64,000 bases of DNA, taken from assembly GCF_002943425.1 (NCBI RefSeq), contig NZ_PTRA01000001.1:3162001-3226000 (forward strand), read 5' to 3'. The first letter of the stretch is position 1; each line of letters opens with the position of its first letter. This document shows positions 1 to 64,000 of the stretch, in pieces. Origin of the DNA: Siphonobacter curvatus. GTDB lineage: Bacteria; Bacteroidota; Bacteroidia; Cytophagales; Spirosomataceae. Position numbers and translations under genes: made by a program. Below the pieces are notes generated by a model that was not told the DNA's origin, searched no databases, and was given only the letters and a program-made list of their open reading frames with translations.

Positions 1-1
1 G

Positions 2-169
2 TGGGAAATCAGCCTGTACAACGCTACGAACCATCAAAACCCCTTCTTCTACTACTTCGACGCTACGGATGTTTCTACAGTAGCTGGAAAGAAGAATATG
101 GTAAACTCATTGAAGCAGGTTACATTATTTCCGGTATTACCGAGCGTTTCCTACAACTTCAAATTTTAG
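2..169 (+). CDS. TonB-dependent receptor, C-terminal end (partial)
   Basis: Only the last 55 codons lie in the window, in the second reading frame, ending at a TAG at 167-169. The residues read like the last beta-strands of a TonB-dependent outer-membrane receptor: PFFYYFDATDV, then VTLFPVLPSVSYNFKF with a terminal aromatic residue, the usual outer-membrane insertion signal of a beta-barrel. The DUF4249 lipoprotein downstream supports this, because DUF4249 genes usually sit directly after such receptors in Bacteroidota. Substrate unknown. The in-frame start lies upstream of the window. Confidence 0.8.
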   Translation, partial: WEISLYNATNHQNPFFYYFDATDVSTVAGKKNMVNSLKQVTLFPVLPSVSYNFKF

Positions 170-924
170 TAAAAGCAGTTTCATAATAATAGAGCAGATT
201 ACGGAAAAGGGAGAGGATATTCCACTCTCTTTTTTTGTTTATATACCTATCGACTACTCGTCCCGGAGCGTCCTCTATCTTTCTAGCTTTCCTTCGTTTT
301 CTCTTGACATAGCTCATTTTTGTAGTAATGCTTGAATTATCTTGTAGTAGTACTTCTACATTTCTTACCAAAAAAGGGGCCTTTCCAGCCATTCAGGGGC
401 CTTTTTTTGAAATATCAATTTCAAACAGCCCTGCACAATTACCAAATACAGACTATATCTTACACTTGATCGAATTGAAAAAGATAGCCCTGAAAATTCT
501 GCCATATTTGTAATGTCAAAGGACAACAAGTAGATTTAAAAGTAAGCAAAAGATTAATTTACGAAGACGTTTCGAGCGTATAGTATGAAGCGTCACCCCC
601 TTAAATCGTTCGCTTTTCTCCGCCAGGGTGTTTCTGCCCAACGAAGCGACCAATACTCCGCCAAGAAATGATTCCTTAGCAGACCTAACGGTCGCGATGC
701 GATTCATACCAACAATTTATACCGATTAGAAACAGCTGCTCATTGCAGAGACCGCTACTCTCTCGCTTAACAGTTGTGTTTCAGCCTCAGTTTGGCTCCT
801 GAAGCTGTTCGTGTACGCCACTCAGTCACTTGTAATCATTTAACATCATCAGACTTCCACCATAAGTCTGCCGGTAATACTACTGCCCAACTGCTCATTA
901 TTAACGACTTTTCGAAACAGAACT
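170..924. other. Long intergenic region without a recognisable gene
   Basis: About 755 bases separate the receptor from its likely DUF4249 partner. Apart from the terminator at 205-236 I see an imperfect GGCC-containing hairpin with A and T flanks (about 369-409) and a somewhat more GC-rich stretch (about 580-720). Short open frames here have no signal peptide, motif or family resemblance. A small RNA cannot be excluded. Confidence 0.5.
205..236 (+). terminator. Probable terminator of the TonB receptor gene
   Basis: A short stem (GAGAG 211-215 with CTCTC 225-229, extended by G-U and A-U pairs) is followed by a run of seven T. It lies 36 bases after the receptor stop codon. Confidence 0.55.
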
Positions 925-1821
925 ATGAAAGCTTTCTCTATCGTAATTGCTCTTTTGATTGTATTAGGCATGACTTCCTGCGTTAAACAATCTGACGATA
1001 TCACGATCACTAGCAACCCAAAATTGATCGTAGAATGCTATCTGAACCCTACGGATTCTGATATCATAGCCACTGTGAATGAAAATCGCCCTATCACGGG
1101 TGAAGGCAGCGGCAGCCGTAGTACGACTAACCCCGTACTGGATGCCACCGTTTTGTTATCCGATGGAAGCAAAGAAGTAAAGCTGACGAACACTAAAAAT
1201 AATATCTATAAGATTCAGGCTAAAGACTTTATGCTAATTGCTGGTCGTACGTATACGCTCAAAGTAACGGCCCCTGGATTACCCGCAACGGAAGCGACCT
1301 GTACCATCCCGAGTATGCTTCATGCCTTGGATGCAAAAGATAGTGAACTGAGCTACGAACAAGCTGACGCATCAACGTATAACGTATACCGTAAGAGAAG
1401 CTTAAGCTGGACTATTGCTGAATCCAGTCAGACGAACTACTACATGGTAGGTAGTGGCGAAGGTACTCCCGTTAAAATTAAAACCCTTAAAGGCGACTCT
1501 ACTTGCGTTCGTTTGAAAAATGCCGCGGTCATTGCCTTCCTGGATAATTCAAAAGCCACCAATCAGCACGTTACGACGGGTACGCTAAGTTTTCTGCTCG
1601 GTAAGGCAACCAGCAAAACCGATCAAAAGATTACGAGTGCGGCTCCCATGTATTCGTTCGTCTATCACGTAGACCACAATTACTACGAGTTTTTCCGTAC
1701 CGTAAAATTACAGCGTGAAGTAGGTGACAATCCTTTCGCTGAGGCAGTACCCGTGTACTCTAACATTCAAAATGGTCTAGGTGTATTCGGTGCGTATGTG
1801 GTACAGGTAAAAAGTTTGTAA
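925..1821 (+). CDS. DUF4249 domain lipoprotein
   Basis: 298 residues. The N terminus is a lipoprotein signal (hydrophobic run ending LGMTSC, Cys at about 19). The following part (VECYLNPTDSD, then VLLSDGS and RTYTLKVTAPGL with TCTIP) matches the DUF4249 pattern, a beta-sandwich-like Bacteroidota family of unknown exact role. Members normally follow a TonB-dependent receptor and are thought to act as a surface or periplasmic accessory of it; the receptor end at 2-169 fits. Here the gap to the receptor is unusually long, so this gene may have its own promoter. Start chosen at the ATG that opens the signal peptide. Confidence 0.75.
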   Translation: MKAFSIVIALLIVLGMTSCVKQSDDITITSNPKLIVECYLNPTDSDIIATVNENRPITGEGSGSRSTTNPVLDATVLLSDGSKEVKLTNTKNNIYKIQAKDFMLIAGRTYTLKVTAPGLPATEATCTIPSMLHALDAKDSELSYEQADASTYNVYRKRSLSWTIAESSQTNYYMVGSGEGTPVKIKTLKGDSTCVRLKNAAVIAFLDNSKATNQHVTTGTLSFLLGKATSKTDQKITSAAPMYSFVYHVDHNYYEFFRTVKLQREVGDNPFAEAVPVYSNIQNGLGVFGAYVVQVKSL

Positions 1822-1844
1822 CAACACCAATACATTTACATAGA

Positions 1845-1872
1845 AAACCCCGGCTTGGTAAGGCCGGGGTTT
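1845..1872. terminator. Bidirectional terminator between convergent genes
   Basis: A nine-base-pair stem AAACCCCGG/CCGGGGTTT with a short loop, A-rich on one side and T-rich on the other. It can serve both the DUF4249 gene and the minus-strand gene ending at 1895. Confidence 0.8.
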
Positions 1873-1894
1873 ATTTTTGGGTATAAACGAAGCA

Positions 1895-2557
1895 TTACAA
1901 GGCTTCCAACACCTGTCGGATTTCTTCCCAGTTCTTGAGTTTTAATTTTCGCTGGCTAGCGATTTCTTCGATCCGGCTGGCCTGCTCAGGTAATGCTTCT
2001 AGTACCGACTTTTTATCTTTCTTGACGCGGATGATTTTCTGGTCGGGTCGGTACACGTAGTACATCTCGTTAAAATCAAAACGCTTTTTCTTCGTAGCCG
2101 AATTAAAACTGGTCACATCCAGCAGGGTAGCTTTGGTATATTTCAGCAGCTTTATGGAGCCTTTGCTTAGTACTTGATAGAAACTCTTGGCTGTTTGCTG
2201 ATCAACCGCAGGAAAGCCATTCTGAAAGTATACGCCACTGGTTGTGTCGCCGAGTGTAAACGCGGCCAACTCGAGTTTGGGGTTGAACCGCTTTTCTCCC
2301 TCCTGAAATTCTGGTCGATCGGTCGAGACATTGTAGTTCAGCTTTTCAGCCGTATACCACTTTCCTGCCGTCGTTTTCAGAAAACCCTTTGGCCATTCTT
2401 CCATCAAATACGGCTGGTTCTCATATTCGGTATACGTTCCCACGGCAATTTGATTTCCCCCTTCAATTTTATTGGCTCCAAACTGATTGGTATTAACCTG
2501 CCCCCAGACGGGTATGGCCCAAGCCCAGGCGAAAAGCCAGCCGTATGTTTTCATCAT
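1895..2557 (-). CDS. Secreted protein of unknown function
   Basis: 220 residues with a signal peptide (MMKTYGWLFAWAWAIPVWGQ, cleavage expected after WGQ or nearby). The mature part is rich in aromatic and charged residues and ends in a Lys/Glu-rich helical stretch; I recognise no domain. Its ATG lies two bases after the murD stop codon, so the two are almost certainly translated from one message. That links it to cell-wall synthesis only by position. A second ATG directly follows the first; either could be the start. Confidence 0.65.
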   Translation of the reverse strand: MMKTYGWLFAWAWAIPVWGQVNTNQFGANKIEGGNQIAVGTYTEYENQPYLMEEWPKGFLKTTAGKWYTAEKLNYNVSTDRPEFQEGEKRFNPKLELAAFTLGDTTSGVYFQNGFPAVDQQTAKSFYQVLSKGSIKLLKYTKATLLDVTSFNSATKKKRFDFNEMYYVYRPDQKIIRVKKDKKSVLEALPEQASRIEEIASQRKLKLKNWEEIRQVLEAL

Positions 2558-2559
2558 TC

Positions 2560-3912
2560 CTAGCTATTTTTTTGAATCAATTGCTGTACTTGTGAACGAA
2601 ACTGGTTGCCCCGATCTTCATAATTCTTGAACAAATCAAAACTGGCACAGGCGGGTGATAATAGTACCACATCGCCCGCAGTAGCCTGTTCATAGCCCCA
2701 GGCAACGGCCTGTTCGATTTGTTGCGTTTCCAAAATCACGGGTACTTTTCCAGCAAAGAACGTTTGAAGTTTCGTATTGTTCGTTCCTAGACAGATCAGC
2801 ACCTTTACTTTTTCACTTACCAGACTTTCAATTTGCGTGTAATCATTGCCTTTATCAACGCCTCCCATAATTAGAATCAGCGGCTCAGCATAGCTACCCA
2901 AAGCAAAGAATACTGAATCAACGTTGGTCGCTTTGGAATCATTTATGAAACGAATACCTTGCAGTTCTCCGACGGGTTCAAGGCGGTGCGGAGCATTTTG
3001 AAACGTTCGCAGGCCTTCGCGAATTGTTTCATTGGAGACCTCCAGCGAAAGAGCGGCCAAGACAGCACAACTTGCATTCAAGGCATTGTGGGTACCCGCA
3101 ATGGGCAAATCCGCTAATGCTATTTCGAACTCCTGCGTCGCCGTACGAGCGATGAGCTGAGTATCAGTGATAGACACTCCCTTAGCTAGCTGTGTCTGGG
3201 TCGAAACAGGCAAGGTTTGGGGAACAATAGTGCGTTTGCCCAATTCCTGAGCGATTGCTTCGCTTTCCTGCCAGTAAATGAACGTATCCGCCGGACCCAT
3301 GTTCTGTAGGATACGAAACTTAGAATTGATATACTGCTGAAAATCGTACTGATAGCGGTCAAGGTGATCGGGCGTAATGTTGGTCAGAATTGCAATATCA
3401 GCCTTGAACTCAACCATGGAGTCCAGCATAAAGCTACTGATTTCCAACACATAATAGTCAAAGGCGTCGGTAATCACCTGTTTGGCGAAGCTATCCCCAA
3501 TATTTCCAGCCAGACCTACGTTCAGTCCTGCCGTTTTTAGGAGGTGGTACGTCAACAGCGTAGTGGTGGTTTTTCCATTCGAGCCCGTAATCGCAATGAG
3601 ACGGGCCTTGGTGAAGCGAGCGGCAAACTCAATTTCCCCAATGATCGGAATTTGTTTTTCCCGCAGGCTTTTAATTAAAGGAATATGATCGGGAATGCCG
3701 GGGCTTTTGATGACTTCATCCGCCTCGAAAATACGAGTTTCTGTATGTTGTTTTTCCTCAAATGGAATGCCGTGTTCAAGTAATTGGCTGCGGTACGCTT
3801 CACCGAGTTCGCTTTTATCGGATAGAAATACGCCGTAACCTTTAGCCTGAGCGAGTAAAGCGGCACCTACGCCACTTTCGCCGCCGCCCAAAACCACAAT
3901 CTTTTTTGCCAT
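2560..3912 (-). CDS. murD: UDP-N-acetylmuramoylalanine--D-glutamate ligase
   Basis: 450 residues, the normal MurD length. MurD adds D-glutamate to UDP-MurNAc-L-alanine using ATP, a cytoplasmic step of peptidoglycan synthesis. Visible: an N-terminal Rossmann-like GGGESGVGAA, the Mur ligase ATP loop GSNGKTTTT (about residues 110-118), the ITPDHLDRY segment, FINDSKATN and the C-terminal GGVDKGNDY and LLSPACASFD motifs typical of MurD. It is a lone mur gene here, not within a dcw cluster, although mraY begins at the other end of the window. Followed without a gap by the secreted protein gene at 1895-2557. Confidence 0.97.
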   Translation of the reverse strand: MAKKIVVLGGGESGVGAALLAQAKGYGVFLSDKSELGEAYRSQLLEHGIPFEEKQHTETRIFEADEVIKSPGIPDHIPLIKSLREKQIPIIGEIEFAARFTKARLIAITGSNGKTTTTLLTYHLLKTAGLNVGLAGNIGDSFAKQVITDAFDYYVLEISSFMLDSMVEFKADIAILTNITPDHLDRYQYDFQQYINSKFRILQNMGPADTFIYWQESEAIAQELGKRTIVPQTLPVSTQTQLAKGVSITDTQLIARTATQEFEIALADLPIAGTHNALNASCAVLAALSLEVSNETIREGLRTFQNAPHRLEPVGELQGIRFINDSKATNVDSVFFALGSYAEPLILIMGGVDKGNDYTQIESLVSEKVKVLICLGTNNTKLQTFFAGKVPVILETQQIEQAVAWGYEQATAGDVVLLSPACASFDLFKNYEDRGNQFRSQVQQLIQKNS

Positions 3913-4020
3913 GATGTTTGTATACGATCTGTTAGGGCGAATTTAAGGGCTGATTCCTGTTTTTCACAGGATGAGTACTCGATCCAGATCAGACTTCGGA
4001 AAGAATTGCCTTTGTACCAA

Positions 4021-4054
4021 AAAAATAGTCTGACCCGAAGATCAGACTATTTTT
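4021..4054 (-). terminator. Terminator downstream of mscL
   Basis: Perfect 13-base arms (AAAAATAGTCTGA and its complement) around an 8-base loop. On the minus strand the stem is followed by T residues, 20 bases after the mscL stop. Confidence 0.85.
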
Positions 4055-4073
4055 CTAGTAGTAGTCCATTCGT

Positions 4074-4406
4074 TTACTCTTCCTTTTTACGCATCAAACC
4101 CGTATGGTTAGCGGCCTTTACCACTAAAAATAGCACCCAGGCAATAATCATGAATTCAATCACTACCTGTAAAAAAGAACCGTAAGTAATGGCTACCTCG
4201 GGTTGCTTTGCCGCTTCGTTAGCCGCTTTCAATACCCATTTGGCATCTTTTAAGTCAACTCCTGCTAACAATAAACCGATGGGCGGCATCAGAATATCAT
4301 TTACTAAAGCCGTAGTAATTTTTCCAAAGGCTGCTCCAATGACTACCCCAATGGCTAAGTCCAGAACATTTCCTTTGGCAATAAATTCTCTAAATTCCTT
4401 TAGCAT
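4074..4406 (-). CDS. mscL: Large-conductance mechanosensitive channel
   Basis: 110 residues, slightly short for the family (about 130) but complete. MscL forms a pentameric pore in the inner membrane that opens on osmotic downshock. Visible: the N-terminal amphipathic helix (MLKEFREFIAKGNVLDLAIG), pore helix TM1 (VVIGAAFGKITTALVNDILMPPIG), a short periplasmic loop and TM2 (VVIEFMIIAWVLFLVV), then a basic C terminus. The periplasmic loop and cytoplasmic bundle are shortened. Own terminator; appears monocistronic. Confidence 0.96.
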   Translation of the reverse strand: MLKEFREFIAKGNVLDLAIGVVIGAAFGKITTALVNDILMPPIGLLLAGVDLKDAKWVLKAANEAAKQPEVAITYGSFLQVVIEFMIIAWVLFLVVKAANHTGLMRKKEE

Positions 4407-4456
4407 GACGGTAAGGTTTTAAGGTACAAGCGATAACTGAGGACATTTCAAGAAGA

Positions 4457-5401
4457 TCACTTAAAGGTATACAAAAATCCTAATCCCATGGATTGAGCAT
4501 ATTGAATTTTGGTAACCTGATCCTGATCGTATAAGGCAATCAAGTCAAAGTTGAAGTTAATGAACCGGTTGATCTTGGCCGTAATCTTTGCATCCAGCCG
4601 ATTATCGATTGCCCCCAGGTCTTTAAAGCTGGCGAAAGCCTGGTAACGGAACTTCAGGTTTACATTCTTGAAGACGTCTTTATCGAAATTAGCTACCAGC
4701 TGCATTAAGGCTACTTCCGTTAAAGCTCGGTTGCCCCGCTTGACGCCGTAATTTTTAAAATCGTAGGGTGTACCACCTGCTTCTACTTCCGTAGCATTAC
4801 GAGCATCGATCTCGCGGTACAAATCTTTATCAGCCAGAATGGTATGGCGTACGGAACCGGGCAGAAAGTTCAGATTAAAGTATGAAGTGGGTCGCCATTC
4901 AATACCGATAGCTTCCGTTAAAAAGAAAGGTGTAATCAGACCCGATATGTGCGGATACGTTTGATTGGCGTAAGCGTAATTAAAGTCAAAGCCATTGGCA
5001 AACTGAGTCAGTACGTTCAGGTTAGCGACAAAAGCCCAGATGGTATCCTGCCCTAATTTCCTCCCGTATTTGGAATCGAAAAACAGTCGATCGATGCTCT
5101 TTCTAAACTCCTGATTTTTGATTTTCTGAAAGCCAAACTGGCTCTGAAAATCATTCACCCAGCTATCCCGTTCTTTGCGATACTCGGCTTTGGCATTAAA
5201 AAATGTCCCTAAACCCAAGTTATTGACGCCCCCACCCTGCCAGTTATTACTAAAAGAACCTTGGTTAAAATTCAGGCCAAATTCTTTTTTCTTTCGCCAA
5301 TACGTCGTGTCTTTTTTTACGGGAATAGGCTCTGTTTGGGCTTGAGCGAAGCAAGAAATCAGGCTTAAGAGTAGAAAATAAATCGTCTTTTGTGATACCA
5401 T
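4457..5401 (-). CDS. DUF3078 outer-membrane-associated protein
   Basis: 314 residues with signal peptide (cleavage near AQAQ, residues 20-23). The pattern FNQGSFSNNWQGGGVNNL, followed by alternating hydrophobic strands and W.ND.....G segments, matches DUF3078, a Bacteroidota family predicted to be an outer-membrane beta-barrel. The protein ends in LGFLYTFK, a barrel-like terminus with a penultimate aromatic. Function unknown. It sits alone between mscL and the tsf terminator. Confidence 0.75.
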   Translation of the reverse strand: MVSQKTIYFLLLSLISCFAQAQTEPIPVKKDTTYWRKKKEFGLNFNQGSFSNNWQGGGVNNLGLGTFFNAKAEYRKERDSWVNDFQSQFGFQKIKNQEFRKSIDRLFFDSKYGRKLGQDTIWAFVANLNVLTQFANGFDFNYAYANQTYPHISGLITPFFLTEAIGIEWRPTSYFNLNFLPGSVRHTILADKDLYREIDARNATEVEAGGTPYDFKNYGVKRGNRALTEVALMQLVANFDKDVFKNVNLKFRYQAFASFKDLGAIDNRLDAKITAKINRFINFNFDLIALYDQDQVTKIQYAQSMGLGFLYTFK

Positions 5402-5512
5402 AAATTAGAAAAGCATTAGATAGGATATGAGCAAAAATATTTATTATTCTTAAAGAAGGCCAAATTTATCCCTAGAAATACTTAGAACTGAATTAAAAAC
5501 AGTACAAAAAAA

Positions 5513-5540
5513 ACGGCTTACGGAATGATCCGTAAGCCGT
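5513..5540 (-). terminator. Terminator of the rpsB-tsf unit
   Basis: Twelve-base perfect arms (ACGGCTTACGGA and complement), four-base loop, and a run of T on the minus strand, 20 bases after the tsf stop codon. Confidence 0.9.
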
Positions 5541-5560
5541 CAAAACGATACGCTAAAGAA

Positions 5561-6397
5561 TTAAGCTAATGCAATACGCTTGAATTCTTTCACGGTCAAT
5601 CCTTTTTGCGTTTTTTCCAGTAACTGGGCAATCGTGATTGAGCTATCTTTTACAAACTCCTGCGAAAGCAGCGTGTTCTCTTTGTAGAATTTCTCCAGAC
5701 GGCCTTGAGCGATCCGATCGAGGATAGCTTCGGGTTTTCCTTCGGCACGAGCTTGCTCGCGACCGATTTCCAGTTCTTTCTCTGCCAACGTAGGATCCAC
5801 GTCGTCTTTGCTTACGGCTACAGGTTTCATCGCTGCAATTTGCATGGCGATGTCTTTACCTACTTCCTGTACTTCAGCACCCTGAACGTTATTGAAAGCC
5901 AGCAGTACGCCTAATTTACCGTTTGAGTGAATGTAGCTAACCACTTGCTCAGCGTTCACGTTTTCGTAAGCACTGATAACGATTTTCTCGCCGATTTTAC
6001 CAACCAGTTCCGTAATCGTTTCCTGGATCGTACGACCATCCGCTAAGGTATAAGCTGATAATTCTTCGATCGTAGCAGGATTTTTCTCAACGGCTGTATC
6101 GATGATGGCGTTAGCCAGGTTGCGGAAGTCTTCTACTTTAGAAACGGGTTCCGTTTCGCAAGCCAGAGCAACCAGTTTACCATTGGTACCGTCTTCGCTC
6201 AGTTTAACCAGGATAAGTCCTTCAGAAGTAGCGTTATCAGCCCGTTTTGCGGCCACTTTCTGGCCCGCTTTACGGAGAATTTCAATCGCTTTTTCAAAAT
6301 CGCCATCGGCTTCAGAAAGAGCCTTTTTGCAATCCATCATCCCCGCACCAGTCATTTGGCGGAGTTTGTTCACGTCAGCAGCGGTAATTGCAGCCAT
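5561..6397 (-). CDS. tsf: Elongation factor Ts
   Basis: 278 residues, normal size. EF-Ts is the guanine-nucleotide exchange factor for EF-Tu. The N-terminal UBA-like part with VNKLRQMTGAGMMDCKKALSEADGD and the EF-Tu-contacting sequence after it are unmistakable; the dimerisation domain follows (VVSYIHSNGKLGVLLAF). It lies downstream of rpsB, the almost universal order, with a 258-base gap holding a hairpin. Confidence 0.98.
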   Translation of the reverse strand: MAAITAADVNKLRQMTGAGMMDCKKALSEADGDFEKAIEILRKAGQKVAAKRADNATSEGLILVKLSEDGTNGKLVALACETEPVSKVEDFRNLANAIIDTAVEKNPATIEELSAYTLADGRTIQETITELVGKIGEKIVISAYENVNAEQVVSYIHSNGKLGVLLAFNNVQGAEVQEVGKDIAMQIAAMKPVAVSKDDVDPTLAEKELEIGREQARAEGKPEAILDRIAQGRLEKFYKENTLLSQEFVKDSSITIAQLLEKTQKGLTVKEFKRIALA

Positions 6398-6597
6398 TGT
6401 AGTGAGTTTGTTTTTACCGTGAAGTAGGGACGATTGTCCCAGATTATGAAATTAAGCTTTTGTTAAGAAGAGCGAAGCGTATTTGATTTGAATGCGTTTC
6501 AATGGTTTGAAGTTTAACGTTGACCCGTGTACGAGATTTCACTTTAAACCTTTTCAAAACCTTCTCCCCATCCAACCATTCTTCAAACTTCTAAACG

Positions 6598-6629
6598 GAA
6601 TAGCCCAAAGCAAAAGCTCCGGGCTATTC
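6598..6629 (-). other. Hairpin between rpsB and tsf
   Basis: Nine-base arms GAATAGCCC/GGGCTATTC around a 14-base loop, 27 bases after the rpsB stop. The minus-strand side has only a short T tract, so partial termination or RNA processing that sets the rpsB/tsf ratio is as likely as full termination. Confidence 0.5.
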
Positions 6630-6655
6630 ACAGGGATCAAAGATCTAACCTAAGA

Positions 6656-7456
6656 TTAGGCTTCTTCCTCCGTCGTTGCCGCAGGAGCTTCAGCTACGTC
6701 AGCACCTGAATCAACGGCCCGTTTGGCTTCTTCTTCTTCCTGAACGCGAGCATCGTCTTTATCTTGCTTACGCTCCATCAGACCTTCTTCGATTGCCTTA
6801 CCAATCGCCAGCGTAATCAGGCTGATCGATTTGTAAGCATCGTCATTGGCAGGAATCGGGAAATCAACCAATTCGGGGTTAGAGTTGGTATCGCACATGG
6901 CGAATACCGGAATACCTAAACGCTGAGCTTCAGCCACGGCGATATGCTCACGCTTCACGTCAATCACAAACAGAGCTGCGGGCAGACGAGTCAGGTCAGC
7001 AATACCACCAAGTACACGCTCCAATTTATCTTTTTCGCGAGTAAGGACCAGTTTTTCTTTTTTGTTCAGGTTCGCTGACGTCGTCTCATCCTTAAGCATT
7101 TTCTCAAGTTGAGTCATTTTCTTCAACGACTTGCGAATCGTCGCGAAGTTAGTCAGCATACCACCTAACCAACGATCGGTTACGTAAGGCATCTTCAGGC
7201 GACGAGCTTCTTCCGAAACGATCTCCTGAGCCTGCTTTTTCGTAGCCACGAACATGATTTTGCGGCCTGAACGAACGATTGATTTGAGGGCGGTAGACGC
7301 TTCATCGAGAAGGGTTACCGTTTTGTTCAAATCGATAATGTGGATGCCGTTTTTCTCCATGAAGATGTAAGGAGCCATCTTCGGGTCCCACTTACGGGTC
7401 AAGTGACCAAAGTGTACACCGGCATCGAGGAGTTCTTTATAGCTTACTTGTGCCAT
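6656..7456 (-). CDS. rpsB: 30S ribosomal protein S2
   Basis: 266 residues. S2 binds late to the 30S head. Family signatures visible: [27 protein letters not shown] at the start, [22 protein letters not shown] and the second signature around [23 protein letters not shown]. The C terminus is an acidic, Glu/Ala-rich tail common in Bacteroidota S2. Third gene of the rplM-rpsI-rpsB-tsf group. Confidence 0.98.
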
Positions 7457-7601
7457 TTTGTTGTTAAGTCAAAAAGGATGTAAAAAAAGCATGATTCGGC
7501 GTCGGACACTGCAAGCCTGAATCAGAGGCAAAAATGTTGTCAGTTTTTAGTTGATGGTTGATAGTTAAGCAACTACGAACCAGCAACTAACAACCACACT
7601 A

Positions 7602-7991
7602 TTAACGCTTGCTGAACTGGAAGCGACGACGAGCTTTGCGACGACCTGGTTTCTTACGTTCCACCATACGATCATCACGCGTCAGGAAGCCAACTTTCTT
7701 CAGAGCCGTGTGGAATTCAGGGTTCACCTGATCCAACGCACGAGAGATACCCATGCGAAGAGCTTCGGCTTGACCGGCTACTCCACCGCCATCCAGGTTT
7801 GCTTTAATGTCATAAGCACCCAGGGTGTTGGTAGTAGTAAAAGGCTGGTTTACAACAATTTGGAGAACTTCAGAAGGGAAGTACTCCTTGAAATCGCGGC
7901 CGTTTACCGTGATCGTACCGTTACCCGGCGTCAAATAAACGCGAGCTACGGCAGTTTTCCGGCGGCCGAGCGTATTAATTACTTCTGCCAT
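7602..7991 (-). CDS. rpsI: 30S ribosomal protein S9
   Basis: 129 residues from the chosen start. S9 lies in the 30S head and its C-terminal tail reaches the P-site tRNA; the tail [13 protein letters not shown] is present. The N-terminal [17 protein letters not shown] is the S9 signature. An in-frame ATG five codons upstream (8006) would add MNTKP; I prefer the internal ATG because S9 proteins normally begin just before the (V)IN.(L)GRRK segment. No Shine-Dalgarno site helps decide. Confidence 0.96.
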
Positions 7992-8090
7992 TGGTTTGGT
8001 ATTCATTTACCGTTAATCGTAACCTAGTTTCTGGAACCTCAGTGTACATCTGTACTGAACCCCCACGAACCATTCACGAGCAACGAAAGA

Positions 8091-8534
8091 TTACAATTCG
8101 ATTTTCTTCGGTTGTTGAGCTTCGTGCGGATGGTTAGGGCCAGCATACACGTGCAGGTTCGTAAACAGGCGACGACCCAGACGCGTTTTCGGCAACATAC
8201 CTTTTACGGCATATTCGATAACCCGAGCAGGAATTTTTTCCAAAACTTCCCGAGGCGTAGCAAAACGCTGTCCACCGGGGTGACCCGTGTGACGCACGTA
8301 CTGCTTGTCAGTCATTTTGTTACCCGTCAGACGAATCTTGTCGGCGTTGATTACGATCACGTTATCCCCACAATCGATATGAGGCGTGTAGTTGGTTTTG
8401 TGCTTACCCCGCAGGATAGCGGCGATCTGGCTGGTCAGACGACCCAAGATCGCGTTTTCAGCGTCAACAATGACCCACTCCTTAGTTACGGTCGCTGGAT
8501 TGGCTGAAACAGTTTTGTAGCTTAACTGGTCCAC
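8091..8534 (-). CDS. rplM: 50S ribosomal protein L13
   Basis: 147 residues. L13 is an early-assembly 50S protein. Visible: WVIVDAENAILGRLTSQIAAILRGK near the N terminus, GDNVIVINADKIRLTGNK, and the signature around AVKGMLPKTRLGRRLFTNLHVYAGPNHPH. First gene of the ribosomal group; the 240 bases upstream to uvrA should hold the promoter. Confidence 0.98.
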   Translation of the reverse strand: MDQLSYKTVSANPATVTKEWVIVDAENAILGRLTSQIAAILRGKHKTNYTPHIDCGDNVIVINADKIRLTGNKMTDKQYVRHTGHPGGQRFATPREVLEKIPARVIEYAVKGMLPKTRLGRRLFTNLHVYAGPNHPHEAQQPKKIEL

Positions 8535-8725
8535 GATTAATTATCTTTGAATGTTTCCTCTTGATTTTCAGATACTTTTGGGCATCATAGCTGAAAAAGG
8601 GAGTGCAAATATAGCGGGTTTATTACTGAAATTCAAAGGCTTACTCCCTATTTTCCCGAAAAATCAAGTATTTTCTTTCCGATCAGCCCTGTGACTCAGC
8701 TCAAAACCATTAGGACCGAAAGCAA

Positions 8726-8753
8726 AAAGGGCCCGTACCTGAACGGACCCTTT
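8726..8753 (-). terminator. Terminator downstream of uvrA
   Basis: Eleven to twelve paired bases (AAAGGGCCCGT with ACGGACCCTTT, one G-U or mismatch) and a T-rich minus-strand flank, 20 bases after the uvrA stop. Confidence 0.75.
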
Positions 8754-8774
8754 ATACTGTAATTACCTTCAGGC

Positions 8775-11633
8775 TCACTCGGCCATTTTTTCTTTCAAAA
8801 ACCGGGCCGTATGATTATCGTCTTGCAGTTGAATCATCTCTTCCGGCGTCCCCGTAAAGGTGATCTGCCCACCGGCCTCGCCCCCATCCGGACCAATGTC
8901 GATGATGTAATCGGCACACTTGATGACTTCCGTATTGTGCTCGATAATGATTACCGAGTCGCCCTGTTCTACCAAGGCGTTGATGGATTTCAGGAGCTTG
9001 CGGATGTCGTGGAAGTGGAGTCCAGTCGTAGGTTCGTCAAAAATGAAGAGCGTTTTCCCGGCGTTCGGATTCCCTTTTCCCAGGAAACTCGCCAGTTTCA
9101 CCCGCTGAGCTTCTCCCCCAGAAAGTGAATTGGACGATTGACCCAACGTTACATAACCCAAGCCTACTTCCTGCAAAGGCATCAGCTTTTCGTAAATCTT
9201 GGGTTCGTCCCGGAAGAAAGTGACGGCTTCGTCGACGGTCATATCCAGAATTTCAGCCACATCTTTATCCTTGTACTTGACCTCCAGAATTTCCTGCTTG
9301 AAGCGTTTGCCGCCGCAGGATTCACAAGTCAGGTAGATATCGGCCATGAATTGCATTTCAATCTTTACCTGCCCTTCGCCCTGACACGTCTCGCAACGAC
9401 CGCCATCCACGTTAAAGGAAAAATGACTCGGCTTGTAGGTACGAGCTTTGGCCAGTTGCTGATCACTCATCAGCTGACGAATGTGATCGTAGGCTTTCAC
9501 GTACGTAACCGGGTTCGAACGGCTGGATTTTCCAATCGGATTTTGATCGACCATTTCTACGGCTGTCAATCCTTTCAGATCGCCAACCAGTTCGGAATAC
9601 TTACCCGATTCGTCCGAATACGTACCCAGCATCTTGCCCAAGGCCGGATACAGAATCTTCCGGATCAGTGTAGATTTTCCGGAGCCACTCACGCCCGTAA
9701 TCACCGTCAGCGTGCCGAGCGGGAAACGGACATTCACATCCCGTAGGTTGTTTTCCCGGGCTCCTTTCAGTTCCAGCCAACCCGAAGGCCGACGGCGGAA
9801 TTTAGGCGTTTGAATTACGTCCTGTCCCGTCAAGAAAGCCAGCGTATGCGATGAACTCGTCTCCTCGCGTGGCCCTTCCAAGCGTAAATCTTCAATGGTA
9901 TTCCAGTCGCCGTGGAAAACGACCTGTCCACCGCCAGTACCGGCTTCGGGGCCAATGTCAATGATTTCATCGGCGGCCTTCATGACTTCTTCCTCGTGTT
10001 CTACCACGATCACCGTATTGCCCAGATCTCGTAAAGATTTCAGTACTGAAATCAGTCGCTGCGTATCACGGGGATGGAGTCCAATACTGGGTTCGTCCAG
10101 AATATACATCGACCCTACCAGAGCACTACCCAAAGAAGTCGCCAGTTTAATCCGCTGGAATTCTCCGCCTGACAGGGTATTCGTTAATCGATTAAGCGTT
10201 AGGTATCCCAACCCTACCCGTTCCATATAATCCAGTCGGTTCTGAATTTCCGTCAGAATCCGGCGGGCTACTTTCTCCTGATACTCCGGCAGTTCCATTT
10301 CGCGGAACAACTGAGCGATTTCGGAGATGGGGCGTAAAACGATGTCAACGATGGATTTACCGTTAATTTTTACGTATCCGGCGTCCTTTCGCAGTCGCGA
10401 ACCCCGGCATTCCGGACATACCGTACGACCCCGGTATCGGCTCAACAGCACCCGGTACTGAATTTTGTACGATTCGCCTTCTAGCATTTTGAAGAAATCA
10501 TCCAGACCGCCAAAGTACTTATTTCCTTTCCAGAGCAAGTCCTTTTCGGCTTGGCTCAGCTCTTTGTACGCCCGGTGAATGGGGAAATCAAAGCGGATGC
10601 CGTTGCGTAACAGCGGCGTGAGCCACTCACCCATTTTTTCCGTACGCCAGGGGGCAATGGCTCCTTCGAATACGGACAGGTTACGATCCGGGAATACCAA
10701 ATCGGGGTCAATACCCAGAATGGTACCAAATCCTTCGCAGCGTTTGCAGGCTCCGTACGGGTTATTAAAACTGAATAGATTGACGCTGGGTTCTTCAAAC
10801 GCGATACCGTCGAGTTCGAAACGGTCAGAAAACTGCCGCCGCTCACCGCCCAGCACCTGCACGAAACAGGAGCCTTCGCCTTCGAAAAAAGCCGTTTGTA
10901 CGGAATCCCCTAAACGAAACTGCGTTTCCTCGTCTTCTTTCTTTACCGCCAGCCGGTCAATCAGAATATGCAGTGGCAGATCCGTAATTCGCTGACTCGT
11001 TGCGGCATCTTCCAGTGCTTCCTCAATCTGTATGGTTTCATCTTCGGCCACAATCCGCGTAAAGCCTTTCTGTACCAGAATGGTCAACTCTTCGGTCAGA
11101 CTCCGGTTGTTTTTACGAATGAGCGGTGTGGTGATCAGTACGCGGGCGTTTTCTTCCAGCGAAAGAATATAGTCTACGACGTCCGTTACGGTATCTTTTC
11201 GTACTTCCTGACCCGATACGGGCGAGTACGTGCGGCCAATACGGGCGAAGAGTAATTTAAGGTAATCGTAAATTTCGGTAGTAGTCCCCACCGTCGAGCG
11301 GGGGTTTTTCGTACTCACTTTCTGCTCAATGGCGATAGCGGGCGATACACCTTTGATCCAGTCTACTTCCGGTTTTTCCATCCGACCCAAGAACTGCCGG
11401 GCGTAACTGCTCAGACTTTCCACGTACATCCGCTGACCTTCCGCAAAAAGCGTATCAAACGCCAAGGATGATTTCCCGCTACCCGACAATCCAGTAATGA
11501 CAATCAGCTTGTTACGGGGAATAGAAACGTCTATATTTTTAAGATTATTGACACGTGCTCCTTTGATGAGGATGTATTGCTTCGGATCGAGGGTTTCGAC
11601 CGACGGGCGACCCAGCGTTTCAATTGAATTCAT
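8775..11633 (-). CDS. uvrA: Excinuclease ABC subunit A
   Basis: 952 residues from the ATG at 11631-11633; a longer reading from 11699 adds 22 residues without family resemblance. UvrA dimers detect helix-distorting DNA lesions and load UvrB. Visible: two ABC ATPase modules, each with Walker A ([10 protein letters not shown] near residue 48; [10 protein letters not shown] in the second), two LSGGE signatures and Walker B segments ([27 protein letters not shown]), plus two zinc fingers (CKRCEGFG and [16 protein letters not shown] and CESCGGKR). Stands alone with its own terminator; divergent from the barrel protein at 11886. Confidence 0.98.
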
Positions 11634-11885
11634 TCGACAAAGATAACCCGCTTCGGGGTTGGAAGAAATGGTGGCTTTCAATGTTTTCCGAATGCTCACA
11701 TTCGGGCACCTACGTCGCTAAAAAGGTTCATTCCAGCACTGGATTTGACTCCTTTATACAAGAATTTCCGGCGAAGACCGTTACTTTGGGAAATGTTAGC
11801 GAAAAAAGGTAGACGTTGGTGCCAGAGAGATAACCAAATTCAGGCCCGTCGAGTTCTTTGCTGACCTGACTTCTTTACGTTGTCC

Positions 11886-12575
11886 ATGAACATAACATCC
11901 ATGATTCGATCTGTACTGGCCGCCTGTTTACTGATCCTAGCGGTCACCCCCTTTGCTTCTGCCCAGTATGATTCCATTCCCCGGCCCGCCGAGCGACCCG
12001 TTATCATTCAGCAGCAGCCCCTTGATGAGAACTACCAGCGAGAACAAGAAATGCCCTGGAAAGCCCGGCCTTTTAAGGATAAGCTGCGCTATGGCGTGAA
12101 CATTACAACACCCTCACTGAGTTTTTTTGGGGGAAGCAGCTACTTCAGCTTTGACATTTCACCGATGGCTGGTATCCGGGTTACGCCCACGACCACTACG
12201 GGTTTAGGCATTACCTACAGCTATACCAGTCAACCCGATAATTACACCAGTCGGGGTCGTCAGAAAATAAGCCTCTTGGGTGGTAGATTGTTCGTTCAGC
12301 AGCACCTCAGTTTCCTGGAGAATGTCGTTCCAGGTCTGTTTTTATGGGGAGAAGCCGAGCAGTACAAAGTGTTGTCGTTTAAAAATTCGCAGGGAAAAAT
12401 AACGGGTTATGATTTTGATACCGGTTTCCTGGTTGGGGGCGGTTATGGCGTACCGGCGGGCGAGCCAGGTTTCCAGATCACGCTTCTGTACCACGCCAAT
12501 TACAATTCCAATCCCAATACGTATTCTTCCAGTGGTAGTCCGCTGGTCATTCGTTTTGGCTACTGGTTTAAATAA
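11886..12575 (+). CDS. Secreted, barrel-like protein of unknown function
   Basis: 229 residues from the ATG at 11886 (a TTG two codons upstream is in frame). Signal peptide ends near ASAQ. After a Pro/Gln-rich linker (PRPAERPVIIQQQPLDENYQ) come repeated amphipathic strands and the C terminus IRFGYWFK, typical of a small outer-membrane beta-barrel. Gly- and aromatic-rich composition also fits. No specific family recognised. Confidence 0.65.
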   Translation: MNITSMIRSVLAACLLILAVTPFASAQYDSIPRPAERPVIIQQQPLDENYQREQEMPWKARPFKDKLRYGVNITTPSLSFFGGSSYFSFDISPMAGIRVTPTTTTGLGITYSYTSQPDNYTSRGRQKISLLGGRLFVQQHLSFLENVVPGLFLWGEAEQYKVLSFKNSQGKITGYDFDTGFLVGGGYGVPAGEPGFQITLLYHANYNSNPNTYSSSGSPLVIRFGYWFK

Positions 12576-12596
12576 TTTCATTCTATTACAGGAGAG

Positions 12597-12625
12597 AAAA
12601 GTCCCGGCGTTGTGTCGGGACTTTT
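12597..12625 (+). terminator. Terminator after the barrel-like gene
   Basis: Ten-base arms AAAAGTCCCG/CGGGACTTTT followed by CTTTT, 21 bases after the stop codon. Confidence 0.85.
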
Positions 12626-12733
12626 CTTTTATCCAGACTACTACTGAAAAGCCGTTCGTCCGACGACATACCGCTGAAAACTCGTTACCTTTAGGGACTC
12701 TTTTTTATACGCCTTCGTATTTATTCCTACATT

Positions 12734-13540
12734 ATGCTTACAACCGAATCCTCCTCTCATTACGATCATCTGGAAGAAATGACCGTCCGGCAGCTACTGG
12801 AAGGCATTAACAATGAAGATAAAACGGTACCTCTGGCCGTTGAAAAAGCACTGCCGCAGATTGAAGCCCTGGTTACGCAGATTGTCGCCCGCATGAAGCA
12901 GGGCGGACGTTTGTTTTACATTGGTGCGGGTACCAGTGGCCGTTTGGGTATCCTCGATGCTTCGGAATGTCCGCCCACCTACGGTGTACCGTTTGGTTTG
13001 GTGGTCGGACTGATTGCCGGAGGAGATACCGCCATTCGGAAAGCCGTTGAAAATGCCGAAGACAACGTCGAACAGGCCTGGAAAGATTTGCAGGAATACG
13101 AAATCAACGAACTGGATTCACTCGTAGGTATCGCAGCATCGGGTACAACGCCTTACGTCATTGGTGGGGTGAAAGCTGCCCGCGAACGGGGCATTCTGAC
13201 GGGTTGCGTCGTTTGTAATGCCGGTAGCCCCCTGGCCGCGGCCGTGGAATATCCGGTAGAAGCGGTGGTAGGCCCTGAGTTTGTAACGGGTAGCACGCGA
13301 ATGAAATCGGGTACGGCTCAGAAACTCATTCTGAATATGATCTCGACGAGTACGATGATTCAGCTCGGTCGGGTGAAGGGCAATCGGATGGTGGATATGC
13401 AGTTGTCCAACTACAAGCTCGTCAATCGGGCTATTCAGATGGTCATGGCTGAACTCGATACCACCCGGGAAAAGGCGGAGGATTTACTAGCCCGCCACGG
13501 CAGTGTACGAAAAGCAGTAGAAGCGGGTAAGAATCTTTAG
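12734..13540 (+). CDS. murQ: N-acetylmuramic acid 6-phosphate etherase
   Basis: 268 residues. MurQ cleaves the lactyl ether of MurNAc-6-phosphate to give GlcNAc-6-phosphate and lactate during cell-wall recycling. The SIS fold is clear: RLFYIGAGTSGRLGILDASECPPTYG, GIAASGTTPYV, the GSTRMKSGTAQK signature and NYKLVNRA. Shorter than the E. coli enzyme (about 300) because the C-terminal helical tail is reduced, usual in Bacteroidota. No PTS transporter or kinase gene is adjacent, so MurNAc-6-P must come from elsewhere. Confidence 0.95.
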   Translation: MLTTESSSHYDHLEEMTVRQLLEGINNEDKTVPLAVEKALPQIEALVTQIVARMKQGGRLFYIGAGTSGRLGILDASECPPTYGVPFGLVVGLIAGGDTAIRKAVENAEDNVEQAWKDLQEYEINELDSLVGIAASGTTPYVIGGVKAARERGILTGCVVCNAGSPLAAAVEYPVEAVVGPEFVTGSTRMKSGTAQKLILNMISTSTMIQLGRVKGNRMVDMQLSNYKLVNRAIQMVMAELDTTREKAEDLLARHGSVRKAVEAGKNL

Positions 13541-13664
13541 AAAAGCGAGTTATTACCGTCGATTCTTTTGCAATTATTAACAAAGCGTCCGTATAATTTT
13601 ACGTACTTTTGCGTTCTAACGATTAAACAAAACGAGCATTTTCTTAAATTTTTTATAGCTTACT

Positions 13665-14015
13665 ATGAACAAAACGCTTCTTCCCCTGCTGGGTCTGGTG
13701 GCCGCCTTATTCGTAGGTACCGACGCCTCTGCACAAAGTAAAACTGATCCTCCGGCTGAAATCAAAGCCCTGCTTGAGAAAAACATCTGCCTTACTTGCC
13801 ACAAAGTAAACGAACGTCTGGTAGGTCCAGCGTACACGGATGTGGCCAAGAAGAAATACAAGCCGGAACAAATCGTTGAATTGATCTACAAACCGAAGCC
13901 TTCAAACTGGCCCGGTTATCCTCCAATGGCTCCGATGACGCAGGTTCCCAAGGAAGATGCTATGAAAATTGCCAAGTGGATCGTTTCGCTTAACGCTCCC
14001 GCGAAGAAAAAATAA
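13665..14015 (+). CDS. Small periplasmic c-type cytochrome
   Basis: 116 residues with a signal peptide (cleavage near DASAQ). One haem site CLTCH (about residues 43-47) and a downstream PPMAPM segment that supplies the axial methionine define a class I cytochrome c; KVNERLVGPAYTDVAKKY is typical of Bacteroidota monohaem cytochromes. Probably carries electrons in the periplasm between respiratory complexes. Own terminator at 14084-14111. Confidence 0.9.
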   Translation: MNKTLLPLLGLVAALFVGTDASAQSKTDPPAEIKALLEKNICLTCHKVNERLVGPAYTDVAKKKYKPEQIVELIYKPKPSNWPGYPPMAPMTQVPKEDAMKIAKWIVSLNAPAKKK

Positions 14016-14083
14016 GACCAGTAGGGTTCGGATTCGGCCCTTTAGCCGTTTCTTCACACCTGCTGAAACCTTTCCAAGGTTTG

Positions 14084-14111
14084 AAAAGCCCCGATTCGAA
14101 TCGGGGCTTTT
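14084..14111 (+). terminator. Terminator after the cytochrome gene
   Basis: Perfect 13-base arms (AAAAGCCCCGATT and complement) with a CG centre, then a T tract. The T tract is followed at 14136-14143 by TATTTTTG, a possible -7 element for the PfkB gene downstream. Confidence 0.9.
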
Positions 14112-14216
14112 TTCGTGGATGTGCGTATCATTCCGTATTTTTGCCTGATTTTCAGGATACCTGTTTTAACTTATTCATCAGAAACAGCACACCGAATAAA
14201 CTGTAAACATCAATAC

Positions 14217-15131
14217 ATGAGTCTTTTAGCAATCGGTACGGTGGCTTTCGATGCCATTGAATCCCCTTTCGGCAAAACGGATAAAATCATTGGCGGAGCC
14301 TGTACGTTCATTTCCCTGGCGGCATCTTACTTTACCAAACCCATCAATATTGTAGCCGTAGTCGGCGATGATTTTCCCCAGGAATACATTCAACTGCTGC
14401 AAAATCAGGGTGTTGATACGGAAGGTTTGCAAGTGAAGGCAGGAGAAAAATCCTTCTTCTGGTCGGGCAAGTATCATAACGATATGAACACCCGCGATAC
14501 GCTGGTGACCGAGCTAAACGTACTAGCTGACTTTGATCCCATTATTCCCGAATCGTACCAGAATTGCGAATACCTGATGCTGGGCAACCTGACCCCTCAG
14601 GTACAAATGACGGTATTGGATCGTCTGAAAAAGCGTCCGAAACTCGTGGTACTCGATACCATGAATTTCTGGATGAACGTGGCGATGGATGATCTTAAAA
14701 AGGTTATCCAACGTATCGACGTGCTGAGTATCAATGATGAAGAAGCTCGTCAGCTTTCCGGTGAATACAGCTTACGCAAAGCTGCGAAAATTATTATGGC
14801 GATGGGACCCAGTACGCTGATCATCAAAAAAGGCGAACACGGAGCCCTGTTGTTCCAAGGCGAAGAAATTTTCTTTGCTCCGGCCCTGCCGCTGGAAGAA
14901 GTCTTCGATCCAACCGGAGCGGGCGATACCTTCGCGGGTGGTTTCATCGGCTACCTCGCCGCTACTAATGACACCAGCTTTGAAAACATGAAGCGGGCGA
15001 TCATTTACGGGTCAGCCCTGGCTTCCTTCTGCGTAGAGAAATTTGGTACTGAACGGCTGCTCGGCCTTTCCAAAGAAGAGGTAGATGCTCGCGTACAGGA
15101 GTTCGTAAAACTGTCAGGATTTACGGTATAA
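14217..15131 (+). CDS. PfkB-family sugar/nucleoside kinase
   Basis: 304 residues from the ATG at 14217; an upstream in-frame ATG adds 34 unrelated residues and would lie before the likely promoter. The ribokinase fold is shown by the N-terminal GGACTFISLAASYF segment and the C-terminal DPTGAGDTFAGGFIGYL signature, which carries the catalytic Asp and the anion hole. The substrate cannot be told: ribose, adenosine, fructose and others are handled by this family. Possible promoter element TATTTTTG at 14136. Confidence 0.88.
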   Translation: MSLLAIGTVAFDAIESPFGKTDKIIGGACTFISLAASYFTKPINIVAVVGDDFPQEYIQLLQNQGVDTEGLQVKAGEKSFFWSGKYHNDMNTRDTLVTELNVLADFDPIIPESYQNCEYLMLGNLTPQVQMTVLDRLKKRPKLVVLDTMNFWMNVAMDDLKKVIQRIDVLSINDEEARQLSGEYSLRKAAKIIMAMGPSTLIIKKGEHGALLFQGEEIFFAPALPLEEVFDPTGAGDTFAGGFIGYLAATNDTSFENMKRAIIYGSALASFCVEKFGTERLLGLSKEEVDARVQEFVKLSGFTV

Positions 15132-15140
15132 TGCAATGAT

Positions 15141-15216
15141 CGAATGCGTGAATGATAGAATGCGTGAGTGATTTTCTATAATCCTTATTCACTCAATCTA
15201 TCATTCATTCATTCAA
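15141..15216. other. Imperfect hairpin between convergent genes
   Basis: GAATGCGTGAATGATAGAAT and following bases pair imperfectly with ATCTATCATTCATTCATTC. It also contains a ten-base direct repeat (GAATGCGTGA). Position between convergent PfkB and amidohydrolase genes suggests a shared terminator, though without a clean T run. Confidence 0.45.
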
Positions 15217-15223
15217 ATGAATA

Positions 15224-16651
15224 TCAAGCCCTTCGCCCCGAGTTCCGAATGGGCAGGCCATATTCGGCCAGAATTTTTCCCTCCTGATAGGCTACTTTTC
15301 CATTTAGAATGACGGCTTTGATTCCTGCCGAATCGGTATTGGGATTTTCAACGGTAGCCAGGCCCTGTACGGTTTTCGGATTAAAAATCGTCAGATCGGC
15401 GATGGCCCCTTCTTTGATTTCACCCCGATTCTGTACGGCCCGACGAATCAAATCCGCGGGCATACTCGTCAGCTTTGGTAACATCTTTTCCAGCGGCATA
15501 CCAATCGCCTGAGCGTGTTGTAGAGCCGTGGCAAAACAGCCGGCTCCACGCGGGTGCGAGTTAGCGGCTTCCAATGAAGCAATTCCTCCGTCTGATCCAA
15601 TCATACAGAAATCCGTTTGCAAGGCCAGATCTATCGTCGTATCAAAGGGCATAGCTCCTTCGGGTACAGCTACCAGATAGCCGGGGTGTTGACGGTAGTA
15701 CTGAAAGGATTTCTTACTGATTCGTTCCTGAGTACCCACCAGTCGCAGATCGTCATACGCTAAGTTGTACCGCTCTTGCCACCCGTCGTCAAAGCGTTTG
15801 GAATGCAGGTACGTAGCCCAGTAACTATAGGGATATACGCAGGTGGTAATGTCCAATCCCAACTGCCGGGCCTCGTGAATCAAATCCAGAGCTTCAGCCA
15901 TGTGAAAAGTCCCGCCCGTGGAGTGCAGGTGATCGATATGCATCCGGACGCCCGTCTCCCGGGCCAGGCGAATGGCTTCTTTTACACCATCCAGTTCATG
16001 TTCTTTATCCGAATACCGTAGGTGCAAAAACATCGGGCGTTCGTACCGCCTAGCGAGTTGGGCATACGCCTTCACTTCCTCGTAAGGTGTGGGTTGATAT
16101 TCCAAACTATGCGATACGCTTAAGGCTCCTTCCGCCAGCATTTTTTCTACGTGCTTGAGTCGGTGCGGCAAATCTGCGGCGAGTCGAATTCCCATCACGT
16201 AAATGCCTACGCCGTAATTGGTATAATGCGGTTTTGGATCAAAAAAGCGGTGGTATTCTTCCGGATTTTCCCGTCCACCGTGTAGCTGCAGGGTTGTGGT
16301 TACGCCATCGGTTAATTTGAAGCGTTCGAAGACGTGGTAATCATTCGTTAGGTTTTTCGGTCCATCGGCTAAAATATCAACAAAACCCGGACTGACTACG
16401 TGTTGGCTGGCGTCAATCACCTGCGTGCCCTGCAGCTCCAGCGGACTTAGGTGTAATAACCCGTCTTCAGTAATGCCTACGTTTAGCGGCTGCAGTTTGC
16501 CTTCCGTAAAAACAGAACCCTTCTGAATGACCAGGGAGAAAACCCGCTCCTGAACTGGCGAAGCTTTTACCCAGGTTTTAGTGAAACCCCAGCCGCCCAA
16601 CAAAGCAACGGAGCTTAGCGAAAGATGGCTTAAGGCCTTCCGACGATTCAT
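15224..16651 (-). CDS. Exported amidohydrolase, D-aminoacylase-like
   Basis: 475 residues. The N terminus (MNRRKALSHLSLSSVALLGGW) looks like a twin-arginine export signal. The body has the composite beta-sandwich plus barrel layout of N-acyl-D-amino-acid deacylases: VVSPGFVD near residue 86, H210 (FLHLRYSD), H238/H241/H243 (HIDHLHSTGG) and the catalytic-type Asp in IGSDGG (D353). The first metal motif, normally HxH or HxD directly after PGFxD, is replaced by ILADGP, so metal binding is altered. Probably hydrolyses an amide in the periplasm; substrate unknown. Confidence 0.75.
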   Translation of the reverse strand: MNRRKALSHLSLSSVALLGGWGFTKTWVKASPVQERVFSLVIQKGSVFTEGKLQPLNVGITEDGLLHLSPLELQGTQVIDASQHVVSPGFVDILADGPKNLTNDYHVFERFKLTDGVTTTLQLHGGRENPEEYHRFFDPKPHYTNYGVGIYVMGIRLAADLPHRLKHVEKMLAEGALSVSHSLEYQPTPYEEVKAYAQLARRYERPMFLHLRYSDKEHELDGVKEAIRLARETGVRMHIDHLHSTGGTFHMAEALDLIHEARQLGLDITTCVYPYSYWATYLHSKRFDDGWQERYNLAYDDLRLVGTQERISKKSFQYYRQHPGYLVAVPEGAMPFDTTIDLALQTDFCMIGSDGGIASLEAANSHPRGAGCFATALQHAQAIGMPLEKMLPKLTSMPADLIRRAVQNRGEIKEGAIADLTIFNPKTVQGLATVENPNTDSAGIKAVILNGKVAYQEGKILAEYGLPIRNSGRRA

Positions 16652-16773
16652 AAATTATACAATGGAGAATAAAAATTCAAAAGTAAAAGACGGCTTTGGA
16701 ATGACTTCTGCCCTTCAATCGTCCGTCCCCCAATCACTGACCTTTCCCTAGTACCTATCACTTTTAGCTAACG

Positions 16774-17406
16774 CTAGTACTGCGTTAATTCTTTTAATTT
16801 TAAAGACTGGGCTACCTCTTTGACAAAATCCGTGTTTTCCTGATTCGTCGCGGAAACCTGCACCAGGAAGCGTTCGCCCACACTAACGGTTACTTTAGCC
16901 TGTTTACCCTTCTTGTAGAATTCTTCGTAGCCCCTTACGGATTCGATACCCGTCGCCCAGCTTTTGGTGATCTGATTTTCGTTTTCGATCTCCATTCCTG
17001 AAGACATCGCTACAGTAGCCATGCTTAGCAAAGCCGCCGAAGCGTTGTAGTCGGCCAGCTCAATCTTCACTTCTGAATCCTCGCCCTTTTTGTATTTTAG
17101 TTCGTAAGAGGAATACGAAAAGCCTTCGTTGTTGGTTGTTTGGCCCGAGGGTTCGCCATCTGTTTCGTATCCTGCTACTGCCGTAGGCATAAACTGGGCT
17201 AAAGTTCGAAACGGCAGGGCTAGGGTGTCTCCTTTGGCCCGACGTTCTTCTACCTTTTTGTTAATCGCCTCCGTTCCTTCGCTTACGTTCCGGGCGGCCT
17301 GGGTCATCTGCTGGTAACCGTCTGCGGTTTCTTTGGCGGCACTCACCCATCCGCACGATGTAACGATTCCACTCAACAGGAGAAAAAGTATAGCATTGGT
17401 TTTCAT
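16774..17406 (-). CDS. Lipoprotein of unknown function
   Basis: 210 residues from the ATG at 17404-17406, which opens a clear lipoprotein signal (LLLSGIVTSC, Cys at 18). A longer reading from 17502 adds 32 residues without signal features. The mature protein begins with a helical segment (SAAKETADGYQQMTQAARNV) and then an alpha/beta part with YEEFYKKGKQAKVTVSVGERF. No family recognised. No neighbour suggests a role. Confidence 0.65.
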   Translation of the reverse strand: MKTNAILFLLLSGIVTSCGWVSAAKETADGYQQMTQAARNVSEGTEAINKKVEERRAKGDTLALPFRTLAQFMPTAVAGYETDGEPSGQTTNNEGFSYSSYELKYKKGEDSEVKIELADYNASAALLSMATVAMSSGMEIENENQITKSWATGIESVRGYEEFYKKGKQAKVTVSVGERFLVQVSATNQENTDFVKEVAQSLKLKELTQY

Positions 17407-17715
17407 GATTTGCTTGAATACAATTGGTTGAACGATTAAATACGATGGAAAATTAGCTCGTCCATGACCTGTTGTACCAGCGGTGTTGGGATGAATTGCC
17501 AATACAGCGTGATGAACTGTTCATACACGCAGCCAGACGAAAAGGCAGTAAGTATCAGCTAAGTCGAAGGATGGATACGGACGGGAAACACTAGCAGAAA
17601 AAAGTCAACGGACGGGATAATGACGCTGGCGTTCGGAAAAGCCGCCAGCTTTCACGAATTTTGTCTTTTCATTCTCAACAAACCGCGAACGTAAGCGGAT
17701 TACTTTTCAGAGATT
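17407..17715. other. Divergent intergenic region
   Basis: 309 bases between the lipoprotein and def, which are divergent, so it should hold both promoters. A seven-base-pair hairpin GCTGGCG/CGCCAGC at 17625-17649 lies about 65 bases before the def start. Nothing else recognised. Confidence 0.4.
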
Positions 17716-18297
17716 ATGATTTTACCCATCGTCGCCTACGGTGATCCGGTGTTACGGAAGGAAGCCGTCGACATTCAAAAAGATACAGATCTCGACCTGC
17801 AAGCATTGGTCGATAATATGTTTGAAACGATGTACAAAGCCTCGGGTGTCGGACTGGCCGCCCCGCAGGTAGGCATGAGCCTGCGTTTGTTCGTCGTAGA
17901 CGGTACGCCGATCATCGACGGAGAAGAGGAAGACAGTGAAGATTTTGATCCGAGTCTGGTAGGTTTTAAAAAGGCGTTCATCAATCCCGAAATTCTGGAA
18001 GAAGATGGCGAAGAGTGGGCCTACGAAGAAGGCTGTTTATCCATTCCGGGTATTCGTTCGGACGTGAGTCGCCCGGAGCGGGTCAAGATTAAATACTACG
18101 ATCTGGACTGGAACGAGCACATTGACGAGTACGATGGGATTGCCGCCCGGATCATCCAGCACGAGTACGATCACATTGAAGGCATCCTGTTCACCGATCA
18201 CCTGCCTCCGCTGAAGCGTACCCTGCTTAAGAAGAAACTTTCCAACATCACGAAAGGAGAAGTGCGGGTGGATTACAAAATGAAATTCCCCAAGTAG
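17716..18297 (+). CDS. def: Peptide deformylase
   Basis: 193 residues. Removes the formyl group from nascent N-terminal methionine. All three motifs are present: GVGLAAPQVG (about residues 45-54), EEGCLSIPG with the metal-binding Cys, and QHEYDHIEG with the HExxH-type pair (HEYDH). Type 1 enzyme with an acidic insert between the first two motifs (GEEEDSEDFD), a common Bacteroidota variation. Start ATG fits the usual MILPIVAYGDPVLR opening. Confidence 0.97.
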   Translation: MILPIVAYGDPVLRKEAVDIQKDTDLDLQALVDNMFETMYKASGVGLAAPQVGMSLRLFVVDGTPIIDGEEEDSEDFDPSLVGFKKAFINPEILEEDGEEWAYEEGCLSIPGIRSDVSRPERVKIKYYDLDWNEHIDEYDGIAARIIQHEYDHIEGILFTDHLPPLKRTLLKKKLSNITKGEVRVDYKMKFPK

Positions 18298-18502
18298 TCC
18301 ACGGATTCATTCCCCTGAGTATTGACATTCTGTAGGCATCCCGGAAGTTTAAACTTTCGGGATGTTTTGTTTTTAAACCTTTTCGTATTTACTCTTCGGT
18401 AAGGGAAAACCTCTAACCTTGAATATAAATTCAGGCTTGTAGGCACAGGGTTTTACTCGATTGCATCCAGAACGAAACGTATCACCTTATTTCTCTTTTC
18501 GC

Positions 18503-18748
18503 ATGGCAAGCCTGCAAAACATGGTCGAAGAAATCTTAGGCATTCAGGAAAAAATTTTAACACCGGAGGGTAAAAAGCCAGAGGTAGCCGAAGCTCTGGA
18601 TGCCCGTTTTAATGAATTACAGGCCCAACTCGATCCACTCGTTGAGCCAGGTCCTCCCTTTCAGACGATTACAGTCAATGGAATCGACTACGAACTCAAA
18701 AAATTGGATCATTACGTAAACATTGAGCCAGTAACTGGCGTCTCCTAA
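18503..18748 (+). CDS. Small hypothetical protein
   Basis: 81 residues from the ATG at 18503; an in-frame TTG at 18461 would add 14 residues of poor quality. N-terminal half helical and acidic (MASLQNMVEEILGIQEKIL), C-terminal half strand-like (FQTITVNGIDYELKKLDHYV). No signal peptide, so cytoplasmic. Fourteen bases upstream of the next small gene, likely co-transcribed. No family recognised. Confidence 0.5.
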   Translation: MASLQNMVEEILGIQEKILTPEGKKPEVAEALDARFNELQAQLDPLVEPGPPFQTITVNGIDYELKKLDHYVNIEPVTGVS

Positions 18749-18762
18749 CTTATTTATTTACT

Positions 18763-19083
18763 ATGCCCCGTTACGAATTCACGGCCTGCACGCCGGTTGA
18801 TACCCAAGGCTCAGGTACGCACTTGATTTTTACCTATAAAAGTCTGTCTGGTGATCCCGGTCATGAACGAAATATTCAGATTATCGATCCGGACCGTTCT
18901 ACTACGGACGAAGTTCATTCGCAACAACTCTTCACGGAGGTGATTAATTTTATGAAAAATTATTGGGAGAAGAGTATTCAGATTCCCGAGAGTAACTATG
19001 AAATTCATTTGAGCGAAAGTCCGCTTCTGGAAGGAAAACAAGGCCCTACAACCTGGCAGGGATTCGTGCTGGATCTAGAGTAG
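18763..19083 (+). CDS. Small hypothetical protein
   Basis: 106 residues, no signal peptide. Mixed alpha/beta with alternating strands (HLIFTYKSLSG, NIQIIDPDRS) and a central helix (QQLFTEVINFMKNYWEKS). It follows the 81-residue protein by 14 bases. No family recognised; the pair may act together. Confidence 0.55.
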   Translation: MPRYEFTACTPVDTQGSGTHLIFTYKSLSGDPGHERNIQIIDPDRSTTDEVHSQQLFTEVINFMKNYWEKSIQIPESNYEIHLSESPLLEGKQGPTTWQGFVLDLE

Positions 19084-19091
19084 TTGATAGT

Positions 19092-19191
19092 ATTGCATGG
19101 GGGGTACCCATAGTTACTGTTATTGAACCCCTTCGGGGTTGGTAGGCTACCAACCCCGAAGGGGTTCAATATGATTAATCCCGTATGCAAT
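19092..19191. repeat. REP-like element with a perfect 49-base palindrome
   Basis: Bases 19122-19170 form a perfect inverted repeat with 24-base arms and a single central G. The arms are themselves built of the smaller palindrome AACCCCTTCGGGGTT. Outer 7-base inverted repeats ATTGCAT (19092-19098) and ATGCAAT (19185-19191) frame the unit. The architecture resembles REP or MITE-like elements dispersed in bacterial genomes. It also lies between convergent genes, where it could terminate transcription. Confidence 0.75.
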
Positions 19192-19237
19192 GCGGCGTAA
19201 AAAATGCGGGATAAACTTTGAATACAGCAACTACCGA

Positions 19238-20083
19238 CTAAAATGGATTCAGGAAGAATCCTACGCCTATCCAGTTGTTGATAGTTTGCTCAAACGTGCT
19301 GTAAGGCAGAGGACCGTGAAAAGCTTGTACAGCCAGACTTAGTGGATTTCGTTCGATCACTCCTAATTCAATTCCCACTGCCGCGGTTACCCCCGGATGA
19401 AAGTTCGTTTGTTCGATCATCCGAACATCCACCCCTGCCCACCAGCGAAGTTTCTCCCGATTCGGTTGCTTCCAGACCGTACCGATTTGCGTATACAACC
19501 GCTTCCGCTCCGAAGCGGGTCGCAGCCCGATGCCAAGGCCTCCGTACAAGCGTACACTCGTCCACTGATACGCGTACAAAGCATCCACCTGTTCGTAATT
19601 GACGGCGTTAGGCAAAAAGTAATTGATCTGATTTCGCACTAGATAATCGTCCCCCAAATGCGACGAGAGGTGATAGACTCGCAATCGCCAGCTGGCATTT
19701 CCCCGCTTCAAATTATAAAGCAACCCTACGCGAAAATCGACATTGAACAGATAGCGACGGAATTTATCTTCCTGACTATCGTGAAACATCTCAAACTGGG
19801 TATTGGCTACGACGTCCAGAGCCAGTTCGGAAGCCCGACGTTCGTCCCGACTCCAGCGAAAAAAGCCTTTCTGAAAACCAATGGAAAAAGGAGCGAAAAG
19901 CCCATCCTTGCTTACCCCTTCTTCCATACGCCGCAACAGGGAGGCACTGGTTTTAGCTTCCAGCGGATCGAGCACGATCGGTTCAAATAAATGGCCCTTG
20001 GGCAGAAATTCCGTTTTAGTTTGAGCCTGAACTCCGGAAATTAGCAGGAAGCCTAGCCCCAGAAGGGTAAAGATCGAACGCAT
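19238..20083 (-). CDS. DUF1207 family outer-membrane-type protein
   Basis: 281 residues with signal peptide (cleavage near VQAQ). The opening FLPKGHLFEPIVLDPLEAKTS and the internal VYHLSSHLGDDYLVRN match DUF1207, a family of predicted outer-membrane barrels with no established function. Repeated amphipathic strands and the C-terminal WIGVGFFLNPF support a barrel. Separated from the M20 gene upstream by a strong terminator. Confidence 0.7.
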   Translation of the reverse strand: MRSIFTLLGLGFLLISGVQAQTKTEFLPKGHLFEPIVLDPLEAKTSASLLRRMEEGVSKDGLFAPFSIGFQKGFFRWSRDERRASELALDVVANTQFEMFHDSQEDKFRRYLFNVDFRVGLLYNLKRGNASWRLRVYHLSSHLGDDYLVRNQINYFLPNAVNYEQVDALYAYQWTSVRLYGGLGIGLRPASERKRLYTQIGTVWKQPNREKLRWWAGVDVRMIEQTNFHPGVTAAVGIELGVIERNPLSLAVQAFHGPLPYSTFEQTINNWIGVGFFLNPF

Positions 20084-20093
20084 GGCGGTATGA

Positions 20094-20129
20094 AAAAACC
20101 GGAGCGTTCAGTGAGAAGCTCCGGTTTTT
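20094..20129 (-). terminator. Terminator of the M20 peptidase gene
   Basis: Twelve paired bases (AAAAACCGGAGC with GCTCCGGTTTTT) around a 12-base loop, T-rich on the minus strand, 10 bases after the stop codon. Confidence 0.88.
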
Positions 20130-20139
20130 GAATGAATGA

Positions 20140-21498
20140 TCAGGATAAAGCCGTGAAGTGCTTGAAAAACAAAGGAATGGTTTCGATTCCCTTATAGAAG
20201 TTGAACAAACCGTAGTGCTCGTTGGGCGAGTGAATGGAATCCGAATCCAGACCAAAGCCCATTAATACTGTTTTTAGACCGAGTTCTTTTTCAAACAAAG
20301 CCACGATGGGAATACTACCACCGCCGCGAGTCGGTACGGGTTTCTTGCCAAAACTTTCCGTGAGAGCGGCCTCGGCTGCTTTATAGGCCGCCGATTCCAG
20401 GGGCGTCAGGTACGGTTGACCACCGTGGTGGGGCGTTACCGTCACTTTCACTGACTTGGGAGCAATGCTCTGGAAATGAGCAGCGAACAAATCCGTAATC
20501 TTATTCCAGTCCTGATTAGGCACCAAACGCATGGAAATTTTAGCGTAAGCTTTAGACGGCAGTACCGTTTTTGCTCCCTCGCCAATATAACCACCCCAAA
20601 TGCCGTTGCAATCGAGCGTTGGACGAATACTGGCCCGCTCCCGGGTTGTAAATCCAGCTTCTCCCTGCACGTCGTCGATTGCCAGATCAGCCTTGTATTC
20701 TTCAAGATTGAACGGAGCCGATTCCAGCATTTCACGCTCTTCCGCCGATAATTCTACGACATCATCATAAAAATTCGGAATCGTGATATGACCGTTTTCA
20801 TCGTGCAGACTGGCAATCATTTTAGCCAGCGTATTGATCGGGTTGGCTACGGCTCCTCCGTATACGCCCGAGTGAAGGTCACGGTTTGGCCCGGTTACCT
20901 CTACTTCCACGTAGCTTAGTCCACGTAAGCCCGTATCAATGGACGGCGTATCGTTGGCAATCATCGCCGTATCCGAAATCAGAATCACATCAGCCTTTAG
21001 TTTTTCACGGTTCTGGCTAACGAAGGAGCCTAAGTTATTGGAACCTACCTCTTCTTCGCCTTCAATCATGAATTTCACGTTACAGGGCAGCGAATCCGTA
21101 GCCATCATGGCTTCAAATGCTTTCACGTGCATGAAAAACTGGCCTTTATCATCGGCTGAACCCCGGGCATAGATTTTCTCGTCTTTGATGACAGGTTCAA
21201 ACGGTGGTGACGTCCAAAGTTCCAGCGGATCGGCCGGCTGAACGTCGTAGTGACCATAAATAAGTACCGTTGGTTTGCTCGGATCAATGATCTTTTCTCC
21301 GTATACAATCGGATGACCAGCGGTTTCGTGCAGCTCGGCTACATCCGCTCCGGCTTTGGCTAAACTTTCCCGAACGTACTCGGCAGCCTGCCGTACATCA
21401 CCTTTGAATTTTGAATCTGCACTAACGGAAGGAATCCGTAACAATTCCAGCAGTTCTTCGAGAAAGCGGCCCTTATTAGCCTCTAAGTAATCTTGCAT
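20140..21498 (-). CDS. M20 family dipeptidase
   Basis: 452 residues from the ATG at 21496-21498. M20 zinc peptidases hydrolyse di- and small peptides. Metal residues visible: LIYGHYDVQPAD (His and catalytic Asp), RGSADDKGQ (bridging Asp), EGEEEVGS (Glu pair) and the C-terminal SIHSPNEHYGL His. The dimerisation domain occupies the middle third (RDLHSGVYGG). No signal peptide on the chosen start, so cytoplasmic. The longer reading from 21630 has no support. Confidence 0.92.
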   Translation of the reverse strand: MQDYLEANKGRFLEELLELLRIPSVSADSKFKGDVRQAAEYVRESLAKAGADVAELHETAGHPIVYGEKIIDPSKPTVLIYGHYDVQPADPLELWTSPPFEPVIKDEKIYARGSADDKGQFFMHVKAFEAMMATDSLPCNVKFMIEGEEEVGSNNLGSFVSQNREKLKADVILISDTAMIANDTPSIDTGLRGLSYVEVEVTGPNRDLHSGVYGGAVANPINTLAKMIASLHDENGHITIPNFYDDVVELSAEEREMLESAPFNLEEYKADLAIDDVQGEAGFTTRERASIRPTLDCNGIWGGYIGEGAKTVLPSKAYAKISMRLVPNQDWNKITDLFAAHFQSIAPKSVKVTVTPHHGGQPYLTPLESAAYKAAEAALTESFGKKPVPTRGGGSIPIVALFEKELGLKTVLMGFGLDSDSIHSPNEHYGLFNFYKGIETIPLFFKHFTALS

Positions 21499-21637
21499 AG
21501 TGTAGCATGTTGAATGAAAGGACTTGTTCTCTTTCCGCCAGCCCGGTTTGAACACCAACCCGGTCGGATCCGTCCTGACTGATTTTGCAAAAGTAAACAA
21601 AGCTCGTACGTGGCAGCGAACCAAAGGCAAAAAGAAA

Positions 21638-21662
21638 AACCCGGAACCTGAGGCTCCGGGTT
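21638..21662 (-). terminator. Terminator downstream of plsY
   Basis: Eight-base arms AACCCGGA/TCCGGGTT, extended by inner pairs, with T residues on the minus strand; 29 bases after the plsY stop. Confidence 0.75.
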
Positions 21663-21691
21663 AAGAAAAAGGTACGAGTAAAACCGAAGTA

Positions 21692-22333
21692 TTAACGACT
21701 CCGACGACGACCGATGGGGATACGAGCTTCCTCGCCCCGCAGTAATCGACCAATATTTTTATGGTGCGTATACACAATTAATCCAAACAGAATAAATCCA
21801 AAGATCACCAGGAGATTATGTTCCGGACCAAACAGGTTAAACACCATCATGAGGGGGAACGCCAGCGTAGCAACAATGGAACTCAGCGAAATGTACCGCG
21901 ACGAAAGCATCACCAGTATGAAAACCAGAATACAAACGCCAGCCGCTTCCGGGTGAATGCTAAGTACCATACCCAGCAAGGTAGCAACCCCTTTCCCGCC
22001 TTTAAAACGGGCAAAAACGGGAAACAAGTGGCCAATGACCGCGATAATTCCGAAGGCAAGCTTCATAGGTACCCGTTCATCCAGCGTAATTTCATTCAAG
22101 TAGAACAGAATGAGAGCCAAGTTCGCTGCTAACCATCCTTTCAAAACGTCAATGAGCAGCACAATCGTACCTGCTTTTTTGCCTAAAGTGCGGAAAGTAT
22201 TGGTTGCTCCGGCATTGCCGCTTCCGTGCTCACGAACATCGATTCCAAAGAAAGCCTGTCCGTACCAAACGGACGTAGGGACTGAACCTAAAAGATAGGC
22301 CAACAGGCCAGCAAACAATACGCTTAAGGTCAT
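21692..22333 (-). CDS. plsY: Glycerol-3-phosphate acyltransferase
   Basis: 213 residues from the ATG at 22331-22333. PlsY is an inner-membrane enzyme that transfers acyl from acyl-phosphate to glycerol-3-phosphate, first step of phospholipid synthesis. The motifs are clear: GSVPTSVWYG, the signature HGSGNAGATNTFRTLGKKAG, and GHLFPVFARFKGGKGVAT. Five or more membrane helices. A basic tail RRGEE-like (LLRGEEARIPIGRRRSR) ends the protein. A longer frame from 22420 lacks support. Confidence 0.96.
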   Translation of the reverse strand: MTLSVLFAGLLAYLLGSVPTSVWYGQAFFGIDVREHGSGNAGATNTFRTLGKKAGTIVLLIDVLKGWLAANLALILFYLNEITLDERVPMKLAFGIIAVIGHLFPVFARFKGGKGVATLLGMVLSIHPEAAGVCILVFILVMLSSRYISLSSIVATLAFPLMMVFNLFGPEHNLLVIFGFILFGLIVYTHHKNIGRLLRGEEARIPIGRRRSR

Positions 22334-22679
22334 TTCAGATACTTGAAAAATGAAAGTGGCTTGAAAATTGTCAAACAATTTTTTATGAGCGTGGAAAACA
22401 AAGATACTGGCAATTGCCATATTCTCTAATCGCCCTATAGACTAATTTCTAAAATTAAGGGCTTTTTAAGGGTCACAGGCCCAAGAAACAGATACGATCA
22501 TAAATCTCAAAATGAAGAAAATGTTTAAAGGTGTGAGTATTCAAAATTTATTACATATATATAAACGTATATTTTACATATCCAGTTTTTATAGCCTTAA
22601 CTATTTTATTCTAAAGTTTTTACAGACCCAAGCCTTACGTGTTTTTATAAAATAACTTTTGAAAAAAGTCCCTATTTTT

Positions 22680-24338
22680 TTACGTTTTCAATGCTGAATC
22701 AGACAGACACGAACGAACACTCCGCCATAGGATTCCGAAGAAACTCTCACCGGGAATCCGTTCGTAGGAAATTTTTCCCTGCCGTACCTCTTTTTTAGGC
22801 ATGGGGTTACTTTCGTACATCAAAACCTTGTTGGCAGCAAACGTAAACAAATCACGGATTTTAAAGCCTTTCTTTTCGTCGGGTTTCAGAATCTTTACTT
22901 TTAAATCGTGATACAGAAGCGTTCCGCTGCCCGAGGTCTTTACCTGATCGCCGGAAAAACGGAACTGAAACCGATCCACTATCCCCGTTTCTATATCCAT
23001 TAAAGCCAGTGGTTTGAAGGTGGGCTTCAATACCCGAAGATCCAGGGTGGCCAATTCAGCCGCACAGGTATACTGCCCACGGGGTGATCGCATGTCAAAT
23101 GTAAAATGCGTTTGCAAGGAACTCACCCCCATAAACGAAGCTTGAAAATCAGCTTTGCACACATTTGATTTTCGGAGTGAGTCATTACTCAGCGAAACAA
23201 TTACGCCTTTTATCCGTCGGAAATTAACGTTTCCAGTCTGGTTCGTTTTCGGATTTAGCTCATCGTAGACAATATCGACCTGTCGCACTTTCACCGAGTC
23301 AATGTCTAACTGAAAAGGCAATCGCTGATATAATTGATGCGGGAAAGGTTTACGAGGTCCATCCATTTTGGAAGATCGGCTCCGAACTTCGAAAGCATTT
23401 ACCAGACCCCCTTCCAGCGTCACCACTCCTACTTTTACTTTTTTCTGAAGCCAGTACTTTGATAAATCCAGTCCGGCGAGTTCAATGTGATTCACGACGG
23501 CCTTTGTATAGCTGGTGTTTCCCGTGCGTCGTACGTACTCCATACGTGGATACGAAGGAATGCTGCCCAGTCCCTCGATTTGCAGACGTTTGTCGGCCGT
23601 TGACAACTGAATTTTTTTCACCTGTACAGAGGCACTTAAATCCTGATTGGGCAGGACTAGTGAGTCCAGGTTTACCTCGATTGCTTTGGCGTACCACAGG
23701 CGAGTCGTGTCCAAATGGCCTTTTTCATCAATCAACAGGTCGTCCACTTTCCAGGAAAGTTTTTGGATGCTTAGCGTTCGGACCTTTTTCGTTCGGCGAT
23801 CTACCTGTTTAACCGTCCAGTCATCGCCCTGAATGCGGCCAATCTTCACATGCTCGAATTGCTTGTTCAGCATTTCATAAGGTGTTTTTTGTACTTCGGG
23901 CTCATCGGGCTTAGTATTCGGAAACTGGGTTAATCGTAGATCGAATTGATTGAGCACGATTGCTTCCACGGACAGTTTTTTTCCCCATAACCAAGAAAAC
24001 AGATGAAAACCCTGCACGCTGATTTCGGGCATATTTCCTTCAAAAATTAAGTCAGGAGCCTCTTTACCTAATTGCCGGCGGCGTGCGGTATCGGCTTGTA
24101 GTTTGACGTCCGTAATGCGGGCTTTACCCGTAAAGGGGTTGTACGTAAGCTCATTGAGCTGAATTTGATACAACTGATCTGACTTTTCATAGACCGCTCT
24201 TTGAATCTTTTGACCCGCGAAAGGCTTGAGGAAGAAAATCCCCACAATCCATAAACTCAGTACAATCAGCAGGCAAAGGGCAAATACACCCACGAGTAAT
24301 TTGACAGCAAGTGATGTGGGCTTTAAAGTTCTGTTCAT
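22680..24338 (-). CDS. AsmA-like membrane-anchored protein
   Basis: 552 residues: a short cytoplasmic start, one N-terminal membrane helix (about residues 13-36) and a long beta-rich periplasmic part with repeated segments such as ISVQGFHLFSWL, LNQFDLRL and VDIVYDEL. This is the layout of AsmA/DUF748-type proteins, which form groove-like bridges thought to move lipids between membranes. Family assignment is from overall pattern, not a diagnostic motif. The 259 bases downstream of plsY's start are very AT-rich (22540-22680) and hold nothing recognised. Confidence 0.55.
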   Translation of the reverse strand: MNRTLKPTSLAVKLLVGVFALCLLIVLSLWIVGIFFLKPFAGQKIQRAVYEKSDQLYQIQLNELTYNPFTGKARITDVKLQADTARRRQLGKEAPDLIFEGNMPEISVQGFHLFSWLWGKKLSVEAIVLNQFDLRLTQFPNTKPDEPEVQKTPYEMLNKQFEHVKIGRIQGDDWTVKQVDRRTKKVRTLSIQKLSWKVDDLLIDEKGHLDTTRLWYAKAIEVNLDSLVLPNQDLSASVQVKKIQLSTADKRLQIEGLGSIPSYPRMEYVRRTGNTSYTKAVVNHIELAGLDLSKYWLQKKVKVGVVTLEGGLVNAFEVRSRSSKMDGPRKPFPHQLYQRLPFQLDIDSVKVRQVDIVYDELNPKTNQTGNVNFRRIKGVIVSLSNDSLRKSNVCKADFQASFMGVSSLQTHFTFDMRSPRGQYTCAAELATLDLRVLKPTFKPLALMDIETGIVDRFQFRFSGDQVKTSGSGTLLYHDLKVKILKPDEKKGFKIRDLFTFAANKVLMYESNPMPKKEVRQGKISYERIPGESFFGILWRSVRSCLSDSALKT

Positions 24339-24578
24339 GTGGGTATTTATACTAATGAAAGGAAGGCTAACCCACTATCAGGACAATAAGCGGGGGGACC
24401 CGTTAAGGTATGAAAAGCCTGTACCACTTGTTGCGTATTTTCAAGTCATGTCTTCGAAAAGCCTACCAATCAGGGGTATAACGTCCGCAGATTGGGCATG
24501 TAGACCACACGTCACTGCTCCAGAGCAGAAGGGATAATTCTTTTGTACCTATAAGCAGTAGAATCATTTGGAACAGCT

Positions 24579-24839
24579 ATGGAATCAACGAACGATACAA
24601 ATAATTCATGGAGTAAAATGAAACAATGGTGGCGAATCAGTTCACTTATCCGCTGGGCGGTGCTTATTGTAGTGGTACTGATGGTCGTTGCGATTGGCGG
24701 TAGTCTTATTTTTATAAAAGATAAAAAACGAACAATGTTTCCCGGTACAGTAGCTTCGGATACCATTCGTGGAGATACACTTTTCGAGCCGACGAAAACA
24801 ATTCATTTACCCGCTAAGGAAGAAAGAGATAATCATTAG
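24579..24839 (+). CDS. Small single-pass membrane protein
   Basis: 86 residues: polar N terminus with two Trp (MKQWWRISS), one membrane helix (RWAVLIVVVLMVVAIGGSLIF), then a polar tail. Probably N-in with a periplasmic C-terminal tail. No family recognised. A perfect inverted repeat 28 bases after the stop supports it as a real transcription unit. Confidence 0.5.
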   Translation: MESTNDTNNSWSKMKQWWRISSLIRWAVLIVVVLMVVAIGGSLIFIKDKKRTMFPGTVASDTIRGDTLFEPTKTIHLPAKEERDNH

Positions 24840-24867
24840 CGGTCTTGTTAACCTTTAAAAACCTGAT

Positions 24868-24910
24868 TAAATAGGGATACGAGAAAGTAATTTTCTCGTA
24901 TCCCTATTTA
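24868..24910 (+). terminator. Long perfect hairpin after the small membrane protein
   Basis: Nineteen-base perfect arms (24868-24886 and 24892-24910) with a five-base loop, followed by ATTTTG. Likely the terminator of the 86-residue protein gene. Confidence 0.8.
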
Positions 24911-24969
24911 ATTTTGTTATCTATATTTGAGCTGAAATTCAGTTTTATACCCCATCTGTCATCTTCTTT

Positions 24970-26526
24970 ATGTCCATCAAATTTCGGTGTACAAAATCCT
25001 TTTGTACCCTTGGCAGTATTTTCCTGCTCACTGCTTCACTCGCCAAAGCTCAGGAAGTAAATTATGAATCCATCAGTTTTTCGCGAGAAGTTCCCGCTAC
25101 CTTACCAGCTCTTCAGCAAGACCGCACGTATGATGTACGTGGAATCATTACCAATCAAGTCAATAACGCGTTTATCAGTAAAGAACACGCGGATGATTTA
25201 AAAGCGGCTTTTACGGGTAATACCTTAGTTACCAATTTTGGCAAATTAATCCAGGTAGATGATCAGGGCGATCTGCACGTAATTGCTCTCATTCAGGCTT
25301 TTAAGTTCATTGGACCTAATCCTTATAATGCTCAGCAATCCCTTGCTCAGGTCGCCGTTCATACCACCGTTTATGATCGGTACGGACGTAAAGTATTTAT
25401 CAATCCATACGAATCTTCGCAAGTCGCCGTCCCCGCTTCTTCCATCGATTTTAAAAACAATAAACGAGCAAGCTTAGCCCTTTTTGCCCAGAAGGCAATT
25501 ACGGAAAGTCTCGTGCCTTTACAGAATAAGATTTACGGTTATCAGGGAAAGTTTAGTACGAGTTTAGCGTACCTGGATGGAGTTAAGAAATTTCCTGAAT
25601 TGAAGGAGTTAAAAGAAGAGATTAATGGCTTACAGAGTACGCTCAAAAAGAACGGTATTGAAGCGTATCTGGAGCAGGCTAAACCTTACCTATCTAAATG
25701 GCAGACGCTGGCTAATTATCAGGGAGAAGGTAATGCTTCCGAAGTAATAAGAGCGGCTTTGCAAAACCTGGCCGTTACGAACCTGTTGCAGGGAAATTAC
25801 AAGGAAGCTATGGTTTACGTTGAACAATATAAACCCATTGACAAGTCGATCCGGCAAATGATGGGTTTGATTTCCTATAAGAACAGTGAAGAGCTGGAAT
25901 CTATGATTCGTGCCTTTACGCCCGAACTACAAGAAGAAACAGCGAGCCAGCTAGCGGTGCTTTCTACCCCAGAAGTGATGGACCGCTATAAGTACTATCT
26001 GATTCCAAAGGCTAAAATTGTCATCGAATCCGGTCGCAATGCAGGTACTTACGAAGGCCTTGTCAAGGTATTACGCAGTGAACCCTATTATCAGTCCAAG
26101 GAAAAAAACGGCATGGTCGAACTGCCCTCCACGACTGATTTGTCAGTATGTCTGCCCAGTACAGGTAATGGCTCTGAAACCTGGGTATGGGGCTCTACCA
26201 TCAAATCCTTTCAGGACGAAAATGGTAAAGAATACCTGATCCGGAAGTTTGGTTCAGCGATTACGGGTGGAGCGACCTACTACCTTTTACAAAATACGTA
26301 TCAATCGCCAAAACTGGTGGTGTATCAATCGCTCGTTCCGGGAAATACGGAATACCTGATGATGAAAAAAGGGGATGAAAAAGGCGTACGTTCAACATTA
26401 CTCAATGCCCGGAAAAATATGCTGGAGTATTTGAGTGACTGCCCGGCTATCGGCACCAAGTACGCCAACAGTCAGACGCCGATCAATCTTCAGGAGGTTG
26501 CCGAAGCGTATACAGCCTGTAAGTAA
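24970..26526 (+). CDS. Large secreted protein of unknown function
   Basis: 518 residues with a signal peptide (cleavage near LAKAQ). An early alpha/beta part (about 30-200) includes ALIQAFKFIGPNPYN and VAVHTTVYDRYGRKVFINP. A central helical part (about 210-330) has TPR-like spacing (LAVTNLLQGNYKEAMVYVEQY). The C-terminal half ends in a Cys-containing tail. I do not recognise a family. A possible -7 element TATATTTG lies at 24922-24929, between the upstream terminator and the start. Confidence 0.6.
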   Translation: MSIKFRCTKSFCTLGSIFLLTASLAKAQEVNYESISFSREVPATLPALQQDRTYDVRGIITNQVNNAFISKEHADDLKAAFTGNTLVTNFGKLIQVDDQGDLHVIALIQAFKFIGPNPYNAQQSLAQVAVHTTVYDRYGRKVFINPYESSQVAVPASSIDFKNNKRASLALFAQKAITESLVPLQNKIYGYQGKFSTSLAYLDGVKKFPELKELKEEINGLQSTLKKNGIEAYLEQAKPYLSKWQTLANYQGEGNASEVIRAALQNLAVTNLLQGNYKEAMVYVEQYKPIDKSIRQMMGLISYKNSEELESMIRAFTPELQEETASQLAVLSTPEVMDRYKYYLIPKAKIVIESGRNAGTYEGLVKVLRSEPYYQSKEKNGMVELPSTTDLSVCLPSTGNGSETWVWGSTIKSFQDENGKEYLIRKFGSAITGGATYYLLQNTYQSPKLVVYQSLVPGNTEYLMMKKGDEKGVRSTLLNARKNMLEYLSDCPAIGTKYANSQTPINLQEVAEAYTACK

Positions 26527-26544
26527 CCCTCTAAATCCGTACGA

Positions 26545-26586
26545 AAACAAAACACCCGACTTGGATGCAAGCCGGGTGTTTTGTTT
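26545..26586. terminator. Bidirectional terminator between convergent genes
   Basis: Fourteen-base arms AAACAAAACACCCG/CGGGTGTTTTGTTT extended by inner pairs; fills the whole gap up to the dehydratase stop codon. Confidence 0.88.
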
Positions 26587-28305
26587 CTAATGCGATTCCC
26601 GCAATTTCCAGGTTCCGGATTTTCCAACCAGAAAATCCATATCAGCTCCCTGGTGTGATTGCTGAACGTGATTCAGGTACAAGTTGGTATACCCGCGTTC
26701 GTAACCCAGCTCAAGCGGTTGCCAGTGTTTTTTGCGTTCGGCCAGTTCCTCATCGGATACGTGCAGGTGCAGGCTTCGGTTGGGTACATCCAGCGTAATC
26801 AGATCGCCGTTTTGTACCAGAGCCAGCGTTCCGCCAATGGCCGCTTCGGGTGAAACGTGCAGCACCACTGTACCGAAACCAGTACCACTCATCCGACCGT
26901 CGGAAATACGGACCATGTCGTGGATTCCCTTTTCAAGGAGCTTCTTCGGCAAAACCATATTTCCTACTTCCGGCATACCGGGGTATCCCTTCGGACCGAC
27001 GTATTTCAACACCATGACACAGGTTTCGTCAATGTCCAGATCCGGGTCGTCGATACGGGCCTTGTAATCGTCAATGTCTTCAAAGACAACTGCCCGGCCC
27101 GTGTGCGTCATCAAGTGCGGACTGGCCGCCGAGGGTTTGAGTACGGCACCGTTCACGGCCAAATTACCTTTTAGTACGGCCAGTCCCGTATTGGGTTTGA
27201 AGGGATTATCGACGGAAGCAATGATTTCCCGGTTATGGGCATTGGATAAAACAATGTTTTCGCCCAGCATTTGTCCCGTTACCGTTAGAGCATCCAGATT
27301 TAGCGAATTGGAAAGCTCTTTCATCACCGCAGGCAAGCCGCCCGCGTAATACAGATCCTCAAAGAAATGCTCGCCTGAAGGCTGAATATTGGCAATGAAG
27401 GGAATATTTTCCGACAAGCGATCGAAATCCTGCAAGTCCAGCTCCACACCAATCCGTCCCGCAATGGCCATCAAGTGAATGACAAAGTTGGTAGAGCCCC
27501 CGATAGCGGCGTTCACCATGATTGCATTTTCAAAGGCCTTCCGGGTTAGTACTTTGGACATGGTCAGGTCTTCGCGGACCATTTCCACGATCCGGCGACC
27601 CGTCATGTGGGCCATGGTTTTTCGACGGGAATCTGCCGCCGGAATCGAAGCATTATCGGGCAAAGTCAAGCCCAGCGATTCAACCATAGATGCCATCGTC
27701 GAGGCCGTGCCCATCACCGCACAGTGCCCGGCACTACGGGCCATACAGCCTTCAGCGGCAATGAATTCCTCCTGCGACATCTCCCCTACTTTGTAGGCTT
27801 CGGCAAAACGCCAGACATCCGACGTACCGATTTTACGGCCTTTGAAGTGCCCCGCCAGCATGGGTCCGCCCGAGATAACGATACTGGGCAAGTCCACGCT
27901 TGCCGCTCCCATCACCAGCGAAGGCGTGGTTTTGTCACAACCGCACATCAACACGACGCCATCGATGGGATTTCCACGAATAGATTCCTCCACGTCCATA
28001 CTGGCCAGGTTGCGGTACAGCATGGCCGTAGGCTTCATCAAGGTTTCGCCCAAAGACATGACGGGAAACTCCACGGGAAAGCCCCCAGCCTCCCACACGC
28101 CCCGCTTGATACATTCGGCGAGTTCGCGGAAGTGAGCATTACAGGGCGTTAACTCCGACCAAGTATTACAGATTCCGATGACGGGCTTACCCATGAATTC
28201 ATGGTGCGGAAAGCCCTGGTTTTTCATCCAGGCCCGGTAAATGAAACCGTCTTTGCCCGTCTTGCCAAACCAGTCCTGTGAACGGAGTTTCTTTTCTTCT
28301 TGCAT
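26587..28305 (-). CDS. IlvD/Edd-family dehydratase, sugar-acid type
   Basis: 572 residues. The family dehydrates dihydroxy or sugar acids with an Fe-S cluster. Visible: ICNTWSELTPCNAH, MCGCDKTTPS (cluster Cys), EGCMARSAGHCAVMGTASTM, GGSTNFVIH and the C-terminal SDGRMSGTGFGTVVLHVSPE. The start RSQDWFGKTGKDGFIYRAWMKNQG is characteristic of the aldonate (L-arabinonate or D-xylonate) dehydratase branch rather than of dihydroxyacid dehydratase, so sugar-acid breakdown is more likely than valine synthesis. Exact substrate is inference; no pathway partner is adjacent. Confidence 0.85.
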   Translation of the reverse strand: MQEEKKLRSQDWFGKTGKDGFIYRAWMKNQGFPHHEFMGKPVIGICNTWSELTPCNAHFRELAECIKRGVWEAGGFPVEFPVMSLGETLMKPTAMLYRNLASMDVEESIRGNPIDGVVLMCGCDKTTPSLVMGAASVDLPSIVISGGPMLAGHFKGRKIGTSDVWRFAEAYKVGEMSQEEFIAAEGCMARSAGHCAVMGTASTMASMVESLGLTLPDNASIPAADSRRKTMAHMTGRRIVEMVREDLTMSKVLTRKAFENAIMVNAAIGGSTNFVIHLMAIAGRIGVELDLQDFDRLSENIPFIANIQPSGEHFFEDLYYAGGLPAVMKELSNSLNLDALTVTGQMLGENIVLSNAHNREIIASVDNPFKPNTGLAVLKGNLAVNGAVLKPSAASPHLMTHTGRAVVFEDIDDYKARIDDPDLDIDETCVMVLKYVGPKGYPGMPEVGNMVLPKKLLEKGIHDMVRISDGRMSGTGFGTVVLHVSPEAAIGGTLALVQNGDLITLDVPNRSLHLHVSDEELAERKKHWQPLELGYERGYTNLYLNHVQQSHQGADMDFLVGKSGTWKLRESH

Positions 28306-28352
28306 ATTTCAGTGTTCAGTTTAGAGGGTTAGGACTGACCTTGTCCACTGGG

Positions 28353-28405
28353 GGACGGATTAAAATCCGTCCTTGAAAAAGGGGTCGAGCCTACGGCTCT
28401 TGGTC
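28353..28405 (+). repeat. REP-like repeat, copy A
   Basis: Two small palindromes in a row: GGACGGATTAAAATCCGTCC (28353-28372) and GAGCCTACGGCTC (28387-28399). The reverse complement of copy B matches it at 43 of 53 positions by eye. Confidence 0.7.
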
Positions 28406-28698
28406 AGTTGGTGGTCAGAGTGATGAGTTATTAAATTAGGTAGCTTTTCGTAGGATGGTAAAATTACCGATGTTCTAAATACGTCAAATTTATTACTCAA
28501 GGGCATTTTCTTACGAATGCAGCCCCAAGCTTAACACTTTTCTAGATGCCGAATAACCTTGTATCTTTCACGCGACTCAATAGTTGCTACAAGTACTACT
28601 ATCCGCTTCATTTCTCCAAAGCATTTTTTCGCCAGCAAAAGCTTACACATGCAAACTCGTTTCCTCTAAAGCTTACGATACAACCGTACGTTTTTCAC

Positions 28699-28751
28699 GA
28701 ACAAGAGTCGTAGGCTCGGCCCATCTTCTAAGGACGAGTTTTAATCCGTTC
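28699..28751 (-). repeat. REP-like repeat, copy B (inverted, degenerate)
   Basis: Inverted relative to copy A with ten mismatches; its palindromes are partly decayed. The pair looks like a BIME-type unit or the ends of a decayed mobile element. Confidence 0.65.
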
Positions 28752-28767
28752 AAAGCCCATTCACAAA

Positions 28768-28810
28768 TAAAACACAGTATTCACCATTACAAGTGAAATA
28801 CTGTGTTTTA
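28768..28810 (-). terminator. Terminator of gmhA
   Basis: TAAAACACAGTAT.TCAC pairs with GTGA.ATACTGTGTTTTA (one-base bulge), T-rich on the minus strand, 20 bases after the gmhA stop. Confidence 0.8.
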
Positions 28811-28830
28811 GCAGACTCAAAGAAGGGACG

Positions 28831-29418
28831 TTAGTCGTTTTGTTCGACCACTAACTTCTCAATCAATAAAATCAAAATGTGAATCACTTTAATGTGAATT
28901 TCCTGGATGCGATCCGCGTAACCAAAATGCGGTACGCAGATTTCCACGTCGGCTTTTCCGGCTAGTTTGCCTCCATCTTTTCCGGTCAGAATCAATACCT
29001 TCATGCCCTTGGAACGGGCGGCTTCTACCGCTTTGATGATATTAGCCGAATTTCCGGACGTGCTGATTCCGACCAGTACATCCCCGGCGAAGCCCATGCC
29101 TTCCACAAAACGACTAAATACATAATCGTAGCCGTAATCATTGGATACGCAGGATAAATGACTGACATCAGAAATAGCAATGGCCGGTAGTGATCGACGA
29201 TCGTTTCGGTAGCGACCCGTGAGTTCTTCGGCAAAGTGCATGGCATCACAATGTGAACCGCCGTTTCCGCAGGAAATGATTTTATTGCCGTTCTGAATCG
29301 CCGCAGCCAGTAAGCGGGCAGCGTCTTCAATGTGCTGAATATGTTTAGGATCGTTTAAAAAGCGATCCAGTACTTGTTGAGCTTCTGATAATTCCTGTTG
29401 AATAATCGACTGTAACAT
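28831..29418 (-). CDS. gmhA: Phosphoheptose isomerase (SIS domain)
   Basis: 195 residues from the ATG at 29416-29418; a TTG-started extension (29448) adds ten residues. GmhA converts sedoheptulose-7-phosphate to a heptose phosphate for LPS core. SIS-fold features: [22 protein letters not shown], the [14 protein letters not shown] phosphate loop, [13 protein letters not shown] and the helix [19 protein letters not shown] that carries the C-terminal active-site His. No heptose kinase gene is adjacent. The downstream side has its own terminator; the M16 gene ends 53 bases upstream. Confidence 0.92.
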
Positions 29419-29470
29419 GGATAGTAAGGATTGGGCGTTCCGGGCCAAATCTTTCCCGAAACGCTGAACA

Positions 29471-30709
29471 TTAAGCCGAAGCCCGGTAATATAAGGTTGA
29501 ACAGTTTTCGGGACGAAGAATGTTACGGGCCGCCGCCTGAATCAATTCGCCCGATACGGCCTGAATGCGTTCTGCTTCCATATTGGCCCACTCAGCATTT
29601 CCGGCGTTGGCCGCAAAAGCCAGATTCATCGCCCGATTCAATAACTCGATTTCGGAGAAGGCTAGCGTTGCTTCAGCCTGATTTTTCACTTTCAGTACTT
29701 CCGATTCCATGGGTCCTTTCGCCAGCAATTCATCAATGATTTCCTGAATGGCCTTTTCACCCTCTTCAATCGATATGCCCTGGTTCAGGTTGCCCTGAAT
29801 GACGAATAAGCCGGGTTCCAGACTACCCGTAGGATACGCATTGATGGAATTAAACAGAGCCTGTTCTTTTACCAGCTTGCGATACAGGCGTGACGATTTT
29901 CCCCGGCCCAGAATATCCGCCAACAAATCGGCCGGATAATACCCGGCCTCATATCGACCCGGCATGTGATAAACTTTATACAGAGCGTCTAGTGGTACTT
30001 TGGCTTCAACTTCCTGAAAACGGGCCTCGGTTTGCAAGGGCTCCTCAGGCAAAGCCCGTTGATACGGCTGACCGGCGGCAATGGGTTCAAACCATTTTTT
30101 GCTCAGGGCTTTTACCTGTTCTACGGTTACATTACCGGCTACCACTAATAGGGCATTGCTCGGCACATAATACCGAAAGAAGAAGTTCCGCACATCTTCC
30201 AGCGTTGCTTCTTCGATATGACTGATTTCCTTGCCGATGGTCGCCCAACTATACGGGTGTTTCGTGTACGCCAGAGGTCGAAGCTTCAGCCACACATCGC
30301 CGTAGGGCTGGTTAAGGTAGCGTTGTTTGAATTCTTCAATGACCACATTCCGCTGTACTTCCAGTACCTGCGGATCGAAGGATAGCGACATCATCCGATC
30401 CGACTCCAGCCAGAAGGCCGTCTCCAGATTCGTTGCCGGTAAGGTGATATAATAGTTAGTAATATCGGCCGATGTAAATGCGTTATTCTCCCCGCCTACC
30501 CGTTGCAGGGGGGTATCGTAATCGGGAATGTGTTTTGAGCCCCCAAACATCAGGTGCTCGAAGAGGTGGGCAAATCCCGTTTTTTCGGGGTTTTCATCCC
30601 GCGAACCCACGTTGTACAAAATATTGACGGCTGCCATGGGCGTGGTGTGGTCTTCGAGCACATACACCTGCAAGCCGTTATCCAGAGTAAAAGTCTGATA
30701 ATGAATCAT
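29471..30709 (-). CDS. M16 family metallopeptidase
   Basis: 412 residues from the ATG at 30707-30709. Zinc motif HLFEH (inverted HxxEH) with the distal Glu in [10 protein letters not shown]. Two M16 half-domains: the active one first, and an inactive-like C-terminal half with [15 protein letters not shown]. No signal peptide on this start, so cytoplasmic unless exported otherwise. Enzymes of this size usually work as pairs or dimers; a second M16 gene is not adjacent. Substrate unknown. The 29-residue longer reading is very basic and unlikely. Confidence 0.9.
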
Positions 30710-30875
30710 AGTCCTCAACCGGACGTGTTTCGGTGAACGGTTAGTCCGCCGCATCCGTTTCCTTCCGACAAATCTACGGTTATGGGTTAAATGCACCCTA
30801 TCTTTAACGGCTCAATGTTTTTAAAATTTCCAGTAAGTACCCCACTTTTTGCATACCCATTTGTAAACCTTAGTC

Positions 30876-32003
30876 ATGAAAAATCATACGTATTTACGCT
30901 TTCTGCTCCTTCTTCCCTTCCTGATTTTCCAAACTTTCTCCGCTAAATCTCAGATTCTCAACGATCGCGAGACCCAGCAGCAAGTCATTGAAGCCCTCCA
31001 AAACATTTACAATTTCGAGTTCAAAGAAGCCGAACCTTTTCAGCAAAAAATCAAAGCCAAATATCCGAATCACCCGGTCAATCCTTTACTACTGGCGATT
31101 CAGACATACTGGCAGCATCTGCCTGTATCTGAGAACGCTTCGGCTGCCAATCGGTACCAGTCGTATTTGAATCAGTCGCTGGAACAGGCGGAACAGATGA
31201 AGTCCGTCGATAAACACGATACGGAAGCGACGTTTTTTCTGCTGGCCTCCCATAGTTATCTAGCGATGCTGGAATCGGACCGTGGCGAGTTTATGAAAGC
31301 CGCTTCGGAAGCCAAGCGTACCTATAACTACATGAAGAAAGGGTTCAAGCTGACGGAACAAAACCCGGAGTTTTTCTTTTCAACGGGCCTTTATAATTAT
31401 TACCGCGAACAGTATCCGCAAGATCACCCCATCGTAAAACCCATCATGATGTTTTTCCAAAATGGGAATAAAACTTTAGGATTGAAACAAATGGAAACGG
31501 GTTACCAGAAAGGCATTTTTACCAAAACGGAAGCTGCGTATTATTTGGTCTATGTGCTGATCAAACATGAAAATAACCCGGCAAAAGCTCTGACTTACTC
31601 TACGCCTTTACTAAAAGAATATCCAAACAATCCGGTTTACTTGACACGGCATACCGAAGCCCTCACCTTAGCGGGCCGATACACCGACGCCGAACCGCTG
31701 GCTCAACAACTAGCCCAGAAAAAGCAAGTGGTTTTTAAATCATCGGGTGAAGTTTTTCTGGGTTTGATTCTGGAAAAAGGAAAGAAAAACGATGCCGCCG
31801 CTGCTGCTTATTACCAGAAAGCCCTGCAAAACAAAATAAGTGAACAGTATACGCAAGATTACCACGCCATGGCTTATTGCGGACTCGCCCGTATTGCGGA
31901 TCGTTCTGGGAAGAAAGATCAGGCTCGGGAGTACTATAAGAAGGCTCAGAAACTGGCTGAATACCGAAGTACGATGGATGAAATCAAGCATGCTTTGAAG
32001 TAA
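30876..32003 (+). CDS. Secreted tetratricopeptide-repeat protein
   Basis: 375 residues, signal peptide to about SAKSQ (residue 25). The rest is helical with TPR-like repeats: FEFKEAEPFQQKIKAKYPNH near 50, LAGRYTDAEPLAQQLAQ near 270, KNDAAAAAYYQKALQN near 310 and SGKKDQAREYYKKAQKLAEY near 350. Likely a periplasmic protein-protein interaction scaffold. No specific partner shown by neighbours. Confidence 0.75.
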   Translation: MKNHTYLRFLLLLPFLIFQTFSAKSQILNDRETQQQVIEALQNIYNFEFKEAEPFQQKIKAKYPNHPVNPLLLAIQTYWQHLPVSENASAANRYQSYLNQSLEQAEQMKSVDKHDTEATFFLLASHSYLAMLESDRGEFMKAASEAKRTYNYMKKGFKLTEQNPEFFFSTGLYNYYREQYPQDHPIVKPIMMFFQNGNKTLGLKQMETGYQKGIFTKTEAAYYLVYVLIKHENNPAKALTYSTPLLKEYPNNPVYLTRHTEALTLAGRYTDAEPLAQQLAQKKQVVFKSSGEVFLGLILEKGKKNDAAAAAYYQKALQNKISEQYTQDYHAMAYCGLARIADRSGKKDQAREYYKKAQKLAEYRSTMDEIKHALK

Positions 32004-32153
32004 GTCTGACGCTGTACGAAGATTAAATGGGAATTAAAAAATTTCCATTTAAAGCTTTTTGCAAATCAGCGGTACAAAAATTTTGAGTACAGATGTAGGT
32101 TTATCCGTTGTGGAATAAGCTTTCGTATTTTATTCATTTTTCACCCTGATACC

Positions 32154-32411
32154 ATGAAAACTTTCAGCATTGCCCTGTTACTAACCGCTCTTAGCTTCGG
32201 TTCATTCGCCCAGCAGCCCGTAGTAGTCACTAAAAAAACGGTAGCGAAGAAAAAGACGGAACACGTTTCTACTAAAAAAACGACGAGCCCCACTTCTGAA
32301 GGAAGTAGCAAAAATGTCTCAAAGAAAGTAGAAACTTCGACCGTAAAAGGAGCAAATGGTGATACGAAGACCACCACCAAAACGGCAACCAAGACCAAGA
32401 AAAATTCTTAA
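32154..32411 (+). CDS. Small secreted Lys/Thr-rich protein
   Basis: 85 residues: signal peptide (MKTFSIALLLTALSFGSFAQ) and a low-complexity mature part made almost only of Lys, Thr, Ser and Val (TKKTVAKKKTEHVSTKK, KTTTKTATKTKK). No fold expected; a charged envelope or nucleic-acid-coating peptide is possible but unproven. Strong terminator 12 bases after the stop supports a real gene. Confidence 0.6.
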   Translation: MKTFSIALLLTALSFGSFAQQPVVVTKKTVAKKKTEHVSTKKTTSPTSEGSSKNVSKKVETSTVKGANGDTKTTTKTATKTKKNS

Positions 32412-32422
32412 TTAACATTAAG

Positions 32423-32452
32423 AAGCAGGCGGCTCTTACGGGCCGCCTGCTT
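32423..32452 (+). terminator. Terminator after the Lys/Thr-rich protein
   Basis: Eleven-base arms AAGCAGGCGGC/GCCGCCTGCTT, then TGTTTTTG. Confidence 0.88.
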
Positions 32453-32867
32453 TGTTTTTGTATCTTTTAAATACGTTTAGATTTATACATTAAGTACGCT
32501 TACAATTCATCCTACTTTATACTTTCCTTATCTTACACTTTCCTGCGTATATTCTAACCTCAACGGTGTTCTTTTACAAGGGCTTATCTTAAATTCATTA
32601 ACTACTTCGTATTCAGCTAAAGTCGCTTAATTATTAGCATCAGTACGAATGACAAAGTGAAAATCACCGTTACTTATAACACTTTGCTTATAAAGGATTT
32701 TTCTAAGGGTAAGAGTACCTGTTTTAATCGAAAAGTCTAGCATTAGATATACTATTTCTACTCCTCTTTGTTCCTCTTTATTTTGGCAAGAAATCAGCTA
32801 GGAAATCAAAAATATTCTTTTCATTTTCGCTCGACTTTACTAATTAATCCACCCTTGTCCATTATCT
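32453..32867. other. AT-rich intergenic region
   Basis: About 415 bases upstream of the DUF4190 lipoprotein. A seven-base inverted pair CAAAGTG/CACTTTG lies near 32650-32690. I see no gene, tRNA or known riboswitch; it should contain the promoter of the next gene. Confidence 0.4.
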
Positions 32868-33500
32868 ATGAAACAATTATCTACCTTGACTTTACTTAGT
32901 CTATTTGCGTTAACCTCCTGTCAAAAAACTACCTACACGTACTTCGCCCAATCTACCGCACCGCGTATTGAACGTAAGAAAGTTGTAGCCAAGCCTATTA
33001 CTGCTACCACCACTATCCCGCTCATTCCTAAAAAAGAATTACTGGCTTCGACCATTCCTGTGCTTTCAGGAGTTCCTAGTCTGATAACTTCTACCCCAGC
33101 CAATGCAGTAACTTCAGCCGAGGCCTTTACAAGGCAGCAGACCAAAGCTGGATTTCGTCAACGCTTACTGACGAAAATGGTTACGAAGAAAGTTCAGAAG
33201 CTTCAGATATTAGCGAAGCGTACGGCCGATTCCCGGCGTACAGAACCCATTTCCGTCGTCTCTGTCATCGCTGGCTTGCTGGCATTAGTAGACGTCCTAT
33301 TGATCGGTAACGGGCTTTTATTTTTACTGGGAACGATTGTCGCTATTGTCTTTGGTTTTGTCGGGTTAAGCAAGATTAATCGTCATAGCTCTGAATACAA
33401 AGGTCGCGGGTTTGCGATTACGGGCTTATCGCTGGGCTTCTTCGGACTCCTGCTCATCATCATTGCTCTGATTGCCTTATCTTCCCTCTCATTCTCCTGA
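32868..33500 (+). CDS. Lipoprotein with C-terminal DUF4190-like membrane domain
   Basis: 210 residues. Lipoprotein signal with LFALTSC (Cys 19), a Thr/Pro-rich variable middle, a basic helix (RLLTKMVTKKVQKLQILAKR), and two membrane helices at the C terminus (about 130-160 and 185-207) with the intervening GFVGLSKINRHSSEYKGRGFAITGL segment typical of DUF4190. Lipid anchor plus membrane hairpin suggests an inner-membrane envelope protein. Function unknown. Confidence 0.65.
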   Translation: MKQLSTLTLLSLFALTSCQKTTYTYFAQSTAPRIERKKVVAKPITATTTIPLIPKKELLASTIPVLSGVPSLITSTPANAVTSAEAFTRQQTKAGFRQRLLTKMVTKKVQKLQILAKRTADSRRTEPISVVSVIAGLLALVDVLLIGNGLLFLLGTIVAIVFGFVGLSKINRHSSEYKGRGFAITGLSLGFFGLLLIIIALIALSSLSFS

Positions 33501-33528
33501 TTTACTGGACGGATTCGATACACTCACT

Positions 33529-33559
33529 AAAAAAGCGGCCCCAAAAGAGCCGCTTTTTT
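33529..33559. terminator. Bidirectional terminator between convergent genes
   Basis: Eleven-base arms AAAAAAGCGGC/GCCGCTTTTTT around a nine-base loop; serves the plus gene ending 33500 and the metal-efflux operon ending 33582. Confidence 0.92.
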
Positions 33560-33581
33560 AAACACACCATTAGATAAATCC

Positions 33582-34769
33582 TTACTCGTTTTTCTTGCGT
33601 TCAGCTTCCAATGCCAATATGTTTTTATACGCAACCTTAATCGTATTGGGTACCTTTTCCAGCACTTTCACCTGTACATACTCTTCGCCTTCATTTTGGA
33701 TTTCTACCTTCAATTTCCGTAAAGGAATTTTGGCGGCTTGTGGCTGACTGGTACCGAAAATGTACGTACCTTCTCCGTCATCCAGAATGGCCGTACGCGG
33801 CAGTGTATTCGAACTTTTCCGCTCACTAGCTCCTACAATCTTCGCCCGAACGTTCATATCTGAGAAAATGATGTCATTCGTATGCGGACGTTTGAAATTC
33901 ACGTACAACGTAATCGCTCCGTTTTCGGCATCCAGAGCCCGGGCTACGCTGGCTACGGTTCCTTGTACGGCTCCGATTTCCGAGTTGGGGAAGGTCAATT
34001 CCACTTTCTGTCCAACCTGAATTAACTCCGCATCTTTCTCGTACACGTATACGTTTGCCTGTAACTGTTCAGTATTGAGAATATCTACCAGCGGATCGGT
34101 AGGCGTGGCCAGCTTACCTAGGTTCTGATGCACTTTATAAATCGAGCCACTAATGGGAGCACGAATGATGAGTTCGGGCGAAACGACGGCTTTGCGAATG
34201 TCATTGAGCTGATTGGCGTTGAAGTCCAGCAGAGCTAATTTGGCTTTAAAGGCCTTTTCCCGTCCAATGGCCGCGTTCAATTTGGCTTCCGTAGCCTGAT
34301 AATCAGCCAGTACACCGACGTTACTTTTCCGTAATTCAGCCTGACGATTGAATTCAATTTCCAGGAAGTCGGCTTCACTTTTCGCCGTGATGTACTGATT
34401 TTTCAGCTCCAGAAACTCCCCACTGGTCAATTTCATCAATGGTTGTCCTTTCTTCACAAACTGGCCTTCCCGTACGTAAATCTGATCGACATGACCTTCC
34501 ACTTCACTGTGTACTTCAGATTTGCTATCCGGGAACAGTTTAATCTTCCCGTTGGCATTGATGACCGGACGCAGTTGTCGATCTTCAAAACCCGTCAGAT
34601 CTACGTTAACCGATTCGAGTTGCTTCATGGACAACTGTAATGAATCTGCACTCACGCTTACCTGAGCTGGTTTTTCTTCCGCTTTGGATTCCGCGTCACT
34701 ATCCGAACAACTACTTAAGAAGCCACTCAGGCCCAGCAGGGCCAACAGGGGCAAAAAGGTCTTTTTCAT
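33582..34769 (-). CDS. RND efflux periplasmic adaptor (CusB/CzcB-like)
   Basis: 395 residues, lipoprotein signal with GFLSSC (Cys 21). Membrane-fusion protein layout: a lipoyl-like half (SEVEGHVDQIYVREGQFVKKGQPLMKL), a helical hairpin (about 120-190), the second lipoyl half (IRAPISGSIYKVHQNLGKLA) and the beta-barrel domain (LQANVYVYEKDAELIQVGQKVEL). Links the inner-membrane pump to the outer-membrane channel. Its ATG lies three bases after the pump stop codon, so the genes are one operon. Metal specificity cannot be told. Confidence 0.93.
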   Translation of the reverse strand: MKKTFLPLLALLGLSGFLSSCSDSDAESKAEEKPAQVSVSADSLQLSMKQLESVNVDLTGFEDRQLRPVINANGKIKLFPDSKSEVHSEVEGHVDQIYVREGQFVKKGQPLMKLTSGEFLELKNQYITAKSEADFLEIEFNRQAELRKSNVGVLADYQATEAKLNAAIGREKAFKAKLALLDFNANQLNDIRKAVVSPELIIRAPISGSIYKVHQNLGKLATPTDPLVDILNTEQLQANVYVYEKDAELIQVGQKVELTFPNSEIGAVQGTVASVARALDAENGAITLYVNFKRPHTNDIIFSDMNVRAKIVGASERKSSNTLPRTAILDDGEGTYIFGTSQPQAAKIPLRKLKVEIQNEGEEYVQVKVLEKVPNTIKVAYKNILALEAERKKNE

Positions 34770-34772
34770 GGG

Positions 34773-37700
34773 TTATTCTCCTTTCAGGTATTGAATGGTG
34801 ATGATCGAGTTATTGTAGTTCCGGACAACATCCAGGTATTCAGCCCGGATCTGGAACGCTTGCTGTAGGTTCAGCAGAAAGTTGTAGTAGCCAATGCTGC
34901 CCAAGCGGTAACTATCCTGAGCGGCTTTAACAATTTCATCCGCCTGATTAAGGGCGAACGTTTCGTAGTAATCCAGCGACTCTTGATAGGTACGGTAGTC
35001 TGAAGCCGCTTTATCAAAGGCTCCCCGTAGTTCGTAGCCACTCAGCGAAATCTGTTGCTGAGCAATTTCGATATCCTTACGAGCTCCCGCCTGACGGGAA
35101 CGATACTGCCACTGCCAGAGCGGCACCGTCAGACCAAACTCCCACCGGAAAGCCACTGGTGTTTCCCGACTTCCCTGGTTCATGTAGCCAAATGAAATAC
35201 CGGGCAACTGACGACTTTTTTCGACTTGCAGTAACTTTTCGTTGTACCGACGATTTTCTTCGAAATACGTCACCCGAGGGTTGGAAGAAAAAGAAGTATC
35301 CGCCGCTGAAATAGTTGCACCGTAGTTGATTCGCTTGAAGTCTCCTTTGACTTTTCGTGTACTATCCGGAGCCAACCCCGTCAGAATCCAGAGTTGAATA
35401 CGGGCTCCGCGAAGCCGGGCTCGCGACTGTTTCAAATAGATCTGGTTTTCGCGGTATTGAGACTCGGCATTCAGACGTTCGATTCGCGAAATTTGTCCGA
35501 CATTCAGCCGTACATCCGTCACCCGAACGAAATTCGAAAGCAGACTATCCTGCTTTTCGAAGTTATGAATCACCCGCTCGTAGTACAGAATATCGTTAAA
35601 TACCGAGCGGACTTGATACGAGAGTTCGTTAAACGTCACGTTTTTTTCCGCCTGATTTACTTTTACCAGTTGCCGCTGAGCTTTTCGCTGGTTACTGTAC
35701 ACCGTAGGAAATTGGATGGCTTGCAGAAAACCTAACCGATAGTTCTCACCACTCGGAGCCTGCGTGTAAATACGGGGCGGCTCAATATTGAGCGTTGCGG
35801 GCAGGAGTACTTGCTCCCGTTCAATTCGCAGATCGGCTAGGCGAGTCTGGGGATTGTATTGTTTGGTTAGGTTCAGAGCCTGATCCAACGTCAACTCGCG
35901 TACGTCTTCTACGTCACCTACTTCGGGTTTGATTGGAATAGGTTGATTAGGCGTGATCTGAGCGTTGGCAGCCAGCAGCCCCGTAGCGAGCAGTAGAACA
36001 ATGGTCGTGGTAACCTGTACCGCTTTAGCTTTTATACCACCCGTCAAGCCACCTTTTTTTGGCTTCCCAGCGAACATGGCGTACAGAATCGGTAAGACAA
36101 TGAGAGTTAGAACCGTAGCCGTCAGCAGACCTCCAATCACTACCGTTGCTAGGGGCTTCTGTACTTCTGAACCTACACTGGTTGATAAGGCCATGGGCAT
36201 AAAGCCGAGTGCCGCCACAAACGAAGTCATCAGTACCGGACGGAAGCGTTCTTCAATCCCTTTCAGTACCCGCTCGTTCGGATCGTCGATCCCTTCATCA
36301 CCCAGGGCGTTGAAGTGACTGACCAGTAGAATTCCATTCAATACGGCTACCCCAAACAGAGCGATAAAGCCAACCCCGGCGGAAATACTGAAGTTCATAT
36401 CCCGAATCAGCAGCGAGAATACCCCTCCCACTGCCGACAAGGGTACTACGGCGTAGATCAGGAAGCTGTCGCGGAAATTGCGGAAGGTCAGATACAACAG
36501 ACCAAAGATGACCAGCAGGGCAATCGGTACGACAATTGAAAGCCGATCTTTCGCCCGTCCAAAGTTCTCAAAATCACCTCCGTAATTGATCTCGTATCCC
36601 TTGGGGAGTTTTACTTTGGCGTCCACCTGTTTGATCACGTCGTTTACCACCGATTGCAAGTCACGGCCCCGGACGTTGAAGCCCAGGTTTACGACCCGTT
36701 TCATGTTTTCGTGTACAATCTCCGATGGTCCAATGGTTTCCGAAATGGTGGCAATGTCCCGCAATGGAATCGGGTTATTATTCTGATCGTTAATAAGCAG
36801 GTTTTCGATGTTTTCCGGACGCGTCCGATCTTCGCCCGTCAGTCGAAGCGTTACATCAAAACGACGATCATCTTCGTAGACCACACCCGCCGTTGCTCCC
36901 CCAAAAGCCATCTGAATGGCTCGGTTTACCTGTTCAACCTTGATTCCGTATACGGCCATCCGCTGACGGTCGTAGTGAATATTCAACTGCGGCAGACCAA
37001 ACACCTTGCTCCCTTTCACGTCTACGGCTCCGGGTACATTTCGTACGATCTGAATGATCTGCTTGGTTTTCTTCACCAGCGTATCCAGGTCCGTTCCGTA
37101 CAATTGCACGACTACCTGCGTCCGGGCTCCGGAAATCATATCGTTGACCCGGCTTTCGATGGGTTGCGAAATGGCGTAGAGCGGACCGGGAAACTGCGAC
37201 ATATACTCGTTCATCTTAATCGCTAGTTCCTGCTGATTGGTCGCTTTGGTCCAGTGCTTTTTATCCTTCAGCTCGACGTATACTTCTTGCGATTCCAGGG
37301 GCAAGGGATCGACTTTCACCTCGGACGTACCAATTTTTGATACGACTCCTTCGACCTCATCCGGAAATTCTTTCATAATCCCCGCCTGAAAAATCTGGCT
37401 CTGGCGAATGGATTCCGTCAGTGGCGTACCTACGGGCAAATCCATGTCCACAACCATGTCGCCTTCCTGAATCTGCGGCATAAACTCACCCCCGATTTTC
37501 CCAAAACCGATGATCCCGGCAGTCAGTACAGCCAGGGCAAACAGAATCACCGCCCACTTCACGCGTAAGCCCGCCCGTACCACGGGACGCAGACCTTTGA
37601 GGAAAAACTGTACAATTTTTTCCGAGAAGCCATCGTGGTGTGCCGACTTCGGCGGCCGCAACATGACGGCACACATCATCGGTACGTAGGTAACCGCTAG

Positions 37701-39176
37701 TAACAAGGCCCCAATGATGGCAAAGGCTACGGTTTTGGCCATGGGCGAAAACATTTTGCCCTCAATGCCCTGCAACGTCAGAATGGGAACGTATACAATG
37801 AGGATGATCAGTCCACCGAAAATCACCGATTTTTTTACTTCCGCCGCCGCCGAAATAACAACTTCCTGCCGATCGGCGAAAGTCATTTTCTTGCCTTGGA
37901 ATTTACTCATACGGAGGGCCAGGAAAAGTACGGCGGACTCGACGACAATGATCGCCGGGTCGACCAGTAGACCAAAGTCAATCGCTCCCAGACTCATCAC
38001 GTTTCCAACTACTCCAAATTCCTTCATCCAGATAAAAGCAAAAAGCATGGCTAATGGAATAACCGAAGCCGCGAGTAAACTAGCCCGCCAATTGCCCAGG
38101 AAGATCAGAATGACAATCATAACGATGATGGCCCCTTCCACGAGGTTTTTTGCTACTGTTGCAATGGCGGCGTTCACCAGTTTCGAGCGATCCAGGAAGG
38201 GCTCGATGGTTAATCCGGGCGGCAATTCTTTCTGAATTTCGGCGAAACGTTCTTTCAGGCGGGAAATCACTTCATTTCCATTAGCCCCTTTCATCATCAA
38301 AATGGACCCCCCTACGACTTCGCCCTCACCGTTGTTGGACAAAGCTCCGAAACGTAAGGCGTGGCCAAATTCTACATCAGCTACGTCTTTGACCAGAATA
38401 GGCACACTCCCGTTCTTTTTTACTACGGCATTGGCAATATCTTCGAGTGAAGCGGCCAGACCAATACCCCGAATGGTAAATGCCTTGTTTTCCTTTTCGA
38501 TGTAGGCACCGCCCGTATTGCTATTGCCCTTGTTCAAGGCTTCGTATAATTCATCTACCGTAACGCCCAGTGCCCGCATGCGGTCGGTTTTGATCTGAGC
38601 CTGATATTCTTTAGCGTATCCTCCGTAACCACTTACGTCGGCCACGCCGGGCAACCCGAGTAATTTACGCCGTACAACCCAATCCTGAATGGTACGGATT
38701 TCGGTCAGCGTATAAGGACTGTTATTGAGGTCTTTCGGACGAATAACGTATTGAAAAATTTCGCCCAAACCCGTCGATACGGGTCCTAGGATGGGCGTAC
38801 CAGCCCCTTCTGGAATTTCGGCCTGTACCTGTGTCAGACGTTCAAAGACCTGCTGACGAGCCCAATAGATGTCCGTATCATCCGTGAAAATCAGTTTCAC
38901 CACGGATGAACCAAATTTGGAATAGGAACGCACTTCCGTCAATCCCGGAATATTGGCCATGGCCATTTCCAGGGGCGTAGTGATGTAACGCTCAATTTCG
39001 AGAGAAGATAAATTAGGGGAATTGGTAATTACGTCTACCTGCTGGTTGGTTACATCAGGTACCGCGTCAATGGGTAGTGTTTTTAACGAATAGCCACCCC
39101 AAATGGCCATTACCAGCACCAGAAGACCAATCGTAAACGGACTTCGGACGCTGAATGCAATAATTTTATCGATCAT
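34773..39176 (-). CDS. CzcA/CusA heavy-metal RND pump fused to a TolC-like channel
   Basis: 1467 residues from the ATG at 39174-39176. The first about 1030 residues are a proton-driven RND transporter of the heavy-metal branch: MIDKIIAFSVRSPFTIGLLV, the TM4 motif DFGLLVDPAIIVVES, and two periplasmic porter halves. After the last pump helix and a basic GKPKKGGLTGGIKAKAVQ stretch comes a signal-peptide-like segment (TTIVLLLATGLLAANAQ, about residues 1035-1055). The rest is an outer-membrane efflux protein with TolC helices (LTLDQALNLTKQYNP, NAESQYRENQIYL). Such fusions are known in Bacteroidota. Works with the downstream adaptor. Confidence 0.93.
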   Translation of the reverse strand: MIDKIIAFSVRSPFTIGLLVLVMAIWGGYSLKTLPIDAVPDVTNQQVDVITNSPNLSSLEIERYITTPLEMAMANIPGLTEVRSYSKFGSSVVKLIFTDDTDIYWARQQVFERLTQVQAEIPEGAGTPILGPVSTGLGEIFQYVIRPKDLNNSPYTLTEIRTIQDWVVRRKLLGLPGVADVSGYGGYAKEYQAQIKTDRMRALGVTVDELYEALNKGNSNTGGAYIEKENKAFTIRGIGLAASLEDIANAVVKKNGSVPILVKDVADVEFGHALRFGALSNNGEGEVVGGSILMMKGANGNEVISRLKERFAEIQKELPPGLTIEPFLDRSKLVNAAIATVAKNLVEGAIIVMIVILIFLGNWRASLLAASVIPLAMLFAFIWMKEFGVVGNVMSLGAIDFGLLVDPAIIVVESAVLFLALRMSKFQGKKMTFADRQEVVISAAAEVKKSVIFGGLIILIVYVPILTLQGIEGKMFSPMAKTVAFAIIGALLLAVTYVPMMCAVMLRPPKSAHHDGFSEKIVQFFLKGLRPVVRAGLRVKWAVILFALAVLTAGIIGFGKIGGEFMPQIQEGDMVVDMDLPVGTPLTESIRQSQIFQAGIMKEFPDEVEGVVSKIGTSEVKVDPLPLESQEVYVELKDKKHWTKATNQQELAIKMNEYMSQFPGPLYAISQPIESRVNDMISGARTQVVVQLYGTDLDTLVKKTKQIIQIVRNVPGAVDVKGSKVFGLPQLNIHYDRQRMAVYGIKVEQVNRAIQMAFGGATAGVVYEDDRRFDVTLRLTGEDRTRPENIENLLINDQNNNPIPLRDIATISETIGPSEIVHENMKRVVNLGFNVRGRDLQSVVNDVIKQVDAKVKLPKGYEINYGGDFENFGRAKDRLSIVVPIALLVIFGLLYLTFRNFRDSFLIYAVVPLSAVGGVFSLLIRDMNFSISAGVGFIALFGVAVLNGILLVSHFNALGDEGIDDPNERVLKGIEERFRPVLMTSFVAALGFMPMALSTSVGSEVQKPLATVVIGGLLTATVLTLIVLPILYAMFAGKPKKGGLTGGIKAKAVQVTTTIVLLLATGLLAANAQITPNQPIPIKPEVGDVEDVRELTLDQALNLTKQYNPQTRLADLRIEREQVLLPATLNIEPPRIYTQAPSGENYRLGFLQAIQFPTVYSNQRKAQRQLVKVNQAEKNVTFNELSYQVRSVFNDILYYERVIHNFEKQDSLLSNFVRVTDVRLNVGQISRIERLNAESQYRENQIYLKQSRARLRGARIQLWILTGLAPDSTRKVKGDFKRINYGATISAADTSFSSNPRVTYFEENRRYNEKLLQVEKSRQLPGISFGYMNQGSRETPVAFRWEFGLTVPLWQWQYRSRQAGARKDIEIAQQQISLSGYELRGAFDKAASDYRTYQESLDYYETFALNQADEIVKAAQDSYRLGSIGYYNFLLNLQQAFQIRAEYLDVVRNYNNSIITIQYLKGE

Positions 39177-39280
39177 AGCGGTTAGGAATACAACAAGGAC
39201 TACCCTGTGCATCCATTGGTTTCAGTAAAGAATAAGCAACTAGCTCAGCCAGAAATAGCTGAGAAATGGAAAGGAGGAAA

Positions 39281-39658
39281 TTAGTCCAACTGCGGGGGTG
39301 GACTAATCAAAACGCCATCAATGGATTGATAATGGCTGCAATACTGAAATAAACCGGCTTGTTTGAGAAGAATCAGCCAGAAACGCCGGGACTGAGCAGT
39401 TAATAGAGCAGCGTCGAGGTGATGGAAGTCGGAAACGTGGTGGCTTTGCTCTTCCCGAGAATCGGTATCCCAGTGTTCATCATCTGGCGTACTGTCACTC
39501 TTCCAATACCGGATTTTTTTCTTACAATCCGGATCTTTGTCTGCCATAAAAGTAGAAGTATTTCTTTCTAAAGTACAATTATTTTCCACCCAGAAAGGTA
39601 AGGCATAGGCGGAGGTACCTAGTAGAAAAAATACCATCAAACAGAGATACATTCGCAT
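39281..39658 (-). CDS. Small secreted His-containing protein of the metal-efflux operon
   Basis: 125 residues from the ATG at 39656-39658 (a TTG six codons upstream is in frame). Signal peptide to about TSAYA. The mature part has Cys residues (ENNCTLE, PDCKKK), an acidic region (DDEHWDTDSREEQ) and a His cluster (SHHVSDFHHLD) that could bind metal. It precedes the pump gene by 104 bases in the same direction, where Bacteroidota efflux operons often have a small exported protein. No family recognised; metal binding is inference. Confidence 0.6.
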   Translation of the reverse strand: MRMYLCLMVFFLLGTSAYALPFWVENNCTLERNTSTFMADKDPDCKKKIRYWKSDSTPDDEHWDTDSREEQSHHVSDFHHLDAALLTAQSRRFWLILLKQAGLFQYCSHYQSIDGVLISPPPQLD

Positions 39659-39846
39659 TATTATTCTGTTTGTCAACTTCTCTTTAACTAAAATCTGGCT
39701 ATTAACTACTTCAAAGGAATTAAATTTTAATTAGAATTTCAAGTTATAAAGCGGATAAAATACAATTTCAAAAGGTATTTGCGACCAATCAGGGGATTTT
39801 AGATAGCTAGCTACTGGAGCTATCAAGCCGATAGGTGGGAGCACAA

Positions 39847-39879
39847 AAAAACGGGAAGAGCCAGGCTCTTCCCGTTTTT
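39847..39879 (-). terminator. Terminator of the trehalose synthase/phosphatase gene
   Basis: Perfect 15-base arms (AAAAACGGGAAGAGC and complement) with a CAG loop; 20 bases after the stop. Confidence 0.93.
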
Positions 39880-39898
39880 ACCACCGTCTGAGGTTCCT

Positions 39899-42157
39899 TT
39901 AAGCAGAAGCCAGATGGGGATTAGGTGTTAATTCTACATTAGGCGGTGTATCCATGCTGGTGAAGCGTTGCAGGAAGCTCAATACAGCTCCCGTATCCGG
40001 CAGACTATAGCGAGCCAGCGTTTTCTGCTGCCCTACTTTAATCGTAATGGCCCGGTCGGCAAGCGTCCGGAACATGTCTTCGTCCGTACGGTCATCACCA
40101 ATAGCCAGGATAAAATCATACTGATCATCCGAGGCTAAACGGCTGGCGACGCTTCCTTTGTCTACCCCGGTCACCCGTACCTCTACGACCTTGTTTCCAT
40201 CAATTACCTGTAGCTGATGGCCCGTTAGTCCATGTAAGGTATCAATGAGCTCACGAGACTGGGCAAAACCCAGATCGGCTCCGGTATTGCGATAATGCCA
40301 AGCTAGGGAATGCGTTTTTTCCTCCACGAAGGTACCGGGACAACGTTGTACGGCCAGATTCATGGCCTGCTGAATATTGCTTCGCCATTCGGGAAGAAAA
40401 GCTTCCGGGTTTTCCTGCCAGTTTCCATCCGGCAATCGTACCGCCGCTCCGTGTTCGGCAACTAGCTGAATCGAGAGCGATCCAAACCAGTTTTCCAGCG
40501 TCTTTTTATCCCGACCGCTAATGATGACAATACGGTTTTGGGGTACGTTGGCCAGCTCGCTCAGCAGCTCAATTACTCGTTCACTGGGTCGGGCTAAATC
40601 TGGAAACTTAGCAAAGGGAACTAGCGTACCGTCGTAGTCCAGCAATAAAAGCCGCTTTTGGGCTTTTTGATAATTATCCATAAGTTCTTTGCGTAATGCC
40701 ACATTCAGCAGGCGTACTTCCCACTGATTTTGCTGGGCTTTAGCATTAAATAATTGGGTTAAAAAATCATCCGCCCACTGGACCACGTCATATTCCCGAA
40801 TACGGGTTTGCATGCGTTTGATTCGCTCAGCCTGCGTTTTAACGGGCATGGACAAAGCTTCTTCAATAGCTAAAGCCATCCCTACCCGATCCGTAGGATT
40901 GATTAGTAAAGCCTCGCCTAATTCAGCGGCGGCTCCGGCTACTTCACTGAGAATCAACACTCCTTGTTCGTCCTGGCGGGAGGCGATAAATTCTTTGGCT
41001 ACTAGATTCATACCATCCCGAATTGGGGTGATTAATGCCACATCGCAGGCCGTGTAGTACGCACACAGTTGCTCAAAGGAAAGGCTGCGATACTGATAGA
41101 CCAGCGGCTGCCAACTGACCGTAGCAAAACGTCCATTGATCCGACCGATGTTTTCTTCAATCATCTGCTTGCGTTCCCCGTACGAAGTGATTTCGCTACG
41201 GGAGGGTACTACGACCATGACAAAATTGATCTTGCCATGCCATTCCGGGTGATTTTCCAGGAACTTTTCGTACCCCTGTAGGCGGTTCAAAACGCCTTTC
41301 GTATAGTCAAGCCGATCCACCGAAAAGAGAAGTTTATTTCCCTGTAACTGCTGATGAATGGCTTCCCGCTCGGCCATAACACCGGGCAGACGGTAAGAGG
41401 AGTTGAACCGCTCGTAATCAATACTAATGGGAAAAAGATCAACGCGTACCGGGCGATTGGGAATCTGCACAAAACGTAGTTTGCTTTCAATACCTAACAG
41501 CCGTTGAACCGATTTCTCGAAATGCTGTACGTAATCGTTGGTATGGAACCCAATAAGGTCGGCTCCCAGCATTCCTTGTAGTAATCCTTCCCGCCAGCGG
41601 TTGGGCAACATGCGATAAACCTCAAATGATGGAAAAGGAATGTGCAGGAAGAAACCAATGGTTGCTTCCGGGCAACGCTCCCGCAGCATGGCCGGTAATA
41701 ACATCAAGTGGTAATCCTGTACCCATAGGACATCGTCAGGTTGATATAATTCGGCCAGACGATCCGCAAACACGGTGTTTGCCTGTTGATACGCCTGCCA
41801 ATTGGGTTCTTTAAATTCAGCAAATGATGGAAAATAATGGAAGAGTGGCCAGATGGTTGAATTGGAAAGACCGTTGTAAAAACCATCATTCACATCATCA
41901 TCGAGCCAAAGTGGCTCAATTTTAAACGTCCCGGTTGAACGTTTACTTTGTTGAAATTCTTCCCAAAGCTCGCGACTAAAATCAGCGTTGCCCACCCATA
42001 CTACTTCGTCGGGTTCAAAGGAAGAGCGGTCCTGAGCTTGTAGATAACTTTTTAATGCGGTAGCGAGGCCACCCGCACTTTCCAGCAATTGTACGGTTGA
42101 TTCCTGCCGTACTAACTGAATGGGTAATCGATTGGAAATTATGAAAAGTCGTTTCAT
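39899..42157 (-). CDS. Bifunctional trehalose-6-phosphate synthase/phosphatase
   Basis: 752 residues from the ATG at 42155-42157. The N-terminal about 480 residues are a GT20 glycosyltransferase (OtsA): IISNRLPIQL, WVQDYHLMLLPAMLRE, GFHTNDYVQHF, VDRLDYTKGVLNRL and the DGMNLVAKEFIASR nucleotide-sugar segment. The C-terminal part is an HAD phosphatase (OtsB) with nucleophile motif LLLDYDGTLVPFA and the late GDDRTDEDMF. Together they make trehalose from UDP-glucose and glucose-6-phosphate in one chain, for osmotic and desiccation protection. Fusions of this order are common in Bacteroidota. Confidence 0.95.
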   Translation of the reverse strand: MKRLFIISNRLPIQLVRQESTVQLLESAGGLATALKSYLQAQDRSSFEPDEVVWVGNADFSRELWEEFQQSKRSTGTFKIEPLWLDDDVNDGFYNGLSNSTIWPLFHYFPSFAEFKEPNWQAYQQANTVFADRLAELYQPDDVLWVQDYHLMLLPAMLRERCPEATIGFFLHIPFPSFEVYRMLPNRWREGLLQGMLGADLIGFHTNDYVQHFEKSVQRLLGIESKLRFVQIPNRPVRVDLFPISIDYERFNSSYRLPGVMAEREAIHQQLQGNKLLFSVDRLDYTKGVLNRLQGYEKFLENHPEWHGKINFVMVVVPSRSEITSYGERKQMIEENIGRINGRFATVSWQPLVYQYRSLSFEQLCAYYTACDVALITPIRDGMNLVAKEFIASRQDEQGVLILSEVAGAAAELGEALLINPTDRVGMALAIEEALSMPVKTQAERIKRMQTRIREYDVVQWADDFLTQLFNAKAQQNQWEVRLLNVALRKELMDNYQKAQKRLLLLDYDGTLVPFAKFPDLARPSERVIELLSELANVPQNRIVIISGRDKKTLENWFGSLSIQLVAEHGAAVRLPDGNWQENPEAFLPEWRSNIQQAMNLAVQRCPGTFVEEKTHSLAWHYRNTGADLGFAQSRELIDTLHGLTGHQLQVIDGNKVVEVRVTGVDKGSVASRLASDDQYDFILAIGDDRTDEDMFRTLADRAITIKVGQQKTLARYSLPDTGAVLSFLQRFTSMDTPPNVELTPNPHLASA

Positions 42158-42383
42158 AGAGTTCGGTGGCAGATTCATAGGCATTCCTTACAAAAACCCG
42201 CCCTAGGAGTGACGAAACGGCTGGGCTGGGGAAAAACGAGGAATAGACTTCCGGTTTTTCCAGACATTGAGCGACGACAGTCTTCCCGAGGAATGCATGC
42301 TCAACCCTTCAAAAGAACAGGTATACGCATCTCAAAACGGGAAGATAACCGCGAACGCAACGGCTCGTTTCAGAAAATAAAAG

Positions 42384-42418
42384 GGTCCTTTCGATGAAAA
42401 AATCGTCTGGTTCGGACC
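42384..42418 (-). terminator. Possible terminator of the 53-residue membrane protein
   Basis: GGTCC (42384-42388) pairs with GGACC (42414-42418) with an inner CGAT/ATCG pair; the minus strand continues CTTTTATTTT. Lies about 27 bases after the small gene's stop. Confidence 0.45.
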
Positions 42419-42444
42419 AAATAGGAAGCGAAAGAAGGAAGCAG

Positions 42445-42606
42445 TTAAGCGATTCCTCCCATTATAAGCAGGTAAGCAATGCCGGCGACTAAGGTACCAA
42501 TGCCAAACAAAGGAGCATTTTCAAAATTCGGCAACAAGCGAAGATGACGTAATTTGCGACGGCGGAGCCTTGACCAGGCTAATACATGAATGGGTTCTAC
42601 TATCAT
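42445..42606 (-). CDS. Small membrane protein, 53 residues
   Basis: ATG at 42604-42606, TAA at 42445-42447. The N-terminal half is strongly basic (SRLRRRKLRHLRLL), followed by one hydrophobic helix (APLFGIGTLVAGIAYLLIMGG). By the positive-inside rule the N terminus faces the cytoplasm. No family recognised. A possible terminator follows. It lies between the divergent otsAB and DUF952 genes, in a stretch that otherwise has no gene. Confidence 0.55.
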   Translation of the reverse strand: MIVEPIHVLAWSRLRRRKLRHLRLLPNFENAPLFGIGTLVAGIAYLLIMGGIA

Positions 42607-42848
42607 GGTCTAACTGGTTTGGTGCTGAACAAACGTAGGCATGAAGCCTTAGGCTGAGCTTAATGAATCATTAAAAACTACTTAAGGCGTCAAGCGGGCA
42701 TTCCAGATTGTATAATAATTAATGAATAATTATATAACAACTTAGGAATACCATGCCATACTATACGTCATCCGTCAAAAAATAATAATTTATCCAATCG
42801 GCTGGTTTAGTAGCTCTTTAGCTATCCAGCCTTACATCTTTACTGCTT
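42607..42848. other. AT-rich region upstream of DUF952 gene
   Basis: Contains the repeated AATAATT-AATG-AATAATT around 42715-42735 in a very AT-rich stretch. Should carry promoters for the divergent small membrane protein and DUF952 genes. No further feature seen. Confidence 0.35.
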
Positions 42849-43148
42849 ATGTTCTATCATATCGTTCAGCCAGCTTATTGGTCAACTCTAGAGGAAGCAA
42901 CGCCCTACACACCCGAAACCTTTGCCGCAGAAGGGTTCATTCACCTGAGTACGCAGGAACAGGTAGCGGGTGTACTGGAACGCTATTATGCGGGTGTGCG
43001 ACCTTTACTCCTATTACACCTGGACGAAACCCGGTTTTCAGCCCCTTTACGCTACGAAGCCTCTACCGGGGGCGAACTCTTCCCTCATCTATACGGTCCG
43101 CTCAACCGGGATGCGATTGTACAGATTGAGACCTTGCCAGAGGTTTAG
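42849..43148 (+). CDS. DUF952 family protein
   Basis: 99 residues, cytoplasmic. The whole chain matches DUF952: YHIVQPAYW at the start, AAEGFIHLSTQEQVAGVLERYY in the middle and GGELFPHLYGPLNRDAIVQI near the end. The fold is related to ADP-ribosyl or glutathione-dependent-like folds in some annotations, but no activity is established. Precedes the Gfo/Idh gene by 45 bases in the same direction, possibly one transcript. Confidence 0.9.
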   Translation: MFYHIVQPAYWSTLEEATPYTPETFAAEGFIHLSTQEQVAGVLERYYAGVRPLLLLHLDETRFSAPLRYEASTGGELFPHLYGPLNRDAIVQIETLPEV

Positions 43149-43193
43149 CGGTACAGGTTTTTTGGGATTAAGACTGAAACAACCTTCCAGTCA

Positions 43194-44312
43194 ATGCAAT
43201 CGCTTCCCTACGAAACTCTCCGCCTCGGCGTTATTGGCATGGGCGGATTTGGGCTATTTGCTACCCAACACTTCTTACAGGTTCCTGATACCCAACTTAT
43301 TGCTATTGCCGGCACCTTCCGCGAACAGGCAAAACAGGCCGCTCGCCGGTTTAAAGCCGATCTGCTGGAAACACCCGAAGAATTAGCAACCCGTACGGAT
43401 GTAGATGTCATTTATCTGGCTACGCCTCCTTCCCTGCACTATGAACAGGCCATGCTTTGTCTGCGAAACGGCAAGCACGTCATTTGTGAAAAACCACTGG
43501 CACTCACGCCCGACCAGGGCAGGGAAATGCTGGCACTCGCTAAAGAACGGGGTCTAGTCATTATTACCAATCTGATGCAACGGTACAATCCCATGATTGG
43601 CCGGGTTCAACAGATCATCAAGCGTAATTTACTGGGAAAACCCATTCACGGTTTCTTTGAAAACTACGCCAGCGACGAAGGCCTGGCTCCTACCCACTGG
43701 TTCTGGAATCGGGAGATTAGTGGCGGTATTTTCATCGAACACGCCGTTCACTTTTTCGATTTGTTTGAATACTGGCTGGGAGCCGGAACGGTCGTGGCCG
43801 CCCAACGGGTCTTACGGCCCGAAAGCGGTATTGAAGAACAGGTACAAGCCATTGTGAAATACGAAAACGACATACTCGTTAATTTTTACCACGGCTTCAC
43901 GCAGCCGGGCCGCTTAGACCGTCAGGAATTACGAATCGTATTTGAGCACGGAGATATTACGCTCGAAGAATGGGTACCTACCCGACTGACGTTGCGGGGC
44001 ATTGTCAACGAAGAACAAACCCAGCAGTTACTCGACATTTTCCCGGGAGCCCGACTGGATATTTCGGCCTCCTACGGCGGTCCGGATCGGCAACAGCGTG
44101 GTCGCCATAAAGACATTGAAGCGTTCCAAAAAATAGAGCTTCATTTCGGAGATCAAACCAACAAGCAACACCTCTACGGAGATTTGCTCCGGGATTTCTT
44201 CACCGAGCAATCGGACTATCTGCGGGGTCGCGTTACCAAGCGAAAAAGTACGGAAGAAAATGGGTTACGTTCCCTGGAATTAGCGTATCAGGCTAGTCAG
44301 ATGGCCCAATAG
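43194..44312 (+). CDS. Gfo/Idh/MocA family oxidoreductase
   Basis: 372 residues. N-terminal Rossmann domain with LGVIGMGGFGLFATQHF, then DVIYLATPPSLHYEQAM and the catalytic-loop CEKPLALT (lysine of the EKP motif). The C-terminal alpha/beta domain has GGIFIEHAVHFFDLFEYWLG, with the His typical of the substrate site. NAD(P)-dependent sugar or cyclitol dehydrogenase or reductase; the exact substrate cannot be told. Confidence 0.93.
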   Translation: MQSLPYETLRLGVIGMGGFGLFATQHFLQVPDTQLIAIAGTFREQAKQAARRFKADLLETPEELATRTDVDVIYLATPPSLHYEQAMLCLRNGKHVICEKPLALTPDQGREMLALAKERGLVIITNLMQRYNPMIGRVQQIIKRNLLGKPIHGFFENYASDEGLAPTHWFWNREISGGIFIEHAVHFFDLFEYWLGAGTVVAAQRVLRPESGIEEQVQAIVKYENDILVNFYHGFTQPGRLDRQELRIVFEHGDITLEEWVPTRLTLRGIVNEEQTQQLLDIFPGARLDISASYGGPDRQQRGRHKDIEAFQKIELHFGDQTNKQHLYGDLLRDFFTEQSDYLRGRVTKRKSTEENGLRSLELAYQASQMAQ

Positions 44313-44317
44313 TCAAG

Positions 44318-44357
44318 AAAAAGCCCCGAACACTCAAAAAGGGTTTGGGGCTTTTTT
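44318..44357. terminator. Bidirectional terminator between convergent genes
   Basis: Ten-base arms AAAAAGCCCC/GGGGCTTTTT, partly extended by GAAC/GTTT inside, T run on the plus strand. Confidence 0.85.
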
Positions 44358-44387
44358 ATAAGATTGCTTACGCCGAAGGGAGCTACG

Positions 44388-45467
44388 CTATTCTTCATCC
44401 AGTTTCGGATAATCCGTGTATCCTTTTTCACCAGGCGAATAGAAAGTACTGGGATCGCCTTCGGCCAGCGGAGCTTCCTGCTCGAAACGTTCGGGTAAAT
44501 CCGGATTCGCGATAAATGGGGTTCCAAATGAAATCAAATCCGCCGCTCCATTTTGCAGGTCTTCTTCCGCCCGCTCCTTTGTATAACTTCGATTCAGAAT
44601 CAGTGTACCCGGAAAAACCTGTCGTACATACTGCCGGAGGGCTGTGTACCCTTCTCCCTCGCTTGCATTAATGAGGTGAATGTAGGTCACATACTCACCC
44701 AGCTGGTCAGCCAAATAGCGATAAATTTCATCGAATTTCGGCTGATAGGGCATATCGTTCATTTCACCGTAGGGCGACAAACGAATCCCAACGCGGTCTT
44801 TCCCAATGGCTTCCGCTACCTGTCGGGCTACTTCTAAAGCAAAATGAGCGTATTTTTCGGTGGTTCCGCCGTACGCGTCTGTCCGTTGGTTGGTCGTAGG
44901 GCGAATGAACTGTTCGATCAGATACCCATTGGCTGCGTGTAGCTCAACGCCGTCAAAACCGGCGGTAATGGCATTGGTAGCCGCCTGTACAAACTCCAGA
45001 ACGGCATCGTGCACTTCGCCTTCGGTCATGGCGTAGGGTACGGGATGGGCCTGTACCCCTTCCTGATCCGTACGCATGTTACCCTTGGCCCGTACCTCCG
45101 AGGGAGCGACAATCAAGGCTCCTTCATGCATATTCAGGCGATGCGAAATACGTCCGGTATGCATGAGCTGTACAAAGATTTTCCCGCCACGGTCGTGTAC
45201 GGCTTCCGTTACTTTTCGCCAGCCTAAAATTTGCTCTTCGTTCCAGATACCGGGGATACGGGCATAGCCTTCCCCATTGATGGAAGGGCTGGTTCCTTCC
45301 GTAATAATCAGTCCCGCCGATGCCCGCTGAGCATAGTATAGAGCCATGTGTTCGGTAGGAATATGGTCGACACTGGCCCGGTTTCGCGTCATGGGAGCCA
45401 TAACGATGCGATTATTCAGGCTTAAATCTCCCAGCGTCAGGGGCGTAAACAAGCGTAAATCACTCAT
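44388..45467 (-). CDS. Old Yellow Enzyme-type alkene reductase
   Basis: 359 residues. FMN-dependent NAD(P)H reductase of activated alkenes (NemA-like). Visible: LFTPLTLGDLSLNNRIVMAPMTRNRA at the start, the substrate-binding HAAN motif (VELHAANGYLIEQFIRP), TNQRTDAYGGTTEKYAHFALEV, and the C-terminal phosphate-binding SFGTPFIANPDLPER. Likely detoxifies electrophiles. Divergent from the GNAT gene. Confidence 0.95.
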   Translation of the reverse strand: MSDLRLFTPLTLGDLSLNNRIVMAPMTRNRASVDHIPTEHMALYYAQRASAGLIITEGTSPSINGEGYARIPGIWNEEQILGWRKVTEAVHDRGGKIFVQLMHTGRISHRLNMHEGALIVAPSEVRAKGNMRTDQEGVQAHPVPYAMTEGEVHDAVLEFVQAATNAITAGFDGVELHAANGYLIEQFIRPTTNQRTDAYGGTTEKYAHFALEVARQVAEAIGKDRVGIRLSPYGEMNDMPYQPKFDEIYRYLADQLGEYVTYIHLINASEGEGYTALRQYVRQVFPGTLILNRSYTKERAEEDLQNGAADLISFGTPFIANPDLPERFEQEAPLAEGDPSTFYSPGEKGYTDYPKLDEE

Positions 45468-45564
45468 AAAAACGATAGGATTACGGGCTATTCTTTGAAA
45501 AAGAATCGAACTTTTATTCTTTTAATTGATTTTTACGCCTGATTTCACCTGTCTCTGTCTTGCG

Positions 45565-46065
45565 ATGCACATTCACATTCGAACGCTTATACCCGAAGAC
45601 GAAATAGCTTTGGCATTCCTAGCTAATAACCGTTCGATTTATGATAATGTTCGAGATATTTTTCCGCATCCGTATACCCTTGATCATGCTCGGGCATGGA
45701 TTGATTATGGCCGCAGTCAGCCGACGCTAAATGCCGCTATTACAGTCGATAATTGTTTTGCTGGTTGCGTAGGGCTGATTCCGGGACAGGATATTCACCG
45801 GGTAAGTGCAGAAATTGGGTATTGGTTAGGCGAGCCTTTCTGGGGGAAAGGTATCATGACAACGGCCCTTGACTTGTGGGTACAGCAGATCTGGCAGACG
45901 TTCCCGGAGGTACACCGCTTATGGGCTGGCGTTTTTGCATTCAATACAGCCTCAATGCGGGTACTGGAGAAAGTGGGTTTTGAGAAAGAAGCGGTTTTAA
46001 AACAGGCTATGATTAAAAATCAGGTATTGGTTGATGAACACCTCTACAGTCTCCGCCGCTCCTGA
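45565..46065 (+). CDS. GNAT N-acetyltransferase (RimJ/RimL-type)
   Basis: 166 residues from the ATG at 45565; an upstream in-frame ATG adds 13 residues. Opening IHIRTLIPEDEIALAFLANN, then IGYWLGEPFWGKGIMTTALDLWVQQ carrying the acetyl-CoA loop, and NTASMRVLEKVGFEKEAVLKQA, the standard end of this GNAT branch. Target may be a ribosomal protein N terminus or a small molecule. Confidence 0.92.
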   Translation: MHIHIRTLIPEDEIALAFLANNRSIYDNVRDIFPHPYTLDHARAWIDYGRSQPTLNAAITVDNCFAGCVGLIPGQDIHRVSAEIGYWLGEPFWGKGIMTTALDLWVQQIWQTFPEVHRLWAGVFAFNTASMRVLEKVGFEKEAVLKQAMIKNQVLVDEHLYSLRRS

Positions 46066-46086
46066 TTTTCCTCTGCTTCGTATAAC

Positions 46087-46734
46087 CTATCGCCGATGGT
46101 TGTACACCATGAAGGCAAAGAGCAGAATCCAGAGGATATCGACAAAGTGCCAGTACAGGGTCATGAGATTCAGCTTCAGTTGATTGGGTGGATTGACGCT
46201 GTACACGTAGGCATCCAGGTATTTATGGTTCCGAAGGGCTTCCCAGAAGCTACGGGTCAGAAAGAAGAGTCCACCCAAAATATGCAGTACGTGCAGGCCG
46301 GAAATCATATAGATAAAAGCCCCAGCCGGACTTTCCTGCATTGATATACCCCGGTGCAGCATTTCATTCCATCCGATCATCTGCAGTACGACAAAGGTTA
46401 CTCCCAGAGCCAGCGTTAACCCGAGCATGATTCGGTAATTTAGAAAATGTTCTTTTCTAAAGGCTGTTTTGGCCGAGTGAAGACTAATACTACTCAGAAG
46501 AATCACAGCGGTTGAAAGCCAGAAAATACGGGGTAAGGTCACATTATCCCACTCGGCATCCCCATGCCGCCGCAGTACGTAGGCCAACAGCACAAAAACA
46601 AAGATCAGTACACTACCTAGCATGGCCAGGCGTAACATAAATCCAAAAGGCTCGCGGCGTTTACTAAGCCAGGTCATAGATTCAGATGGACGTTTTCGGT
46701 CCCCGGCTTTTAGCTGTTTGCGTTGGTCTCTCAT
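46087..46734 (-). CDS. Cytochrome c oxidase subunit III-like protein
   Basis: 215 residues from the ATG at 46732-46734; two more ATGs lie upstream in frame. Five membrane helices and the subunit III signatures GFMLRLAMLGSVLIFV, the Glu-containing WNEMLHRGI, AFIYMISGLHVLHILGGLFFL, and the C-terminal LYWHFVDILWILLF. Subunit III supports the haem-copper oxidase core, but subunits I and II are not nearby, so this is either a solo paralogue or a displaced subunit. It follows ispE by 61 bases. Confidence 0.85.
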   Translation of the reverse strand: MRDQRKQLKAGDRKRPSESMTWLSKRREPFGFMLRLAMLGSVLIFVFVLLAYVLRRHGDAEWDNVTLPRIFWLSTAVILLSSISLHSAKTAFRKEHFLNYRIMLGLTLALGVTFVVLQMIGWNEMLHRGISMQESPAGAFIYMISGLHVLHILGGLFFLTRSFWEALRNHKYLDAYVYSVNPPNQLKLNLMTLYWHFVDILWILLFAFMVYNHRR

Positions 46735-46795
46735 GGGCATGTAAGAAATGGCGGTAACAAAACTGCCGATATGCAACTAAAAACCGTTGACTCAC

Positions 46796-47599
46796 TTATA
46801 ATTTTCCCTGCCAAGTGGTAAGCTGTGGAAACAGAGCCTCTGGTACTTCTCCTTCAAAAATCCCGTACACGGTTGAACCCGATCCCGACATACTGGCATA
46901 AGCCGCCCCGGCTTCGTAAAGTTGGCGTTTGATCTGAGCGAGCTGGGGATATTTAGGAAATAACGACTGCTCAAAATCATTCGTTATGGAGGCTTGCCAG
47001 GTATGAAGGGGTTGTTGCAATACCTGCGTCCATTGAGCCTGAGCCGGCCGTGGACGAATGCCCGCGTACGCTTCGGCAGTTGAACTATGGAGGTCTGGGT
47101 AAACCAATAGAATCGACTTTCCAGCTAAATTAAGCATGATTTCTGAAAACTCATCGCCTTTTCCAACGCAGAATTTTGCTTCGTTCCGAATAAAGAAGGC
47201 ACAATCACTGCCCAGCGGCCGAGCGTACGCTTCAAGGGCTTCCGTACTGAGCTTCAGATCAAAAAGCGTATTAAGTACTTTCAGCGTAAACGCAGCGTCG
47301 GAAGAGCCCCCTCCGAGTCCGGCCCCGATGGGTACTACTTTATGCAGGTGAATTCGTACGGGAGGCAGATCGAAATCCTTTCGCAGCTGTTCATAGGCCC
47401 GTAAACACAGGTTGGTTGAAGTTTCACCTGGAATCGGCAAACCCGTACTGCGAAAGCTTGTTTCGGAAGCGGGCAGAATTTCGAGTACGTCACTCCAGCC
47501 TACGGGTACAAACACGGACTCCAGGTTGTGGTACCCGTCCGAGCGTTTTTCGGTAATGTATAAGCCAAGGTTAATTTTGGCGTTGGGAAAAGCAACCAT
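46796..47599 (-). CDS. ispE: 4-diphosphocytidyl-2-C-methyl-D-erythritol kinase
   Basis: 267 residues. IspE phosphorylates CDP-methylerythritol in the MEP isoprenoid pathway. GHMP-kinase features: FPNAKINLGLYITEKRSDGYHNLESVF at the start, the ATP loop PIGAGLGGGSSDAAFTL, and ASMSGSGSTVYGIFEG near the end. It begins 22 bases after the stop of the 41-residue lipoprotein gene, so it may be read from the same message as the motor operon. Confidence 0.96.
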   Translation of the reverse strand: MVAFPNAKINLGLYITEKRSDGYHNLESVFVPVGWSDVLEILPASETSFRSTGLPIPGETSTNLCLRAYEQLRKDFDLPPVRIHLHKVVPIGAGLGGGSSDAAFTLKVLNTLFDLKLSTEALEAYARPLGSDCAFFIRNEAKFCVGKGDEFSEIMLNLAGKSILLVYPDLHSSTAEAYAGIRPRPAQAQWTQVLQQPLHTWQASITNDFEQSLFPKYPQLAQIKRQLYEAGAAYASMSGSGSTVYGIFEGEVPEALFPQLTTWQGKL

Positions 47600-47621
47600 A
47601 CTAGTTTTTAAACGAAGCCGG

Positions 47622-47747
47622 CTAGGGTCTCGGTTCTTCGGCTACGCGAACCGTATCTCGGTCGTGACGGCGATTGCCACTTTTGGAACAACCGGCACAA
47701 CTCATCAGCCCCAGGCCGAGTAAGAGCAGTAAACAATAAAATTTCAT
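47622..47747 (-). CDS. Micro-lipoprotein, 41 residues, last gene of the tubulin-actin-motor operon
   Basis: ATG at 47745-47747, TAG at 47622-47624. The sequence starts MKFYCLLLLLGLGLMSC, a full lipoprotein signal with lipobox LMSC (Cys 17), followed by a second Cys and a short charged tail rich in Arg and Asp (SGNRRHDRDTVRVAEEPRP). The start overlaps the upstream stop as ATGA, the classic translational-coupling arrangement, which strongly supports a real gene. It may be an envelope anchor or small regulator of the motor; this is inference. Confidence 0.7.
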   Translation of the reverse strand: MKFYCLLLLLGLGLMSCAGCSKSGNRRHDRDTVRVAEEPRP

Positions 47748-48388
47748 AGCGATTTACCCACTTTTGAAGTGATCTGTATGGTAAACCGGCGATTGGCGTT
47801 TTCGTTCCGGGGATCGCGTGATTTCCCAAAATGGCCACTCCCTACAATCAGGACTTCACAATTCTTGAATTGATCGAAGTTGATGCCATTTTGCTTCCAG
47901 AAATCCACCAGAGCCAAGGCCCGGCGATAACTGAGTTCGTACCCATTCTGACGCCCAAAACTGCTCTGCCAGTTGTCATTCGCTCGTTGGGCATTGCCTT
48001 CTACCACAACCATATAACTGACGTCTGGGTTTTCTTTGGCTACGTTCTTGATTTTTCGGAACAGTACCTTGCCCGCTTCGAGTAGGCCATTGCGGGTACG
48101 GGCGTCGAGTTCGCTCATATCGGCCCGATTGGGTTTAAAATTGACGTCCACTCCCAATCGAAACCGCTTATTGTTCTCATCGTAACGAAAATAGGTTCCA
48201 TTCAGCTCCTGCAAAGCCCGCTCGATGGTCTGAATTTTCTGGTATTTTAGGGCATCGTTGATATACCCCTCCTCTTTCGACTTTAAAATGGCGACCGTCA
48301 GCACATACAGCACCAGCATGACGAAAAACAGACTCGTCATGAGATCGGTATAACTCGGCCAGAAAAAATCAGTATGTCTGGTTTTCAA
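47744..48388 (-). CDS. MotB/ZorB-like stator protein with OmpA domain
   Basis: 214 residues. A short cytoplasmic start, one membrane helix (about 14-34) with the motif YTDLMTSLFFVML; Asp15 sits where MotB/ExbD/ZorB proteins carry the ion-binding acid. After a helical linker (EGYINDALKYQKIQTIERAL) comes a peptidoglycan-binding OmpA-like domain (about 85-214) with VVVEGNAQ, LSYRRALALVDFWKQNGI, VGSGHF and NRRFTIQI. The start is TTG; no ATG keeps the helix, so low translation is likely. Partner of the MotA-like protein upstream. Confidence 0.85.
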   Translation of the reverse strand: MKTRHTDFFWPSYTDLMTSLFFVMLVLYVLTVAILKSKEEGYINDALKYQKIQTIERALQELNGTYFRYDENNKRFRLGVDVNFKPNRADMSELDARTRNGLLEAGKVLFRKIKNVAKENPDVSYMVVVEGNAQRANDNWQSSFGRQNGYELSYRRALALVDFWKQNGINFDQFKNCEVLIVGSGHFGKSRDPRNENANRRFTIQITSKVGKSL

Positions 48389-48421
48389 TGATTTAATTGA
48401 CTAATAACGTTAAGAAGCTCG

Positions 48422-48440
48422 CCCCGATTTGTAATCGGGG
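48422..48440 (-). other. Intercistronic hairpin upstream of the stator gene
   Basis: CCCCGATT and its complement in a 19-base hairpin, within the 130-base gap between the MotA-like and MotB-like genes. No T run follows, so RNA processing or partial attenuation is likelier than termination. Confidence 0.5.
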
Positions 48441-48518
48441 TGGATTGGTTTCGCGTCTGAGACCCTTAACCTGCTACGCCCCGATCTTTCCATGATGGTA
48501 ATAAATCGAGTAAGCTGG

Positions 48519-50114
48519 CTAACTCTTTGTTGAGAACATGCGGCTCCAGGCTCCTTTTTCCATCCGCTTCACCATGCGTTCGATGAGTTGCTGGGTCTGG
48601 CCCTGCTGACGACCTAAGGCTTCGAGTTGCTGACGAATCTGCTCCTGCCGCTGGGCGTTTTCTTTCTGGTACAGCTCGGCATTGCGTTCGAGCAGTTCCA
48701 GGTAATCGAGCTTGCTGAGTTTATCGCGATTTTGGGTAAAGTACTGATCCGTCGCGTTGATTTCCCGAATCTTGATGTCTTCGATGCTCTTCAACTGATC
48801 GTGGATGGTACGATCCAGTGCCCGCAGACTTTGATCGATCAAGTCATCGTACTGCCCTACCTTGTTATTAAAGGCCTGTCCATGCTGATCGAGTTGCTTG
48901 AAATGGCTCGTCAAGTATAGATACAGATCCTGCGATTGCTGGAGGCTTTTGGAAATCTGTACGGAAATGTCTTCGACGTTCTGCGTACGTTCGACGATTT
49001 TCTGCGTATTATCCACCAGTCCATTCAGCTGATTGAGGTAATACCCGAATTTCTCCAACGAATCCAGACTACTATCCAACTGACTCAGCACCTGAATATT
49101 AAAGCTAGCGACTCGATTCAAATCTACTTTTTGTAGGGTATCCAGAGCTTTTTGCTGGGCCATCAGCGACGCGTGGTTTTTATCCACCATGCCACTTAGC
49201 TCCTGAACATTATCCCGAAAGGTGGTACTAAAGTCCTGAATACTGCGGTTAAGCGTTGCAAAGATGCCCGCGTTTACGCCTTCGGAAAGGATGGGTAACA
49301 ATTCCGTTTGGAGAAAAGAGAAAAAACCCTGTTTACGGCTTTCTAGCGTAGCTTTCGAATTGCGGAACGTCCAGGAGTTAAGTACCGTCAGTAGCAGACC
49401 CGCTAAACTCGCCAACATGGCAATTTTCACGCCGCCGATGAGGTTATTGACGCCTTCGCCCTGTAGGAAGCTGGCCGACCCTACGGCTGGCATGGCAAAC
49501 AGACCGATCACAATACCCGCCATGGTACCCATCAGACCCAGGTACAGGGGAATGGGCATAGTTAGATTAATGCCTTCTTCTTCCGCATCCAGATTCCGTT
49601 CGGTAATGTCGCGTAACAAATTAAAATCCGCCAACGAAGTACGGTTGCGGATCAAGTAGGTATTGATGCTTTCAAGAATTTTACCGATGCCCTCAGTTTT
49701 ATCCGTCGAGACAATCAGGGGCAACTCCAGCGTTTCGCGACCCGGATTCATGGTTTTGAAATTCCAGAGGTCCTGACGTATCTGCTGTAATTCGGCCTCC
49801 GCTTCCGCCCGCATGACCTCGTGGAGCTCTTTGGAAAGGAGTACGACCAGTTGATCTTCCCGCCGGGTCAATTCTTCAAGTTGCAGATCGTTTACGTGCG
49901 TGCGTTGCGAAAGACTCTCGATTTGTTTGAGTACTTCGGCGGTGGATAGTTGTTCCAGATCCTGCCGAAGTATCCGATACCTCCGAAGGCTAAAGACGGA
50001 ACCTTCAGGAATTAATTCGCGAAATCGACTAATTCTACCCCGTGTATCCAGCCACACCCAGCCCTGGGCTACCAGAATTCCGAGAATAATGACGATTTCT
50101 ATTAGTTGGGTCAT
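48519..50114 (-). CDS. MotA/ExbB/ZorA-like proton-channel protein with coiled-coil tail
   Basis: 531 residues. Membrane helices at about 4-21, 188-210 and 228-248; between the first two lies a long cytoplasmic helical part. The MotA/TolQ/ExbB signature spans helices two and three (PLYLGLMGTMAGIVIGL and GGVKIAMLASLAGLLLTV). After residue 255 comes about 275 residues of heptad-rich coiled coil ending in Gln/Arg-rich helices. Long cytoplasmic tails on this fold are the hallmark of ZorA of the Zorya system. With the OmpA protein it should form a 5:2 ion-driven rotary motor. Gap of 130 bases to the stator gene. Confidence 0.88.
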   Translation of the reverse strand: MTQLIEIVIILGILVAQGWVWLDTRGRISRFRELIPEGSVFSLRRYRILRQDLEQLSTAEVLKQIESLSQRTHVNDLQLEELTRREDQLVVLLSKELHEVMRAEAEAELQQIRQDLWNFKTMNPGRETLELPLIVSTDKTEGIGKILESINTYLIRNRTSLADFNLLRDITERNLDAEEEGINLTMPIPLYLGLMGTMAGIVIGLFAMPAVGSASFLQGEGVNNLIGGVKIAMLASLAGLLLTVLNSWTFRNSKATLESRKQGFFSFLQTELLPILSEGVNAGIFATLNRSIQDFSTTFRDNVQELSGMVDKNHASLMAQQKALDTLQKVDLNRVASFNIQVLSQLDSSLDSLEKFGYYLNQLNGLVDNTQKIVERTQNVEDISVQISKSLQQSQDLYLYLTSHFKQLDQHGQAFNNKVGQYDDLIDQSLRALDRTIHDQLKSIEDIKIREINATDQYFTQNRDKLSKLDYLELLERNAELYQKENAQRQEQIRQQLEALGRQQGQTQQLIERMVKRMEKGAWSRMFSTKS

Positions 50115-50140
50115 GTGGGATTTTCGTTTGATACCTAGGT

Positions 50141-50194
50141 TTTGGGGTAGTTAAGTGTAGGCCCCCGAAGGTACTGACACTTAACTACCCCAAA
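50141..50194 (-). other. Intercistronic hairpin with 18-base perfect arms
   Basis: Arms 50141-50158 and 50177-50194 are perfectly complementary around an 18-base loop. It fills the 92-base gap between the adaptor and MotA-like genes. No T run on the minus strand, so not a typical terminator; possible RNA processing or stabilising element. Confidence 0.65.
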
Positions 50195-50206
50195 GCCTCT
50201 TCGCTT

Positions 50207-51493
50207 TTAATTTTCGAATCGAATGATTGCCTTGTATTGCAACTCCCAGCGATCCGAATCTACACTGGCTTTAGCTAGTTTTCCTTTGGCAACGGTGATA
50301 ATCCGGCGGGCTCCGTACTCAATGCCTCCGCCGTAATCACACACCGGATCCAGGAATGTTTCCGGATACCGCAGGGCTTCGCTCACTAAGCCTGGATCGT
50401 CCACAAATTCAAATTCCGCATCCAGCGGGCCCGTCAGACGTACCTGATACAGCGACTGGGAAGGATCAAACTGTGCTCCCCGGATATCCCGGAACGAGCC
50501 ATCTTTGTTGGGCGTCGACAGATAAAAAACCTCAAGTCCGCCTATAGTTACCGGAGCTGGAACCGCAGCAGGTTCCGGAATCGGTTCGGGATCTTCGGGA
50601 GCCGGAGCAACGGGGGGTTGAGGCGGCTGGGGAGGCACCACTACGGGTTCGGGTTCTTTTACCAGCTCCGGTTCCTTCGCCGCGGCCGCTTGCAAACTCT
50701 GCATGTCCTGTAGCCAGCGGTTCCGTTCGTTTTCGTTTTTCTGTTGAGCCTCTTTCAGAGCCTTGTCGTACTCTTTGAGTGCTTTCTCGTATTCCTTGAT
50801 TTTTTCAATCAACTGCGGCACCTGCTTTTCGAGTTGCTGCATTTTGATGTAACTCTGGCTCGCCTGACTCGAAGTATTGAGCATTTGCCGGTCAATTCGT
50901 TCCCGTTTCTTTTTCTCGTCCAGGTACAAATAACCCAGCCCGGCAGCGGCAAGTACGCTTATTCCCGAAATGATCCACCAAATCCAGGGCGAGTCGCCTG
51001 ATTTATTCGGTAAAATCGGAACTCCATCGAGGGCCTCCCGAGCTACCGTGTCGGGCATCACTTCCGTACCATCGGCTACAGTTGTATCGCCGCTATCGAT
51101 GATTTCGGATTCCGTAATTTCGGTTCGCAGGTTCGTCACAAAACTGCCCAGAGCTACCCGGGTTTTCAGAATCGACACCTTTTCACCCGTTTTCGGATCG
51201 GGTTCTTTCAGATTTTCCAGCTCCGTAAGAATCTTATTGACTTTCATCTTGTCCTGGTCGGTCAGGGGTCGGCTCAGGTACGGCTCCAGTTGACGCAGCA
51301 CCACCGCCACACTAGGCGTAGCCTTGTTGTCCAGGAAAAAATCCATCAATTTTTTAAAGAAATCAGCGTAGGTAGCTTTGGTATTCACACCACCAGCTTC
51401 CTGGAAAGTACTCTCTTTACGGGCCAAAGCCGTTTGGGCAAATCCGGAAACCGTCCAGAACAGGCACAAAACAAGAATGATGACTCGACGCAT
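50207..51493 (-). CDS. Membrane adaptor linking periplasm and cytosol
   Basis: 428 residues, unrecognised as a family. Layout: signal peptide (cleavage near GFAQ, about 20), a periplasmic helical domain (about 21-165), one membrane helix (SPWIWWIISGISVLAAAGLGYLYL, about 167-190), a charged coiled coil (about 195-275), a Pro/Glu-rich linker (EPVVVPPQPPQPPVAPAPEDPEPIP) and a C-terminal globular domain (about 315-428, LEVFYLSTPNKDG, YGGGIEYGARRII). The coiled coil and C-terminal domain should lie in the cytosol, in reach of the actin-like and tubulin-like proteins. Probably the physical link of the machine. Confidence 0.7.
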   Translation of the reverse strand: MRRVIILVLCLFWTVSGFAQTALARKESTFQEAGGVNTKATYADFFKKLMDFFLDNKATPSVAVVLRQLEPYLSRPLTDQDKMKVNKILTELENLKEPDPKTGEKVSILKTRVALGSFVTNLRTEITESEIIDSGDTTVADGTEVMPDTVAREALDGVPILPNKSGDSPWIWWIISGISVLAAAGLGYLYLDEKKKRERIDRQMLNTSSQASQSYIKMQQLEKQVPQLIEKIKEYEKALKEYDKALKEAQQKNENERNRWLQDMQSLQAAAAKEPELVKEPEPVVVPPQPPQPPVAPAPEDPEPIPEPAAVPAPVTIGGLEVFYLSTPNKDGSFRDIRGAQFDPSQSLYQVRLTGPLDAEFEFVDDPGLVSEALRYPETFLDPVCDYGGGIEYGARRIITVAKGKLAKASVDSDRWELQYKAIIRFEN

Positions 51494-51517
51494 ACGAAGG
51501 ATTCAAGGTTGGTTAAA

Positions 51518-51543
51518 ACGCGGACCCTTACCAGGGTCCGCGT
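51518..51543 (-). other. Intercistronic hairpin between ATPase and adaptor genes
   Basis: Eleven-base perfect arms ACGCGGACCCT/AGGGTCCGCGT with a four-base loop; minus-strand flank TTTTAACC. Partial terminator or processing site in the 72-base gap. Confidence 0.6.
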
Positions 51544-51565
51544 CGATAAAAATTTCCAAACGGCT

Positions 51566-54500
51566 CTAACTGGCCGCTTCCCAGGCTAACTGATTTAAAG
51601 CTCCCAGCAGGGGATAGAAAAAGAGCGTTTCTTCTACCGGACTGTTCAGGTTTTCGAGCGATTCCCGCCGCATTTCCCAGCCACTGTATACATTTTGCAG
51701 CAGATTTCGCAGGAGAATGTTCTTGTACTGATCCAGGCGGCCCTCGTTCACACCAAATTTTCCACTGAACGAAATTTCCAGACTAAAAAGCATATCCACA
51801 AACGCTTTCACCTCATCGGCTACGCCCTGTAATACCTCCCCGTCAATGTGCTGATACGTATCGCCGCGTACGACGATGCGATCTTCTTTCGTACCCAGCA
51901 GAACGGTTTTGATGCGGTCCATCTGGGCTTCCAGCGTACCGTCGTCTTCACGGGAGAAGTTCAATCCGGGCATTTTCAAACCACCCTTACAAGTCGATTC
52001 CTTGGGCGAATTGCGTTCACGTACAATGTCAAGCCCATCGGCGTGGTAGGGGGCATCGTATACCTTTTCGAAAATTAGCTTAGCCAGATCGGCCAGAGCC
52101 ACGTTTCGGGGTGTCAGAATGTCGAGCAATTTAGAACCCGTTCCACTGAAGGCAATATACCGCGGCATCTTCTTGTCTTTCGCCTTCATCAAACGGGCCA
52201 AATGGTAGATTTGAGCCGTATAGAATACTAGCGGAACAATCTTGAGATCGGAGTCATTGGCTAGCCGGTCGTTGAAATCGTAGGCTGCTTTTTCCCGTAA
52301 ATCCAGGTTGTTTTTCAGCGAGAAATAAAATGCCACAATATCTTCCGAACGGTTGTTCGCCTTGATCGACTCGTAAGCCCGGTGCAGGTTACTGAAATTA
52401 GCCGACAGGTGCGAGCTTACTTCCGGATCATATTTCTTGACGAAGCCATTGCGAGCTGCCGCTCCATCCCGGGCGAAGCCGTCGCCGAATACGGCATTAC
52501 CGGCAAAACGCACGGAAGTCAGCATATTCGGCTGGTTTCCTTCGAAAATAACGATGTCGGACGTACCTCCTCCAATATCAATCAGAGCCGTCGGGTAAAT
52601 GTTGGAATCAATGGGCTGACTACTACCACCTCCCCGGCTATACCAGTAAAAAGGGGCAATACTTTCGGGGACTTTCCGGGGCATCCGCTCGCGACTGATG
52701 GTTTCGGCGTACAGCTTGTTCCAAAGTCCTTCAAAGTAATTACGCTGGTTTTCAACCATACTCAAGGGGTAAAACCAGAGTAATTCGGTATGAGCCAGGT
52801 TTCCACCGTTGATGAGTACTTTATTGCGGATCAATAGCAACAGCGACTGCAGGAAGCCTTCAATCCGCTTCTGAGCCTTGATATTTTTACTGAAATCGGA
52901 CCACTTCAGATTCGTTGAAATGGTATAGTCATCTTTGGGAATATTCCGCTTTTCGTACAGGAATCCAATATTAAAGTCCCCGAAGCCGAACAGATTTTCA
53001 CCCGAAAAATTAGGCCGGTTTTCGATCAGAGCCGTCCGCTGCGGAAACTTGCAGAGATACGCTTCACCCAGGTGTTCGGGCATCATTTCCTGCGGTACCA
53101 GTTCGGCAATGGGTATGGCTCGCGTACCGTTGAATGACCCATCCCGCTCGGGGAAAGTGGGGTCATGCAGGGTCGCGATCTGTACATCGTCGTCGATGGT
53201 AAAGGGCCGCGGTTGCCGATCATCGGAAGTAGTAAACTCCACGTGTGTATTGGTGGTACCGAAATCGACGGCGAAGGTAAAGACCGTGTCCTTCATCTCG
53301 CGTACTTCGAATTTCGGTAAAATGACGCCGCGATGGCCCGCTACTTCAACCGTAATTCGTTCGAAATCAGCTTCTACGACGTGAACCTCTGACTTAGCAC
53401 CCGTACCAATATCTTTCTGACTCCGCGGACGAACCCGGTTGTCAGGCACGGGAATAAGCTGGTTATTCTGATCGAAGAAACTGAGTTTGTATTCGTTCTT
53501 GAATGTCTGAGCCGACACGTCCCGATCCACCAGATGCACCCGGTACATGGGTTTGAAATTAGCCAGCGGCGGACGTTTCATCTTGACGAAGGGGAATACC
53601 GTCATGCCAAATTGGTGCTCGGCAATGACGCCTTCGTTTTTCTCCTCGTTGGGCGATTTGGTCGGATCATCGTAGTACATCCGGGAGAGCTTCAGTGTCC
53701 GGCCCGTGGGTACTACTTTTTGCTGAGCAACGTCCCATTTTCCCAGCGGAATCTGTAAGGTCACGCGAACCGAACCGCCCGCCCGTTCTTCCATCTGAAT
53801 ATTGACTTCCCCACCCCGCATCAGATCCTGAGCGGAGAAAAACTCGAAGAAATCCGATTTCAGTGGTAGCAGATAGCTCTTTTGTACATTCCGCAAACCA
53901 CCGTCAAAGTACCGTTGGGAATGAATGGGATAGACCAGCCGAATCAAATGCGGTTCCAGGAAATCGCTGGTCGTCAGGTAGGGATAAAAATCCGCCTGAC
54001 CGGGCAGTTGCCGCTGGTTGGTACGCCAGTCTTCGGACACAAAATGCTTTACGTCAATCGTATCCCGCCAGGGAATCCGCGTGTACGGAATGGGCTCGAA
54101 GAAATCCCTGGACAGAATCATGGGAGCCGGTTTGCCCGTGTAGCGTTGTTTTTTGACGCCATACTCGTCCAGCTCTTCGGTCGGACTAATCAGGAAATGA
54201 CTCAGGCCCTGAATGACTTCCGGTCCCGACGCCGCTTTCCGCATTTTAAAGGCGGGACCCTGTCCCGTGGAAGCAAATTCAACGGTGTAGTTCGTATCGA
54301 ATTCCAGCTCCGGAAAATCGGCATTCCAGGCTTCTTCCCGCAGGTTTTGGCCGTTGGCTCCGATCCGCTGCCAAGTGTCGTAATTTCGGGTATGCAACAG
54401 CTCCAGACTGCGGCTGAGATACTCGGACACTTCGGGATACATTTCCCGGAAACCCGGCATAAAACGCTTCAATCCGTGCCAGAACACCTGGTACTCAATG

Positions 54501-55129
54501 TCGCGTTCGTGCAGCGGGACGGGATTATTCCGGTCAAATACGCGGTGATTTCCGAAGTGAATATCCACGAAATCCAGAGCGTTCGGAGCCGTAAAAAACA
54601 GCGTAGCGGGCGAAGTACCTCCAATCACGCCCGTTCCTTCGCGACTTTGGTAGTGCAGAATAAACAGCTTACGCAAGCCACCGAAGTTGTAGCTGGCGGC
54701 GTCTTCACGCAGGTACAGATCCAGGGCACTGCCCAGACGCTGGTGGTTACGCGAGCCGTTTTGCAACGTACGCAGAGCCTGTTCCCGATCCCAAGTAATG
54801 ATTCGGACCGGGCCACGGGGCGACTTGAATTTATCGTAATTGAAGAAGATTTCCCCCACGTCGAAACAGGCCGAAACCAGCCGTTCGTCGTTCAAGGATC
54901 CTTTCAGGTCACTGCGTAAAATCAGATTACGGAAAGCAGATTTCACCAGATCAAAGCGGGCAAACGGACTGGGAATGGACGTCGGATCTTTCTCCGTATC
55001 GCCTTTGGCCTTGTCCTGAATCGCCTCGATCAGATCGGTAGTATAGGGTTGCGAAGTAAACCAGTGCCCATCAACCGAAGCCGAGCGGTCGTGCAGGTTT
55101 AGTTCGCGTTTTAATGACTGGTCTGACAT
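51566..55129 (-). CDS. Actin/Hsp70-like ATPase with large N-terminal extension
   Basis: 1187 residues. The C-terminal half holds the actin/Hsp70 nucleotide fold: phosphate-1 FAVDFGTTNTHVEF (Asp622), phosphate-2 LIDIGGGTSDIVIF (Asp851), and the adenosine loop AFSGTGSKLLD (about 993-1002). The first about 600 residues are a separate region I do not recognise, mixed alpha/beta, with FNNHRVF-like and DLYLREDAAS segments. Size and layout recall SrfB-type proteins, but identity is unproven. Cytoplasmic, ATP-driven polymer or chaperone-like switch between the tubulin homologue and the membrane motor. Confidence 0.82.
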   Translation of the reverse strand: MSDQSLKRELNLHDRSASVDGHWFTSQPYTTDLIEAIQDKAKGDTEKDPTSIPSPFARFDLVKSAFRNLILRSDLKGSLNDERLVSACFDVGEIFFNYDKFKSPRGPVRIITWDREQALRTLQNGSRNHQRLGSALDLYLREDAASYNFGGLRKLFILHYQSREGTGVIGGTSPATLFFTAPNALDFVDIHFGNHRVFDRNNPVPLHERDIEYQVFWHGLKRFMPGFREMYPEVSEYLSRSLELLHTRNYDTWQRIGANGQNLREEAWNADFPELEFDTNYTVEFASTGQGPAFKMRKAASGPEVIQGLSHFLISPTEELDEYGVKKQRYTGKPAPMILSRDFFEPIPYTRIPWRDTIDVKHFVSEDWRTNQRQLPGQADFYPYLTTSDFLEPHLIRLVYPIHSQRYFDGGLRNVQKSYLLPLKSDFFEFFSAQDLMRGGEVNIQMEERAGGSVRVTLQIPLGKWDVAQQKVVPTGRTLKLSRMYYDDPTKSPNEEKNEGVIAEHQFGMTVFPFVKMKRPPLANFKPMYRVHLVDRDVSAQTFKNEYKLSFFDQNNQLIPVPDNRVRPRSQKDIGTGAKSEVHVVEADFERITVEVAGHRGVILPKFEVREMKDTVFTFAVDFGTTNTHVEFTTSDDRQPRPFTIDDDVQIATLHDPTFPERDGSFNGTRAIPIAELVPQEMMPEHLGEAYLCKFPQRTALIENRPNFSGENLFGFGDFNIGFLYEKRNIPKDDYTISTNLKWSDFSKNIKAQKRIEGFLQSLLLLIRNKVLINGGNLAHTELLWFYPLSMVENQRNYFEGLWNKLYAETISRERMPRKVPESIAPFYWYSRGGGSSQPIDSNIYPTALIDIGGGTSDIVIFEGNQPNMLTSVRFAGNAVFGDGFARDGAAARNGFVKKYDPEVSSHLSANFSNLHRAYESIKANNRSEDIVAFYFSLKNNLDLREKAAYDFNDRLANDSDLKIVPLVFYTAQIYHLARLMKAKDKKMPRYIAFSGTGSKLLDILTPRNVALADLAKLIFEKVYDAPYHADGLDIVRERNSPKESTCKGGLKMPGLNFSREDDGTLEAQMDRIKTVLLGTKEDRIVVRGDTYQHIDGEVLQGVADEVKAFVDMLFSLEISFSGKFGVNEGRLDQYKNILLRNLLQNVYSGWEMRRESLENLNSPVEETLFFYPLLGALNQLAWEAAS

Positions 55130-55220
55130 AAGTTCAATGAATGAAGGAGTGTATGAAAAGAGCTGATGCCCGATTCATGGCTCCGTAAGGTTCCAATGAA
55201 TGAAGACGATGCCTTCGGTC

Positions 55221-56759
55221 TTAGCTTCCGGACAGCTGTGAATATTCTTTTTGCAGGAATTGATCCGTACAGGTATTCATCAGCGTCAGGAATTTGTCTT
55301 CCGGCGTGACGTAGGTTTTCCCTTTTGATTCCGCATTGAGGTATTCATCGAATTCCCCTTTGTTCATCTCGATTTCTACGTCTACGGTTTTCCCAAAGAA
55401 GTTTTTCTTGGTACGCTCGAAACCGGGAATAAACTTCCCTAAATCTTCCGTCGCCAGATTGAAGGGGCGGAAGGTTCGTTTATTGAAGACGTTCCGGTCG
55501 TGATCGTTCATCTCCAGCAGCCAGGTACGGAAGTTCTCGTTGAAGTCGTGCAGATTCCGGTAGAACTTCGTCTGACGGAAATCTGAACCAATTTTAGGAG
55601 CTTCCTTACTAGTCCAGGGAGCACTGTTGCTGCCCAGAATACCATCGCGTTCCACCCGGGTTTTCAGGTATTGGCTCAGAATGCCAAACTGACTCAGCGG
55701 TCGAGCGATAACCTGTCGCGTACGATCCACAAAATCCGCGAAATTCAGTCGGTTATTACTCGTACCCAAACCAAACTCCGCGTACCGTGGATTGCGGGCA
55801 ATGATCTGTCCGTCCCGTACCGTGCACTCCAGCTCGCTGGCATGTTCGCAGAAGTCAACGACGGATAACGCCGCTACCATTTCGATGTAGTGAGCATCGT
55901 TTTGTTGCCCACCCGCTCCGGGATCGTAATCGTACGGGCTCCGGTAGCTTTCGGCTAGGTAATACAAGGCGTTGAGCTTGGGGTATTCTTTGTTGGAAAG
56001 GCTGTTCTGATAATAACCCAACGCCGCTTTCGTCTTGGAAATAAAGGTAGCGTTATCGATGGCCTTGTCCTGGGCACCAGCCGAGTACACGTCGAAGTAG
56101 GGCTGAACCGACACAGCTCCGATCCGGGCTTCGCGAACATCTTTGGCGTCCGAGCCACCGTACCCACGGATATTCTTGAGAATCAGCGGAAAACCAGCAG
56201 CTCCGGTTCCTCCAAAAATGGAACTGACGATGAATACTTTATCTTCTTTTTTGAACGAGCTGACAAAGGCTTTGAACTCTTCCGATTCCCGGAACTGGTT
56301 CAGTACGACCGAACCAATATTCGGATTTCCCACAAAGCCAATATCCATTTTGGTATCCAGCTGTTCTTTGGAAAACAGCAGATCAGCCAGGGCATGATTG
56401 GATTCATCCAGCGAGTCGTGGCCAATGTAATTACCGTATTTTTCGTCGCTTACGCCCTTGAGTTCGTACTGAAACGAATCCGAGATGGAGGCACTGGGCA
56501 GCTGACGTTTCAGGGTTTGAATGTCAGTACCAAACAGTCCCGACGAAGGCGGATTTTGCAGCGAAGCCCGTACGTTCTGGTATTGATTCAGAATCTCCTT
56601 GGTTCGCTTCAGGTCTTTATTTTCCGCGTGGGGATCCATCAGAATGGGGATCACCTGCGTGGTATTACGGAGCTTAACGCCCGAAGCCAGTAGATACGTC
56701 AGCGACTTTACCACCCGGGCTCCGGTACCTCCAATCGCAAACAAAAAGAGTCGAGACAT
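55221..56759 (-). CDS. Tubulin/FtsZ-like GTPase
   Basis: 512 residues. The nucleotide-binding N-terminal domain shows the first loop AIGGTGARVVKSL (residues 8-20) and the tubulin signature SSIFGGTGAAGFPLIL (about 179-194), the GGTG core of the GTP phosphate loop. Other tubulin-type elements: VIPILMDPHAENKDLKRT (about 37-54) and NATFISKTKAALGYY. The C-terminal third is divergent. Members of this group are distinct from FtsZ, and I see no division genes nearby. Expected to polymerise in the cytosol, perhaps guiding the ATPase or motor. Confidence 0.85.
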   Translation of the reverse strand: MSRLFLFAIGGTGARVVKSLTYLLASGVKLRNTTQVIPILMDPHAENKDLKRTKEILNQYQNVRASLQNPPSSGLFGTDIQTLKRQLPSASISDSFQYELKGVSDEKYGNYIGHDSLDESNHALADLLFSKEQLDTKMDIGFVGNPNIGSVVLNQFRESEEFKAFVSSFKKEDKVFIVSSIFGGTGAAGFPLILKNIRGYGGSDAKDVREARIGAVSVQPYFDVYSAGAQDKAIDNATFISKTKAALGYYQNSLSNKEYPKLNALYYLAESYRSPYDYDPGAGGQQNDAHYIEMVAALSVVDFCEHASELECTVRDGQIIARNPRYAEFGLGTSNNRLNFADFVDRTRQVIARPLSQFGILSQYLKTRVERDGILGSNSAPWTSKEAPKIGSDFRQTKFYRNLHDFNENFRTWLLEMNDHDRNVFNKRTFRPFNLATEDLGKFIPGFERTKKNFFGKTVDVEIEMNKGEFDEYLNAESKGKTYVTPEDKFLTLMNTCTDQFLQKEYSQLSGS

Positions 56760-56786
56760 AAGAGTTGGGAGTTTTGAGTTTTCAAA

Positions 56787-56848
56787 GTTTTGAGTGTAGC
56801 GTTTAGCATAAATGGGGGTATCCCAACGCGAAACCCTGCACTCAAAAC
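56787..56848 (-). other. Intercistronic nested hairpin
   Basis: Ten-base arms GTTTTGAGTG (56787-56796) and CACTCAAAAC (56839-56848), enclosing a smaller TGGG/CCCA stem near 56813-56825. In the gap between the tubulin-like gene and the membrane protein gene. Confidence 0.45.
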
Positions 56849-56857
56849 GCTAAACTC

Positions 56858-57283
56858 CTAAAATGGAATTTTCCGGTTGTTTGTACTTACGTTTTTTACA
56901 ACCAGCGATAGAACGAAAAAGAGAATAGCTGCCAGGATCAGCATTTCGAAACCAAAGCCGAAAAAGATACTGCCGCCCTGGTCGAAAAACCGGCCCTGCT
57001 CGGGGTGTCCTTTCCGGCGGGGAATTTCCTGAGCCGCCTTCTGCGAGCAGGTCACAATGGCGACGATCATGGTCAGTACGGCACTGCTGCCCAGTACGGC
57101 CAGCCAGGTAGAGGCTTTGGCGTAACGTACTTTGTTCATCCCGAAGTAATAAATCGCTACTCCTACCAATACAAAGACCAGCATAGTGAGCGTCAGGGAG
57201 GTCAGCAGCGTTTCGTCGTATAAATCATTGAGCAGGGAGTTCTCAACAAAGAGAGCGTAAAAGTCGTACAGTAGATTTTCCAT
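56858..57283 (-). CDS. Three-helix membrane protein of the operon
   Basis: 141 residues with helices at about 28-48, 57-79 and 107-129, no signal peptide. A polar loop with RRKGHPEQGRFFDQGG lies between helices two and three. Its ATG overlaps the stop of the VWA lipoprotein as TAATG, so the two are translated together. No family recognised; probably the inner-membrane seat for the lipoprotein or the cytoskeletal protein. Confidence 0.7.
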   Translation of the reverse strand: MENLLYDFYALFVENSLLNDLYDETLLTSLTLTMLVFVLVGVAIYYFGMNKVRYAKASTWLAVLGSSAVLTMIVAIVTCSQKAAQEIPRRKGHPEQGRFFDQGGSIFFGFGFEMLILAAILFFVLSLVVKNVSTNNRKIPF

Positions 57284-58635
57284 TAATTATTCAAAGTAAG
57301 GCTGATTGCAAAATAGGTGTCGGCGTTTTGGGGATTGTACGCTTTTTCAATACCCCGGGTAAAGTTGAGCAAACCAAACGTGGTTTCCGCAAAGGCTTCG
57401 GCATTCGGGTTACTATCGTCCTGCGTATGCGTTTGCGTAATCCAGCGGGGCGGGAATTTACGTTTGAGTCGAATAGTAATTTCACGTTTTCCCCCACCCT
57501 GCGGTTCCGGCGTAGAGAGCAAAAACTTGTGGGTATAGCCCTCGGGTCCATTCTCCGCTACAATTTTCTGAATTTTAAAGTCTTCGTCCGATTCAATCTC
57601 GTAGGATTTGGGATCGGTCTTGTAGGATTCCGGCAGATAAAAACCGCCCAGATCGACGCCTAAGGCAATGGTCAGCCCCTGCGTTTTGCGGTCGGCCTTG
57701 ATATTTTCGAGCGTATGCACGATGTTGGAACGCTCCTTCCGTTCCTGACGACTTTGCTCAAATTGCCCGGCCTGTTCGGCGTCTTTTAATAACACCGTAT
57801 AAAAAGGAAGGTTATCCGTAGCACTGGTAAAATAATGGAAAGAGTCGAAGCCCGGCAATTCAGAGAAGCGAGAAAGCGACTCAAATTTAGGATCTGCCAG
57901 CAGAGCTTTCATCGTGGCGTTCGTAGCCATCAGGGCAATGTAATACGGCCGCGAACCACTGTAGGGTTTACCTCCGCCGTTGTGGGGATAGTACGTACCC
58001 TTGAATTGACCATTGAGTTTCAGCAGCAAAAGCGACTTTCCTTTGGTCTGCGGAGCAAAGGTCGTTTGCATGAGTGTTTCTACATCCGCCAGAATTTTCG
58101 TTGCCGACTGGGCGGTCGTTGATTCCGTCGAGTAGATCAGGTCCGAAAACAGGACGCCTACCTCTCCTTCTTTCAGGTCGGAAAGAATCGTTTTAAAAAT
58201 AAGGCTGAAATCAGTGTGTTTGGAGTCGCCTTTCCCTTCGGTTAGCGTGAAAATATTGGGTTGTTCCACCAACTGCTGGAAACTCACCCCCATTGGGTAC
58301 ACGTTATCATTGACAACGAACAATTCCGTCGAACCCGACTTCTGGGTTTCAAATTCCGTTAGCAGTTTCTGGAGAGCTTCGTCAAATTCTCCCGTACTCC
58401 CCGCCGCATCGTAGGGAAACATACTGCCACTGGCTTCCAAATAAAGCTTGGCTTTGAGGTTTTTAGGAGCGGCCTTAGGGGTTTCAGCTACCGGAGCAGA
58501 CGCGGTGGACGGTTCGGTAGCTTCTTCGGAAACTTGGTTTCCACGTTTCCCGCTACCGCCGCCGCATTGCGTCAATACCAGTAAGGACGTCGTTAGTACT
58601 GATAGATAAAAGGTTCGAGACCAGGAAATGGACAT
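57283..58635 (-). CDS. VWA-like lipoprotein, first gene of the operon
   Basis: 450 residues. Lipoprotein signal with LVLTQC (Cys 24), then a Ser/Thr/Ala/Pro-rich linker to about 60. KLYLEASGSMFPYD (64-76) resembles the von Willebrand A metal site, but the usual Asp of DxSGS is Glu (E67). GVLFSDLIYSTES corresponds to the next VWA strand. The C-terminal part (about 330-450) is beta-rich (REITIRLKRKFPPRW). Probably in the periplasm, sensing or bridging envelope layers. First gene of the run; promoter expected in 58636-59018. Confidence 0.7.
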   Translation of the reverse strand: MSISWSRTFYLSVLTTSLLVLTQCGGGSGKRGNQVSEEATEPSTASAPVAETPKAAPKNLKAKLYLEASGSMFPYDAAGSTGEFDEALQKLLTEFETQKSGSTELFVVNDNVYPMGVSFQQLVEQPNIFTLTEGKGDSKHTDFSLIFKTILSDLKEGEVGVLFSDLIYSTESTTAQSATKILADVETLMQTTFAPQTKGKSLLLLKLNGQFKGTYYPHNGGGKPYSGSRPYYIALMATNATMKALLADPKFESLSRFSELPGFDSFHYFTSATDNLPFYTVLLKDAEQAGQFEQSRQERKERSNIVHTLENIKADRKTQGLTIALGVDLGGFYLPESYKTDPKSYEIESDEDFKIQKIVAENGPEGYTHKFLLSTPEPQGGGKREITIRLKRKFPPRWITQTHTQDDSNPNAEAFAETTFGLLNFTRGIEKAYNPQNADTYFAISLTLNN

Positions 58636-59018
58636 AGATTACAAATGCTTGGAGAGTTTTTAGGAAAACTCCCGTACCAGAGAACGACGCGAACTTGTTC
58701 CGAATTTTACGAAACTCCAACTGATTTATGGCCTAAGGGCAGATTTTTCTTACCAATGTATATAAATCGCCGTTAGCGTGTCCTGAAAAGCTCGCTGGCT
58801 TATCACTATCCCCACTACGCCTCTTTTACGCTTTGGTTGCATCAGCCTCTTTTCCATCTACTTCACTCGGCTAAGTATTTATCTCTTTAACGAGTATAAA
58901 TAACCATTCAACGGCAATTAATAACCATTCAACTAACAAATAATATTTAAGTCTATATACTCATTTTACTTTGCATCACTATCCAACGAATCATCTATAC
59001 TTTTTACAAATCCTATCC
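58636..59018. other. Divergent promoter region of the motor operon and barrel gene
   Basis: 383 bases between two divergent genes. It holds the direct-repeat site at 58903-58932 and a TACTTTG near 58967 that is one base short of a -7 element for the barrel gene. No gene seen. Confidence 0.5.
58903..58932. promoter_or_regulatory. Candidate LytTR-type operator
   Basis: Two identical nine-base direct repeats ACCATTCAA at 58903-58911 and 58924-58932, with exactly 12 bases between them (21-base period). This is the arrangement bound by LytTR-family response regulators, and the bases resemble ComE/AgrA-type half sites. It lies about 35 bases before the likely -7 of the barrel gene. Regulator unknown. 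Confidence 0.45.
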
Positions 59019-59591
59019 ATGAAAAAAGTACTTTTCAGTCTATGCTTCCTAACCTTCAGCATGGCCGGAGCCTTTGCTCAGCAAAACACCGTGCTGGTAT
59101 ATGGAACGCTAGGTTTAGAATCTCAGAAATTAAGTGGGTCGAGTGTGAAATCGAATACGTTTAACTTTAGTCCTGCCGTTGGCTACCAATGGGATGACCA
59201 TTGGACGGGTGGTCTGGTCCTAGGCACGAGCTCTACGAAATCGACCAATGCCAGTGGAGCGGATCTGAAAACTTCTCAATTTACTATAGGACCGTTTGTC
59301 CGTTATGCCTGGGCTTTGTCGGACATCTTCGCTGTGTATGGTCAATTCAATGCTACTTACCTCTCCGGTAAGCAGGATGCGGACACCCGCTACAACGGCT
59401 TTCAGGGAGTATTCTTTCCGGCCATCGGCGTAAACATGAAAAATGGATTCGCCCTGAACTTTGGTTTTGGGAACCTGAGCTACAGTACGGCCAAGGTTAA
59501 AAACTCGTCCAGCAACCTGAATGATTTTAAACTAACCTTTGGGGATGGCGTAAACTTTGGCATCTCCAAAAACTTTGGTTTGAAAAAGTAG
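59019..59591 (+). CDS. Outer-membrane beta-barrel protein
   Basis: 190 residues from the ATG at 59019, which opens a good signal peptide (MKKVLFSLCFLTFSMAGAFA). The longer reading from 58971 would swallow the promoter. Alternating strands (VLVYGTLGLES, FNFSPAVGYQWDDHW, FTIGPFVRYAWAL) and the end FGDGVNFGISKNFGLKK mark an OmpW/OmpX-sized eight-strand barrel. Divergent from the motor operon; possibly controlled by the LytTR-like site. Confidence 0.8.
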   Translation: MKKVLFSLCFLTFSMAGAFAQQNTVLVYGTLGLESQKLSGSSVKSNTFNFSPAVGYQWDDHWTGGLVLGTSSTKSTNASGADLKTSQFTIGPFVRYAWALSDIFAVYGQFNATYLSGKQDADTRYNGFQGVFFPAIGVNMKNGFALNFGFGNLSYSTAKVKNSSSNLNDFKLTFGDGVNFGISKNFGLKK

Positions 59592-59623
59592 TCCCGATTC
59601 AAGTATTTTCCTTCAGCCTTTAT

Positions 59624-59666
59624 AAACCGAAAGAGATTCCTGTAACTCAGGAATCTCTTTCGGTTT
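59624..59666. terminator. Terminator with 19-base perfect arms
   Basis: Arms 59624-59642 and 59648-59666, loop TAACT, followed on the plus strand by a T run. Lies between the barrel gene and the convergent siderophore receptor. Confidence 0.93.
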
Positions 59667-59694
59667 TTTATTCGGCCTTGGTGGTAACGTCCGT

Positions 59695-62031
59695 TTATAA
59701 CTTATAAGATAGACTGACGAGTAACTGTCTGGGGTTTTGTGGATCATAGTTAAGTCCCCAGTATCGTTTATCGGTCAGGTTATTACACTTGATTCCTAAT
59801 CGCCACTTGGGCTGATCGTAATACACGGTCGCATCAAACTTCGTATACGCGGGTATCGTGATTCCTCCACCGACATTATTGGGATAGATTGTACTAACGT
59901 GATTGCCGCCAATGCCTATCCCCCAGCCTTTGGCTGCTCCCTGGGTGAATTTGTAGCTAGCCCAGAAATTAGCAATATCGGCGGGTAAACCATTGCTCAA
60001 GCCTTCCTGACTGGCATTGGCCCGGGTGTATTTGTATTCATTATGACCATAACCCACAATCAGATTTAAGCCGGGTAAGGGATTAGCCACGAGGTCTACC
60101 TCAACCCCTTTACTTTTTTGTTGACCATCCTGAATGGAAAACCCGGGCCGCGTTGGATCCGTGCGTATGGCATTTTTCAAATCAATTTCGTAGTAACTCA
60201 CCGTAGCCGTAAGTTTTTGGGCCAACGCCTCCGTTTTTACCCCCACTTCCCACTGATTACCATACTGCGGTAAGGGCGTCAGGATCGAGTTGTCGGGCTG
60301 GGTAATGGGAGCTACGTTTTGAAAGCCATTCATGTAATTGGCAAACACCGAGAGTTGTTCCTTAATGGGCTGGTACACCAGACCGAACTTGGGAGAAACG
60401 GCCGTTTGGCTGTACACCCCGGCTGCCGCTGCGGGTTGTCCGTTGACAGAAGTGCCCTTGTTATCGAATTTTTCGACCCGTACGCTCAGCATCGCCATCA
60501 AGCGATCCGTCAGATTCAGTACATCCGATACATATGCACTGTAGCGATACTGCTCAGCGAAGGTGTTCGTAAGGTTGGCATTCGCGACCATGTTTTCCAG
60601 ACGGGAGAGGGAGATCGGTACAATCGGTTTCCGAATGTTGATTACATCGTAAGTAATGACGCCGTACGATTGCGTCAGGCTGGCAGTATAATACGCGTCA
60701 ACGCCAACGACCATCCGATTTTTGAAACGGCCGATCTGAAAGTCACCCGTGAAATTTTGCTGAAACTGCATGGAACGGGTATAGCTGTTTCGCGCCGCCG
60801 AAATACTCCGGGCAATGGTACTATCGCTCGTCCAAGTAGCCGGGTACATGTAGTTGACGTTATCGTACTGAATGTTTCCGTAGGCGTACTGCGTGGCAGA
60901 AGTCCACTGATCCGAAAGTTTGTACTCTGCCTTGGCAAAGACATTGTGCGTACCCATCTTCAAGAGCGGATCGTTGCTGTTGATGGCCTGGTCGTATCCC
61001 AGCGGCGTATCCTTAATATTTTTGAATCCTGCTTTGCCAAAAGCATACGCGGGAAGCGTGGTACGATTTGTCCGGAAAAACTCGGCATCAATCTGTAGAG
61101 AAAGACGATCATTAACTTTAAAAAACAAACTGGGGGCAACGGTATAGTTACGATTGAAGCCGTAGGTCTGAAAGCTTTTTTCGTTGTGCGAAGCCAAATT
61201 CAGGCGGAACAGAGCCGTTTTCTCTTTATTGAGTGGCGTATTGATATCCGCAGTCAGTCGATTCAAACTCCAACTGCCGCCCGTATAGGAAATATCACCG
61301 CCAAAATCAGCGTATGGCTTTTTCGTAACCAGATTGGAAAATCCACCAAAGGAAATTAGACTGGAACCAAAGAGCGTACCGGAGGGTCCTTTCAGTACTT
61401 CTACCCGCTCCACATTGATGGGATCAATTCCCGCACTTTGTTGCGAAGCCATGCCATTCCGCATCTGACTGGTTACCCAGAAGCCTCGTAAAATCAGGTA
61501 GGTTACGCCATTATTCACACCACCGAATCCAACCCCGGCACCGGGCACGTTTTGTAACAGGTTTTTATAATCCACGGCGATCTGCTCGGTAGCGAGTTCT
61601 TTGGAAAGGACATTGTATACCTGCGGGTTTTCCAGATTCTTGATGGGTAACCGGGCTACGTATTCACTTTCTTTATTACCAAACTTGTTTGTGCCTTTCA
61701 CCAGTACTTCTTCGAGTTGTTCCGCCGTCTCTACCAGTGTGAAATCGGCCTGCGTGGTTTCGTTTTCACGCACTTCCAGCTCACGCTCCTGGCTTTTTAA
61801 GCCGACAAAACTCACGCGTAAGGTATACGTACCAGCTTTTACTTTTTCGATGGCATACTGGCCTGACTCGTTAGAAGTAGCTCCGGCCGAACGACCCTTG
61901 AGCGAAATCGTTACCTGACTGGTCGGCTTACCGTCAGAACTCGTGATAGTCCCCTGAATACGGCCCGTTTGTGCCCAAAGGCTTGTGCATGCACCAAGCA
62001 GGATCAGAAAGAGTAGATAGTTTTTTTTCAT
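59695..62031 (-). CDS. TonB-dependent siderophore receptor
   Basis: 778 residues from the ATG at 62029-62031 (the longer reading from 62178 is not signal-like). Signal peptide to about LWAQ, a carboxypeptidase-regulatory-like domain (about 23-105: GTITSSDGKPTSQVTISLKG), the plug (NVPGAGVGFGG, YLILRGFW, VERVEVLKGPSGTLFGSS) and a 22-strand barrel ending SLSYKL. Imports ferric siderophore, powered by TonB. No surface lipoprotein follows. The adjacent ferritin gene supports an iron role. A terminator-like hairpin lies in its leader (62089-62119). Confidence 0.93.
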   Translation of the reverse strand: MKKNYLLFLILLGACTSLWAQTGRIQGTITSSDGKPTSQVTISLKGRSAGATSNESGQYAIEKVKAGTYTLRVSFVGLKSQERELEVRENETTQADFTLVETAEQLEEVLVKGTNKFGNKESEYVARLPIKNLENPQVYNVLSKELATEQIAVDYKNLLQNVPGAGVGFGGVNNGVTYLILRGFWVTSQMRNGMASQQSAGIDPINVERVEVLKGPSGTLFGSSLISFGGFSNLVTKKPYADFGGDISYTGGSWSLNRLTADINTPLNKEKTALFRLNLASHNEKSFQTYGFNRNYTVAPSLFFKVNDRLSLQIDAEFFRTNRTTLPAYAFGKAGFKNIKDTPLGYDQAINSNDPLLKMGTHNVFAKAEYKLSDQWTSATQYAYGNIQYDNVNYMYPATWTSDSTIARSISAARNSYTRSMQFQQNFTGDFQIGRFKNRMVVGVDAYYTASLTQSYGVITYDVINIRKPIVPISLSRLENMVANANLTNTFAEQYRYSAYVSDVLNLTDRLMAMLSVRVEKFDNKGTSVNGQPAAAAGVYSQTAVSPKFGLVYQPIKEQLSVFANYMNGFQNVAPITQPDNSILTPLPQYGNQWEVGVKTEALAQKLTATVSYYEIDLKNAIRTDPTRPGFSIQDGQQKSKGVEVDLVANPLPGLNLIVGYGHNEYKYTRANASQEGLSNGLPADIANFWASYKFTQGAAKGWGIGIGGNHVSTIYPNNVGGGITIPAYTKFDATVYYDQPKWRLGIKCNNLTDKRYWGLNYDPQNPRQLLVSLSYKL

Positions 62032-62088
62032 GGAGAAGAAGGGAATAGAATAAGGGAGGTAAAACCGAAGAGAGGATGGCTCCTCATA

Positions 62089-62119
62089 AAAAAAGCCCTC
62101 GCAAAACGAAGGCTTTTTT
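62089..62119 (-). other. Terminator-like hairpin in the receptor leader
   Basis: Nine-base arms AAAAAAGCC/GGCTTTTTT plus inner pairs, followed by a T run on the minus strand, about 60-90 bases before the receptor start. Could act as an attenuator or end a small leader RNA. The A-rich partner also gives a plus-strand T run. Confidence 0.55.
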
Positions 62120-62227
62120 CTAATAACAACGAGCAAAAAAACGATGGAGTGCTTAAGATGAAGCTGTCCCCTAACCATTAGTCCATCTTAGACATTGCAA
62201 AGGAAGTAGTTTATTTAGATTTATTCC

Positions 62228-62267
62228 AAATAATTTTCAAATAATTTTTATTGATTCTAAATAATTT
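62228..62267. promoter_or_regulatory. Three AAATAATTT repeats, candidate operator
   Basis: AAATAATTT at 62228-62236, 62239-62247 and 62259-62267, with starts 11 and 20 bases apart, near whole helical turns. The third copy overlaps the -33 element of the plus-strand gene. Between divergent iron genes; a candidate site for an iron regulator. Confidence 0.4.
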
Positions 62268-62297
62268 GTTTCTATCACCCTTCTGTCTTTATCTTTG
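62265..62297 (+). promoter_or_regulatory. Promoter of the small protein gene at 62322
   Basis: TTTG (62265-62268), 21 bases, then TATCTTTG (62290-62297), the Bacteroidota sigma pattern. A start near 62304 gives a short leader and rules out the longer reading from 62295. Confidence 0.6.
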
Positions 62298-62321
62298 AGG
62301 AGATTTTCACGTACCCGTTCC

Positions 62322-62672
62322 ATGAGCCTTAACGTTTCTCTTCACGAGTTGTACCGTACTTCGAAAGGAGTGACTTACCAATGCGATCTAACGAATCGTA
62401 TTGTTCTCAATTTTGCTGATCAGGTGATGGCATTCCGAATGGCAGATTTCGTTCTGTTTCGTCGGAAAGCGGAACGAGTGAATCTTCACGAGATGATTTT
62501 TAATCTCGACGATGAATACGACTTTGAAGTATTGGAAGCACCCAAGTCTAATCAGAAACTAGTCCTGACACTGTGTGATCTAGTACAATTACGTGACTTG
62601 CTGGCGGGTACACAGTTTACGCTGAATCTTAACTCGATGTTACACGAAGTTTTGTATACGTACTCTTACTAA
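62322..62672 (+). CDS. Small hypothetical protein between iron genes
   Basis: 116 residues from the ATG at 62322, just downstream of the predicted promoter. No signal peptide. Contains YQCDLTNRIVLNFADQVMAFRMADFVLFRRKA and a C-terminal strand-like part (QFTLNLNSMLHEVLYTY). Its place between a siderophore receptor and ferritin suggests an iron-related role, similar to other short Bacteroidota proteins found beside iron uptake genes. No family assigned with confidence. Confidence 0.6.
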   Translation: MSLNVSLHELYRTSKGVTYQCDLTNRIVLNFADQVMAFRMADFVLFRRKAERVNLHEMIFNLDDEYDFEVLEAPKSNQKLVLTLCDLVQLRDLLAGTQFTLNLNSMLHEVLYTYSY

Positions 62673-62696
62673 CGAACGATATTCTTTCCCTAACTG

Positions 62697-62729
62697 AGGG
62701 CTCCGCTGGTACGCACACCACGGAGCCCT
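62697..62729 (+). terminator. Terminator after the small protein gene
   Basis: AGGGCTCCG pairs with CGGAGCCCT, plus an inner TGGT/ACCA stem; followed by TATTTATTTT. Confidence 0.8.
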
Positions 62730-62784
62730 TATTTATTTTGCTACTGAGATTATTTCTAAATTACTCTTTTTCAATGCGTTAGTA

Positions 62785-62814
62785 TTGCATTCTACGCGAG
62801 AGCCTATACTTTTG
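62785..62814 (+). promoter_or_regulatory. Promoter of the ferritin gene
   Basis: TTG (62785-62787), 19 bases, then TACTTTTG (62807-62814), a textbook Bacteroidota promoter. Gives a leader of about 90 bases before the ferritin start. Confidence 0.75.
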
Positions 62815-62910
62815 TGGTGTAGAAAGTATTGCCCACCAACGATCTAAATTCCCGGGCGATAGCAACGAGCACATTTTTTTGAACTATCGCATTAAAAAAA
62901 TAAGATTAAC

Positions 62911-63441
62911 ATGAAAGATTTGCAACGCCTCCGTACCTCACTGAAAGAGGAAGTTGAATTAGCCTTGAATGCTCAGATTAAAATGGAAGCGGAAGCTTCT
63001 TCTAAATATTTAGCCATGGCTTCCTGGTGCGAAGTGAATGGTTTCCTGTATTCAGCCAAATATTTCTACAAACAATCGGAAGAAGAACGCGAGCACATGC
63101 TCAAAATCTTCCATTACCTGGCAGATCAGGGTGTAATGGCTTATTCACCTGAAGTAGGAGCTGTTCCTCACGAATATCCTACCTTCCGTAGCGTATTCGA
63201 AACGGCTCTGCAAAGTGAAATCAACGTAACGCATTCCATCAACCGTCTGGTAAGTCTTTGCCGTCGCGTAGAGGATTACGCTACCGAAAACTTCCTGCAA
63301 TGGTTTGTAAAAGAGCAAGTTGAAGAAGAAATCAACGCCCGTCGGGCCCTTGAACTCTTCGACGTTATTGGCGAAGAAGGCATCGGTCGTTTCACTATCG
63401 ACCGTAATGTATATAAAATTACGAAGTTGGAAGTCGAATAA
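62911..63441 (+). CDS. ftnA: Ferritin
   Basis: 176 residues. Forms a 24-subunit cage that oxidises and stores iron. Four-helix bundle with ferroxidase-centre residues visible: Glu17-region (EEVELALNAQIKMEAEAS), the E..H pair in KQSEEEREHMLKI (helix B), and EEEINARRALELF (helix D). Non-haem, bacterial type. Own promoter and terminator; next to the siderophore receptor, making an iron uptake and storage group. Confidence 0.96.
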   Translation: MKDLQRLRTSLKEEVELALNAQIKMEAEASSKYLAMASWCEVNGFLYSAKYFYKQSEEEREHMLKIFHYLADQGVMAYSPEVGAVPHEYPTFRSVFETALQSEINVTHSINRLVSLCRRVEDYATENFLQWFVKEQVEEEINARRALELFDVIGEEGIGRFTIDRNVYKITKLEVE

Positions 63442-63463
63442 TTATTCATTTCCCCTTCTTTGT

Positions 63464-63485
63464 AAAGCCCGCAATTGCGGGCTTT
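63464..63485 (+). terminator. Terminator of the ferritin gene
   Basis: Perfect 22-base palindrome AAAGCCCGCAA/TTGCGGGCTTT followed by a T run. Confidence 0.93.
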
Positions 63486-63590
63486 TTTTGTGCCCTTTTT
63501 ACTAAAGCCAGGGTATTTTCATTTCAGATGTCGGCTTTTCCCGGCTTTTGCAGAACTTAGTACCCGCATTGTCAATTTTTGTAGCCTAGT

Positions 63591-64000
63591 ATGCTCTACT
63601 ATCTTTTCGATTATCTGGATAAAACCTTCAATTTTCCCGGAGCCGGGGTTTTTCAGTTTCTTACCTTTCGGACGGCGGCGGCTACAGTGACGTCCTTGAT
63701 TATCGGTATTGTTTTTGGTAAACGCATCATCTGGTATTTGCAACGCCTGCAAATTGGCGAAACCATTCGTGATCTGGGCCTGGAAGGACAGATGCAGAAG
63801 AAAGGCACCCCTACGATGGGTGGTTTCATTATCTTACTGGCCATTGTCATTCCAGTACTCTTATTTGCCAAGCTGGATAATATTTACGTAGTACTCTTGC
63901 TGATTTCGGCGGTATGGACCTGTTTGATCGGTTTCGTGGATGACTACATTAAAGTTTTTCGAAAAAATAAGGAGGGCTTACCCGGTCGCTTCAAGATTGT
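63591..64000 (+). CDS. mraY: Phospho-N-acetylmuramoyl-pentapeptide transferase (N-terminal part)
   Basis: The first about 136 residues are visible; the gene runs off the window. MraY transfers phospho-MurNAc-pentapeptide to undecaprenyl phosphate to make lipid I in the inner membrane. Visible: [21 protein letters not shown] start, the cytoplasmic motif [12 protein letters not shown] and the catalytic Asp pair GFVDDYIKV, and three membrane helices. It is a second peptidoglycan-precursor gene in the window, far from murD. Confidence 0.95.

What the first reader, a model, noticed from the sequence alone, without database searches (positions are those of the whole stretch)
47622..58635. Tubulin, actin-like ATPase and ion-driven motor encoded in one operon
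Eight minus-strand genes in a row encode a VWA-like lipoprotein, a three-helix membrane protein, a tubulin/FtsZ-like GTPase, a 1187-residue actin/Hsp70-like ATPase, a membrane adaptor with a cytosolic coiled coil, a MotA/ZorA-like channel, a MotB/OmpA stator and a micro-lipoprotein. Start/stop overlaps (TAATG, ATGA) at both ends and gaps of 72-130 bases in between bind them together. Having both cytoskeletal folds plus a rotary motor anchored to peptidoglycan is rare. I recall FtsZ-like families linked to VWA and OmpA proteins and predicted to remodel membranes; this could be a richer version. Function (envelope remodelling, transport, motility or defence) is inference.
Basis: partly seen in the sequence, partly recalled or inferred. 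Interest (0 to 1): 0.93.

Follow-up and report, generated by a model that had tools for sequence, protein, structure and literature searches.

The report
Tubulin-actin-motor envelope operon in Bacteroidota
A Siphonobacter bacterium carries a conserved gene set for an apparently unstudied machine in its cell envelope that pairs a tubulin-like with an actin-like protein, in some relatives adds an ion-driven motor of the anti-phage Zorya type, and often ends with interchangeable enzymes sharing one lipoprotein tag.

Summary
In detail: eight minus-strand genes lie at 47622-58635 of a Siphonobacter genome. The 512-aa protein is a divergent tubulin/FtsZ (Tubulin_2 type); the 1187-aa protein has an actin/MreB-like ATPase half. 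The motor pair is closer to Zorya ZorA/ZorB than to flagellar MotA/MotB. "VWA" rests on a motif only.
Comparison of 98 loci shows a five-gene core around the tubulin: VWA-like 86/88, 3TM 81/88, actin 85/88, adaptor 75/81; the motor is an optional module (ZorA 23/72). One genome has the operon split in two, both halves kept. The system is patchy: 9 of 395 Bacteroidota, own genome included.
New here: many operons end in exchangeable lipoproteins (retropepsin, SNase, trypsin-like) sharing an N-terminal leader, Cys-x(1-5)-[ST]-G; an SG..[RK] pattern hit 0 of 52 flank lipoproteins. The Siphonobacter micro-lipoprotein is that leader alone.
Best reading, inferred: an FtsZ/FtsA-like NTPase pair in an envelope-spanning sensor-effector machine with a plug-in Zorya-type motor. 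Function untested.

The parts
57283..58635 (-). VWA-like lipoprotein (450 aa); core gene; MIDAS-like E67-x-S69-x-S71 at 58423-58437
   Evidence: E67, S69 and D165 invariant, Cys24 and S71 nearly invariant, in 20 members; no Pfam or PDB match, so the fold is a motif-level guess
56858..57283 (-). three-helix membrane protein (141 aa); core gene
   Evidence: hydropathy 26-44, 61-79, 111-129; upstream of tubulin in 81 of 88 loci
55221..56759 (-). tubulin/FtsZ-like GTPase (512 aa), Tubulin_2/FtsZl1 type; IGGTGxR at 56715-56735, IFGGTGAAGFP at 56187-56219
   Evidence: pLDDT 84.2, pTM 0.90; FtsZ 3.8e-4
51566..55129 (-). actin/MreB-like ATPase (1187 aa): C-terminal actin-fold half (DFGTTNTH 53243-53266; DIGGGTSD 52556-52579) behind about 610 residues of unassigned fold
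   Evidence: pLDDT 82.0, pTM 0.69; MreB 2.6e-8; 318 matches E<=1e-3
50207..51493 (-). inner-membrane adaptor (428 aa): signal-peptide-like start, periplasmic part, one TM, cytosolic coiled-coil-like stretch, Pro-rich linker, conserved C-terminal domain
   Evidence: downstream of actin in 75 of 81 loci
48519..50114 (-). ZorA-like channel subunit (531 aa): 3 TM and about 280-residue tail; Gly-Thr motif at 49524-49529
47744..48388 (-). ZorB-like stator (214 aa): TM with invariant Asp15 (48344-48346) and OmpA-like domain
   Evidence: ZorB 5.6e-10; ZorB 8vvn 3.8e-11, 8qyd 8.3e-10
47622..47747 (-). 41-aa micro-lipoprotein, mature start CAGCSKSGNRRH; same leader as the cargo lipoproteins of other operons
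   Evidence: (also in L040, L041, L043, L044)
48417..48443 (.). GC-rich hairpin in the 130-bp ZorA-ZorB gap
   Evidence: no T run on the operon strand
58636..58970 (-). probable promoter region of the operon (between divergent genes)
   Evidence: position only; no promoter identified

Best explanation
A dedicated envelope-spanning machine. In the cytoplasm a tubulin-like GTPase and an actin-like ATPase work as one unit, in principle like FtsZ and FtsA, where an actin homologue holds and shapes tubulin-homologue polymers at the membrane. The adaptor (periplasmic part, one TM, cytosolic conserved domain) and the three-helix protein tie the unit to the inner membrane; the VWA-like lipoprotein is its periplasmic or outer-membrane end. 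Where present, a Zorya-type ZorA/ZorB ion channel anchored to peptidoglycan is a plug-in that senses or powers: peptidoglycan contact by ZorB lets ions flow, the ZorA tail changes state inside the cell and acts on the adaptor/tubulin/actin unit. The NTP-driven change is passed back across the membrane and positions or activates lipoprotein hydrolases (aspartic protease, nuclease, trypsin-like protease) that carry the shared Cys...[ST]-G leader. The likeliest use is surveillance and defence of the envelope against phages or competitors. Shown: gene set, order, folds of the tubulin GTPase part and the actin half (predicted models), Zorya-like motor sequences, conserved nucleotide motifs, modularity, shared leader. 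Inferred: every physical contact, direction of signal, localisation, and use.
For: Core kept together: VWA-like 86/88, 3TM 81/88, actin 85/88, adaptor 75/81; pairwise distances of tubulin and actin correlate at r=0.985 over 81 loci, tubulin-VWA 0.932, tubulin-ZorA 0.903 (common descent contributes). 9 of 9 actin-bearing genomes of a 395-genome sample have the tubulin beside it. Split operon with both halves kept: VWA-3TM-tubulin and, about 230 kb away, actin-adaptor-ZorA. Nucleotide motifs invariant in 19 actin and 34 tubulin rows, stator Asp15 in 14 rows. Motor nearest to Zorya. Motor optional: of 8 genomes lacking ZorA beside the tubulin, 7 have none at E<=1e-5 anywhere. ZorA lacks the Gly-Thr motif in one clade (L061, L062, L064) where no ZorB is seen; the 24 other rows, near-duplicates included, have it. 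Leader ([ST]-G after the Cys) on unrelated passengers: 15 of 16 retropepsin-type, 7 of 9 SNase, 4 of 4 trypsin-like, 5 of 5 passenger-less, against 0 of 52 flank and 3 of 70 VWA-like lipoproteins for an SG..[RK] pattern. Accessory character: 9 of 395 Bacteroidota; two genomes of the window's own family branch with Hydrotalea/Cryomorpha; a full copy in a Leptospiraceae record. FtsZ/FtsA precedent: PMC5832921, start of abstract in a listing.
Against: No direct evidence for any contact, localisation or phenotype. No defence island: among 87 proteins scanned (84 flank genes of 31 loci plus 3 putative effectors) PADLOC hits were scattered; no control set was run. Within Siphonobacter the operon sits beside ispE in each locus that reaches that far, more like a resident function. 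Some full operons have no cargo lipoprotein (L029, L030) and one, L118, is followed by a lipoprotein without the leader. The leader was noticed and tested on the same data. The VWA fold is unproven. The tubulin fold match is modest, with unrelated folds at E 2.0e-3 from rank 6 on.
Confidence: 0.4

Rival explanations
1. An anti-phage system in the strict sense: a Zorya relative in which ZorAB senses envelope breach by a phage and the tubulin/actin unit replaces ZorCD or ZorE as the cytoplasmic responder.
For: ZorB and ZorA are the nearest characterised relatives; patchy distribution and apparent transfer; one copy of the core lies beside a phage DNA methyltransferase and tail-fibre gene on a contig classed as viral; caspase-, trypsin- and nuclease-type partners are common effectors in conflict systems (recalled; domains).
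Against: No ZorC-G partner among ten genes scanned; ZorC gives no match in the genome but its control was silent, ZorD only sub-cut-off matches of a kind that also ring in 11 of 14 control genomes. ZorA in only 23 of 72 loci. No defence island seen. The operon starts 0.8 kb from the end of that viral contig, so it may be host flank.
Confidence: 0.25
2. Membrane remodelling or vesicle formation, as proposed for FtsZl1 operons in 2010; tubulin and actin polymers shape the inner membrane, the motor and OmpA-like domain hold the cell wall.
For: Tubulin_2/FtsZl1-type protein plus VWA-like and OmpA-like partners as in PMC2875224.
Against: Does not explain exchangeable tagged hydrolases or a ZorA-type tail; 386 of 395 sampled genomes lack the actin. 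A reviewer in that paper objected that cytoplasmic and periplasmic parts are separated.
Confidence: 0.2
3. A lipoprotein transport or surface-display machine: the leader is a sorting signal and the NTPases/motor power movement of tagged lipoproteins across the envelope.
For: Shared leader on unrelated passengers, seen only in this operon as far as looked; ion motors power type 9 secretion and Ton uptake (abstract passage of PMC11890865).
Against: Leader differs from the known acidic export signal K-(D/E)2 (PMC5080379, abstract and passages). No outer-membrane channel recognised in the operon. Core exists without cargo in some loci.
Confidence: 0.15

Closest known systems
FtsZl1 / Tubulin_2 operons (Makarova and Koonin 2010, PMC2875224)
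   Same: Divergent tubulin-superfamily GTPase with VWA-type and OmpA-type partners in one operon, membrane-associated
   Different: There most members have a long coiled coil and a helical C-terminal domain and are partnered by kinases and a P-loop GTPase; the parts of the text read (1-3 of 5) describe no actin-like partner or MotA/ZorA motor. Here a 512-aa tubulin is paired with an actin-like ATPase in 85 of 88 loci
FtsZ/FtsA (division)
   Same: Tubulin homologue plus actin homologue as one membrane-bound unit (PMC5832921, PMC5508204: start of abstracts in a listing)
   Different: Separate, patchily distributed operon; actin-like protein is 1187 aa and its listed fold matches are MreB/actin, not FtsA; partners are a motor, adaptor and lipoproteins
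Zorya ZorA/ZorB
   Same: Three-TM channel subunit with long tail; stator with TM Asp and OmpA-like domain; best PDB matches
   Different: No ZorC/D, ZorE or ZorF/G found (as far as searched); partners are tubulin, actin, adaptor; the motor is optional
MreB-type actins
   Same: Actin-fold ATPase half with both phosphate motifs
   Different: About 610 extra N-terminal residues of unassigned fold; different gene context
Bacteroidetes lipoprotein export signal (PMC5080379)
   Same: Short N-terminal signal right after the lipobox Cys
   Different: Known signal is acidic, K-(D/E)2; here Ser/Thr-Gly mostly followed by basic residues, on this operon's cargo

Membership tests
FtsZl1 / Tubulin_2 | Tubulin-superfamily GTPase domain with GG(G)TG signature | tested here: met
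   IFGGTG invariant in 34 rows; PF13809 22 of 34 members; Foldseek FtsZ 3.8e-4. Window protein alone is 0.8 bits under the Pfam cut-off
FtsZl1 / Tubulin_2 | Long coiled coil and helical C-terminal domain (majority of FtsZl1) | tested here: not met
   512 aa; model has helices 345-371, 398-418, 486-505 but no extended coiled coil. A majority feature, not strictly defining
FtsZl1 / Tubulin_2 | Operon with VWA and OmpA-family proteins | tested here: inconclusive
   ZorB found in 19 of 72 loci; VWA only by motif
Zorya | ZorA and ZorB homologues | tested here: met
   ZorA at family level only
Zorya | Type-defining partners ZorC+ZorD, ZorE, or ZorF+ZorG | tested here: not met
   none among ten genes scanned; ZorC no match genome-wide with silent control, ZorD sub-cut-off only; ZorE/F/G not searched genome-wide. 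Not filed as Zorya
Zorya | Anti-phage activity | not testable with these tools
   needs experiment
Actin superfamily | Actin-type ATPase fold with phosphate-1 and phosphate-2 motifs | tested here: met
FtsA | FtsA-specific 1C subdomain and C-terminal membrane helix (recalled) | tested here: inconclusive
   FtsA is the best Pfam match (5e-4, at one phosphate motif only) but not among the 50 listed fold matches; membrane helix not examined
VWA domain | Rossmann-type fold with MIDAS D-x-S-x-S | tested here: inconclusive
   E-x-S-x-S and a conserved Asp in 20 members, no profile match; no structure predicted
Bacteroidetes lipoprotein export signal | C-X-K-(D/E)2-X acidic motif | tested here: not met
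   cargo leaders listed read Cys...[ST]-G, mostly followed by R/K/H; compared by eye

The most novel reading that the evidence does not exclude
A new class of envelope machine in which a second, non-division tubulin/actin pair is coupled across the membrane to a peptidoglycan-anchored ion motor, and commands a swappable set of lipoprotein hydrolases through a dedicated N-terminal address tag.
Probability: 0.3. Interest if true: 0.95.

Novelty: new variant of a known kind. Interest (0 to 1): 0.75.

Why it matters
Outside division (FtsZ/FtsA), a conserved tubulin/actin pair is not known to me in bacteria (recall). This operon makes one testable in cultured Spirosoma, Pedobacter and Siphonobacter. 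It gives the 2010 FtsZl1 prediction a concrete parts list; no functional study of that family stood out in the listings, most of whose papers I did not open. It also shows a Zorya-like motor as an optional module outside the three Zorya types, and the lipoprotein tag offers a handle on the output.

Tried and rejected
Chance cluster: rejected. Flagellar MotAB as nearest relative: rejected; the best chain named MotB matches at 0.0066 against ZorB 3.8e-11. Defence-island context: not seen. Plasmid-borne system: in the plasmid collection one full-length match each for tubulin and actin, both on a 1.77-Mb Prevotella replicon, and five partial tubulin matches on cyanobacterial plasmids. Leader-tagged lipoproteins elsewhere in the genome, for the form C-x-G-C-S-x-[ST]-G only: own genome 2 pattern matches, one being the micro-lipoprotein, the other not translated. 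In 20 relatives 58 matches against 51 for the reversed control pattern, so mostly chance; I translated 32, of which only the operon copy of G004 was a lipoprotein; 5 more are operon copies by position; 21 were not looked at. Tubulin profile against PDB sequences was weak (FtsZ-type 0.083; 0.39 with 34 rows) and needed the fold search. The GST matches and most coiled-coil matches look like composition noise. Sigma-70 promoter scan: 3 found, 12.7 expected from shuffles; it does not cover Bacteroidota promoters. Literature: searches of an open-access library brought no paper that by title or opening abstract joins tubulin-like, actin-like and motor proteins in one operon; supplements of PMC2875224, whose lists of associated 'hypothetical' families might include the actin-like protein, could not be read.

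L113 and L116 were dropped because no tubulin ORF survived my greedy ORF choice, which also missed at least one ZorB (L083), so 19/72 is a lower bound. The phylum searches used different limits (actin 1e-10, tubulin 1e-5) and include the own genome, as do the 21 of 59 relatives. Tree: 76 rows, after leaving out 20 loci judged short or without tubulin, 2 duplicates and 2 by length; L083 was mislabelled there as lacking the motor. Corrected on a FastTree tree the count is 5 changes instead of 6. ZorA without ZorB: L061's stretch ends at ZorA, so only L062 and L064 are certain, and the three are one clade, i.e. one event. Leader counts: left out are L083's retropepsin-like ORF (has the leader; class not tested), an upstream SNase in L072 without lipobox, and the C1-cluster proteins of L048, L054 and L080 that are caspase- or TPR-type. 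The two SNases without it are L028 and L155 (the latter on the other strand). Passenger classes rest on Pfam for L067 (two), L025, L062 and L078 and on BLAST clusters or reading for the rest.

Full report
What is there. Eight ORFs on the minus strand at 47622-58635 with spacings -1, 98, 91, 72, 92, 130 and -4 bp. The genome is Siphonobacter-like: a 99%-identical tubulin lies in Siphonobacter sp. BAB-5405. Downstream are ispE and a COX3-like gene, upstream a TonB-dependent receptor.

Tubulin. The 512-aa protein matches Tubulin_2 at 6.1e-6 (26.2 bits, cut-off 27) and Tubulin at 4.6e-4 (cut-off not reached); 22 of 34 relatives match Tubulin_2. IGGTG and IFGGTG are invariant or nearly so. The AlphaFold model (pLDDT 84.2, pTM 0.90) has FtsZ, FtsZ, CetZ, FtsZ and TubZ as its five best PDB matches, the best at 3.8e-4 with target-normalised TM 0.33-0.41. 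Four matches reach 1e-3; unrelated folds (a nucleoside hydrolase, an aldolase) appear from rank 6 at 2.0e-3. A divergent member whose GTPase part is recognisable.

Actin. The 1187-aa protein has DFGTTNTH and DIGGGTSD with D622, G624, T625, D851 and G853-855 invariant in 19 rows. Its model (pLDDT 82.0, pTM 0.69) matches MreB at 2.6e-8, with 318 matches at E<=1e-3; the 50 listed are by title MreB, actin, ParM, Arp or Hsp70 or complexes that hold them. About 610 N-terminal residues have no assigned fold.

Motor. The stator profile finds Zorya ZorB chains 8vvn_B (3.8e-11), 8qyd_F (8.3e-10) and 8vvi_A (1.5e-5) ahead of chains named MotB (0.0066, 0.0088); PMC11890865 gives 8VVN and 8VVI as type I and II ZorAB (passages). 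The window ZorA-like protein alone matches no ZorA model, but its family profile has ZorA 8vvn_C as best match at 9.4e-4 (then a coiled-coil chimera at 0.0012; E. coli ZorA 0.23), and 7 of 16 members match a ZorA2 model. Asp15 of the stator TM is invariant in 14 rows.

Conservation. Of 59 near relatives, own genome included, 21 have the tubulin. The order VWA-like/3TM/tubulin/actin/adaptor recurs with other flanks. Counting loci with enough contig: VWA-like 86/88, 3TM 81/88, actin 85/88, adaptor 75/81, ZorA 23/72, ZorB at least 19/72. In an even sample of 395 Bacteroidota, own genome included, actin is in 9 and tubulin in 14; all 9 have both, adjacent; of the other 5 tubulins four are divergent (E 4e-62 to 6e-9) and one, with an internal stop, is in an assembly with 13% contamination. 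Pairwise distances: tubulin-actin r=0.985, ZorA-ZorB 0.898; common descent explains part of this.

Modularity. With corrected labels the motor needs 5 changes on a tubulin tree (6, where L083 was mislabelled). This fits an old motor with several losses but also several gains. Of 8 genomes without ZorA at the locus, 7 have no match elsewhere; the eighth (G040) has the operon split: VWA-3TM-tubulin at 3.36 Mb, actin-adaptor-ZorA at 3.59 Mb. Keeping both halves is good evidence for joint function. In the clade L061/L062/L064 ZorA persists with no ZorB in view and without the Gly-Thr motif that the 24 other rows have. So ZorA may have a role beyond ion flow.

Cargo lipoproteins. The 3' end of many operons holds one or two small lipoproteins: retropepsin-type (PF13975 2.5e-14, 4.3e-17), SNase (PF00565 7.2e-26), trypsin-like (PF13365 2.8e-26, 1.7e-27). 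Spirosoma profusum has a TPR-caspase, an M48 peptidase and a second caspase-like protein there instead; these start with signal-peptide-like sequences, not the leader. The mature lipoproteins start alike: CSGCSRSGSHQPRR, CTQSGRRKP, CNSKSGNRK, CSRSGKKS, CHSCSRSGRK. By class, 15 of 16 retropepsin, 7 of 9 SNase, 4 of 4 trypsin-like and 5 of 5 passenger-less Siphonobacter genes carry [ST]-G shortly after the Cys. The pattern SG..[RK] in the first 12 residues hits 17 of 34 other operon lipoproteins, 3 of 70 VWA-like lipoproteins and 2 of 54 flank lipoproteins; both of the latter are retropepsin cargo cut off from the operon by another ORF, so 0 of 52 (lipoproteins found by a rough lipobox rule, ORFs of 70 aa or more). 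Fisher on 19/36 against 0/52 gives 1e-9, but motif and test share data and homologous passengers are not independent; the point is the sharing between unrelated passengers. The 41-aa micro-lipoprotein of the window, present in all five Siphonobacter loci checked, is the leader without a passenger.

Mobility and setting. Two genomes of the window's own family (L029, L030) group with Hydrotalea, Cryomorpha and Halomarinibacterium (support 99/92; 100/97 one node deeper), and a Leptospiraceae record holds the full operon: transfer is likely. Flank genes show no evident defence island; no control set was run. Of 45 pattern hits in viral contigs, 3 encode relatives; L158 has the core beside a phage-type methyltransferase and tail-fibre gene, but close to the contig end; L159 and L160, nearly alike, carry VWA-3TM-tubulin-actin-ZorA-ZorB, L159 beside a UvrD-type helicase. 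Whether these are phage cargo or host flank is open.

How it may work. Predicted sides: tubulin and actin cytoplasmic; 3TM, adaptor and ZorAB in the inner membrane; ZorB reaching peptidoglycan; VWA-like and cargo lipoproteins in the periplasm or outer membrane (hydropathy and lipobox only). The known analogue for the central pair is FtsZ/FtsA, in which an actin homologue attaches treadmilling tubulin-homologue polymers to the membrane (PMC5832921, start of abstract). The simplest scheme is a signal or force passed between cell wall and cytoplasm by ZorAB, converted by the tubulin/actin unit and passed through the adaptor to periplasmic parts, with tagged hydrolases as output. Because core and cargo persist where the motor is missing (Spirosoma), the motor looks like a booster or sensor rather than the heart. 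All links are inference.

Known or new. The tubulin belongs with FtsZl1/Tubulin_2, whose operons were predicted in 2010 to remodel membranes (PMC2875224, text parts 1-3 of 5 read). The motor resembles Zorya, but no type-defining partner was found, so it is not filed as Zorya. The combination with an actin-like ATPase, the motor module and the tagged cargo did not turn up in searches of an open-access library. I rate it a new variant of a known kind, with a fair chance of being a class of its own.

Noticed in passing
window 48417-48443: GC-rich hairpin (CCCCGATT...AATCGGGG) in the ZorA-ZorB gap, single copy in the window at up to 3 mismatches; attenuator or dispersed palindrome not decided.
   Followed up: partly
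L061, L062, L064 (ZorA genes): ZorA kept without the Gly-Thr motif and with no ZorB seen: possibly a motor-free ZorA lineage, useful to separate scaffold from ion flow.
   Followed up: partly
L031 and L152 (genome G040): Operon broken into two places about 230 kb apart with both halves kept.
   Followed up: yes
L048 16594-20977 and L054 16756-21272: TPR-caspase, M48 peptidase and a second caspase-like protein downstream of the adaptor in Spirosoma profusum; a similar-looking gene set in S. arboris (not profiled).
   Followed up: partly
L069 19301-20377, L078 6982-8043: HSDR_N-type nuclease next to the operon in Pedobacter and, by 43% identity, Mucilaginibacter (2 of 87 scanned proteins match HSDR_N).
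   Followed up: partly
L069 4620-6963, L078 4403-6793, L072 3777-6105: A long lipoprotein- or kinase-like gene and a response-regulator-like gene pair next to the operon; possible regulator.
   Followed up: no
L118 20288-21410, L153 1-888, L154 413-2611: Lipoprotein genes of one kind (CGPAKQ.., CKSTQP.., CRSAQP..; peptidase-like by eye) follow the operon in the L118/L153/L154 group, without the [ST]-G leader.
   Followed up: no
L027 and L065: Tandem adaptor genes and an extra 590-611-aa membrane protein after ZorA (before ZorB in L065).
   Followed up: no
L061 11486-15076: Three extra ORFs between tubulin and actin, the actin still full length.
   Followed up: no
L158 8210-11791; L159, L160: Operon copies on contigs classed as viral, one beside tail-fibre and methyltransferase genes.
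   Followed up: partly
own genome G000 C1:3364462-3364926 (L002): A second PF00091 tubulin/FtsZ match (65.7 bits) about 138 kb beyond the window, besides the FtsZ-strength match at C1:64395.
   Followed up: no
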